Shown one piece after another: positions 1 to 38,775 of a DNA stretch of 38,775 bases. The position numbers and the translations under genes are program-made. The stretch is from Candidatus Equimonas enterica. GTDB taxonomy: Bacteria; Bacteroidota; Bacteroidia; Bacteroidales; Bacteroidaceae. The notes beneath the pieces are model-generated. The model had not been told where the DNA came from and ran no database searches. It saw only the letters and a program-made list of their open reading frames with translations. The stretch lies in assembly GCA_018066225.1 (NCBI GenBank), contig JAGHRU010000124.1, forward strand, positions 1 through 38,775. The letters run 5' to 3'. The stretch's first letter is position 1; every line of letters starts with the position of its first letter.

Positions 1-247
1 GTTATATTATATGGTTTAATAATCTATGTTATTATGCGAAAAGGTACATATTGCACCCTCATTGTGCAGCGCAAGCAGCGCGATATACGCCACAACCACC
101 GCAATTCGCCAGCAAAATTACTTAAAATCTTGATTTTACCCCCCCCGAAGGCGTTAATAAATGTTAAAGCAGCGAAAATAATGCCTTGCAGGCGCAAGAT
201 TGCAAGGCAAAGGTGGCAGTATAGAGGCTATACGGCGGCGTGGTGGC

Positions 248-355
248 GGCGAAAAGGGCAAGAAGAAAATACGATACGGGCAGGCCGACGCATTTTACTG
301 CCCAGTAAAATCAATTTTAGAGGGCAGTAAAATAAATTTTAGTGGGCACTAAAAT
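248..355. repeat. 22-bp phased intergenic array, locus A (5 units)
   Basis: GGGC/GCCC cores start at 256, 278, 300, 322, 344 (exactly 22 bp apart). Unit 3 attttact-GCCC-agtaaaat and unit 5 attttagt-GGGC-actaaaat have perfectly complementary 8-bp arms. Confidence 0.85.
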
Positions 356-408
356 GAAAATGTAAAGGCGGGAAAAGAAAAAGACGCGCGCAAACAAAGT
401 GGCGTGCG

Positions 409-1092
409 TCAGTCGAAGAAAGTGCGGGGAGCGTCGTCGAGCAAACGGAACGTGCGGCGATGCAGCGGCGTGAGGCCATGCTCACGCAGACCTGCGCGGT
501 GCTCCTCGGTGGGATAGCCGGCGTTGCGCTCCCAGCCATAATGGGGGTAGCGGCTGTGCTGCTCGTGCATGAAGTCGTCGCGATAGGTCTTGGCCAAGAT
601 AGAGGCAGCGGCGATGCTGAGATATTTGCCGTCGCCCTTGACGACGGTAGCGTGCGGCACAGGGCTATCGCCTACCCGCGGCTGAAGAGTGGCATGGGGC
701 ATCCAGTAGGCCGACAAGTCGGCGGCGTGGCCAGCCTCGCACGGAAAATAGGGGCGAAACTTGTTGCCATCGACGATGATGAAGGCGGGCTGCGGCTGCA
801 ACTGCGCCAAGGCACGGTGCATGGCCAGCAGAGAGGCGTTGAGGATGTTGATGCGGTCTATCTCCTCTGCCGACACCACGCCGAGGGCCCAAAGGGCGTC
901 GCGCTCTATCTCCTCGCGCAGCGCATAACGCTGACGCGCCGAGAGTTGCTTGGAGTCGTTGAGGGCGGCGTTGCGATAGTCGGGCGGCAAGATGACGGCA
1001 GCGGCATAGACAGGGCCTGCAAGGCAGCCACGGCCAGCCTCGTCACAGCCCGCCTCGACGAGCCCATCAGCATTGAAGATACTACGAAGCAT
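409..1092 (-). CDS. rnhB: Ribonuclease HII
   Basis: Translation contains GLVEAGCDEAGRGCLAGPVYAAAVILP and later KGDGKYLSIAAASILAKTYRD, typical of RNase HII. Start taken at MLRSIFNADG (ATG at 1090-1092), directly after the sufS stop; the longer ORF to 1185 overlaps sufS. Confidence 0.93.
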   Translation of the reverse strand: MLRSIFNADGLVEAGCDEAGRGCLAGPVYAAAVILPPDYRNAALNDSKQLSARQRYALREEIERDALWALGVVSAEEIDRINILNASLLAMHRALAQLQPQPAFIIVDGNKFRPYFPCEAGHAADLSAYWMPHATLQPRVGDSPVPHATVVKGDGKYLSIAAASILAKTYRDDFMHEQHSRYPHYGWERNAGYPTEEHRAGLREHGLTPLHRRTFRLLDDAPRTFFD

Positions 1093-1094
1093 TA

Positions 1095-2294
1095 CTAAAA
1101 CATCTGAACGACACGCCGCAGCCCTGCGATGAAGGCATCGACATCTTCGCGCGTATTGTAGAGCGCAAAGGAAGCGCGGCAGCAACCCTCTATACCCAGT
1201 CGCTGCATGAGCGGCTGCGCACAGTGGTGACCCGTGCGAATGGCAATGCCGAGGCGGTCGAGCAACGTGCCAATATCAAGGTGGTGAATATCGCCGACAT
1301 TAAACGCTACGACAGCATCCTTGTCGGCCGTCTCGCCGTACAGCCTGACCCCTTCCACCTCGCGCATGGCGGCCATGCAGTAGGCCGTGAGGTCGCGCTC
1401 GTGGGCGTGGATGGCGTCCATACCGATACGGCTGACATAGTCGAGGGCAACGGCGAGCGCGTGGCTGCCGACATAGTCGGGCGTGCCAGCCTCAAACTTG
1501 TAGGGCAGCCGCTCGTAGGTGGTGCGCTCAAAGGTGACACGGCTGATCATCTCGCCGCCACCCTGATAGGGCGGCATGGCCTCGAGCCACCGCTCGCGCC
1601 CATAGAGCACGCCGATGCCCGTAGGACCATAGACCTTGTGACCCGAGAAGGTCAGAAAGTCGCAGTCGAGGTCGGCAACATCGACGGCGAAGTGCGGCAC
1701 ACTCTGCGCCGCATCGACGAGCACGCAAGCCCCAGCATCGTGCGCCATACGCACCATCTGCTTGACAGGATTGACCGTGCCGAGGACATTGCTGACATGA
1801 CAGCAGCACACGAGACGCGTGCTCTCCGAGAGCATATCAGCATAGGCCGCCATGTCGAGACTGCCGTCGTCGTGCATCGGCACTATGCGGAGCGTGAAGC
1901 CGAGCCTCTCGCGCAGCAACTGCCACGGCACGATGTCGGAGTGATGCTCCATGACGGTGAGCACCACCTCATCGCCGGGCTTTAAGAAGGCTGCGCCGAA
2001 ACTCGAAGCCACAAGATTGAGGCTCTCTGTGGTGCCGCGGGTAAAGACGATTTCGGCCGTGGAGCGCGCACCGATGAAGGCACGCACCGTCTCGCGCGCC
2101 GCCTCGTGACGCTCGGTGGCCTGCTGCGAGAGGAAGTGGACGCCACGGTGCACATTGGCATTGACGGCATAGTAGGCCTCCGTGATGGCCTCGACGACAG
2201 CACGGGGCTTCTGCGTCGTGGCGGCGTTGTCGAGATAGACCAGTGGACGGCCATAGACCTCGCGGGAGAGTATGGGGAAATCGCTGCGATACAT
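1095..2294 (-). CDS. sufS: Cysteine desulfurase, SufS family
   Basis: 399 aa; YLDNAATTQKP N-terminus, FSGHKVYGPTGIGVLYG PLP-lysine region, RTGHHCAQPLM catalytic-Cys region; lies next to sufD and sufC. Confidence 0.95.
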   Translation of the reverse strand: MYRSDFPILSREVYGRPLVYLDNAATTQKPRAVVEAITEAYYAVNANVHRGVHFLSQQATERHEAARETVRAFIGARSTAEIVFTRGTTESLNLVASSFGAAFLKPGDEVVLTVMEHHSDIVPWQLLRERLGFTLRIVPMHDDGSLDMAAYADMLSESTRLVCCCHVSNVLGTVNPVKQMVRMAHDAGACVLVDAAQSVPHFAVDVADLDCDFLTFSGHKVYGPTGIGVLYGRERWLEAMPPYQGGGEMISRVTFERTTYERLPYKFEAGTPDYVGSHALAVALDYVSRIGMDAIHAHERDLTAYCMAAMREVEGVRLYGETADKDAVVAFNVGDIHHLDIGTLLDRLGIAIRTGHHCAQPLMQRLGIEGCCRASFALYNTREDVDAFIAGLRRVVQMF

Positions 2295-2312
2295 AGTCGG
2301 AGTGGGAGAAGG

Positions 2313-3662
2313 TTAGAGCAAAGCGCAGCCGCTGCATCGCAGGTCGCCACGGAAGCGACGCTCCACGAGCATAGCGAGACGCTCGCGGAGGATGCCGACG
2401 GGGATACGTTGCAGGACATCGTTGATGAAAGCATGCTGCAAGAGCAGGCGCGCCTCGGCCTCGGCTATGCCACGCTGGCGCAGATAGAAGAGAGCCGCAT
2501 CGTCGAGACGGCCGATGGTGCTGCCGTGGTTGCACTGCACATCGTCGGCATAAATCTCAAGCATAGGCTGCGAGAGCGCACGCGCCGTGGGCGACACGCA
2601 GAGGTTGGCATTGGTCATCTGCGAGAGCGTCTGCTGCGCGCCCTCCTCCACGAGCACCTTGCCAGCGAAAGCACCGAGGCTATCGCCGTCGAGGACATAC
2701 TTGTAGAGCATATCGCTCTGGCAGCCTTCGGCAGCATGGCGCACGAGGACATTGTGGTCGATGTGCTCCGCAGCGTCGGCGATGACGGCAGCGACACCGT
2801 CGTAGCGTGCGCCCGCAGCCCGCAGCACCACATCGGTGGTGGAGCGCGAGAGGCCGGAGGTCAGCGCGACACTGCCCATCTGCACATGGCTATTAGCGGC
2901 TTGTTCCACGAAGGTGTGGCAGAAGCGGCGGTTGGTGGTATGGGTCTCCTCGAGAGTGTAAAGGCCGACATGGCTGCCCTCACCAGCAAAGACCTCGATG
3001 ACCTCGGTGCTGACATACTGGTGCTCACCTGCGCTGTGGTCGCAGATGAGGATATCGGCAGAAGCACCAGCCTCGGCCACGATGAGCAGACGACGCGACG
3101 AGAGCATATCGAGGTCGGCAGCAGAGATATTGACGATCTGCAAGGGGCTCTTGAGATGCGTGCCTGCGGCGAGATGCACCACCAGCCCATCCTGCGTCAA
3201 GAGGGTGTTGAGCGCACTCACGCCGTCGGTGCTCTCTCTGGCCAGGCGGTCGTAGTAGCGCGCGAGCAGAGCCGCGTCGTCAGCAGCCGCAGCCTCGGCA
3301 AACGAATACAGACGGAGGCCTTCGGGCAGCACGGCCGTAGGCGCAGCGGGCATCACGACATCGCCTACGACGAAACGCAACACCGCAGAGAGGTTGGGGA
3401 CGGAGCAGCGATAGGTCTTATAGGGGTCGCTGACGGAGCAGACGCGGTGGAGATTAACGCCGTAGTCGGGGGCGAAAGCCGCGGCAGCGTCAGTGTATTT
3501 GTAGCGCTCGATGCGCGAAGTGGGAAGACCGTACTGCGCCAAGCGAGCACGCGCATCAGCACGACGCTCATTCATCACAGCATTGCTGCGCGAAGCCAAG
3601 AGCGCGGCATGCTGGTCGTAGAGGTCGAGATAGATAGAAGCACTATGGGTCGTCATCGTCAC
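2313..3662 (-). CDS. sufD: Fe-S cluster assembly protein SufD
   Basis: 449 aa; SufBD-type C-terminus (NHGSTIGRLDDAALFYLRQRGI, LLLQHAFINDVL); located between sufC and sufS. Confidence 0.93.
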   Translation of the reverse strand: MTMTTHSASIYLDLYDQHAALLASRSNAVMNERRADARARLAQYGLPTSRIERYKYTDAAAAFAPDYGVNLHRVCSVSDPYKTYRCSVPNLSAVLRFVVGDVVMPAAPTAVLPEGLRLYSFAEAAAADDAALLARYYDRLARESTDGVSALNTLLTQDGLVVHLAAGTHLKSPLQIVNISAADLDMLSSRRLLIVAEAGASADILICDHSAGEHQYVSTEVIEVFAGEGSHVGLYTLEETHTTNRRFCHTFVEQAANSHVQMGSVALTSGLSRSTTDVVLRAAGARYDGVAAVIADAAEHIDHNVLVRHAAEGCQSDMLYKYVLDGDSLGAFAGKVLVEEGAQQTLSQMTNANLCVSPTARALSQPMLEIYADDVQCNHGSTIGRLDDAALFYLRQRGIAEAEARLLLQHAFINDVLQRIPVGILRERLAMLVERRFRGDLRCSGCALL

Positions 3663-4411
3663 TGGGCTATTTCGTCCTTAATCCAGTCAAAGCCTTTCTC
3701 CTCGATGTCGTAGCCCAGTTGGGCGGTGCCGTTCTTGACGATGCGGCCATCGACAAGGACATGCACGAAGTCGGGGCGCAGGTAGTCGAGCATACGCTGA
3801 TAGTGCGTGATGACCATGGCAGAGGTCTTGGCTGTGCGGAGCTGGTTGAAGCCGTCGGCCACGATGCGCAGCGCATCAACATCAAGTCCCGAGTCGGTCT
3901 CGTCGAGGATAGAGAACGTGGGCTCCAAGACGGCCATCTGGAAAATCTCGTTGCGCTTGCGCTCACCTCCCGAGAAGCCCTCATTGACGCCACGGCTCAT
4001 GAAATGCGCATCCAGCCCCACGAGTTTACGCTTCTCGCGCAGCAGCTTCAAGAACTCCGTAGCCGCCAGCGGCTCTTGGCCGTAGTACGCCCGCTTGGCA
4101 TTGACAGCGGCGCGCATGAAGTTGGTCATCGAGACTCCGGGAATCTCTATCGGCGCTTGGAACGACATGAAGATGCCCTCGTGGCTGCGATCTTCGGGCG
4201 AGAGGGCGAGGAGGTCCTTGCCGTTGAAGGTGACAGAGCCTTCGGTGACTTCATACTTGGGATGGCCGACGAGGACATTGGAGAGGGTCGATTTGCCAGA
4301 GCCATTAGGGCCCATGAGCACATGGACCTCACCATCGCCGATGGTGAGATTGACGCCGCGCAGTATCTCTTTGCCCTCGACAGCAGCATGCAGATTACGA
4401 ATTTCAAGCAT
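3659..4411 (-). CDS. sufC: Fe-S cluster assembly ATPase SufC
   Basis: Walker A GPNGSGKSTLSNVL and signature GFSGGERKRNEIFQM. Start taken at MLEIRNLHAAVEGKEIL (ATG 4409-4411); the ORF extension to 4522 crosses the promoter. Confidence 0.95.
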   Translation of the reverse strand: MLEIRNLHAAVEGKEILRGVNLTIGDGEVHVLMGPNGSGKSTLSNVLVGHPKYEVTEGSVTFNGKDLLALSPEDRSHEGIFMSFQAPIEIPGVSMTNFMRAAVNAKRAYYGQEPLAATEFLKLLREKRKLVGLDAHFMSRGVNEGFSGGERKRNEIFQMAVLEPTFSILDETDSGLDVDALRIVADGFNQLRTAKTSAMVITHYQRMLDYLRPDFVHVLVDGRIVKNGTAQLGYDIEEKGFDWIKDEIAQ

Positions 4412-4441
4412 TTCTCTTGGGATAAAAATGTATTTGGTGTG

Positions 4442-4449
4442 CAAAGTTA
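4442..4449 (-). promoter_or_regulatory. Bacteroidetes -7 element (TAACTTTG) upstream of sufC
   Basis: CAAAGTTA on + reads TAACTTTG on minus, matching TAnnTTTG, about 30 nt upstream of the sufC ATG. Confidence 0.6.
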
Positions 4450-4501
4450 CACAAAAAAAGCGAGGTAGTAGCACCAGTGGCCACGCTTTTTTCTCAATAC
4501 A

Positions 4502-4543
4502 GACTCCGCTGCTTGCTTTCAAAGGTCAGCAAGCAGCGGAGTC
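4502..4543. terminator. Perfect 16-bp-arm hairpin downstream of the 4573-5346 gene
   Basis: GACTCCGCTGCTTGCT - ttcaaaggtc - AGCAAGCAGCGGAGTC; no U-tract directly on either side. Confidence 0.6.
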
Positions 4544-4572
4544 GCAAGGGGGGAAGAATAAGAGCGGATGGC

Positions 4573-5346
4573 TTACGGCTCGGGCAGCGCGCACACGGGG
4601 CGCACGGAGAGGACATCGGTCTCATAAGCATTGACGTAACAGGTGTCGTTGTCCATAAGACCAAGGCACCATGCGCCGTCACCAGCAGAGGAAGACGTCC
4701 AGTAGTAGCCGACTTCGCCGTAACCCGTCACCTCCCCATAGGAATATTCGCCTGCGAGCGGGAAGAAGAGAGCCGTGCGCAGCGTACCGAAGAGCCACTC
4801 TGCACCTGCGACATCGCCGTGGTGGGTGAAGCTAAACGGGATGACCTCGTTGTAGTAGAGAAGCGTGGCAATCTCCTGAATGGTCGGCAGACGCCAGCCG
4901 TAGCCCCATTCGCCGTTGTTCTGCGCACGCTTGGCTGCGGTGAAGCTGTAATAGGAGCCGCAGTCTTCGGGCGTCTCTGCGCCGACGTTACAAGTGGCGA
5001 TGGCCATCTTCTCGCCAGCGAGCGTGATGACCATGGCTTCGCGGCCATAGAGCATGCCTATCTCGCCTTCGGGAGAGTTGATGTCAATGGTATTGTCATA
5101 GTCTGCGGGATTGAACTCAACGAAGGTCACCTCCTTGACTTTGGCGACATCGTAGTGCTCTTCGTCATCGTTGGTCTTGACGGCCATATCGTTTTTGAAG
5201 TACACCTCCTTGATTTTGGTGACATCGTAGCGCGCTTCGCTATCGTCGGTCTTGACGACCATGTAGTTTTGCGCGTGGAGCGTAGCAGTAGCAGCAGCGC
5301 AGAGCGTCAGCATGAGCATTGCTATCTTCTTCATCTTCACGGTCAT
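4573..5346 (-). CDS. Secreted protein with duplicated N-terminal 25-aa unit and FISUMP/DUF1566-like C-terminal region
   Basis: Signal peptide MKKIAMLMLTLCAAATATLHAQ; tandem MVVKTDDSEARYDVTKIKEVYF / MAVKTNDDEEHYDVAKVKEVTF; GYGWRLPTIQEIATLLYY and YYWTSSSAGDGAWCLGL...SVRPVCAL. Confidence 0.75.
   Translation of the reverse strand: MTVKMKKIAMLMLTLCAAATATLHAQNYMVVKTDDSEARYDVTKIKEVYFKNDMAVKTNDDEEHYDVAKVKEVTFVEFNPADYDNTIDINSPEGEIGMLYGREAMVITLAGEKMAIATCNVGAETPEDCGSYYSFTAAKRAQNNGEWGYGWRLPTIQEIATLLYYNEVIPFSFTHHGDVAGAEWLFGTLRTALFFPLAGEYSYGEVTGYGEVGYYWTSSSAGDGAWCLGLMDNDTCYVNAYETDVLSVRPVCALPEP
5128..5277 (-). repeat. Approximate 75-bp tandem duplication within the secreted protein gene
   Basis: The cacctccttga...ttgg(c/t)gacatcgtag block recurs at 5128 and 5203 (offset 75), encoding two diverged 25-aa units. 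Confidence 0.8.
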
Positions 5347-5353
5347 TTAGGGG

Positions 5354-5755
5354 TTACTTGACGAGCACCTTGCGGCCATTGATGATGTAAGTGCCGGGAG
5401 CGGTGATGCGCTCCACCTTGACCCCTTCAAGGGTGTAGATGCCACGGTTTTGGTCGGTGGCATTGTCCTCAAAGACCTTGATGATGGCATCCGTACCGCT
5501 GTTGTGGAAGAACTGGATGCGCTCGATGTTGGCCACCTCATAGGGGGTCATGTCGCGGTCGTCGGCAGTGAGATAGAGCAGTTTGCCGTCACGGCTGTAC
5601 GTCAAGTGGGGCGCAACGGAGAAGAGCACCTCCACAGGCTCATCACCTGCGGCCTTGAGCGTTATGCGCAGGGCATTGGGCGTTTGGTCGTCGGCGAAGG
5701 CAGCAGAGCAGATGCCGAGGAAGAGGACGACGAGAGAGAGAAGTTTTTGTTTCAT
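5354..5755 (-). CDS. Small secreted protein with Bacteroidetes-type C-terminal domain
   Basis: 133 aa; signal peptide MKQKLLSLVVLFLGICSAAFA and C-terminus GIYTLEGVKVERITAPGTYIINGRKVLVK resembling a type IX-like sorting or cell-surface C-terminus. Confidence 0.75.
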   Translation of the reverse strand: MKQKLLSLVVLFLGICSAAFADDQTPNALRITLKAAGDEPVEVLFSVAPHLTYSRDGKLLYLTADDRDMTPYEVANIERIQFFHNSGTDAIIKVFEDNATDQNRGIYTLEGVKVERITAPGTYIINGRKVLVK

Positions 5756-5860
5756 TGGTTAGTAGTTTTGGGGGTTAGTAGTAAGTGTGAAAAAGTAGCC
5801 TATAAGCGGGTGTGCCTCCTGCTGCATGGGGTGCGAGCAGGAGACACACGGGCAGAACAA

Positions 5861-7153
5861 TTAGTCGATTTCCTCGTCAGCCTCGTAGCCACCCATCTCG
5901 CGGATGGCATTTTTGAGCATAACGTACTGCTGGAAGAGGTGATTGACGGGCACCTCATCGTGCGTGTAGTCGTGCATCGGGCTCTTGAGGAAGAAGGAGA
6001 GGAAGCGTTGGATGCCATAGCGACCGTCGCGGGCAGCAGCATCGCTCAGCAGCACGAGGTCGAGCAGCAGCGGCGCAGCGAGGATGGAGTCGCGGCAGAG
6101 GAAGTTGATCTTGATCTGCATGGGATAACCCATCCAGCCGAAGATGTCGATGTTGTCCCAGCCTTCCTTGTTGTCGTTGCGGGGTGGATAGTAGTTGATA
6201 CGCACCTTGTGGTAGTAGTCCGTATAGAGGTCGGGCTGCTCCTCGGGCACGAGGATGCTCTCGAGGGTGGAGAGTTTGGAGACCTCCTTGGTGCGGAAGT
6301 TGGCAGGCTCGTCGAGTACGAGGCCGTCGCGGTTGCCGAGGATGTTGGTGGAGAACCAGCCGGCAAGGCCGAGGCAGCGGGTGCCGATGATGGGGGCGAA
6401 GCCACTCTTGACGAGGGTCTGGCCCGTCTTGAAGTCCTTGCCAGCAATAGGCATCTTGGTCTTCTCGGCCATCTCCCACATGGCGGGGATATCCACCGTG
6501 GTGTTGGGCGCACCCATGATGAAAGGAGCACCTTCGGCCAGCGCAGCATAGGCGTAGCACATAGAGGGCGCGATATGCTCGGTGTCGTTGGCCTTCATGG
6601 CAGCCTCGAGGTGCGCCATGGTGTCGTGCACGTTCATATCTACGGGCACATAGATTTCGGTAGAAGCAGCCCAGATGACGACAACACGGTTGAGGTTTTT
6701 CTCGGCCTTGAAGCGGCGGATATCTTCACGGAGTTGCTCCACCATGTCCCAGCGGGTGGCACACTGCTTGACGTTGTCGCCATCGAGGCGGGCAGCGTAG
6801 TGCTTGTCAAAGGCTGCGGGCATGGGCTTGATGGCACGGAGTTCGTCCTCCACGGGGAGGATGTCCTTGGCCTTGAGCACCTCGGCATTGACGGCACTCT
6901 CGTAGGCATTGGCGGGATAGACGTCCCAAGCAGCAAACTCGATGTCCGTAAGTTTGGCCAGCGAGATGATGTCGCCGTAGTGGAGGTACTTCTTGTCAGC
7001 ACCGCGACCAACACGCATCTTGTCATACTGTGTCATACTGCCGACGGGCTTGGCAAGACCCTTGCGGGCCATGAGCACACCGGTCATAAAAGTGGTGGTG
7101 ACAGCACCGAGGCCGACACACATCACACCTAATTTTCCTTCTGCAGGTTTCAT
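5861..7153 (-). CDS. ino1: Inositol-3-phosphate synthase (MIPS)
   Basis: 430 aa; GLGAVTTTFMTGVLMAR NAD-binding start, VVIWAASTEIYVP, GKDFKTGQTLVKSG and NILGNRDGLVLDEPANFRTKEVSK typical of bacterial-type myo-inositol-1-phosphate synthases. Confidence 0.88.
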   Translation of the reverse strand: MKPAEGKLGVMCVGLGAVTTTFMTGVLMARKGLAKPVGSMTQYDKMRVGRGADKKYLHYGDIISLAKLTDIEFAAWDVYPANAYESAVNAEVLKAKDILPVEDELRAIKPMPAAFDKHYAARLDGDNVKQCATRWDMVEQLREDIRRFKAEKNLNRVVVIWAASTEIYVPVDMNVHDTMAHLEAAMKANDTEHIAPSMCYAYAALAEGAPFIMGAPNTTVDIPAMWEMAEKTKMPIAGKDFKTGQTLVKSGFAPIIGTRCLGLAGWFSTNILGNRDGLVLDEPANFRTKEVSKLSTLESILVPEEQPDLYTDYYHKVRINYYPPRNDNKEGWDNIDIFGWMGYPMQIKINFLCRDSILAAPLLLDLVLLSDAAARDGRYGIQRFLSFFLKSPMHDYTHDEVPVNHLFQQYVMLKNAIREMGGYEADEEID

Positions 7154-7198
7154 GATAAATTTTTATGGTTGTTTTGTATGTTACGCTTTCTAAAACTG

Positions 7199-7206
7199 CA
7201 AAATTA
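7199..7206 (-). promoter_or_regulatory. Bacteroidetes -7 element (TAATTTTG) upstream of ino1
   Basis: CAAAATTA on + reads TAATTTTG on minus, about 46 nt upstream of the ATG. Confidence 0.5.
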
Positions 7207-7353
7207 CGCAAAGTTTTTTACTGAACAAAATATACCAAAGAAAATTCACCCCTTACGCCCGATTTACGCACGAAAAAGCCGCGAAAAGCCCCTTTTGTCC
7301 ACGCACGAGGTTGCGATGGCTGGTATTTTTGTCGGTCGGCGGCCGTGCTGTGC

Positions 7354-7371
7354 TGCAAAAATTTTGACAAT
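7354..7371 (+). repeat. 18-bp box TGCAAAAATTTTGACAAT (copy 1)
   Basis: Exact inverted copy at 34001-34018; precedes the array at 7424 on the same strand. Confidence 0.75.
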
Positions 7372-7423
7372 GCCAAGCCGTGCATCTACGCACGCTCCCC
7401 CACCCCACAGACGCGACGCGCGG

Positions 7424-7554
7424 CACGACGAGGGCATATCGGACGAAGGACAAGGGCAGAAAAGCGACACGCTCTGCCCAGACCGTAGGACGCACAAGGG
7501 CAGACAAGCAAGGGTGACAACCCCACGCGCGATATACGACGAGGGCAGAGGCGA
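7424..7554 (+). repeat. 22-bp phased intergenic array, locus D1 (4 exact steps plus degenerate units)
   Basis: Cores GGGC 7432, GGGC 7454, GCCC 7476, GGGC 7498 (22-bp steps), a degenerate ACCC at 7520, then GGGC 7543. Confidence 0.75.
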
Positions 7555-7837
7555 GCAGCGCAGCGGTCAAAGGCGCAGCCCAAAGAAGCACAACGCACTC
7601 ACACACAACGCATTACCACACCAACTCAAAACAGCCATTGCTGCGCCTCACGCCTCATGCGCGCCTTTGCGCGACGCACAGCGGGTCTGCGGCTGCACAG
7701 CGTGTGGTCACTTTGTCGGTTGGCGCGACCAAAAAAGAGCGCAGGAAGTGCGTGCCGAAGCACGCCAACATAAGCATTATGTCATTCTCTCACCCTCCCC
7801 TTCCTCCCATTGTGCCGCTCAACACCCCTTCTTTGGC

Positions 7838-7879
7838 ACCAACCTGCGCAGACGCGAAAAACTATCTGCGCAGATGGTG
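7838..7879 (+). repeat. 22-bp phased intergenic array, locus D2 (2 units)
   Basis: GCGC cores at 7846 and 7868; unit aactatct-GCGC-agatggtg closely matches locus H. Confidence 0.7.
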
Positions 7880-7885
7880 CACAAA

Positions 7886-7918
7886 AAAGGTAGCCACGCA
7901 CGCGGCATGGCTACCTTT
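7886..7918 (-). terminator. Intrinsic terminator downstream of the susCD-lipoprotein operon
   Basis: AAAGGTAGCCA - cgcacgcggca - TGGCTACCTTT; on the minus strand the stem is followed by TTTTTT. Confidence 0.75.
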
Positions 7919-7963
7919 GATTGATACGTTACTGATGCGTAGGCGACCTACGCCAGCAGTGAC

Positions 7964-8401
7964 TTACTTCTGTACTGCGTTGAAGGAAATGGAAGGCAGT
8001 GCGCTACCACCCATGTGGAGCTTGCAAGCCGTGCGCTGTGCACCGTCTTGGTAAGCCACATAGAGCACCATTTCCTGACCAAGAGCAGAGTGCTCAGCGT
8101 CGAAGGCAATCTCTGCAACACCATACTTGACGTCGTAGGTCATCACACCATTGGTGCTGACACGGGGCTCTTCGCTGCCGTCCTTGGCAATCATCGTGAA
8201 GGTGCAATCACCATTTTCAGAAGTAGTAAATTCATAGGTATAGTGGTTGGTGTCGGGCGTATATTCCGAAACCCAAGTACCCTGAGGTGCAGTCTGGGGA
8301 TAAACAATCTGACCACCATCCTCATCAAACTGGTCGGTGCAAGATGCGAAAGCGCAACCGACAAGCAGCATGAGCAGGAATGACTTGATATACTGTTTCA
8401 T
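7964..8401 (-). CDS. SusCD-associated lipoprotein (hypothetical)
   Basis: 145 aa; lipobox-like signal MKQYIKSFLLMLLVGCAFASC; third gene of a susC-susD operon. Confidence 0.7.
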   Translation of the reverse strand: MKQYIKSFLLMLLVGCAFASCTDQFDEDGGQIVYPQTAPQGTWVSEYTPDTNHYTYEFTTSENGDCTFTMIAKDGSEEPRVSTNGVMTYDVKYGVAEIAFDAEHSALGQEMVLYVAYQDGAQRTACKLHMGGSALPSISFNAVQK

Positions 8402-8430
8402 TGTCTTTACTTATTTAGAGGCGTTAGTGA

Positions 8431-9954
8431 TTAGAAGGTTACGTTCCAGTTACGCTGGTCCTTAATGTTCTCGTTGGCTTGGAGTTCCTGTGTAGGAATT
8501 TCCCACAAGAAGCGCATGTCGTTAGCTTCAGCCTTGAAGCCGAGGCAGCCAGGCTCGTCGTTGAGGAGTTTCACGTTCTTGAACTGCTGCTCCTTCATAC
8601 GCTGCATCGGGTCACCCCAACGCTTGAGGCAGTCGAGACGGAAGCCTTCACCTACGAGTTCACGTACCCACTCGTTCTTCATATCCTGTACGAGTTCAGC
8701 ACCGGTGCTGGTGATCTGATCGCTCTTACGCTCGAGACCACGGGCTGCGCGGAGAGCGTTGAGGTATTCCTTGGCCTTCTCTTCGTCGGGCTGGGCCTTG
8801 AAGAGGCAGGACTCGGCAGCGATGAGGTACATCTCAGCCACGCGGACAGCCTTCACCTGGTTGCAGTTTACGAGGAGGATGTTGCCGCTGGTCTCACCCT
8901 GATAGAGGTACTGAGAGTTGCCGGGGTACTTGTTGAACATCCACACGCGGTCAGCACGGTTGGTAAGTGCCTGCACCGTCACCTGGGTGAAGTACACGTC
9001 CTTACGATAGTCGCGAGCCGAGTAGAGGTCGAGCAAGCCCTGAGAAGGCAGGAAGTAAGGCTCGTAAGCCTTGTCCTTATCAGAGTAGCTGATGAAGACA
9101 GGATTGTAACTACCGCCACGCTCGTAGATAGAGAAGCTGGGCTGCTAGATGATTTCAGAGCCCGTATCGTCGCTCCACATCTTGGAGAAGTTGCTCTCAT
9201 TGTCGATGAGGGGATAAGCGTCGATGAGCACATCGCAGCACTCGATGGCCTTGTCATAGTCCTTGTGGAGCAGACAAGCGCGAGCACGAAGCGCAGTGAG
9301 CAGGTCGAGACCCGGCTCGTCGAGCGTACCTTCGTCGTAGATGAGACTCTCAGCGAGGTCGAGTTCATTGAAGATGTACTCATAGGTCTCCTTCAAAGAA
9401 GCACGAGCAGGCTTCGCGTTGATATCTACGTTCTCTACGATAGGCAGACCGTAAGCCGTAGCGGCTTGCTCTTCGTTCTCGTAGTTCACGCAGTAACGGG
9501 GCAGCATGTTGATGTAAGCATAAGCACGAGCCATGTGGCAAACGCCAACATAGGTCTGCAGATACTCCTTCTCATCTTCATCGGCAGGGATGCGGTCGAT
9601 GTTGTTGAGAATGTAGTTAGCGCTACCGATCAAGCCATAGTTGCTTGCCCAGATGTTGTCACCAGCAAACTGCTGCGTGGTGAAGGTCCACTTATGCTCC
9701 TGGTTGAGAGAAGAAGCATTGAGCGTGATGTTGAAGAGGTCGGCCTGGGCTTCGGTGACGTAGACATTGCTACCACCACTTACGCCACGCAGAGCAGAAA
9801 GCAGACCAATGTAGAAGTTATCAGCATCGGTGACTTTCTCCCAAGCCTCATCCTCGCGGATAGAGCCCACAGGGTTCTGGTCCAGTTCGCAGGAGGTCAA
9901 GGCCAACGCAGCGAAGGAGACACAGAGCATGGTTTTTGTTATAAGTGCTTTCAT
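8431..9954 (-). pseudogene. SusD/RagB-family outer-membrane lipoprotein interrupted by an in-frame TAG
   Basis: ORFs 9145-9954 (MKALITKTMLCVSFAALALTSCELDQNPVG...GSEII) and 8431-9036 share one frame. Readthrough of 9145-9147 gives ...GSEII*QPSFSIYERGGSYNPVFISYSDKDKAYEPYFLPSQGLLDLYSARDY... Confidence 0.85.
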
Positions 9955-9974
9955 GGTTGTATCTATTTTTTAAG

Positions 9975-12900
9975 TTAGAAAGTAACCTCAAGACCTACAG
10001 TGAACTGACGGGTTGCAGGATATGCACCGACCGTAATGTTGGAGTCGATTTCGGGGTCAGGACCTGAGAACTTGGTGATAGTAAATACGTTGCGTGCCTG
10101 GAAGTTGAGGCGGACGTTGGAGATGAAGCCAGTAGCTTCCATCCACTGCTTGGGCAGGTCATAACTCAAAGTCAAGTTCTTCAGACGCATGAAGGATGCG
10201 TTGTTGAGCAAGTGAGTATCAAACTGCTGCGTGTAGCTGAAGCCAGGAAGTTTGGCGAGGTCACCGGGCTTCTTCCAGATGTCGAGCATATCAACGTGCT
10301 GATTGACACCGAGGATAGCGTTGTTGTTAGAGGTGAGGAACCAATAACCGTTATCTACCATCCACTTGCCGAGCACGAAGGAGAAGTCGGCATTAAGGGT
10401 GAGACCCTTCCACATTGCGGTGAAGCCGAAACCACCAGTGTGAGGCGGAATGTACTTCTTGCCGGTATCCTGATAGAGTTCGTCGATGAGGATATCGTTC
10501 TTGGTCATGGTCTCGGGGTTGAACTCGTGACCAGCCTTGCCCGTGTAGCCCACCTTGTACCACATAGGAGCACCGTCTTCCTTATCCACACCAGCGTAGA
10601 TAGGCATGTAGTAGGTAAGACCCTTGCCGACCTTATAGTTGAGCAGGCTGGCGTACATAGGCCACTCTTCCATGCCATAGAAGAGCTTGTCGATGCGGTT
10701 CATGTTGTAACCGTAGGTGAAGCGGAAGCCGAGGTAAGCATCCTTCTTCTGGATAGCATCAACATTAAGTTCGATTTCAATACCGCGGTTGGTCATCTCA
10801 CCGATGTTGCGCATCTGTGAGGAGAAACCAGTGGTGTAAGGCACAGGCGTACCAAGGAGCATGTTCTTGGTCTTGCGGCTATACCAGTTGAAGTCCAAGT
10901 GGAACTTATTGAGGAAGCTTACGTTGAAGCCGACGTTGGTCTGAATCTGCTTTTCCCAACCGAGTTCGGTGTTAGCAACCTGTGCATAGCCCCAACCGGG
11001 TGTACGGCTGTTGTTACCACCATAGTAGGTCATACCGATGAGACCGATGTGAGCATAGTTACCAATTTCGGAGTTACCCGTGGTACCTACGCTGAAACGG
11101 AAGCGGAGGTCATCCATCCACTCGATGTCGCGGAAGAAGTCTTCAAGCTTGGCGTTCCACATCACACCACCAGAGAGGAAGATGGCAGAACGGTTGGTCT
11201 TACCGAAACGTGAAGAAGAATAGTCACTAACCGTGTAGTTGAAGCTATAACGGTTCTTCAACGTGTAGTCGATACGACCGAAGAAGGAGAGATACTCATA
11301 CTTGCTGTAGCTCTCGGACGGCATCTGCGGGTCAATACCCTGACCGAGCAGGAAGAAACGATCGTCGGTGATACCCTGTACGCTGGCGCTGAAGCCTTCG
11401 CTGGAAGCCTTGATACCTTCATGACCAAGGAGCAGAGCGAAGTTGTGGTCTTCACCGATGTTGAACTTGTACTCAGCCGTATTGGTGATGGTCCACATAG
11501 AACTGCGGCTGTGGCTTGCAGCCTTGTCACCGCTGTTGGCATTCAACAAGCCAAGAGCATCGGGACGATAACCACTGTTGGACTTGGTGTCGGTAGCATA
11601 GAGGGCGAGCTGCGACTTGATGGTAAGACCCTTGACAGGAGTCAAGGTGATGAAGCCCGTACCCTGATAAATCAAGTTGTAGGAATCGCGAGCCAAGAGG
11701 TCATAGACATACTTGGTGTCGATGTAACCACCAGAGAGGTAGTAGTAAGGATACTGGGTGGTGGGGTCATCAGCCAGTTCTTCGGGGTGGTAGTAAGGAC
11801 TCCAATAAGGCGCGAAGAGCAGCGAAGAGGTAGAAGGAGAATAGGAATTGGCCGTAGCAACGCTGCTATAACCCTCCAGTCGGCGCTCTGCATAAGTTAC
11901 GCTCTGATTGATGCCGAAAGCAAACCAGTCGTTGCACTTGCTGTCGAGGTTGGTGCGCAAGGTGTAACGCTTAATACCAGAGTCGTAGGTCAGACCGTCG
12001 TCCTTCAAGTAAGAAGCAGATACATAGTAACTGGTGTTCTGCGAGCCACCACGGATGCTGAGGTCTGTGGTCTGCATCGGAGCAGCCTTGTCAAACATGT
12101 AGCTCTGCCAGTCGGTGTTGAAGCCAAGGTCCTTATAGGCCTTGTACTGGTCCATCGTGATAATGTCGTTCTCGAGCTGGAACTGGAGCAACTGGTTGGC
12201 GTTCATCACGTCACCAACGGGGTTGGCGAGCTGTGCCCAACCAAACTTCTGGCTGATAGTGATCTGAGCCTTCTCGTCACCCTTGCGACCCTTCTTGGTC
12301 GTAATGTACATGACACCATTGGCTGCACGAGAACCGTAGATAGAGGTAGCACTGGCGTCCTTGAGGACGGTCACGCTCTCAATATCGTTGGAGTTGAGCA
12401 GTGCGAGGGCTGCGCCACCTACGGGAGAGCCATCGACTACAATAAGAGGCGTGTTGTCTGCGGAGAGCGAACCAAGACCACGGACGTTGATGGTAGGCGT
12501 GCTAACATCAGCGACATCACCCGTGGAGCTCAAGATCTGCACACCTGCTACCTGGCCCTGCAATGCATCGGCCACGTTGATAGAAGGCTTACCAGATACT
12601 TTTTCGCCACCGACTTTCTTGACGGAGCCGACAACGGTACCGAGTTTCTGACCCGTACCATAACCGATAACGACTGCCTCTTCGAGGTTGGTTGCATCCT
12701 CTTGCATTACGACACTGACATTACCAGCAACGTCAACCGATGCTGTCTGCATGCCGATGTAGGACACATTTAAGCGTTTGGCGCTGGCGGGAACGGAAGG
12801 AATGGTAAAATTACCTTCGTCGTCAGTCACAGTGACAATCTTCGTGCCGGGAACGCGAACGGTAGCACCGATAACGGGCTGACCATCGGCATCGACCACA

Positions 12901-12983
12901 TGACCTGTCACGTGCTTCTGCGCCATCATCGTACCTGCTCCCATGAGCAAGAACGCTGACAAGAGTACTAACTTTTTGTTCAT
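9975..12983 (-). CDS. SusC/RagA-family TonB-dependent receptor
   Basis: 1002 aa; carboxypeptidase-like N-terminal domain (GHVVDADGQPVIGATVRVPGT), plug motif NVADALQGQVAGVQILSSTG, VVDGSPVGG, DASATSIYGSRAANGVMYITTKKG. Confidence 0.95.
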   Translation of the reverse strand: MNKKLVLLSAFLLMGAGTMMAQKHVTGHVVDADGQPVIGATVRVPGTKIVTVTDDEGNFTIPSVPASAKRLNVSYIGMQTASVDVAGNVSVVMQEDATNLEEAVVIGYGTGQKLGTVVGSVKKVGGEKVSGKPSINVADALQGQVAGVQILSSTGDVADVSTPTINVRGLGSLSADNTPLIVVDGSPVGGAALALLNSNDIESVTVLKDASATSIYGSRAANGVMYITTKKGRKGDEKAQITISQKFGWAQLANPVGDVMNANQLLQFQLENDIITMDQYKAYKDLGFNTDWQSYMFDKAAPMQTTDLSIRGGSQNTSYYVSASYLKDDGLTYDSGIKRYTLRTNLDSKCNDWFAFGINQSVTYAERRLEGYSSVATANSYSPSTSSLLFAPYWSPYYHPEELADDPTTQYPYYYLSGGYIDTKYVYDLLARDSYNLIYQGTGFITLTPVKGLTIKSQLALYATDTKSNSGYRPDALGLLNANSGDKAASHSRSSMWTITNTAEYKFNIGEDHNFALLLGHEGIKASSEGFSASVQGITDDRFFLLGQGIDPQMPSESYSKYEYLSFFGRIDYTLKNRYSFNYTVSDYSSSRFGKTNRSAIFLSGGVMWNAKLEDFFRDIEWMDDLRFRFSVGTTGNSEIGNYAHIGLIGMTYYGGNNSRTPGWGYAQVANTELGWEKQIQTNVGFNVSFLNKFHLDFNWYSRKTKNMLLGTPVPYTTGFSSQMRNIGEMTNRGIEIELNVDAIQKKDAYLGFRFTYGYNMNRIDKLFYGMEEWPMYASLLNYKVGKGLTYYMPIYAGVDKEDGAPMWYKVGYTGKAGHEFNPETMTKNDILIDELYQDTGKKYIPPHTGGFGFTAMWKGLTLNADFSFVLGKWMVDNGYWFLTSNNNAILGVNQHVDMLDIWKKPGDLAKLPGFSYTQQFDTHLLNNASFMRLKNLTLSYDLPKQWMEATGFISNVRLNFQARNVFTITKFSGPDPEIDSNITVGAYPATRQFTVGLEVTF

Positions 12984-13141
12984 TAAGTATAACCTTTTAA
13001 TTAAACTTATATCCGTATTTATAATCGGGCAAATGGAAGGGTGCTATTGCAGCACTTTGGGACAAATCGGCGCATAGCACCTACGACCAGCAAAGGGTCT
13101 CAACGGCAGAGCACGATGAGATTGGCTACAATATTTGGGCG

Positions 13142-13149
13142 CAAATTTA
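13142..13149 (-). promoter_or_regulatory. Bacteroidetes -7 element (TAAATTTG) upstream of susC, implying a roughly 150-nt leader
   Basis: CAAATTTA on + reads TAAATTTG on minus; susC ATG at 12983. Confidence 0.45.
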
Positions 13150-13230
13150 CACAATTTTTAGAACTCCACAAATTTTTTTTGAGAAAATTAGCACACGCAC
13201 CGCATTTTATGCGCAACAAAGCGTGTAACA

Positions 13231-14532
13231 CTATGCTTTGCCGCTTTGCTCAATGTTTTCGAGGTCGCGGAAACTACGTTGCGAAGTCGGCTTTACATCA
13301 ACGAGTGCCACCACATTCTCATCGTCGATATGCTCCACATCATAGATATAGACATGACGCTGACGACGCTTGGCAATGGTGGTCTTATTGCCTTCACACT
13401 TGGCATAATAGGTATTGCGCCGTTCTTCACGCTTGCGCATCTCATTGATATTGTTGCCCTGGCCGTCAGTGAGCGAGAAGGGAATATCGTCTTCGTACTG
13501 CAACTTAAAGCCCGAAGCGAGAATCGTGACACGCACTTCGTCGGTCAGCGCATCATCATAGGCGATACCATATTTGGTGCCGATGTCCATGTGGAAGCCT
13601 CGCATAAATTCGTCTATCTCGCCCAACTCATCCATACGCAAGGGATAACCCTTCTCGTCGGGCGCAGCATGGATGCACATGAGTATCTTGCGGCTATTGA
13701 AGACATCGTTGTCGTTGAGCAGCGGCGAGTCAAGCGCGCTCTGAATGGCTTTCTTGATGCGATGTTCTCCGCTGGCGATGCCATAACTCATGATGGCCAC
13801 ACCACCATCGCGCAACACGGTATCGACATCGCGGAAGTCCAGATTGATTTTGCCGCGCATATTGATAATCTCCACGATGGAGCGTACAGCGCGCGTCAAG
13901 GAGTCGTCGGCACAGCGGAAAGCATTGCGCAGCGTAAACTCATTGTAGAGTTGGCGCAGTCTTTCGTTATTGACCACGAGCAGCGCATCAACATACTTCT
14001 TCATCGTCTCCACGCCGTCGAGTGCTTTGTCGATACGCGGACGCATCTCAAAGAGGAAGGGAATGGTGACAATGCCAATGGTGAGGATGCCACGCGCCTT
14101 GGCTTCACGGGCGATGATAGGGGCAACGCCTGTACCAGTGCCGCCACCCATACCCGTAGTGACAAACACCATCTTGGTGCCGTCGTCGAGGGCACGATGT
14201 ATCTTGTCGATATTCTCCTCGGCATATTGTCTGGCGAGGTCGGGATTGCCTCCTGCTCCCAGTCCCGGCCCGAGTTGCAGCCGATCCGTGACAGGACTGT
14301 CTTCGAGGGCCTTCTGATCGGTGTTGCACACCATGAGGCGCACACCTTCTATCTGCTCCCGGTACATATTGGCGACAGCATTGTTGCCGCCACCACCTAC
14401 ACCGATGACTTTGATGATAGAATTACTATGATTCTTCATCGAAATAAGTGCCTCATTGAGTTCGGGCTGCTTGGCACCGGTCGGCATTTCGATGAGAAAA
14501 TCGTTGGAAGGTAAGATGGGGGCAATGGACAT
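13231..14532 (-). CDS. FtsZ paralogue (second FtsZ)
   Basis: 433 aa; IIKVIGVGGGGNNAV, GMGGGTGTGVAPII tubulin signature, VNNERLRQLY, T7-loop NLDFRDVDTVLRDGGVAIMSYG; colinear with the adjacent FtsZ including the C-terminal YYxx...V(D/E)VxPTS(Q/K)R region. Confidence 0.92.
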   Translation of the reverse strand: MSIAPILPSNDFLIEMPTGAKQPELNEALISMKNHSNSIIKVIGVGGGGNNAVANMYREQIEGVRLMVCNTDQKALEDSPVTDRLQLGPGLGAGGNPDLARQYAEENIDKIHRALDDGTKMVFVTTGMGGGTGTGVAPIIAREAKARGILTIGIVTIPFLFEMRPRIDKALDGVETMKKYVDALLVVNNERLRQLYNEFTLRNAFRCADDSLTRAVRSIVEIINMRGKINLDFRDVDTVLRDGGVAIMSYGIASGEHRIKKAIQSALDSPLLNDNDVFNSRKILMCIHAAPDEKGYPLRMDELGEIDEFMRGFHMDIGTKYGIAYDDALTDEVRVTILASGFKLQYEDDIPFSLTDGQGNNINEMRKREERRNTYYAKCEGNKTTIAKRRQRHVYIYDVEHIDDENVVALVDVKPTSQRSFRDLENIEQSGKA

Positions 14533-14587
14533 ATATTATATATAGGTATAGGGAATAAGAAAGGTGAGAAGGAGTGCAGGCACGCGG

Positions 14588-15862
14588 CTATTTCACACGG
14601 CTCTGACTCTTAATCTCGTTGTAAGTGGCTTTGTTTCGCTTCGAAGTAGGCTCGACCTCCACGATAGAGATGAGTTCTTCGTTGTCCAGATCTTCGCTCT
14701 CGAAGATGAAAATCTTGTGATTCTTGTAGGTGCGGCCTTTAAGGTCGATATTGCCGTAGTAAGTGGTACGACGCTCGTCGAGTTCTTCAAGACGTTCCGC
14801 CTCGGCTTTGCGCGAAGCTTCGTCGTTGCCGTCAAGGTGCTCCTGCATCCCAGCCACGGTATGTATGCCAAAGCCCGTGGCGAGTATCGTTATCTTGATC
14901 TGCTTACCCAACGTGGGGTCGATGGCAAGACCAAACTTGGTATCGACATCATCGCGGAACTTGGCCATAAACTCGTGCACCTCGTTCATCTCTTCCATCG
15001 TCATCTCGCTGGGTACGTCCTCGTTGTCGTCGGCGCAGAAGGTGATGGCCAGCACCAGTTTCTTGGACTTGTAGATATCGTTGTTGTTGAGCAGCGGAGA
15101 GTGAAGCGCGTTTTCGATGGCTTTTGTCACACGGTTTTCGCCTTCACCGTAACCCGTGGACATAATGGCCACACCACCGTCTTTGAGCACAGTGCTCACA
15201 TCGCGGAAGTCGAGGTTGATGATGCCGTGCATCGTGATGATTTCGGCGATGGAACGAGCGGCGACGCTCAGCGTATCGTCGGCCTTGTCAAAGGCGTCGC
15301 GAATGGTGAGATTGGGGTATATCTCGCGCAAGCGTTCGTTGTTGATGACGAGCAAAGCATCTACTTCCTTGGCGATGGCTTCCACACCATCGAGAGCCTG
15401 ATCTATCTTCTTATTGCCCTCAAACTTAAAGGGGATGGTGACGATGCCCACTGTCAGTATGCCTTTCTCGCGGGCTTCGTGAGCGATGACAGGCGCAGCA
15501 CCCGTACCTGTACCGCCACCCATACCTGCGGTAATAAAGACCATCTTGGTGCTGTCGTCGAGGATGCCGCGTATGCCCTCTATGGTTTCTTCGGCCGCCT
15601 CACGCGCCTTGGCAGGACGATTGCCAGCACCCAAGCCTTCCTTACCCAACTGCGAGCGCACGGGCACGGGAGAGTCGGCAAGTGCCTTGGAGTCGGTGTT
15701 GCAGACCACGAAGTTCACATCGTGCATCCCTTGATTGAACATGTGATTGACGGCATTGCCGCCGCCACCACCGACACCGATGACTTTGATGATGCTGGGG
15801 GTCGTCTGGGGCACGCCCATATCGATGAGGCTGCTATTGGTATTATCGTTGAGATTTAACAT
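14588..15862 (-). CDS. ftsZ: Cell division protein FtsZ
   Basis: 424 aa; IIKVIGVGGGGGNAVNHM, GMGGGTGTGAAPVIA, INNERLREIYP, NLDFRDVSTVLKDGGVAIMSTG; directly downstream of ftsA. Confidence 0.95.
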   Translation of the reverse strand: MLNLNDNTNSSLIDMGVPQTTPSIIKVIGVGGGGGNAVNHMFNQGMHDVNFVVCNTDSKALADSPVPVRSQLGKEGLGAGNRPAKAREAAEETIEGIRGILDDSTKMVFITAGMGGGTGTGAAPVIAHEAREKGILTVGIVTIPFKFEGNKKIDQALDGVEAIAKEVDALLVINNERLREIYPNLTIRDAFDKADDTLSVAARSIAEIITMHGIINLDFRDVSTVLKDGGVAIMSTGYGEGENRVTKAIENALHSPLLNNNDIYKSKKLVLAITFCADDNEDVPSEMTMEEMNEVHEFMAKFRDDVDTKFGLAIDPTLGKQIKITILATGFGIHTVAGMQEHLDGNDEASRKAEAERLEELDERRTTYYGNIDLKGRTYKNHKIFIFESEDLDNEELISIVEVEPTSKRNKATYNEIKSQSRVK

Positions 15863-15878
15863 GCTGCTTATATATTAG

Positions 15879-17225
15879 TTACTCATCTTCATTGACAATC
15901 TTGCCGATAACTTTGCTCACTTTCTTGAAGAAGCCACCCACCTTGTTGGGCTTCTTGGGCTTCTCTTCTTCGACAATTTCGGGGACTTTTTCCTCTGTCG
16001 GCATTTCGGTAGAATTATCTGCCGTCGCAGTTTCAACGGTCTTACCTTGGAAGATGTCGCCACTGCCCTTATCCTTGCTACCACCGCAGCAGTTCTCCGT
16101 AGCCGACTCAATCATCGAGAGCACGACATTGTACTCGCCGTTACGGTTGAAGTGGCCGCCCGAGCGTACATTCTGCTTCACTATCTTGACATAGGATACC
16201 TTCTCAAACTTGGTGTATTCCTTGATGGCCTTGTCAATGTTTTTGAGGTTGGCGGCACGGCCTGTGACGATGATGCCGCCGATAAGGTTGTCCTTGCTGC
16301 TACCACTCATCTCTATCTGATGGGCCACATTGCAGAGGATTTCTTCCACGCGTGCTATCACGAGTTCGTAGTATCGCTCCATCTCGATGGTACGACCATC
16401 GCGCAGTGTCAGGGTCTCGCCCTCAGCGATTTCGTCTTCCTGCGGTATGCCATAGCGCAGTTTCAGTTCCTCGGCTTCGGCGGTAGAGATATTGAGTGAC
16501 TCGAGGTCCTTGGTGATGTTCATGCCACCCAGAGGCAAGACAACAAGATGACGCAGCAGATTTTGGCTAAACACAGCCACAGTAGTCGTGGCAGCACCCA
16601 TATCGACAAAGACGCAACCCGATTGTTTCTCCATATCGGAAAGCATCAGTTTGCTCACTTGCAGCGTTGAGAGTTCTATGCCTGCGATGGGAAGATTGGC
16701 TTTGGCGAAGCAGTCGTGGATGCGACGGCGTATCTCGGGCGCACAAATGAGGTTGAGGAATTTGCCTTGCAGGTTGTCGCTCTCCACGCCGATGACATCG
16801 AGCAAACTCTGCGTGCCTACCTTGTATTCCTGCTGCACCACTTGGATGATTTCCTTGTTATCCTTCACCGAGCTGGCATTCTCGCTGACGATGCTGCTGA
16901 TAACGTCGTCCGTTATCTTGTTTTGCTCCGAATAGTTGCGCTCCACGATGTGCTGCACAGAGTGAATACCCATACCGCCGTGGCAGACATAGACCTGCGA
17001 GATGGTTTTATCGAGTTTCTTCTCCATGTCTTCACGCATCATCTGGATGGTGTTGGTCATCTTATCGACATTGAAAATCTTACCCTTGGAGATAAACGGC
17101 GTAGCATCCTTCTCGGCATAACCGAGGACATGAATACTACCGTCGGGGTCCTTGCGACCTGCTGTAGCGACGACTTTCGAACTACCAAGTTCCACAGCGA
17201 ATACGAAATTATCTTCTGCTGGCAT
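15879..17225 (-). CDS. ftsA: Cell division protein FtsA
   Basis: 448 aa; FAVELGSSKVVATAG, VFVDMGAATTTVAVF, GGIIVTGRAANL, and a C-terminal amphipathic-like GGFFKKVSKVIGKIVNEDE. Confidence 0.92.
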   Translation of the reverse strand: MPAEDNFVFAVELGSSKVVATAGRKDPDGSIHVLGYAEKDATPFISKGKIFNVDKMTNTIQMMREDMEKKLDKTISQVYVCHGGMGIHSVQHIVERNYSEQNKITDDVISSIVSENASSVKDNKEIIQVVQQEYKVGTQSLLDVIGVESDNLQGKFLNLICAPEIRRRIHDCFAKANLPIAGIELSTLQVSKLMLSDMEKQSGCVFVDMGAATTTVAVFSQNLLRHLVVLPLGGMNITKDLESLNISTAEAEELKLRYGIPQEDEIAEGETLTLRDGRTIEMERYYELVIARVEEILCNVAHQIEMSGSSKDNLIGGIIVTGRAANLKNIDKAIKEYTKFEKVSYVKIVKQNVRSGGHFNRNGEYNVVLSMIESATENCCGGSKDKGSGDIFQGKTVETATADNSTEMPTEEKVPEIVEEEKPKKPNKVGGFFKKVSKVIGKIVNEDE

Positions 17226-17292
17226 AGTAATGTGGTATTATATTCTTATAGGTGATTGTTTTACGTTGATTGATGTCGGGAGATGCGCGGCT

Positions 17293-18018
17293 TTATTTCT
17301 TACAGATAATCTGGTTTTCATAGGCCACCGATATGCTGGCATAGCGGTTCCATCCCACCGTAGGCAGCACCTTCTCATAGAAGGCACGCAGGTTGCGAAA
17401 CTTCACATCCATCTTCTCGGGCTTGCCCATCTGGATGATATGTCCTCCCACACGAGTCACCACCTCTATGGTGTGGTCGGGATTGACATGTATCTGCTCT
17501 ATCTGGCTGTCCCAGAACGCGTCAAATCGCAGATAGCGACCAATGCCGACCAGCGCACTGGCAGCAAACTTGCGGTCTATGCAGCCCGTAGCCACCACGA
17601 GATCGGCCTCGTAGCCACGCGGCGTCATAGCCACGCCTTGCGCATCGATGTAGTAGTCATCGCCGTTATCGGCCATGATGCGCAGCAAGGGCAGACGCTG
17701 GCTGATGAGCAGGTTGATGGCACCGCCGGGTGTCTTGTAGCAGATGACGTTCTTGACAAAACCATCACGGCGCAGCACTTCCTCGATGTGCTGGCTGCTG
17801 ATAGAGTCCATCATTTTACCCACGGGATAGACCCCTGCCCGCTGCAACATGGCATGCACATCGTCACGGGTGATGAAATTGGCACTCGTGCTGTCCGTAA
17901 TGCTCATATTGACACGGCGACATACCGTCGTGTTGCGCCGCTGGCTGAAATGCACGAAAGCAAAGCCGAGATAGCCAATGAGGGTAAAGAGCAGGAGTAA
18001 CTTAAAGAAAGTCTTCAC
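17293..18018 (-). CDS. ftsQ: FtsQ/DivIB-like cell division protein
   Basis: 241 aa; single N-terminal TM segment; position between ftsA and murC; POTRA-like region with VKNVICYKTPGGAINLLISQRLPLLRI. Confidence 0.85.
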   Translation of the reverse strand: MKTFFKLLLLFTLIGYLGFAFVHFSQRRNTTVCRRVNMSITDSTSANFITRDDVHAMLQRAGVYPVGKMMDSISSQHIEEVLRRDGFVKNVICYKTPGGAINLLISQRLPLLRIMADNGDDYYIDAQGVAMTPRGYEADLVVATGCIDRKFAASALVGIGRYLRFDAFWDSQIEQIHVNPDHTIEVVTRVGGHIIQMGKPEKMDVKFRNLRAFYEKVLPTVGWNRYASISVAYENQIICKK

Positions 18019-18071
18019 GAGGCGTGGGGAGAGGGTTCAAGTGAGAATATACAGGAGATGTGGGCATCGGG

Positions 18072-19454
18072 CTATGCTTGCTGCTGCGTCATGCGGGCCT
18101 CTATGGCAGAGGTCATGGCAGCGCAGTAGTTGTCGGCATCGCCAGCCCCGATGAGGGCCAACACATCGAAGTCTTCGGCGGCGACCAGGGCCGGCAAGTC
18201 TTCTTTGTGCGCCATACGCTTGGGCATATCAGCGGGGAGCGCATCGTAGATGAGCCTTGCGCTCACCCCCTCAATAGGCTTTTCGCGCGCTGGATAGATA
18301 TCGAGCAGGATGACTTCGTCGAGATCAGCCAGAGCACTGGCGAAATCGCGGTAGAAATCGCGGGTGCGGGTGTAGAGATGGGGCTGGAAGATACCCGTCA
18401 GGCGACGGCCAGTATAGACCTCACGGAGCGAAGAGACCGACTGACGTATCTCGGCAGGATGGTGGGCATAGTCGGAGAGGAAGACGCGCTGCGGGGTCTT
18501 GATTTTGAAATCAAAGCGACGATCCACACCGCCAAAAGTGCGCATGGCACGGCGTATATCGTCGGGCGCAGCCCCGGCCAAGAGAGCGAGTGCCATCGCA
18601 GCAATGCCATTTTCGATATTAACGCTTACGGGCACCCCGAGCTCCACATCGCGGATGGGGGCGCACAGCGGAGAAATGAAATCGAAGACGATGCGTCCGT
18701 CACCGATGCGGATGTTCTCGGCATGGAAGTCGCCCTCCGTACGGCTGTAATCGTAGCGACGCACGCCCGCTTGCAAGCGTTCCTCCACGCGCAGGCCGCG
18801 ATGGATGATGAGTGCGCCGCCACTCTGCACAAGCGATGTGTAGTGAGCGAAACTTTCCAGATAAGCCTCTTCCGTGCCATAGATGTCGAGATGATCGGCA
18901 TCGGCGGAGGTGATGACAGTGGCATAGGGGCGGAGATGATGGAAGGAACGGTCAAACTCATCAGCCTCGATGACGACATAGGGGCTATGGTCGGAGAGCA
19001 GATAGTTGGTGCCATAGTTCTTGGCGATGCCGCCGAGGAAGGCGTTGCAGCCCACGGTGCTCTCATGGAGCAGATGAGCCGCCATAGCCGACGTAGAGGT
19101 CTTGCCGTGGGTACCAGCCACACAGAGGCCGCGCATCTCGCGTGTGAGCATACCGAGGATTTCGGCACGCTTGTGGAGATTGAAGCCGTGCGCTGTCAGC
19201 CACGCTTTCTCCCTGTGGTCGGCGGGAATGGCAGGCGTATAGACCACGAGGGTCTCACGCGGGTCACGGCAGGCCTCGGGGATGAGGTCGGGATTGTCCT
19301 CGAAGTGGAGGAGTGCGCCTTCGGCGATGAGGCGGTCGGTAAGAGCAGAAGGCGTACGGTCGTAGCCTGCCACGACAAGGCCTCGGGAGAGATAGTAGCG
19401 CACAAGGGCACTCATGCCGATGCCACCAGCACCAAGGAAATATACGGCTCGCAT
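18072..19454 (-). CDS. murC: UDP-N-acetylmuramate--L-alanine ligase
   Basis: From MRAVYFLGAGGIGMSALVRYYLSRG; CVAGTHGKTSTSAMAAHLL P-loop; EADEFDRSFHHLRPYATVITSADADHLDIYG. The ORF extension to 19829 overlaps murG and is not homologous. Confidence 0.94.
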   Translation of the reverse strand: MRAVYFLGAGGIGMSALVRYYLSRGLVVAGYDRTPSALTDRLIAEGALLHFEDNPDLIPEACRDPRETLVVYTPAIPADHREKAWLTAHGFNLHKRAEILGMLTREMRGLCVAGTHGKTSTSAMAAHLLHESTVGCNAFLGGIAKNYGTNYLLSDHSPYVVIEADEFDRSFHHLRPYATVITSADADHLDIYGTEEAYLESFAHYTSLVQSGGALIIHRGLRVEERLQAGVRRYDYSRTEGDFHAENIRIGDGRIVFDFISPLCAPIRDVELGVPVSVNIENGIAAMALALLAGAAPDDIRRAMRTFGGVDRRFDFKIKTPQRVFLSDYAHHPAEIRQSVSSLREVYTGRRLTGIFQPHLYTRTRDFYRDFASALADLDEVILLDIYPAREKPIEGVSARLIYDALPADMPKRMAHKEDLPALVAAEDFDVLALIGAGDADNYCAAMTSAIEARMTQQQA

Positions 19455-19494
19455 AGGGATATTATAGTTTCGAGAAATGGGAAAGTACGGGAGG

Positions 19495-20631
19495 CTACGG
19501 CCTCTGGCATTGCGCCGCAAGTCGGATAACTTCGTCGGCGATATCGTTCGCAGCATTGGGCTTGGCCAGTTGCACCACATTGGCAGCAAGCGCAGCGAGG
19601 CGTGCGTCGTCGCGCACCAAGGTCTGGGCTTCGGCGATGAGCGTCGCCACGGCATCGCGGTCGGCGATGTGGACGGCCGCCTCTTTCTCCACCAATGCCA
19701 TGGCGTTGTGGGTCTGATGGTCTTCGGCCACATTGGGCGAAGGCACGAGGATAGCAGGCTTGCCGAGCAGGCAGAGTTCGCTGATGCTCGATGCGCCTGC
19801 ACGCGACACCACGAGGTCGGCAGCAGCATAGGCTGCTGGCATATCGGCGATGAAAGCCATCACTTTGAGATTGTCGGGGCAAGGCGTGTCGGCCAAACGC
19901 GAGCGGATGTAGTCGCTGTAATACTTGCCTGTCTGCCACACGAATTGCACATCGGGCTGCGCAGCGATGGCAGGCAAGGCTTTCAGCACACTCTCGTTGA
20001 GGGTACGCGCACCGAGGCTACCGCCGATGATGAGCACGATGCGGCGCTGCGGGTCGAGGCCGAAGGTCTGTGCCGCAGCCTCGCGCGATGGCGCACCTTC
20101 TATGAGGTTTTGGCGCACGGGATTGCCCGTGAGCATGATACGGTCAGCGGGGAAGAAACGCTGCATGTTGTCGTAGGCCACGCAGATGCGCTGGGCGCGT
20201 GAGGCAAGTTTGCGGTTGGTGACGCCAGCAAAACTATTTTGCTCTTGCAGCAGCGTCGGGATGCCCATACGGCCTGCGGCGTCGAGGGTCGCCGCACTCA
20301 CATAGCCGCCTACGCCCACTGCCACATCGGGGCGGAAGTCACGCACGATGCGGCGAGCGCGGAAGAGGCTGACGATATACTTGTAGCCCACACGGACATT
20401 GTGCCAGTTGAAGCGGTGAAACTTGCGGCTCATACCTTCGTTGAGCGGCAATGGGAGTATGCGGTAGCCAGCAGCGGGGACGCGCTGCATCTCCATGCGG
20501 CCTTCTGCACCGACAAAGAGGATGTCGGCATCGGGGCGCTTGGCCTTGATGGCATTGGCGATGCTGACGGCGGGGAAGATATGTCCGCCCGTACCACCGC
20601 CACTGATGATGACCTTCAAATTATTGCTCAT
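19495..20631 (-). CDS. murG: UDP-N-acetylglucosamine transferase MurG
   Basis: 378 aa; ISGGGTGGHIFPAVSIANAI, GGYVSAATLDAAGRMGIPTLLQEQNSFAGVTNR, GGSLGARTLNE, VVSRAGASSISELCLLGKPAILVPSP. Confidence 0.95.
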   Translation of the reverse strand: MSNNLKVIISGGGTGGHIFPAVSIANAIKAKRPDADILFVGAEGRMEMQRVPAAGYRILPLPLNEGMSRKFHRFNWHNVRVGYKYIVSLFRARRIVRDFRPDVAVGVGGYVSAATLDAAGRMGIPTLLQEQNSFAGVTNRKLASRAQRICVAYDNMQRFFPADRIMLTGNPVRQNLIEGAPSREAAAQTFGLDPQRRIVLIIGGSLGARTLNESVLKALPAIAAQPDVQFVWQTGKYYSDYIRSRLADTPCPDNLKVMAFIADMPAAYAAADLVVSRAGASSISELCLLGKPAILVPSPNVAEDHQTHNAMALVEKEAAVHIADRDAVATLIAEAQTLVRDDARLAALAANVVQLAKPNAANDIADEVIRLAAQCQRP

Positions 20632-20680
20632 ATATACGCACTTAAAGCCCCGTTGTGGGGGGCGTTGTTGTGTAGTCTCG

Positions 20681-20688
20681 CAAAATTA
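20681..20688 (-). promoter_or_regulatory. Bacteroidetes -7 element (TAATTTTG) upstream of murG
   Basis: CAAAATTA on + reads TAATTTTG on minus, 50 nt upstream of the murG ATG. Confidence 0.5.
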
Positions 20689-20780
20689 AGCATAATTTTC
20701 GGAAAAAGTCGTACCTACGGCCTATTTTTTCAAAAAAAATGTGCTTTCTACCTATTTTTCATCTCTCGGGTTGGCCGAGC

Positions 20781-21419
20781 CTATGTCTCGTCCGCCATTT
20801 TCTCCACCTCGGCTGCCACTTCGCCCAGCGAGGCATACCACGCCGCGCCGAAGCGGCGCGTCAGCGGCTCGCGCAGGAACTGCCAGACCTTGATGCCGCG
20901 CTCACGGCCACAGGCGACGGCACTCTGGCAGACCGCCCAGCGGTTGTAGTTGAGCCCTACCGTACCGTTGGCAAAACGCTTCTCACGCACGGGGTAGAGG
21001 AAGCAGGACATGGGCTTGGGACAATGGTCGAACTGCGGCAGACGGCCTTCGCGCCACGCCTTCTCTATGGCGCAGAGACAGACGGGGGAGGCATCGCTGG
21101 CCTGCTCGGGCAGACGGGCATAGCAGGTGAAGCAGCAGTCCTTGCCATCAACGATGCTGGTGACAAGGTCGCCCTCACGATCGATGTAGGCCACGCCCTG
21201 GCGGTTGAGCACGCCACGGGCACGCACCGCGAGGTCGTCCCACACCGTAGGCATCACCTCCTCTATCTCCGCGATTTCCTCGGGCGTAACAGGCGCACCA
21301 GCATCGCCTTCCACGCAGCACATACCCCCACAGCGCGTGAGGTCGCAGCAAAAGTATTCGGTCAGTATGTCGGGCGAGATGAGGACATCGCCCACTTGGA
21401 GTATGGGGAGTACGGACAT
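20781..21419 (-). CDS. DUF3109-family, cysteine-rich (putative Fe-S or Zn cluster) protein
   Basis: 212 aa; repeated Cys motifs (YFCCDLTRCGGMCCVEGDAGAP, DGKDCCFTCYARLP, CLCAIEKAW, CPKPMSCFLYP, CQSAVACG). Confidence 0.75.
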   Translation of the reverse strand: MSVLPILQVGDVLISPDILTEYFCCDLTRCGGMCCVEGDAGAPVTPEEIAEIEEVMPTVWDDLAVRARGVLNRQGVAYIDREGDLVTSIVDGKDCCFTCYARLPEQASDASPVCLCAIEKAWREGRLPQFDHCPKPMSCFLYPVREKRFANGTVGLNYNRWAVCQSAVACGRERGIKVWQFLREPLTRRFGAAWYASLGEVAAEVEKMADET

Positions 21420-21437
21420 AATGATATAAGATAGTGG

Positions 21438-21713
21438 TCAGGAGCGAGCGTGATAGCACGCCAGAAACGCCCAAGCCAAGAAGAGGAAAAACACAAGCAG
21501 CGAGCTGCTGCTGACCATCAGACACAAAGTGACAACGCAGCAAGCGTGGGTCAGACGCAGCGCGCGCATCGGGCTGACGGGCTCTTCTATCAAATCGCTA
21601 TACAGAGCAGCGAGGCTAACGAGCCATGGCGCAGCGACAAGACGCTCACGAAGGTTGAGGCAACGGCGGAGGGTAGTTTGAGTAGTCATAGCGTAAATTT
21701 TTATTAGTTTCAC
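21438..21713 (-). CDS. Small membrane protein (hypothetical)
   Basis: 91 aa; hydrophobic C-terminal half; promoter-like region upstream. Start may be the internal MTTQTTLRR. Confidence 0.45.
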   Translation of the reverse strand: MKLIKIYAMTTQTTLRRCLNLRERLVAAPWLVSLAALYSDLIEEPVSPMRALRLTHACCVVTLCLMVSSSSLLVFFLFLAWAFLACYHARS

Positions 21714-21734
21714 GCTGCAAAGTTGCGACTATTC

Positions 21735-21753
21735 TGTGACAGCGGCTGTCACA
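21735..21753. promoter_or_regulatory. Perfect palindrome TGTGACAG-cgg-CTGTCACA, candidate operator
   Basis: 8-bp perfect arms, 3-bp centre; just upstream of a -7-like CAAAGTTG (21719-21726) for the 21438-21713 gene. Confidence 0.5.
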
Positions 21754-21812
21754 ACCGCGTCTCGGTGTGTTAAAATATGTTATAATTACGCTTTTTCGGC
21801 ATTTTCGGCGCG

Positions 21813-22238
21813 TCAGTGGCGCAAAGCCGGTGCTGTCAGCAGGGCTTTGTCCTCGGCAGCAGCCATGATGGCACGCTCACCGGGGCCTTTGTCGTTGATG
21901 CCGCAGAGGTGGAGGATGCCGTGGATGATGACGCGACGGAGTTCGTCGTCATACGTCTTGCCGTACTGCTCAGCGTTGCTCCTCACGGTGTCGAGGCTGA
22001 TGAAGAGGTCGCCACTGATAAGGTCGTCTTCGCAGTAATCGAAGGTGATGATATCGGTATAGTAATCGTGCTGCAAGTAGGTGCGATTGACGTCGAGGAT
22101 TTTGGCGTCATCGCAGAAGATATAAGCGATGTCGCCCACCCGCTTGCCGTAGGAAGCCGCGACGGCACGCACCCACGCGCTCACCGCACGACGCGGCAGC
22201 GAAGGCACGCGGACATTGACGGCGTTGTAGGAAATCAT
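21813..22238 (-). CDS. ybeY: Endoribonuclease YbeY / 16S rRNA maturation factor
   Basis: From MISYNAVNVRVPSLPR; DVNRTYLQHDYYTDIITFDY and RRVIIHGILHLCGINDKGPGE. Confidence 0.88.
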   Translation of the reverse strand: MISYNAVNVRVPSLPRRAVSAWVRAVAASYGKRVGDIAYIFCDDAKILDVNRTYLQHDYYTDIITFDYCEDDLISGDLFISLDTVRSNAEQYGKTYDDELRRVIIHGILHLCGINDKGPGERAIMAAAEDKALLTAPALRH

Positions 22239-22294
22239 AGGAGAAGTTTTGTGGCGTTGTAAATACTTGAAAATAAGATTCGTAGGACGGCTTT

Positions 22295-22358
22295 CACGAC
22301 AAGGGCAGACCGTGCAAACCATCTGCGCAGACCGTGCGAACTATCTGCGCAGATAGTT
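22295..22358. repeat. 22-bp phased intergenic array, locus H (3 units)
   Basis: Cores GGGC 22303, GCGC 22325, GCGC 22347. Unit 3 is a perfect 20-bp palindrome AACTATCT-GCGC-AGATAGTT. Confidence 0.85.
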
Positions 22359-22387
22359 TTGCGTGCTTCACCAGAGCGTGGCGCGCG

Positions 22388-23437
22388 CTATTGCACATCC
22401 CAGAAAGTGGCCTGCCCCGTCTCGCCGCTGCCGCCGTAGGGATTGCGGCCAAGGTGTCGGTAAGCCAGTTCGGTGACTTCGCGGCCTCGGGGCGTGCGGC
22501 GTATGAAGCCCTGCTGGATGAGGAAGGGCTCATAGACCTCCTCCACCGTACCCGCATCTTCGCCGATGGCCGTAGCGATGGTCGTAACACCGACAGGGCC
22601 ACCCTTAAACTTATCGATGATGGTGAGCAGGAGTTTGTTGTCTATTTCGTCCAGCCCGTAGCGGTCGATGTTGAGGGCTTCGAGGGCGTAGCGCGCGATG
22701 TCGAGATCCACGCTACCGTTGCCCTTGACCTGCGCAAAGTCGCGCACACGGCGCAAGAGGGCTTTGGCGATACGCGGCGTACCGCGTGAGCGACGCGCTA
22801 TCTCGCCCGCAGCATGGGCATCGATGGCGACGCCAAGGATGCGCGCCGAGCGCTCCACGATGGTCTGCAAGGTGTCAGCATCGTAGTATTCGAGGTGCAT
22901 ATTGATGCCGAAACGCGCACGCAGCGGCGCGGTCAGCAGACCAGAGCGCGTCGTCGCCCCCACGAGGGTGAAAGGCGCAAGGTCTATCTGTATGCTACGC
23001 GCAGCAGGGCCTTTGTCGATCATGATGTCGATGCGATAGTCCTCCATGGCCGAGTAGAGATATTCCTCCACCACGGGCGAGAGGCGGTGTATCTCGTCGA
23101 TGAAGAGCACGTCGTTCTTCTCGAGGCTGGTCAGCAAGCCAGCAAGGTCGCCGGGCTTGTCGAGCACAGGGCCCGAAGTGAGTTTGAAGCCCACGCCGAG
23201 TTCGTTGGCGATGATGTTGGAGAGCGTTGTCTTACCCAGTCCGGGAGGGCCGTGGAGCAAGGTGTGGTCAAGGGGCTCACCACGCAGACGCGCTGCCTCG
23301 ACGAAGACACGCAGGTTTTCGACCACCTTATGCTGCCCCGTGAAGTCGCCGAAAGAGAGCGGGCGCAACGCATTCTCCACATCACGCTCACGGGCGGAGG
23401 GCGCTTGCTGCTGGCTGCGAATGTCAAAGGTATCCAT
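22388..23437 (-). CDS. ruvB: Holliday junction DNA helicase RuvB
   Basis: 349 aa; [82 protein letters not shown]. Confidence 0.96.
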
Positions 23438-23464
23438 AACTTGTCAGTCGTAAATTACTAAAAA

Positions 23465-23497
23465 CCTCCCCCCACGAGTATGGCTCACAGGGGGAGG
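23465..23497 (-). terminator. Intrinsic terminator downstream of ruvB-proximal M16 gene boundary
   Basis: CCTCCCCC...GGGGGAGG stem; on minus the stem is followed by TTTTT. Confidence 0.6.
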
Positions 23498-23521
23498 CGT
23501 ATGTGTGTCGGTGCTCAGGAC

Positions 23522-26365
23522 TTACTCGGTGAAGTCAGCAGGGAGCATCGTGATGATAGCACGGTTCTTGTCGCGGAGCATGATGTTATTGACGAAAGCC
23601 TGAATGTCTTCGGAGGTCACGCCTTCGAGGGCTTCAAGATAGCCAGCCTGTGCATCGCGACCCCAGAGGATTTGATTCTGGATGAGGCCATGCCAGTAGC
23701 CGTTCTTGCGCAGACCGTCGTTGTAGTCCTTGACGGCGAACTCACGCCACTTGCCAAGTTCCTCAGCGGTAACACCACCTTCGGCAATCTCGCGGATACC
23801 GACCTCCATGAGATAGAGGGCGCTGTCCATCTTGGCAGGCTGCACGGGGCAGTAGATCTGCATCAAGTACTCGGGGTGGAAACCGCCACGCACGGCACCG
23901 TTGGCACCTACGCTGTACGACATACCACCTTCCTCACGAATGGATTTGAGGTAACGCTGCGAGAGGATTTCGCCGAGAGCGTCGAGGATGACGCGGTTCT
24001 TGGCATTCCACGCGATGTCGCCGTGCCAGAACTGTACGATGTTGGCCTGCGGCGTTTCCATGCTACGGACGAAGCGGTTTTGGATGTCACCATTTGCATA
24101 GCGGATGTTGAGGTCGGTGAACTCTTCACGCTGCTTCACACCGGGGAGCGTAGCGATGTACTGCTCGGTGAACAAGCGGAGGCTATCGACATTGATTGCA
24201 CCAGTGAAGATGAAGTCGAAGTCACCTGCGCTCTGGAAGCGGGTGCTGTAAAGGTTCTTCATATTCTCATAGCTCAACTTGTCGAGGTCAGCCACCTTCT
24301 TCACTTCCACCTTGCGGGGGTGGTGGTTCCAGATGGTCTGCTGGATGGAATCTTGGAAGGCTACTTGAGGATTCTTCTCAGCGTTTTCGAGCGCAGTGCG
24401 CATCATGCTGATGAGGTTGTTGTAAGCCTCGGGATCATCCATCGGCTTCTGGAAGTGGAGATAGGTGAGCTCGAAGAGCGTACGGAGGTCCTTGGGCGTG
24501 CTGTGGCCAGAGAGCGACTCGGTGTTGTCGTCGATGCTGGGCGATACACCGGCTTGCTTACCAGCGAGTTTCTTCTGGAGTTCGTTGCTCTTGAAGTTAC
24601 CCTTACCCGTCATAGAGATGACTGCGTCGGTCATGCTGGCATCGAGCAGGTCGTTCTGGGCAATCTTGGAGAGACCACCCTTGGAAATAGCCGTCATAGC
24701 AATTTCGGTGTCCGAGAAGTCGGTGACCTTATAGAATACGCGAGCACCGTTCTTCAGCGTCCAGCAAGTGTAGCCAAACTCGGCAGCACTTTCGCTCTGT
24801 ATCTTTTGCTTCTTGGGGAGTTTCTTGATGAGGGGCTCGTTCTTCACGTTATCGACAAAGCCTTCGAGTTTCGCGCTCTTGGCAGCAGCGATAGCAGCCT
24901 TGAAGTCGTCAACGGTAGGCAGTACATAGTCATCCTTTTCGGGGAACATACAGAAGACCACGAAGTTCTTGTCGGTGCTGGCCGTGAGTTGCTTGAAGAC
25001 TTGGTTGTAAGCCTCGGTGGGCAACTGCTGTGCCATCATCTTGTAGGTCTGGAACTCGGTCTCGAGATCGGGGATGTAGTCACCTTCGAGGAAGTGGCGT
25101 ACATACTGCTGCACATAGAACTCGTTGTCGTGCTTGTTGCGGTTCTCGTAGAGACGCTCCATGCGGCTGACAGCATTATCACGCGCACGGCCAATCTCGC
25201 TCTCGGTGAAGCCGAACTGACGCGCACGCTCCACTTCTTCCATTACCATCTGCACGGCAGCCTTTTCCTGACCGGGCTTGGGAACGATATACACACTAAA
25301 TGCGTCGCAAGTCTTGGAGAAGAGATACTTGCCATAGCCAGAGCCTGCACCAACGAAAGGACAGTCGGCCTTCTTGGAGAGGTCGTCGAGACGCTCGTCG
25401 AGGACAGAGGAGCCGAAGCCTTCGAGCATATCCATCTGCATCTTAATAGGCGTGCCGCGATACTCCATGGGGAGCGTCGTTTCGGGTGTCTTAAACATGA
25501 GCTGGATGATGCCTTGCTGCTGCTCCTTATCCTTGTCGATGACGTAGATAGCTTCTTCATTGTCGGGCACGGGATAGAGTTCGTACTGGGCAGGATTTTC
25601 GGGCATCTCGATGCTGGAGAACATCTCCTTAATCTTGGCTTCTACATAGTCCACGTCGATGTCACCGACTACGACCAGACCTTGGAGATCGGGACGGTAC
25701 CACTTCTCGTAGTATGCACGGAGGAACTCGGGGGTGAAGTTATCGATGACTTCCATCAAGCCGATAGGCATGCGGTTGCCATACTTGGAGCCAGGATAGA
25801 TAGTAGGCAGGTTGCGCTCCATGATGCGCATGCTGGCACTGCTACGCATACGCCACTCTTCGTGGATGACGCCGCGCTCCTTGTCTATCTCTGCGGGCTC
25901 GAGCAGCAGGTCGTTGCTCCAGTCGTGGAGGATGAGCAAGCACTTATCGATGTTGCTCTGCGTCGTGGTGGGCACGTCGTTGATGTTATAGACCGTCTCA
26001 TCGGTAGAGGTGTAAGCGTTGAGGTTAGCACCAAACTTCACGCCGATGCTTTCGCAGAACTCCACGACACCATTGCCAGGGAAGTTCTTTGTGCCGTTGA
26101 AGCACATGTGTTCGAGGAAGTGGGCGAGACCACGCTGGGAGTCTTCTTCCTGCACCGAGCCCACCTTCTGTGCGATGTAGAAGTTCGCACGTTCCTTGGG
26201 CTCCTCATTGTGACGGATGTAGTAAGTCATGCCATTGGGCAACTTACCATAGCGGATGGCGGGGTCCATAGGGAACTGGGGCACCTCGGGCATTTGTGCA
26301 AATGCGGGCATACCAGCCAAGATGGCAACCACCAAGAGCATGAGGGTCTTGAAATGTTTCATCAT
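23522..26365 (-). CDS. M16-family (insulinase/pitrilysin-like) zinc peptidase
   Basis: 947 aa; signal peptide; GLAHFLEHMCFNGTKNFPGNG (HxxEH) with downstream Glu region; second M16 domain. Confidence 0.93.
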   Translation of the reverse strand: MMKHFKTLMLLVVAILAGMPAFAQMPEVPQFPMDPAIRYGKLPNGMTYYIRHNEEPKERANFYIAQKVGSVQEEDSQRGLAHFLEHMCFNGTKNFPGNGVVEFCESIGVKFGANLNAYTSTDETVYNINDVPTTTQSNIDKCLLILHDWSNDLLLEPAEIDKERGVIHEEWRMRSSASMRIMERNLPTIYPGSKYGNRMPIGLMEVIDNFTPEFLRAYYEKWYRPDLQGLVVVGDIDVDYVEAKIKEMFSSIEMPENPAQYELYPVPDNEEAIYVIDKDKEQQQGIIQLMFKTPETTLPMEYRGTPIKMQMDMLEGFGSSVLDERLDDLSKKADCPFVGAGSGYGKYLFSKTCDAFSVYIVPKPGQEKAAVQMVMEEVERARQFGFTESEIGRARDNAVSRMERLYENRNKHDNEFYVQQYVRHFLEGDYIPDLETEFQTYKMMAQQLPTEAYNQVFKQLTASTDKNFVVFCMFPEKDDYVLPTVDDFKAAIAAAKSAKLEGFVDNVKNEPLIKKLPKKQKIQSESAAEFGYTCWTLKNGARVFYKVTDFSDTEIAMTAISKGGLSKIAQNDLLDASMTDAVISMTGKGNFKSNELQKKLAGKQAGVSPSIDDNTESLSGHSTPKDLRTLFELTYLHFQKPMDDPEAYNNLISMMRTALENAEKNPQVAFQDSIQQTIWNHHPRKVEVKKVADLDKLSYENMKNLYSTRFQSAGDFDFIFTGAINVDSLRLFTEQYIATLPGVKQREEFTDLNIRYANGDIQNRFVRSMETPQANIVQFWHGDIAWNAKNRVILDALGEILSQRYLKSIREEGGMSYSVGANGAVRGGFHPEYLMQIYCPVQPAKMDSALYLMEVGIREIAEGGVTAEELGKWREFAVKDYNDGLRKNGYWHGLIQNQILWGRDAQAGYLEALEGVTSEDIQAFVNNIMLRDKNRAIITMLPADFTE

Positions 26366-26490
26366 GATTGTTGTAGTATGAATTGTTTGTTGATATTGTT
26401 GAGAGTAGGCGCAAGAGCCACCCGTGGCGAGGGCTCTTGCTTTATGGGATTAGACGCAGCGAGAGCAGGATTTACTACACCGCTCACGGC

Positions 26491-28518
26491 TTATTTCGCA
26501 GCATATTTGTCCAGACCCTCGTGCAGCCAATCGACGTAGGCATCGATGTCCTCGTCATAGGAGCGTGCCTTGCCGAGCAGATGGCCTTCGTTGTCGAGGA
26601 GGAAGTAGTAGGGCTGTGCGTTGCAGCCAAACTTGCTGCGCTGCAAATAACTCCAGCGGTCACCCACGGTGCGCAAGGTGACAGCCTTGCCATTCTCCTG
26701 CACTTCGATGGGCTCGGCCAACTTGGTCTTATCATCGACGTAGAGGCTGATGAGCACATAGTCTTTGGTCAGCAGGTCGCGGACTTTGGCGTCATGCCAT
26801 ACGGCGAGTTCCATCTTACGACAGTTCACGCAGCCGAAGCCAGTGAAATCGACCATAACGGGCTTGCCGTTGGCCTTGGCATAGGCCATACCCTGCTCGT
26901 AGTCGTTGAACTTGGCTTCTACCTTCACGTTGTCGAGGTTGAAGTCCTGCGTGGACATAGGCGGCGCGAAGGCACTGACAGCCTTGACAGGTGCGCCCCA
27001 AAGACCGGGTATCATATAGACAGCGAAGGCGAGCGAGCAGAGAGCGATGAAGAAGCCCGTTACGCTGCAGCCCTTCTCCTCGGGGTCGTCGTGCGGGAAC
27101 TTGATGAAGCCCAAGAGATAGAGGCCCATGCAAGTGAAGATGATAATCCAGAGCGAGAGGAAGACTTCGCGGTCGCAGAGATGCCAGCCATAGGCGAGGT
27201 CGGCCACGCTGAAGAATTTGAGGGCAAAGGCGAGTTCGAGGAAGCCGAGCACGACCTTAACCTTGTTGAGCCAACTGCTGCCCGAAGACTTCGCGCTGTT
27301 GAGCAACGAGGGGAAGAGGGCAAAGAGGGTGAAAGGAATGGCCAGCGCAAGGGCGAAGCCAAACATGCCGATGGTAGGTGCGAGTGCACTGCCACCACTG
27401 GTGCTGACTTCCACGAGCAGGAAACCGATGATAGGACCTGTGCACGAGAAACTTACGAGCGTCAGCGTGAAGGCCATGAGGAAGATGCTCAGCATACCCG
27501 TCGTAGAGCCAGCCTTACTATCGACAGCATTGCTCCACTTGGAGGGCAACGTGATCTCAAAGCCGCCAAAGAAGCTGGCAGCGAACACCACGAGCATCAA
27601 GAAGAAGAGGATGTTGAAGATAGCGTTGGTGGAGAGGTCGTTGAGGGCAGAAGCACCGAAGATGGTGGTGATGATAAGTCCCAAGGCCATGTATATCACG
27701 ATGATAGAGATGCCATAGGTGATGGCATCTTTCACGCCTTGCTTACGGTCGCCAGCCTTGTCGGCACGTTTAAGGAAGAAGCTCACCGTCATGGGGATGA
27801 TGGGCCACACGCAAGGCGTGACGAGGGCGATGAGACCGCCGAGGAAACCGAGGAAGAAGATGTACCACCACGACTTACCAGCGATGTCATTGTCGTTGCC
27901 CATCTGGTTGAGTTCGTCGATGACGGGCGTCCAGAGAGCCTTCACCTCGGCATCGTCCATAGCGGGAGCGGCCACGGTTGCGGAGTCGGCAGCAGCACCA
28001 GCCTCGGCAGCAGCGGCTTCGGGCTCTTCTTCTTCGCCTTCTACGCCTGCGGCAGCAGCCTGAGCGGCATCGGGACCGTCGCTACCTTTAAGCTTGAAAT
28101 CAACGTTGGTGGGAGGCATACAGTTCTCATCGTTGCAAGCAGAGAACTGGAAGTAACCCTTCATCTCGTAGTCTTTGTCGGTAAGGGTGACGCGCTGCGT
28201 GAAGGTGGCTTTGTTCTCGTAGAACGTAATCTTCATGCCGTCAAACATGGGCTCGCTCACGGTTTTCGCGCCGGGGCCGCCTTTGAGTTTGCCCGCAGCC
28301 TTTGCGCCCTTCTTGCTGTCGATGTTGAAGGTTGCAGGGTTGGGTCCATCGGCAGGGATATTGGTGGAATAGATATGCCAGCCGGGGGCTGCCTTACCAG
28401 TAAAGATGATGTCCACCTCAGTGGGGCTTACGCGCTTGTAAGACACATTGAAGGTGACCTGAGCGTGCATGGTAATGGCCATTACCATAAGCACGAATAC
28501 GGAAAGAATCCTTCTCAT
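26491..28518 (-). CDS. DsbD-like thiol:disulfide interchange protein (cytochrome c biogenesis transmembrane family)
   Basis: 675 aa; N-terminal secreted domain, multi-TM core GLIALVTPCVWPIIPMTVSFFL, C-terminal thioredoxin-like MVDFTGFGCVNCRKME. Confidence 0.92.
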   Translation of the reverse strand: MRRILSVFVLMVMAITMHAQVTFNVSYKRVSPTEVDIIFTGKAAPGWHIYSTNIPADGPNPATFNIDSKKGAKAAGKLKGGPGAKTVSEPMFDGMKITFYENKATFTQRVTLTDKDYEMKGYFQFSACNDENCMPPTNVDFKLKGSDGPDAAQAAAAGVEGEEEEPEAAAAEAGAAADSATVAAPAMDDAEVKALWTPVIDELNQMGNDNDIAGKSWWYIFFLGFLGGLIALVTPCVWPIIPMTVSFFLKRADKAGDRKQGVKDAITYGISIIVIYMALGLIITTIFGASALNDLSTNAIFNILFFLMLVVFAASFFGGFEITLPSKWSNAVDSKAGSTTGMLSIFLMAFTLTLVSFSCTGPIIGFLLVEVSTSGGSALAPTIGMFGFALALAIPFTLFALFPSLLNSAKSSGSSWLNKVKVVLGFLELAFALKFFSVADLAYGWHLCDREVFLSLWIIIFTCMGLYLLGFIKFPHDDPEEKGCSVTGFFIALCSLAFAVYMIPGLWGAPVKAVSAFAPPMSTQDFNLDNVKVEAKFNDYEQGMAYAKANGKPVMVDFTGFGCVNCRKMELAVWHDAKVRDLLTKDYVLISLYVDDKTKLAEPIEVQENGKAVTLRTVGDRWSYLQRSKFGCNAQPYYFLLDNEGHLLGKARSYDEDIDAYVDWLHEGLDKYAAK

Positions 28519-28569
28519 TGTAGTGTGGTATATACGTATATGTTTTTATTGTTTCAGACAGTTTGGGCG

Positions 28570-28577
28570 CAAAGTTA
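28570..28577 (-). promoter_or_regulatory. Bacteroidetes -7 element (TAACTTTG) upstream of the DsbD-like gene
   Basis: CAAAGTTA on +, 52 nt upstream of the ATG. Confidence 0.5.
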
Positions 28578-28616
28578 CGCATTTCTTGCGAAATACGGCC
28601 TAAAAAAATGTTATTT

Positions 28617-29378
28617 TTATTGGCCGAACGTCGCGTCCGCATCGTTTTTGCCGAAATGATAGGTCAGCGTCAGCAGCCCCGACACATTGCGGGCAGGGTG
28701 TCGGGGTACGCCTTGCAGCGTGACGGCACCGGCCTTGTTGCAGTTGGTCAGTCCGAAGTCGGCTTCAAGGCCAATGCGCAGCCCCGAAACTAATTGGTAG
28801 CCCACGGCGGCTTGCAAGCCAGCATCGAAACGGCGGGATTGGGCATCACGGCCAAAGGTGTGGGCATCGTAGTAGTATTTGGCGGCCTCATAGGCACTGC
28901 CGTCACCCTTGACTTTGAGTTTTCCCGTCACGCCGAGAGCCGCATAAGGCCCCATACCGATATATATATAGCGGCCTTCACCGAGGCGAAAGTAGTAGCG
29001 CAACGGCAGGGCGAAGTGGAGATAGTTGGCCGTCGCAGCCACATTGGCGGTGCTCATCACAGGGTTGCCGAAGTCGTCGAGGCGCACTTCGCCTGTCTTG
29101 TCGTCGATGACGGGCGTCTGCACATCGTCGTCTTTCCACCCCTTGCTATACATCGAGAGCGTAGGGGCTATGGTCAGGTGCTGATTAAACTCATATTCAT
29201 AGCCCAAGCCGCCCGTGATGGCGCCGACCACGCGACTGGGGTCGCTGCCGCTATGCGTAGCAAGGCCGCCACCGACACGCAAGAAGAAGCCTTGCGCCGA
29301 GGCTGTCACACAACCAACAAGACCAAGGAGGGCAAGAAGAAAAATACGGCGAAGCAGAGAGAAACTATGGGTATTCAT
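28617..29378 (-). CDS. Outer-membrane beta-barrel (porin-like) protein
   Basis: 253 aa; signal peptide; GYEYEFNQHLTIAPTLSMYSKGW, LHFALPLRYYF, YIGMGPYAALGVTGKLK, C-terminal LTYHF. Confidence 0.8.
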   Translation of the reverse strand: MNTHSFSLLRRIFLLALLGLVGCVTASAQGFFLRVGGGLATHSGSDPSRVVGAITGGLGYEYEFNQHLTIAPTLSMYSKGWKDDDVQTPVIDDKTGEVRLDDFGNPVMSTANVAATANYLHFALPLRYYFRLGEGRYIYIGMGPYAALGVTGKLKVKGDGSAYEAAKYYYDAHTFGRDAQSRRFDAGLQAAVGYQLVSGLRIGLEADFGLTNCNKAGAVTLQGVPRHPARNVSGLLTLTYHFGKNDADATFGQ

Positions 29379-29414
29379 TGCTGCAAATCAGTATAAAAGG
29401 TGATACGCTTATGG

Positions 29415-31299
29415 TCAATCTTCAAAGAACTTGCGCCAATCGTCTTGCAGGCGTGTGGCTTTCTTCTTGGGACGCACCGCCGACTTCTTGGGACGCGTCG
29501 GCTGATCGTCAGCCCACTCCTTGCGGTGCTTGAAGGCTGGCTTGCGGCTTGCAAAGCCGGGACGCGCCTCACGCTGATAGCCCTTGTCGGGGCGATGCGT
29601 CTCACGCTTCGGCGCACGGTTACTGCGCTTGCCGCCTGCGGCTTGCTGGTCTTCGGGGTCGGCCCAATCGACCACCACACGGCGGCCTCCTGTCTTGACG
29701 CGCTTCATGCCGTCGATGACGGTCTGCGCCTGCTCCTCGGGCACCTCAAAGAAACTGAACTGCTGGGCAAGGTCGATGCGTCCGATGGCGATGTATTCGT
29801 CCATGTGGCGGTTGATGAGGCTGATGATTTCGCGCGCATAGTAGTTGTCGCGCTTGCCGAGGTTGAGAAACAGACGCTTATAGCCAGCCTCTGGCGTGTG
29901 GTCGGCGTCGGCACGCCCTTTGCGCTTGCCGCCTCCCGTGTCGCGGTCGCTGCTTGCGATACGCTTGCTCTCCTTGGGCTGCACGATGTCGGGGGCATCG
30001 GCATAGTAAGCCACGAAACGGCCAAACTCGCGTTGCACGATGCGCTTGATGAGGTCTTCCTTGCTGAGCCATTCGAGTTTGTGCATCACTTCGGGCAGGA
30101 ATGGTGCAATCTGCGCCTCATCCACATCGACCTGTTCGAGCAGTTCCATGACGCGGTAGAGTTGCTTGGTGCAGAATTCTTGGGGCTCGGGCAGCGTGCC
30201 AGCCTCAAACTGCTTGCCGATGACGCGCTCTATGGTGCGCACCTTGCCGCGCTCGCGCAGATGGATGATGCAGATGCTGGTGCCGCACTTGCCGGCGCGT
30301 CCAGTGCGTCCCGAGCGGTGGGTGTAGTTTTCCACGTCGTCGGGCAGTCCGTAGTTGATGACATGGGTGAGGTCTTCCACGTCGAGGCCGCGTGCTGCCA
30401 CATCGGTGGCCGAGCAACTGCGTGCGGTGCTGTCTGAACTTCTGCATCGTCAGGTCGCGCTGTGCCTGTGCCAAGTCGCCGTGCAAGGCCTCGGCGTTGT
30501 AGCCGTCCTTGATGAGTTGGTCGGCCACCTCCTGCGTCTCTACTTTGGTGCGGCAGAAGATGATGGCGTAGATGCGGGGATAGTAGTCCACGATGCGCTT
30601 GAGAGCAGCATATTTGTCCTTGGCCTGCACCATGTAGTAGATATGATTGACGTGCTCGGCACCCTCGTTGCGGCTTCCCACGACGATTTCCTTGTAGTCG
30701 CGCAGGTAGGACTTGGCGATACGCTCGATGTCGGGCCCCATCGTGGCCGAGAAGAGCAGCGTATTGCGGTCGCGTGGCACGCCTTCGAGGATGGCGTCGA
30801 TGCTTTCGGAGAAGCCCATGTTGAGCATTTCGTCGGCCTCGTCGAGCACCACATTGCTCACGGCTTCGAGATGCGCCACACCGCGGTGCATCAAGTCGAT
30901 GAGGCGTCCCGGCGTGGCCACGATGATTTGTGCGCCGCGTCGGAGTTGGCGGATTTGGCTCTCTATGCTTGCGCCGCCATAGACGGGCACGATGTGCAGG
31001 CCGTCGATGTAGCGGGCGTAGTCTTTGAGGTCGTCGGCTATTTGCAGGCAGAGTTCGCGCGTCGGGCTGAGGATGACAGCCTGTGTGGTGAGGTCGTCGG
31101 GGTTGGTCTTTTGCAGCACGGGCAGGCCAAAGGCGGCCGTCTTACCCGTCCCCGTCTGCGCCAGAGCGATGACATCGTTGCCTTCACCGAGGAGATAGGG
31201 GATGACTTCTTGCTGCACGGGCATCGGCTGCTCGTAGCCCATTTCGGAGATGGCGCGCAGCAGGGCTTCACTCACGCCAAGTTCTTGGAATGTCTTCAT
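29415..31299 (-). pseudogene. DEAD-box RNA helicase (CsdA/DbpA-like) split by a frameshift
   Basis: ORF 30205-31299 has AQTGTGKTAAFGLP, PTRELCLQIA, DEADEMLNMGF, LFSATM, then loses homology after [15 protein letters not shown] 29415-30401 resumes with [36 protein letters not shown] and a DbpA-like C-terminal RNA-binding domain. Confidence 0.88.
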
Positions 31300-31340
31300 A
31301 AGTGGCGCAAAGTTACAAAATACTTTTCAATAAACACAGC

Positions 31341-31398
31341 ATAGCCTTACACAAAAAGCCGAAGCACAGCGCGCTTCGGCTTTTTTGCGTAAGGCTAT
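31341..31398. terminator. Long bidirectional terminator hairpin
   Basis: ATAGCCTTACaCAAAAAGCCGAAGC - acagcgc - GCTTCGGCTTTTTTGcGTAAGGCTAT; T-run within the stem on both strands. Confidence 0.8.
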
Positions 31399-31405
31399 TT
31401 AGTGG

Positions 31406-31765
31406 TTACAGCGTCGTCTTTTTAGCCAATGGCAGCAGGAGCAACTCCACGCCCAAGAGACAAAGCCAGAAAGACAGCAAAGCATCGTCCAGAGCGTAGG
31501 CTACTGCGCAACCGACGGCGATGATGACGAAATCGGTAAATGTCGTGGCCATGCACTTGGCGAGTTGAGCGCGAAACGCGCTTCTGTCGTGGCGGTAGAG
31601 CCATACGCCCCCGATGAGGGCACAGGCAAAGGCTGCGAAGATGAGGCCAGTGAGGGGATAGAAGAGGCACGCCTTGACTTCCTCCAACGGATAGAGCGCA
31701 AAGGCCAACATGCCTATCTGGGGCAGACGATACAGGTGGTGCGCACAAAGATGAGATAATGCCAT
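31406..31765 (-). CDS. Small multi-TM membrane protein (hypothetical)
   Basis: From MALSHLCAHHLYRLPQIGMLAFALYPLEEVKACLFYPLTGLIFAAFACALIGGVWLY; clear hydrophobic segments; overlaps the 3' extension of the acyl-CoA ligase ORF in another frame. Confidence 0.6.
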   Translation of the reverse strand: MALSHLCAHHLYRLPQIGMLAFALYPLEEVKACLFYPLTGLIFAAFACALIGGVWLYRHDRSAFRAQLAKCMATTFTDFVIIAVGCAVAYALDDALLSFWLCLLGVELLLLPLAKKTTL

Positions 31766-33455
31766 CGTCGTTGTATTTGGGTGGTGAATAAGTGTAGAGA
31801 TAACGCTTGATGGAGAGTTTCGGGGTCTTCTCAAACTCTTCGTCGCGCACCTCGATGGCAGAGAGTTGTTCGTAGCGGTTGAGGTGCTTGTTGAGGTCGC
31901 GGCGGTGACGCTCCATGAGGTCGATGATGTCGAGGTGCGACAAGCCTTTGGCCTCGGCGGCCTCGAAGTCGGGATAGACGAGCATGACAAACTTGTTGTC
32001 GCGCTGCACCATGCAGCACTCCTTGACGCAGGGCAAGACGGCGAAGCGGCTCTCCACCTCCTCGGGATAGACATTCTGGCCATTGGGCGTGAGGAGCATG
32101 TTTTTGCAACGTCTGCGTATGGTGAGGCTCCCGTCGTCGGCTATGGTGCCGAGGTCGCCCGTATGATACCAGCCGCCTGCATCGACGACGGCATTGGTGG
32201 CAGCCACATCGTTGTAGTAGCCGAGCATGAGGTTGGTGCCGCGCACCAAGATTTCGCCCACCTGCTCGCGGGGATTACTGCTGTCGATGTGCATCTCCAT
32301 GCGTGGCGCAACGCGGCCGCAGGTGCCCATCTTAAACGCTGAGGCGTGGGTGAAGGTGATGAGTGGTCCTGTCTCCGTCGTACCGTAGCCGATGGTATAG
32401 GGGAAGCCTATCTCGCGCAGCAGGGCTTCGAGTTCGGGATTGAAGGCTGCGCCGCCCATAACGACCTGTGCCACGCGGCCACCGAAGGCACCGAGCATTT
32501 GCTCCTTGACGCGCGCCATGATGCGTGCACGCAGATAGGGCACACGCAGCGCGGTGCGCAGCATGGGGCGTTCGAGTTTCGGCACGACGGTCTTTTGCAG
32601 GAGTTTCTCCATCACCAAGGGCACGCAGATGGCCAGATGAGGGCGCACATCGCCAAAGGCAGCGAGGATGACGCTGGGCGAAGCCGCCCGCAGGAGGTAA
32701 TAGGTGTGCATGCCCACGAGCAGCCCTGCGATAAGTTCAAACATCAGGCCGTACATGTGCGCCATCGGCAGCATGGAGACGATGCAATTGCCCGGAAGGA
32801 AGGTCTCGGGGCAGAGTTCTTGCGCACAGAGCGCGTTGCTCCACAGCGAGCGATAGGGCAGCATGACGCCTTTGGAGTGTCCGGTAGTGCCGCTGGTGTA
32901 GTTGATGAGTGCCAGTGCCTCGCCATCGCTCTGACGATGGTAGTGGAGGTCTTCGGGGCCGAAGTCGCGGGGGTAATGCTGGCCGAAATGTACGTTGATC
33001 GTGTCGCGCATCTTGGCAAGGCTTTCGTCGCGGCTGTACTGCACCTCGTAGTCGCTGTTGCGCACCACGGCCACCAACTCGGGAATGGCTTCGGGCTGGA
33101 GGCGCGAGATCATGTTGTCGCCCACAAAGAGCAGGCGTGCCGCGCTGTGCGCGATGATGTTTTGCGCCTGCTCGCCGCTAAAATCGTGCAGGATGGGCAC
33201 GGCTACTGCGCCATAGGTGATGGTAGCCAGGAAGGCGATGGCCCAGTGCGCAGAGTTGCGGCCATAGAGGCCAATGCGGTCACCGGGCTGCAAACCCGCT
33301 TGCTCAAAGAGGATGTGGAGTTTGGCGATAGATACCGCCACATCACGGTAGCGAAATGTCTCACCGCCATAGTCAGTGAGCGCGTCACGCTGCCAATTCT
33401 CGCGAATACTGTGCTCGATGAGCGCGATGAAGTCGGAATACTGCGTGTTACTCAT
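31422..33455 (-). CDS. AMP-binding long-chain acyl-CoA ligase (C-terminal extension probably spurious)
   Basis: INYTSGTTGHSKGVMLPYRSL, GYGTTETGPLITFT, GWYHTGDLGTIADDGSLTIRRRCKNMLLTPNGQNVYPEEVE. Homologous part ends near IKRYLYTY (about 31800); the remainder is the wrong-frame translation of the overlapping membrane-protein gene. Confidence 0.85.
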   Translation of the reverse strand: MSNTQYSDFIALIEHSIRENWQRDALTDYGGETFRYRDVAVSIAKLHILFEQAGLQPGDRIGLYGRNSAHWAIAFLATITYGAVAVPILHDFSGEQAQNIIAHSAARLLFVGDNMISRLQPEAIPELVAVVRNSDYEVQYSRDESLAKMRDTINVHFGQHYPRDFGPEDLHYHRQSDGEALALINYTSGTTGHSKGVMLPYRSLWSNALCAQELCPETFLPGNCIVSMLPMAHMYGLMFELIAGLLVGMHTYYLLRAASPSVILAAFGDVRPHLAICVPLVMEKLLQKTVVPKLERPMLRTALRVPYLRARIMARVKEQMLGAFGGRVAQVVMGGAAFNPELEALLREIGFPYTIGYGTTETGPLITFTHASAFKMGTCGRVAPRMEMHIDSSNPREQVGEILVRGTNLMLGYYNDVAATNAVVDAGGWYHTGDLGTIADDGSLTIRRRCKNMLLTPNGQNVYPEEVESRFAVLPCVKECCMVQRDNKFVMLVYPDFEAAEAKGLSHLDIIDLMERHRRDLNKHLNRYEQLSAIEVRDEEFEKTPKLSIKRYLYTYSPPKYNDDGIISSLCAPPVSSAPDRHVGLCALSVGGSQGVPLLSPHWPHLRSLCLCPHRGRMALPPRQKRVSRSTRQVHGHDIYRFRHHRRRLRSSLRSGRCFAVFLALSLGRGVAPAAIG

Positions 33456-33546
33456 GATGTTGCTGTCGCACGCCCGAGCGGCTGAACGCGGCTTCTGTGC
33501 CGAGTTTTAGACCACTTTTTGCGTGCTTTGTTATTGTTTTAGAGCG

Positions 33547-33554
33547 CAAAGATA
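33547..33554 (-). promoter_or_regulatory. Bacteroidetes -7 element (TATCTTTG) upstream of the acyl-CoA ligase
   Basis: CAAAGATA on +; about 92 nt upstream of the ATG. Confidence 0.45.
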
Positions 33555-33819
33555 AACATTTCAGCCCAACCGCACAAATAAAAATGCAGAAAAATGCAGC
33601 GCAGCAACACCTTTTAACGCCACGACCGCTGCGTCAAAAGAATTTCACATTACCCAACCCCTTCACCATCGCTACCGCCATTCGGACCAACGCCACGCGC
33701 CGCGCGAAGCCGCTGTGGGTGGCTTCGTCGGCCGCCGCCGACCGTCAGCGCGCCTACGCCATACGCTCGCTCCGCCACGTTTCGCGCTGATTTTCAGCGC
33801 GATAGCCCCGCATCGTCAT

Positions 33820-33927
33820 TTCCTCCTGCCCCGGCCTCCTGCCCCGTCTGCCCGCATCGTGCTTACGGCGTGGGCAGAGACGCGCACCGACAAGGGCAGA
33901 TAGCGCGCACGGTCTGCCCGCATCGTG
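33820..33927 (-). repeat. 22-bp phased intergenic array, locus M (5 units)
   Basis: Cores GCCC 33828, GCCC 33850, GGGC 33872, GGGC 33894, GCCC 33916 at exact 22-bp steps; GCCCGCATCGTG recurs at 33850 and 33916. Confidence 0.82.
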
Positions 33928-34000
33928 ATGCGCCGCCCTTCATTGCGCCCCAAATAGGCGGCCTACCCCGTCACACCGCGCGCTAAATGCGGCACTACGG

Positions 34001-34018
34001 ATTGTCAAAATTTTTGCA
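34001..34018 (-). repeat. 18-bp box TGCAAAAATTTTGACAAT (copy 2)
   Basis: ATTGTCAAAATTTTTGCA on + is the exact reverse complement of 7354-7371; precedes the locus M array when read on minus. Confidence 0.75.
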
Positions 34019-34098
34019 TCGTCCCACCCCGATGCACCGAAAAAAGTAGCAACAGCAAAGTTTCTCTTCCCACGCTTGCCTGTTTGCCGCAAAAGCCT

Positions 34099-34106
34099 TA
34101 ACTTTG
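34099..34106 (+). promoter_or_regulatory. Bacteroidetes -7 element (TAACTTTG) upstream of the endonuclease gene
   Basis: TAACTTTGC with an upstream TTG at 34076-34078 (20-nt spacing); ATG at 34134. Confidence 0.65.
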
Positions 34107-34133
34107 CACCTCCACAGCAAACACCTTTAACGC

Positions 34134-35048
34134 ATGAAGCACATACACTATCTCATATTCACCACCTGCCTCCTCTTGCTCGCCGCCTGCGACAAGGAAG
34201 AACCCGACTACATCATCGGCCCCACTACGCCCACGTCCTCCACCGACGCTACCAACGCCAACTCCCCTACTGCCGTCGCCCCTTGGCTCGGCAAGTATGT
34301 CACGCGCCTCGAGGTGCCGCGCCTGAAAGCCGGCAACCACTTCGTGGCGCATAGCAGCAAGGAGGGCAAGGACAGCGTGATGGCCTATTGCCTCGAATAT
34401 GACGCGGCGCAGGGGCACTCCCGCTGGGTCGCTTTCCGCTTCGACAGTAAGACGCGCAGCAAGGTCACCGGGCGACAAGACAGTTTCCGCGACGACCCCT
34501 ATCTCCCTACCGATTGCCATATCGGCTCTGGCGGCTTCGGCGGCGGCTACGACCGCGGCCACATCTGCGCCAGTGCCGACCGTCTGTATAGTGCCTCGGC
34601 CAACGACCTCACGTTCTTCATGTCCAACATGTCGCCGCAACGCTCGCGCTTCAACCAAGACTACTGGCCAATCTACGAGCAGCAGGTGCAGTCGTGGGGA
34701 CGCTCTGCGGCTTTCGCCGACACGCTCTATGTGGTCAAGGGCGGCACCATCGGCACGGGACAGGTGCTGCAATACCTCTCGCGTCCCAATGGCAAGCGCG
34801 TCGCTGTGCCCAAGTACTACTACATGGCGCTACTCAAGGTCAAGAGCAAAACCTACTCTGCCATTGCCTTCTTCATGGAGCACAAGGACTATGGAGGCAC
34901 CCAGGGCACGGCCGAAGAACTGCGCCAGCACGCCATCTCCATCGACGAGCTGGAAGAGCGGACGGGCATCGACTTCTTCCCCAACCTCCCTGCCGCCGTC
35001 GAGACCGCCGTCGAGAAGGACTATTTCTTCTCCAACTGGGGGCTGTAA
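34134..35048 (+). CDS. Secreted DNA/RNA non-specific endonuclease (NUC1 family) lipoprotein
   Basis: 304 aa; lipobox-type MKHIHYLIFTTCLLLLAAC; DRGHICASADRLYSASANDLTFFMSNMSPQRSRFNQDYW active-site region. Confidence 0.92.
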   Translation: MKHIHYLIFTTCLLLLAACDKEEPDYIIGPTTPTSSTDATNANSPTAVAPWLGKYVTRLEVPRLKAGNHFVAHSSKEGKDSVMAYCLEYDAAQGHSRWVAFRFDSKTRSKVTGRQDSFRDDPYLPTDCHIGSGGFGGGYDRGHICASADRLYSASANDLTFFMSNMSPQRSRFNQDYWPIYEQQVQSWGRSAAFADTLYVVKGGTIGTGQVLQYLSRPNGKRVAVPKYYYMALLKVKSKTYSAIAFFMEHKDYGGTQGTAEELRQHAISIDELEERTGIDFFPNLPAAVETAVEKDYFFSNWGL

Positions 35049-35070
35049 CCGCCATCTGCCTTCCCCCTTT

Positions 35071-35125
35071 ACGGCATACGCCCCCGCAGTGCAACCGATG
35101 TGGTCACTGCGGGGGCGTATGCCGT
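35071..35125. terminator. Perfect 21-bp-arm hairpin between convergent genes
   Basis: ACGGCATACGCCCCCGCAGTG (35071-35091) and CACTGCGGGGGCGTATGCCGT (35105-35125), 13-nt loop. Confidence 0.8.
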
Positions 35126-35154
35126 GTAGGCCAATGGAGCACGCACTGCCGAGG

Positions 35155-36693
35155 CTATGGCCTGCGTGGTAACGTCACGCGAAAGTGCGGGTTAGGGGTG
35201 TGCTCTTTCAGCAGCACCTCCACCATCGCCGCCACGCGCTCGGGGTGCTCGGCAGCGCGGTCGTGGTCTTCGTGTATGTCGGCATCGAGGTCGTAGAGTT
35301 CGGGCACGCCACCGCGCACCACGAGTTTCCATCGCCCTTGGCGCAGCGCCATCTGGTCGGTCTCGTCAAACTCCCAGTAGAGGAAGTCGTGTCGCTGCTG
35401 CGCCGCGTCCTCGCCCAAGAGCGTAGGCAGTATGCTGATGCCGTCGAAAGGTTCGGCTTCGCCACGCTCGGCTTTCGCCCGACTCGTCACCGACGCCGGG
35501 AAGTCGGTCAGCCCCGTAAGGTCGGCCAGCGTGGGCATGATGTCGTAGAAGGCAAAGGGAAGGTTGCTCTCGCTGCCTGCTGCCACCCTGCCCGGCCACC
35601 ACGCGATGAAGGGTACGCGGATGCCACCTTCGTAGCACTGACGCTTCAGCCCACGCAGTCGGCCGTCGCGACCGAAGAAAGCAGGGTCTGCCCCACCCTC
35701 TTCGTGCGGCCCATTGTCGCTGGTGAAGATGACGAGCGTGTTGCTGTCGAGCCCCTTGGCACGCAGCGTGGCGAAGACCTCGCCCACATAGGCATCGAGG
35801 CGGCTTATCATAGCGGCAAACTGCGCATGGGTGTGACGCACATCGGCATAGCGCGATGGCCACTGTCCCGCCCAGTCCTTGTCGTCCGTAAACGCCGCTT
35901 CGTAGGCCGATACGAGGCTGTCGGCGGGCTGCGCCAACTCGGCATGGGGCAGCGTATAGGTGAGCATGGCGAAGAAAGGCTGCCCATCGGGCTGCTGCTC
36001 GCCTATCCACCGCAGTGCCTCACGATGGATGAGGTCGGCACTGTACTGCGGACGGCGGTGGTAGTCGTCGCCCGTCATGGCGTGCTGCACATTGCTTTCG
36101 AGCACCACGCGCACCGTCGTCGTGTCGCCGCGTGCGGGGTCGTAGCGGTTGAGGAAATTGGGGTAATAACTGTGGGCTTGGTATTGGCACACATAGCCGA
36201 AGAAGCGGTCGATGCCACGCGTATGGGGCAGCGATGCACTGCCCTCGTAGCCTCCGGCCCACTTGCCGAACATCGCGGTGCGATAGCCTTGGCGTTTCAT
36301 CATCTCCGTCAGCACGATATGCTCGGGGTCGTAGGGATGCTGACCACTCACAGCATAGTCTTCCACGATGCCGTATTTCACCTTCGGCGCATCGGGCCAA
36401 TACTCCTTGTTGCCTCTCACCTCGCAATGTCCCGTGTGCTGCCCCGTCATCAGCGTGGCACGCGAAGGCGCACTGACAGGACTGCCAGCGTAGGCATCGG
36501 TGAAGCGCATCCCTTCGCGTGCCATCTGGTCGATGTGGGGCGTGAGGATGAAAGGCTGCCCGTAGCAGCCGAGGTCGCCGTAACCCATGTCGTCGCACAT
36601 GATGTAGATGACGTTGGGCGGCGTGCCCATCTCCTGCGCCAGTGCAGCGAGCGGCGCGAGAGAGAGTATAGGGATGATGTAGCGACGGCGCAT
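35155..36693 (-). CDS. Sulfatase (S1 family, Ser-type FGly motif)
   Basis: From MRRRYIIPILSLAPLAALAQ; NVIYIMCDDMGYGDLGCYG, SPVSAPSRATLMTGQHTGH (SxPSR motif), TSDNGPHEEGGADPAFFG. Confidence 0.92.
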   Translation of the reverse strand: MRRRYIIPILSLAPLAALAQEMGTPPNVIYIMCDDMGYGDLGCYGQPFILTPHIDQMAREGMRFTDAYAGSPVSAPSRATLMTGQHTGHCEVRGNKEYWPDAPKVKYGIVEDYAVSGQHPYDPEHIVLTEMMKRQGYRTAMFGKWAGGYEGSASLPHTRGIDRFFGYVCQYQAHSYYPNFLNRYDPARGDTTTVRVVLESNVQHAMTGDDYHRRPQYSADLIHREALRWIGEQQPDGQPFFAMLTYTLPHAELAQPADSLVSAYEAAFTDDKDWAGQWPSRYADVRHTHAQFAAMISRLDAYVGEVFATLRAKGLDSNTLVIFTSDNGPHEEGGADPAFFGRDGRLRGLKRQCYEGGIRVPFIAWWPGRVAAGSESNLPFAFYDIMPTLADLTGLTDFPASVTSRAKAERGEAEPFDGISILPTLLGEDAAQQRHDFLYWEFDETDQMALRQGRWKLVVRGGVPELYDLDADIHEDHDRAAEHPERVAAMVEVLLKEHTPNPHFRVTLPRRP

Positions 36694-36737
36694 AAGACAA
36701 TTTGGGAGGGGAGTGGCCCACCATGAGGCCATAAAAA

Positions 36738-36781
36738 GGCGCAAGCCACTTCGGGTATCCATTCCCCAAGCGACTTGCGCC
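36738..36781 (-). terminator. Intrinsic terminator of tyrS
   Basis: GGCGCAAGCCACTT...AAGCGACTTGCGCC; on minus the stem is followed by TTTTTAT. Confidence 0.7.
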
Positions 36782-36790
36782 GTAATCGAT

Positions 36791-38083
36791 TTACTTTACG
36801 ATGACGAGGTAGTTCTTCTTCTTGCCTTGCCCCACGAGCAGGTACTTGCCGTCCAGCAAGTCCCCTTCGCCGATGATCTGGTCGAAGGCTGCGAGTTTCT
36901 CCTTGTTGAGTTGCACACCACCGCCTTGGGTGAGTTTGCGCATTTCTCCCTTGGAAGAGAAGCACGGCGTGGTCTCTGCCATCAGATCGACAGCGCGTGC
37001 GCCGACGACCTGCTCGCGCGACACTTCGTAGTGTGGCACGTCCTTGAAGACAGCCAGCAGCGTCTGCTCGTCCAAGGCGAGGAGGCTCTCTTTGGTGGCT
37101 TTGCCGAAGAGGATGTTGGAGGCTGCCACAGCACGCTCGTAGGCTTCGCGGGAGTGCACCATCACGGTCACCTCCTCCGCCAGACGCTTTTGCAGTATGC
37201 GACGTCCGGGGTCGGTGTCGTGTTCATCTATGATGGCTTCTATCTCCTCGCGGGTCAGCGAAGTGAAGATCTTGATATAGCGTTTAGCGTCGTCGTCGGG
37301 CACATTTATCCAGAACTGGTAGAACTCATAGGGCGACGTACGCTCCTCATCGAGCCACACATTACCGCTTTCCGTCTTACCAAACTTCCTGCCGTCGCTC
37401 TTGGTCACGAGAGGGCAGGTCAAGGCGAAGCACTCTCCGCCATTCGTGCGACGGATGAGTTCGCTACCGGTCGTGATGTTGCCCCACTGGTCTGCGCCGC
37501 CGAGTTGCAAGCGACAGCCCTTGTGCTCGTAGAGGTACAGGAAGTCGTAGCCTTGCAGCAGCTGATAGGTAAACTCTGTGAAGGAGAGACCGTCGCGCGC
37601 CTCACCGTTGAGACGCTTCTGCACGCTCTCTTTTGCCATCATGTAGTTCACCGTGATGTGCTTACCGATATCGCGGGCGAAGGCAAGGAAAGTGAAGTCC
37701 TTCATCCAGTCGTAGTTATTGACGAGTTCAGCACGATTGCTGGCATCGCTATCGAAGTCGAGGAACTTGGCGAGCTGCTTCTTGATGCAGGCCACATTGT
37801 GTGCCAAGGTGGCTTCGTCGAGGAGGTTGCGCTCCTGCGACTTGCCCGAGGGATCGCCTATCATACCCGTAGCACCGCCGACGAGGGCAAGGGGTTTGTG
37901 GCCGCAGCGCTGGAAGTGACGGAGCATCATCACACCGCAGAGATGGCCAATGTGCAGGGAGTCGGCTGTGGGGTCGATGCCCAGATAAGCCGTCTGCATG
38001 CCCGAAGCAAGCAGTTCGTCCGTGCCGGGCATCATCTGGTGTATCATGCCACGCCACGTCAGTTCTTCTATGAAGTTTTGCAT
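36791..38083 (-). CDS. tyrS: Tyrosyl-tRNA synthetase
   Basis: From [32 protein letters not shown] class I motif, [27 protein letters not shown] (KFGKT), C-terminal S4-like domain. Confidence 0.95.
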
Positions 38084-38152
38084 AATATAGGGAGTTTGTA
38101 TGTCGTAAGCCGCCAAGCGGCGGCAAGGGTTTGCGCTGTTGTTGCGGCTCGT

Positions 38153-38374
38153 CTAATCGGGCACGGGGTCGTAGCCGCTACCGCCCCAAGGATGACAACG
38201 CAGGATGCGTCGCACAGCGAGCCATGAGCCTTTGAGTGCCCCGTGCTTACGCAAGGCCTCGACAGCGTACTGCGAGCATGTCGGCGTGAAGCGGCAGGCA
38301 GGCGGTGTCAGCGGCGAGATGTAGCGCTGATAGCCACGGATGGGAGCGATGAGGGCACGGGTGATCCAGTTCAT
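38153..38374 (-). CDS. yidD: Membrane protein insertion efficiency factor YidD
   Basis: 73 aa; [33 protein letters not shown]...[18 protein letters not shown]. Confidence 0.95.
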
Positions 38375-38775
38375 AGAGCAGGAGGCGCAGATTGCTCTGC
38401 TTTTACTATTTGGCGCAAGAGCACGGCCATGCTGTGCATCACGCGCTCGGTGCGCATCGGCTTATCGGAGAGCCACACGAAAGCCACATGGAGCATCGTC
38501 TCGCTTTGCCCTTGCATGGCGTCCCAGAGCCCTTGCTTTTGCAGTCGGTAGGCCTCGCGGAGTTGTCGTTTTGCCCTGTTGCGATCCACAGCATGGCGCA
38601 GGCGACGCTTCGCCACGGAGAGGAGCACCTGCACCACTGGGGTATCGGCCTTTCGCGGCACGCGACACCACGCAGCACGCACGGGGTAAGCGGCGGCAGA
38701 CTGACGGCTGACAGCGAAAAGATGGTCGATGTCGCGTGAGAGGCAGAGGTGTTCGCGTTTGCCAAAGGTGGGCAT
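38371..38775 (-). CDS. rnpA: Ribonuclease P protein component (reaches the window edge)
   Basis: [20 protein letters not shown] start; [28 protein letters not shown]-type motif; overlaps yidD by 4 nt. Confidence 0.92.

Follow-up and report, generated by a model that had tools for sequence, protein, structure and literature searches.

The intergenic regions of Candidatus Equimonas enterica carry short arrays in which a GSSC core recurs at steps of exactly 22 bp, close to the 3' ends of genes, with two families of flanking arms, here termed A and B, set in one register. These arrays are real and numerous, and they are probably so far undescribed; a search of open-access papers (subscription papers and most preprints being outside its scope) returned no description of them. 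The reading that we favour, with roughly even confidence, is that they are dispersed intergenic arrays similar to BIMEs (see below), each of them a row of dyad-symmetric sites for a putative dimeric DNA-binding protein.

The window, i.e. the whole stretch of 38,775 nucleotides that was analyzed, is the start of contig C8 in a fragmented assembly of 1.85 Mb that is 86% complete. In the first of its arrays, locus A, the GSSC cores start at 256, 278, 300, 322 and 344, exactly as an earlier sequence-only reading of this DNA had claimed. A relaxed search for chains of three or more GSSC cores at period 22 recovered four arrays in the window (starting at 256, 7432, 22303 and 33828 with five, four, three and five cores; Table 1), against at most one chain at each other period from 15 to 33. 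This regularity is far above chance, as 300 dinucleotide shuffles of the window gave a mean of 0.03 period-22 chains and a chain of four in none of them. The three A-type units of locus A are separated by the spacers CA and AA, and their arms differ from those at the cores starting at 256 and 278; matches to ATTTTANNGSSCNNTAAAAT with up to two mismatches number three in the window versus an expectation of 0. The description of these units as palindromic holds in part: units 3 and 5 each have complementary arms, but unit 4 does not (GA..AG). The surroundings had been described as AT-rich, but the genome is GC-rich (57% GC in the window) and the AT-richness belongs to the units themselves. Rfam models gave no matches to the window at their gathering cut-offs. 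The first 250 nucleotides of the window constitute an upstream region common to at least nine other contig ends (L002-L010), where it adjoins a gene family with products starting like MLKTYVSPRARFIALS; depending on the copy of this region, the same place is taken up by an array of family A or of family B, or lacks a clear array.

Table 1. Array features and neighboring elements in the window
Feature	Position	Strand	Remarks
Locus A array	248..355	.	five GSSC cores, 22-bp steps; outer cores mixed B-like, plus three palindromic A-type units
Core 1, GGGC	256..259	.	
Core 2, GGGC, then B-like half-site AGGCCG	278..281	.	in register with the A block
A-unit ATTTTACT-GCCC-AGTAAAAT	292..311	.	
A-unit ATTTTAGA-GGGC-AGTAAAAT	314..333	.	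arms without full complementarity
A-unit ATTTTAGT-GGGC-ACTAAAAT	336..355	.	
rnhB intrinsic terminator, GACGCACGCCACTTTGTTTGCGCGCGTC then T-rich tail	373..410	-	between rnhB and the locus A array
rnhB (ribonuclease HII)	409..1092	-	PF01351, E=8e-39; 3' end faces the locus A array
Second array	7432..7501	.	four cores, B-like
Two-core B site, TGCGCA-N16-TGCGCA	7845..7872	.	
Third array	22303..22350	.	three cores, family B
Fourth array	33828..33919	.	five cores, B-like

Across the whole genome TGSSCA occurs three times in succession at period 22 in 100 instances, as against 0 for a backward-pattern control. In 517 kb of this genome, comprised of stretches that were picked around matches and in which array density is accordingly biased, there are 60 chains of four or more GSSC cores at period 22 and a single one at all other periods from 16 to 29 taken together. 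Array size peaks at four, with 39 of these 60 chains having exactly four cores. Given that the 517 kb contain 50 of the 100 perfect TGSSCA triples, we estimate about 100 arrays genome-wide, i.e. a number on the order of a hundred. As the arrays were detected via their cores, the conservation of the core is partly a selection effect. The same earlier reading had held that absence of the arrays from orthologous or other intergenic loci would count against it: the array is indeed absent from the rnhB locus of congeners (0 of 29 loci), but other intergenic loci with arrays are numerous in the same genome.

All 60 chains of four or more cores lie outside genes, and 55 of 56 arrays were placed as intergenic by a purpose-written gene finder based on codon usage. 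In most cases a 3' gene end lies less than about 100 bp from the array, and convergent gene gaps are somewhat enriched among the array locations. Of the 54 3' ends that face an array, 13 (24%), that of rnhB at locus A included, have an intrinsic terminator in between, versus 38 of 336 control 3' ends (11%) with a terminator within about 75 nt; hence, strict placement of arrays after terminators is not a rule. The adjoining genes are ordinary and diverse, without a common function: the 91 array-neighbor genes of this genome matched 195 Pfam families, none of them found in more than three members. An all-against-all comparison of neighboring ORFs across genomes recovered mostly spurious ORFs overlying the arrays, and in low-copy genomes the neighbors are likewise ordinary genes.

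The two arm families share the one 22-bp lattice. Family A, to which the units at locus A belong, has the form ATTTTANT-GSSC-ANTAAAAT, in which the arms ATTTTA/TAAAAT flank NT-GSSC-AN, whereas family B reads GSSC-AGAYNGT-NNNN-ACNRTCT-GSSC, often with a central A- or T-tract and with GCCC, GGGC or GCGC as its core (GGCC is absent from the arrays analyzed). Blocks of A-units contain 2 to 5 cores and have lengths of 42, 64, 86 or 108, and in several copies their outer arms TTTCATTTTAGT and ACTAAAATGAAA are inverted repeats of each other. An additional GSSC is present at exactly ±22 outside the A-blocks in 33 of 44 flanks (left 16/22, right 17/22), although in 4 of the 22 blocks, which contain just two A-cores, such a flanking core might have contributed to the detection; at ±21 or ±23 there is none. 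The half-sites flanking the A-blocks are B-like (p=1.4e-5), which together with the exact position of these cores indicates that the lattice runs on across the change of arms. The arrays also show a polarity, with GGGC accompanying purine-type segments and GCCC pyrimidine-type segments, and the symmetry of the units is therefore imperfect. Units inside a single array diverge strongly from each other while retaining the core lattice, and the B arrays are mostly diverged from one another with the lattice kept.

An array is a lattice with one GSSC core (usually TGSSCA) per 22 bp, each core bearing two mirrored short arms, such that a unit of 20-22 bp resembles the site of a homodimeric DNA-binding protein. 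In the favored reading, adjacent sites of the lattice would be occupied by dimers of a single protein, or of a related pair of proteins serving A and B, with contacts between neighboring dimers setting a fixed pitch that could be retained despite a change of arms. The arrays would multiply in the genome as multi-unit blocks in the manner of BIMEs, and might be tolerated or used at gene ends. The binding protein itself, its dimeric state, its cooperativity and any role in chromosome organization or in the insulation of neighboring genes are inferences. The idea that a 22-bp pitch puts all sites on one face of the DNA is good only as an approximation, as at 10.5 bp per turn the step exceeds two turns by about 1 bp (a rotation of about 34 degrees from one site to the next), and the congeners G007 and G028 have a pitch of 23 when the gaps are left free. 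If a protein polymer does read the lattice, it would represent a new bacterial system for organizing or insulating DNA, or a new mobile one, with recognition arms that change between related species on an almost fixed spacing.

A possible, if rather improbable, alternative is that the arrays are selfish miniature mobile elements of the MITE or REPIN-like kind, without a host function, with the lattice furnishing binding sites or ends for a putative transposase that scatters the copies. This is suggested by A-blocks with a shared, ordered series of units at about nine loci whose flanks differ, by pitch-23 arrays in the congener G007 that are nearly identical at eight or more loci, again with different flanks, by the 10-bp direct repeat AGAGCATCGT that bounds one A-block at both edges, and by the lineage-specific presence of the arrays. 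The ordered A-blocks and the G007 arrays also fit a mobile element whose lattice serves only its own transposition. Against this, a target-site duplication of constant length is not general at the A-blocks, with one clear case (L079) and a direct repeat of 7 or more in 5 of 22 flank pairs versus 1.9 expected; a search for Y1/RAYT transposases (PF01797) that was positive in E. coli and other controls gave no matches in this 86%-complete genome; and the mutual divergence of most B arrays with an intact lattice is also at odds with it. Were the arrays nevertheless a mobile element, they would represent a new type of high-copy element that lacks the REP transposase known so far.

Further observations relate to the edges and neighbors of individual arrays. 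In one case (L066, contig C87 of this genome, 13222-13337) the A-block lies exactly within a 14-bp perfect inverted repeat, GGGCATGTCGTGTG/CACACGACATGCCC. Some of the G007 arrays follow HU-HIG genes or apparent internally deleted remnants of them, and others lie elsewhere; in two of these remnants (L297, L298) the first ~26 and the last few codons appear to be joined, and an array follows. The HU-HIG proteins were considered as the binder and set aside, the family being found in 10 of 10 genomes tested, array-rich or not. In another G007 array (L304, G007:C36:40680-40808) the arms are as in the other arrays of that genome and the cores are now TGCCTA/TAGGCA.

The sequence-only reading had left open two ideas, namely a symmetric protein-binding array or a run of selected hairpins, and it had pointed to a compensatory arm change. 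That the arrays act as hairpins of RNA or single-stranded DNA under selection for pairing, e.g. as 3'-UTR stabilizers or terminators, now appears unlikely. The arrays do fold better than dinucleotide shuffles (z of -4.2 for A and -5.3 for B, versus -1.6 for other intergenic regions), but such folding follows from their symmetric consensus. More specifically, the arm position 7 of family A, which is the presumed compensatory site, is paired in 18 of 84 units versus 27.3±4.2 in shuffled controls, and pairing across the spacer is seen in 1 of 45 versus 14.3 expected. The two variable arm positions of family B likewise show no pairing above shuffled levels on either hairpin axis. Covariation at arm positions 4 and 5 of family A (the ATTACA units) derives mainly from one ancestral unit in an ordered block. 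When arms are exchanged between units, B shows no change in predicted energy (z=0.16) and A becomes slightly more stable, and arm swapping revealed no sign of selection for pairing in the verrucomicrobial UBA3750 and UBA4286, Prevotellaceae bin.50, Paraprevotella and Gordonia. On the basis of pairing at or below chance and of these arm swaps, compensatory hairpins were rejected. A hairpin function would agree with the position at gene 3' ends, with the arrays of Epilithonimonas mollis (L125, L130), which are flanked by an A-run on one side and a T-run on the other and resemble an expanded bidirectional terminator, and with the excess of GCCC-majority B arrays on the sense strand in tandem genes (15 to 4, p=0.019, one of several tests), but at the 13 of 54 3' ends noted above, locus A included, an intrinsic terminator already stands between gene and array. 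The covariation and arm-swap tests instead imply that the dyad-symmetric half-sites vary independently, which fits a dimeric DNA-binding protein; thus, of the two original ideas, rows of protein-binding sites are the better fit. Plain minisatellites, in which slippage multiplies 22-bp units that have no binding partner, are very improbable: homogeneous tandem repeats do occur among the cross-genome matches, as do long near-uniform arrays in the congener G028, but strong divergence of units on a retained lattice that spans two unrelated arm families, the mixing of GGGC, GCCC and GCGC cores within arrays in several phyla and the size peak at four cores all speak against them.

Several known systems resemble these arrays in part. 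Iterons of plasmid replication origins are several tandem sites of ~22 bp that are occupied in a row by a single protein; the present arrays differ in occurring at about a hundred loci on chromosomal contigs, in having dyad units and in that no initiator gene was seen nearby. The end arrays of Mu/Tn7-type transposases are likewise rows of ~22-bp sites for one protein, but those sites are non-palindromic and known only from element ends. Among known systems the arrays work most like BIMEs, with which they share short dyad-symmetric intergenic repeats in high copy that are clustered, genome-specific in sequence and located near gene ends. REP/BIME elements are associated with RAYT transposases (PMC2817692) and include GTAG- and CGTC-tagged REPs (PMC3733652). 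Neither tag is present in the A and B consensus as listed, though CGTC-like letters occur inside some B units. Membership in the REP/RAYT system fails in that no Y1 transposase was found in this 86%-complete genome and stem pairing is not maintained, and the strict 22-bp lattice with its GSSC core is a further difference. The BrickBuilt MITE of Porphyromonas gingivalis, with a 23-nt unit AGAYCATARTATCCTCTCRTRTG and the terminal inverted repeat CCGAAAGGTCTC, which resembles those of ISPg1/ISPg9 (PMC4596501), is also a dispersed intergenic element containing a minisatellite of nearly equal pitch, apparently from the same bacterial order. However, its unit has neither the TGSSCA core nor a dyad, while the arrays described here have 22-nt units of another consensus and show no terminal repeats of the BrickBuilt type.

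With respect to their distribution, the arrays are lineage-specific. Among 60 relatives, period-22 TGSSCA triples with other arms were found in six congeners and in one genome of another family; 300 other Bacteroidota genomes gave isolated single matches only, and the family A arms were found nowhere else in the GTDB collection. A scan of that collection for four successive TGSSCA at 22 recovered at least 115 stretches, and those listed include some trivial homogeneous tandem repeats and many diverged dyad arrays with genome-specific arms. Perfect triples (backward control in parentheses) number 255 (0) in UBA3750, 182 (1) in Gordonia araii, 152 (0) in Paraprevotella BRZ_PQ_bin90, 111 (0) in Prevotellaceae bin.50, 86 (0) in Porphyromonas canoris, 68 (0) in UBA4286 and 30 (0) in Mediterranea, with UBA3750 and UBA4286 being Verrucomicrobia with high-copy arrays. 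With any gap from 4 to 34 allowed, all TGCGCA triples among the matches listed for Paraprevotella and bin.50 had a pitch of 22. Since both pitch and core were preset in the cross-phylum scan, a common origin of the arrays across phyla is suggested rather than demonstrated, and since the arms differ between genomes a single conserved protein should not be assumed. In Gordonia the two half-sites of the unit also differ from each other.

We would only tentatively, and with less confidence than in the favored reading for this genome, go on to propose an undescribed, horizontally scattered class of chromosomal lattices with a TGSSCA core, a pitch of 22 or 23 bp and genome-specific arms, which would reach high copy numbers in certain Bacteroidota, Verrucomicrobiota and Actinomycetota and might be bound by a putative widespread protein family whose specificity for the arms shifts rapidly while its polymer geometry is conserved. 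As the arrays are numerous and detectable by pattern, their distribution can be mapped directly and the protein can be sought by pull-down. Certain viral contigs (L201, L204, L205, L214) contain 22-bp TGCGCA arrays with extra cores near half the pitch, which are possibly unrelated. In Prevotellaceae RUG11071 and a similar record (L116, L166) successive blocks have different arm types at a constant 22-bp pitch, with L116 passing from CGCGCG cores to TGCGCA.

Follow-up and report, generated by a model that had tools for sequence, protein, structure and literature searches.

The repeat loci D1 and D2, upstream of the myo-inositol-1-phosphate synthase (MIPS) gene in Candidatus Equimonas enterica, are respectively a worn copy and a half copy of a dispersed intergenic repeat that almost always consists of exactly four 22-bp units. 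Both are non-coding and, as an earlier note on this DNA had proposed, belong to a single 22-bp-phased family with further loci in the window (the whole 38,775-bp stretch analysed here); that note missed the constant number of four units, the status of D2 as a half copy, and the spread of the repeat through the genome and through Bacteroidales. At a probability of roughly 0.5, our preferred explanation is a non-autonomous mobile repeat, built as a block of four tandem protein-binding sites, of which D1 and D2 would be decayed copies.

The window is contig C8 of a Bacteroidales MAG (86% complete, 1.85 Mb, 235 contigs), from which we read a sample of 630 kb, about one third of the genome, leaving out contigs masked as N. 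Genes were called with a simple codon model.

Arrays in the window

D1 and D2 lie in an 810-bp spacer (7154-7963) between the start of the MIPS gene and the 3' end of a gene encoding 145 amino acids. The spacer, its flanking genes and the other arrays of the window comprise the following features, with arrays listed without strand.

291..356: three A-type units, cores at 300, 322 and 344, with an in-phase B-like unit before them at 269-290
5861..7153, minus strand: MIPS gene flanking the spacer; D1 is 270 bp upstream of its start
7423..7510: D1, four B-type 22-bp units, cores GGGC 7432, GGGC 7454, GCCC 7476 and GGGC 7498
7534..7555: stray B-like unit, core GGGC 7543, score 7.5, 1 base out of D1 phase
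7837..7880: D2, a half-length array of two B-type units, cores GCGC 7846 and 7868, scores 11.6 and 25.7
7883..7915, minus strand: intrinsic terminator belonging to the gene at 7964-8401, with stem GGTAGCCA/TGGCTACC followed by a minus-strand run of six T
7964..8401, minus strand: flanking gene for 145 amino acids, without Pfam match; D2 starts 84 bp beyond its stop
22294..22381: locus H, a four-unit B array between the YbeY and RuvB genes, sum 70.2, the top score of the window
33841..33928: four-unit B array, sum 48.3

None of the spacer's ORFs matches Pfam above the cut-off and the codon-based gene caller leaves the spacer empty; a coding region was rejected on this basis, in line with the earlier description of the spacer as lacking a convincing ORF. 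A known RNA family was likewise dropped, there being no Rfam match anywhere in the window. Judged by the MIPS protein, the closest named relatives of the MAG are uncultured Bacteroidaceae/Bacteroidales, at about 90% identity; the MIPS spacer has no similarity to 80 relatives, and on this ground a conserved regulatory spacer was dropped too. The terminator at 7883-7915 is strong and separate from D2, which lies directly outside it.

Against a weight matrix built from other contigs only, with the window left out, and a null of 200 window shuffles, the four units of D1 sum to 39.2 (shuffle maximum 4.3) and the two of D2 to 37.3 (null maximum 20.1). Split-half cross-validation again called D1 with four units and D2 with two. 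The six cores of D1 and D2 are where the earlier note had placed them, and its 22-bp phase holds for both loci, far above shuffles, but not for its extension of the series to 7520 and 7543: the ACCC at 7520, read as a degenerate unit, is present but scores as background (-14.7), and the GGGC at 7543 is present but the in-phase position is 7542. D1 itself is degenerate (unit scores 11.8, 2.0, 21.6 and 3.8) and not palindromic, with a self-complementarity of 0.34. The offset between D1 and D2, 414 bp or 18 x 22 + 18, puts them out of phase with each other; motif and unit length are what they have in common. The resemblance noted between D2 and locus H is real, in that both (locus H at 22303-22369) have ATCTGCGCAGAT at 22-bp steps.

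The autocorrelation check that the note had suggested gave a divided answer. Across the whole 810-bp spacer lag 22 falls outside the top lags, and inside the arrays it ranks fourth in D1 (z 1.8) and second in D2. Since lag 22 does not dominate the spacer taken alone, the repeat becomes evident through its motif and through the rest of the genome; for the family as a whole there is a 22-bp peak, and its units are not part of a conserved coding region.

A four-unit B-like chain also occurs at 15990-16077, inside a called gene (15879-17225) near its 3' end, and is either a chance occurrence or an array absorbed into coding sequence.

A genome-wide family of four-unit arrays

Pairs of TGSSCA in the 630-kb sample are found 103, 64 and 38 times at distances of 22, 44 and 66 bp, compared with about 3-4 times at other distances, and exact 22-bp pairs number 233 genome-wide versus 0 in a reversed control. 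Four-unit chains occur at 323 positions with a period of 22 and at 0-7 positions with every other period from 15 to 30. Among the 72 strong arrays in the 630 kb, counted with steps of 21-23 bp allowed, the unit count is four in 61, five in nine, two in two and never three; D2 is thus exceptional as a half array, since only two strong arrays have two units. Split-half cross-validation returned 86 arrays, 62 of them with four units, while the reversed-sequence control returned a single two-unit array. Although the sample is 81% coding, 79 of these 86 arrays are intergenic.

Two sequence families were recognised. The AT-rich family A has the form ATTTTA-n-TGSSCA-n-TAAAAT, with 77 units at one mismatch or fewer versus 1 in the control; the GC-rich family B, ACnnTCT-GSSC-AGAnnGT, draws on a small menu of half-sites. 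The order of units is weakly shared among B blocks (62% of pairs), and because it is weak the descent of these blocks from one master copy is not proven.

Dispersal and in-phase nesting

Evidence of dispersal comes from a congener, G020, which carries about 20 copies of one 88-bp block. Nineteen aligned copies share their unit order: in 98% of pairs, identity is higher with units in order than with units permuted. Identity reaches 99-100% in the best pairs, and the flanks of the blocks are mostly unrelated. The blocks end in TTATC...GATAA, and inspection by eye found no consistent direct (target-site) duplication at their ends.

Around the G020 blocks, units of another family stand in exact 22-bp phase in 37, 18, 11 and 1 of 38 cases at steps one to four, compared with 0-2% in off-phase controls, the one-step figure being an overestimate, since the matrix was trained on those units. 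In the genome of the window, B units beside A blocks exceed the 99th percentile in 16 of 20 cases at one step, 7 of 20 at two and 0 of 20 at three; the off-phase controls cover the G020 counts. Most simply read, an 88-bp block would insert midway into a four-unit array already in place, so that the units around the G020 blocks would be the older and the blocks the younger.

At four loci of G020 (L247, L249, L253 and L255, at the starts of contigs C30, C8, C17 and C4), one and the same sequence of about 80 bp, ending in ...TTTTTTCAGTACACCT, enters the core of a 22-bp unit, as if it were an insertion sequence targeting these units.

Arrays in other Bacteroidales

Arrays phased at 22 bp but of unrelated sequence are present in the congeners G019, G020, G031 and G086, and such arrays occur also in Phocaeicola coprophilus and a further MAG of its genus, as well as in Prevotella MAGs and Parabacteroides bouchesdurhonensis. 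Cultured species account for two of these genomes. Pooled lag spectra of runs of at least 8 matching bases show an excess at 22, 44 and 66 and little at 88. The motif differs even among congeners, and 420 kb of a closed congener, G004, contain no arrays, nor do 50 kb of E. coli that served as negative control. Given this recurrence with unrelated sequences and the null result in G004, the geometry is what these genomes have in common, and neither the sequence nor the presence of arrays is general.

One Prevotella MAG has a 22-bp-phased array of unrelated motif (L174:2550-2680) about 320-450 bp upstream of MIPS, a D1-like position that is probably a coincidence because other relatives have no array there. 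The units of an array in a Prevotellaceae MAG (L104:7142-7290), CTGAGGGCAATTTTTTGTCTCC, resemble what we take to be the F-plasmid RepE iteron, and units such as TGACCATTTTGAGGGGGCAAAG at L202-L206 of G086 resemble what is presumably the TrfA iteron of plasmid RK2.

Comparison with known repeat systems

In bacteria, dispersed palindromic repeats are commonly attributed either to a REP transposase or to a parent transposon. A REP transposase was not found here: PF01797 (Y1 transposase) has no match in the genome of the window or in four other array-bearing genomes (G062, G068, G070 and G071), and RAYT-driven REP was dropped on its absence from this genome, from whose assembly the gene has possibly been lost because the MAG is 86% complete. 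In other respects the likeness to REP/REPIN/BIME elements (TnpA-REP/RAYT) is considerable: these too are short, intergenic, high-copy, degenerate, species-specific, spread within a genome and palindromic, as most families here are (PMC3733652, PMC3116915, PMC8266576). The A, B and G020 blocks and the intergenic location of most arrays fit the description of a short palindromic high-copy intergenic repeat. What sets the present arrays apart, besides the lack of a Y1 transposase gene, is their fixed four-by-22-bp block and their in-phase nesting.

Two of the elements compared come from Bacteroidales. The BrickBuilt MITE of Porphyromonas gingivalis is likewise intergenic and dispersed with tandem units of similar length, but its unit is 23 nt in 1 to 22.8 copies, it has a leader and a tail with inverted-repeat ends, and it is confined to one species (PMC4596501); arrays of four 22-bp units share neither its unit length nor its variable copy number nor its leader and tail. 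PINSR of Prevotella intermedia, compared by its description alone, is likewise intergenic, with about 180 copies, lacks terminal inverted repeats and has no known mover, and differs in being a 188-bp repeat (PMC4755523). The TAACTGA sets of Beggiatoaceae and others are also short direct repeats without a known role, grouped in many intergenic sets; they differ in having a 7-nt unit in two to six or more copies, one fixed sequence and a location mostly just upstream of start codons (PMC4679880). CRISPR arrays have identical repeats with unique spacers, whereas the units here are contiguous and degenerate, without spacers.

Alternative explanations

Unlikely, and first among the alternatives, is a function for the arrays as sites close to gene ends that a host regulatory or nucleoid protein binds. 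The protein, perhaps an octamer composed of four dimers, would bind each array cooperatively, and selection would keep number and phase. Such a protein would account for exactly four units in fixed helical phase, and for half-site identities that vary without covariation within a unit or across the linker. It would also suit the location of the arrays, at a median of 36 bp from gene 3' ends as against 156 bp from starts; 13 arrays are in convergent gaps, where 6.3 are expected by length. Host sites do not readily explain why the motif changes between congeners and arrays are lacking in the closed congener G004, or why the spacer upstream of MIPS has no similarity to 80 relatives, and the near-identical blocks at unrelated sites, together with the nesting, resemble spread.

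Quite unlikely, in our estimate, is that these are chromosomal iteron arrays, derived from or imitating the origin iterons of Rep_3 plasmids and serving as decoys for plasmid initiators (incompatibility) or persisting as plasmid relics. The geometry is close: Rep_3 iterons of the F, pPS10 and R6K type are repeated directly two to seven times, with a unit of about 17-22 bp. F and pPS10 have four iterons and R6K and pPS10 22-bp iterons (PMC4980987), and eleven Rep_3 plasmids that we compared have a period of 22 (eight) or 21 (three) in about 3-6 copies. Non-palindromic direct-repeat arrays that resemble plasmid iterons are found in two of the genomes, G086 and G071. The A block of the window genome also matches iterons beside the Rep_3 gene of the Enterococcus durans plasmid NZ_CP077324, with the 18-mer AATGGGCAGTAAAATACA in common, but with so AT-rich a unit this one match may be accidental, and five other array queries found no plasmid match. 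It was the one match that similarity searches with several arrays gave for plasmid or phage copies. Exact array patterns have no match in viral contigs; the bare 18-mer has one match each in three of them, which by a rough estimate is about what chance would give. Further against iterons, the present arrays have many chromosomal copies, and their units are mostly self-complementary, with values of 0.64-0.70 for the A, B and G020 blocks compared with 0.21-0.46 for plasmid iterons and 0.39 for random sequence. No Rep_3 gene was detected with PF01051 or a 10-protein profile in the genome of the window or in nine of ten others; a resident Rep_3 initiator is thus absent from this assembly by both searches, and a MAG may miss plasmids.

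We regard as improbable a role at the RNA or single-strand level, in which transcribed hairpins would end transcription, protect 3' ends or be handled as single-stranded DNA. The proximity to 3' ends would fit, the array at L068 folds at z -8.9 and D2 with the terminator at z -7.3, and real arrays fold slightly better than chimeras of their units (z -2.7 to -3.8), a modest excess that leaves room for a single-strand role. Yet D1 folds no better than shuffles (z -0.9 and -1.9), D2 stands outside a separate strong terminator, and there is no Rfam match. With this weak excess of folding stability and no half-site covariation, hairpin-driven pairing was rejected, and the lack of covariation favours protein half-sites over a paired hairpin.

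Ordinary slippage minisatellites, functionless and immobile, would be tandem, imperfect and non-coding as these units are, but we dropped them as highly improbable because copy number is too fixed (four in 61 of 72 arrays, never three), one degenerate motif occupies scores of unlinked loci, and the period of 22 recurs across genera with unrelated sequence.

A proposed mobile block of four binding sites

With no Rep_3 or REP transposase gene found in this genome, we prefer the mobile four-site repeat. Its intact form would be an 88-bp, non-coding, dispersed block of four head-to-tail 22-bp units, each a putative site for a dimeric protein or a two-domain monomer. Because 22 bp is about two helical turns, four protein molecules would align along almost the same side of the double helix. 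Within the genome, blocks of one sequence family would spread to intergenic sites, new blocks often landing in phase midway in older arrays, and old blocks would decay by point mutation.

Sequence comparison shows the fixed period, the number four, the intergenic location, the near-identical congener blocks with unrelated flanks and the in-phase nesting, and it shows that this architecture recurs in other Bacteroidales with different sequences. We infer beyond this that the spreading is real movement of blocks, dependent on a sequence-specific protein that would read the four sites, with the gene for the mover lying elsewhere. Against this reading, there is no Y1/RAYT gene in the genome, inspection by eye showed no consistent target-site duplication at the ends of the G020 blocks, and the B blocks share their unit order weakly.

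More speculatively, and in our view doubtful, the arrays may be an undescribed class of mobile DNA found across much of Bacteroidales, built like a plasmid iteron origin of four 22-bp sites without a gene, with each species having its own sequence dialects, new ones inserting in phase midway in older arrays, and a fast-evolving, initiator-like protein as mover or reader; they might even act as chromosomal iteron decoys against plasmids. Searches of the open-access literature turned up no account of such 22-bp arrays with four units. Some congeners are rich in arrays and others free of them, and if an unrecognised protein builds or reads these fixed four-by-22-bp, species-variable arrays, a dominant order of the gut would harbour mobile, or anti-plasmid, DNA of a new kind.
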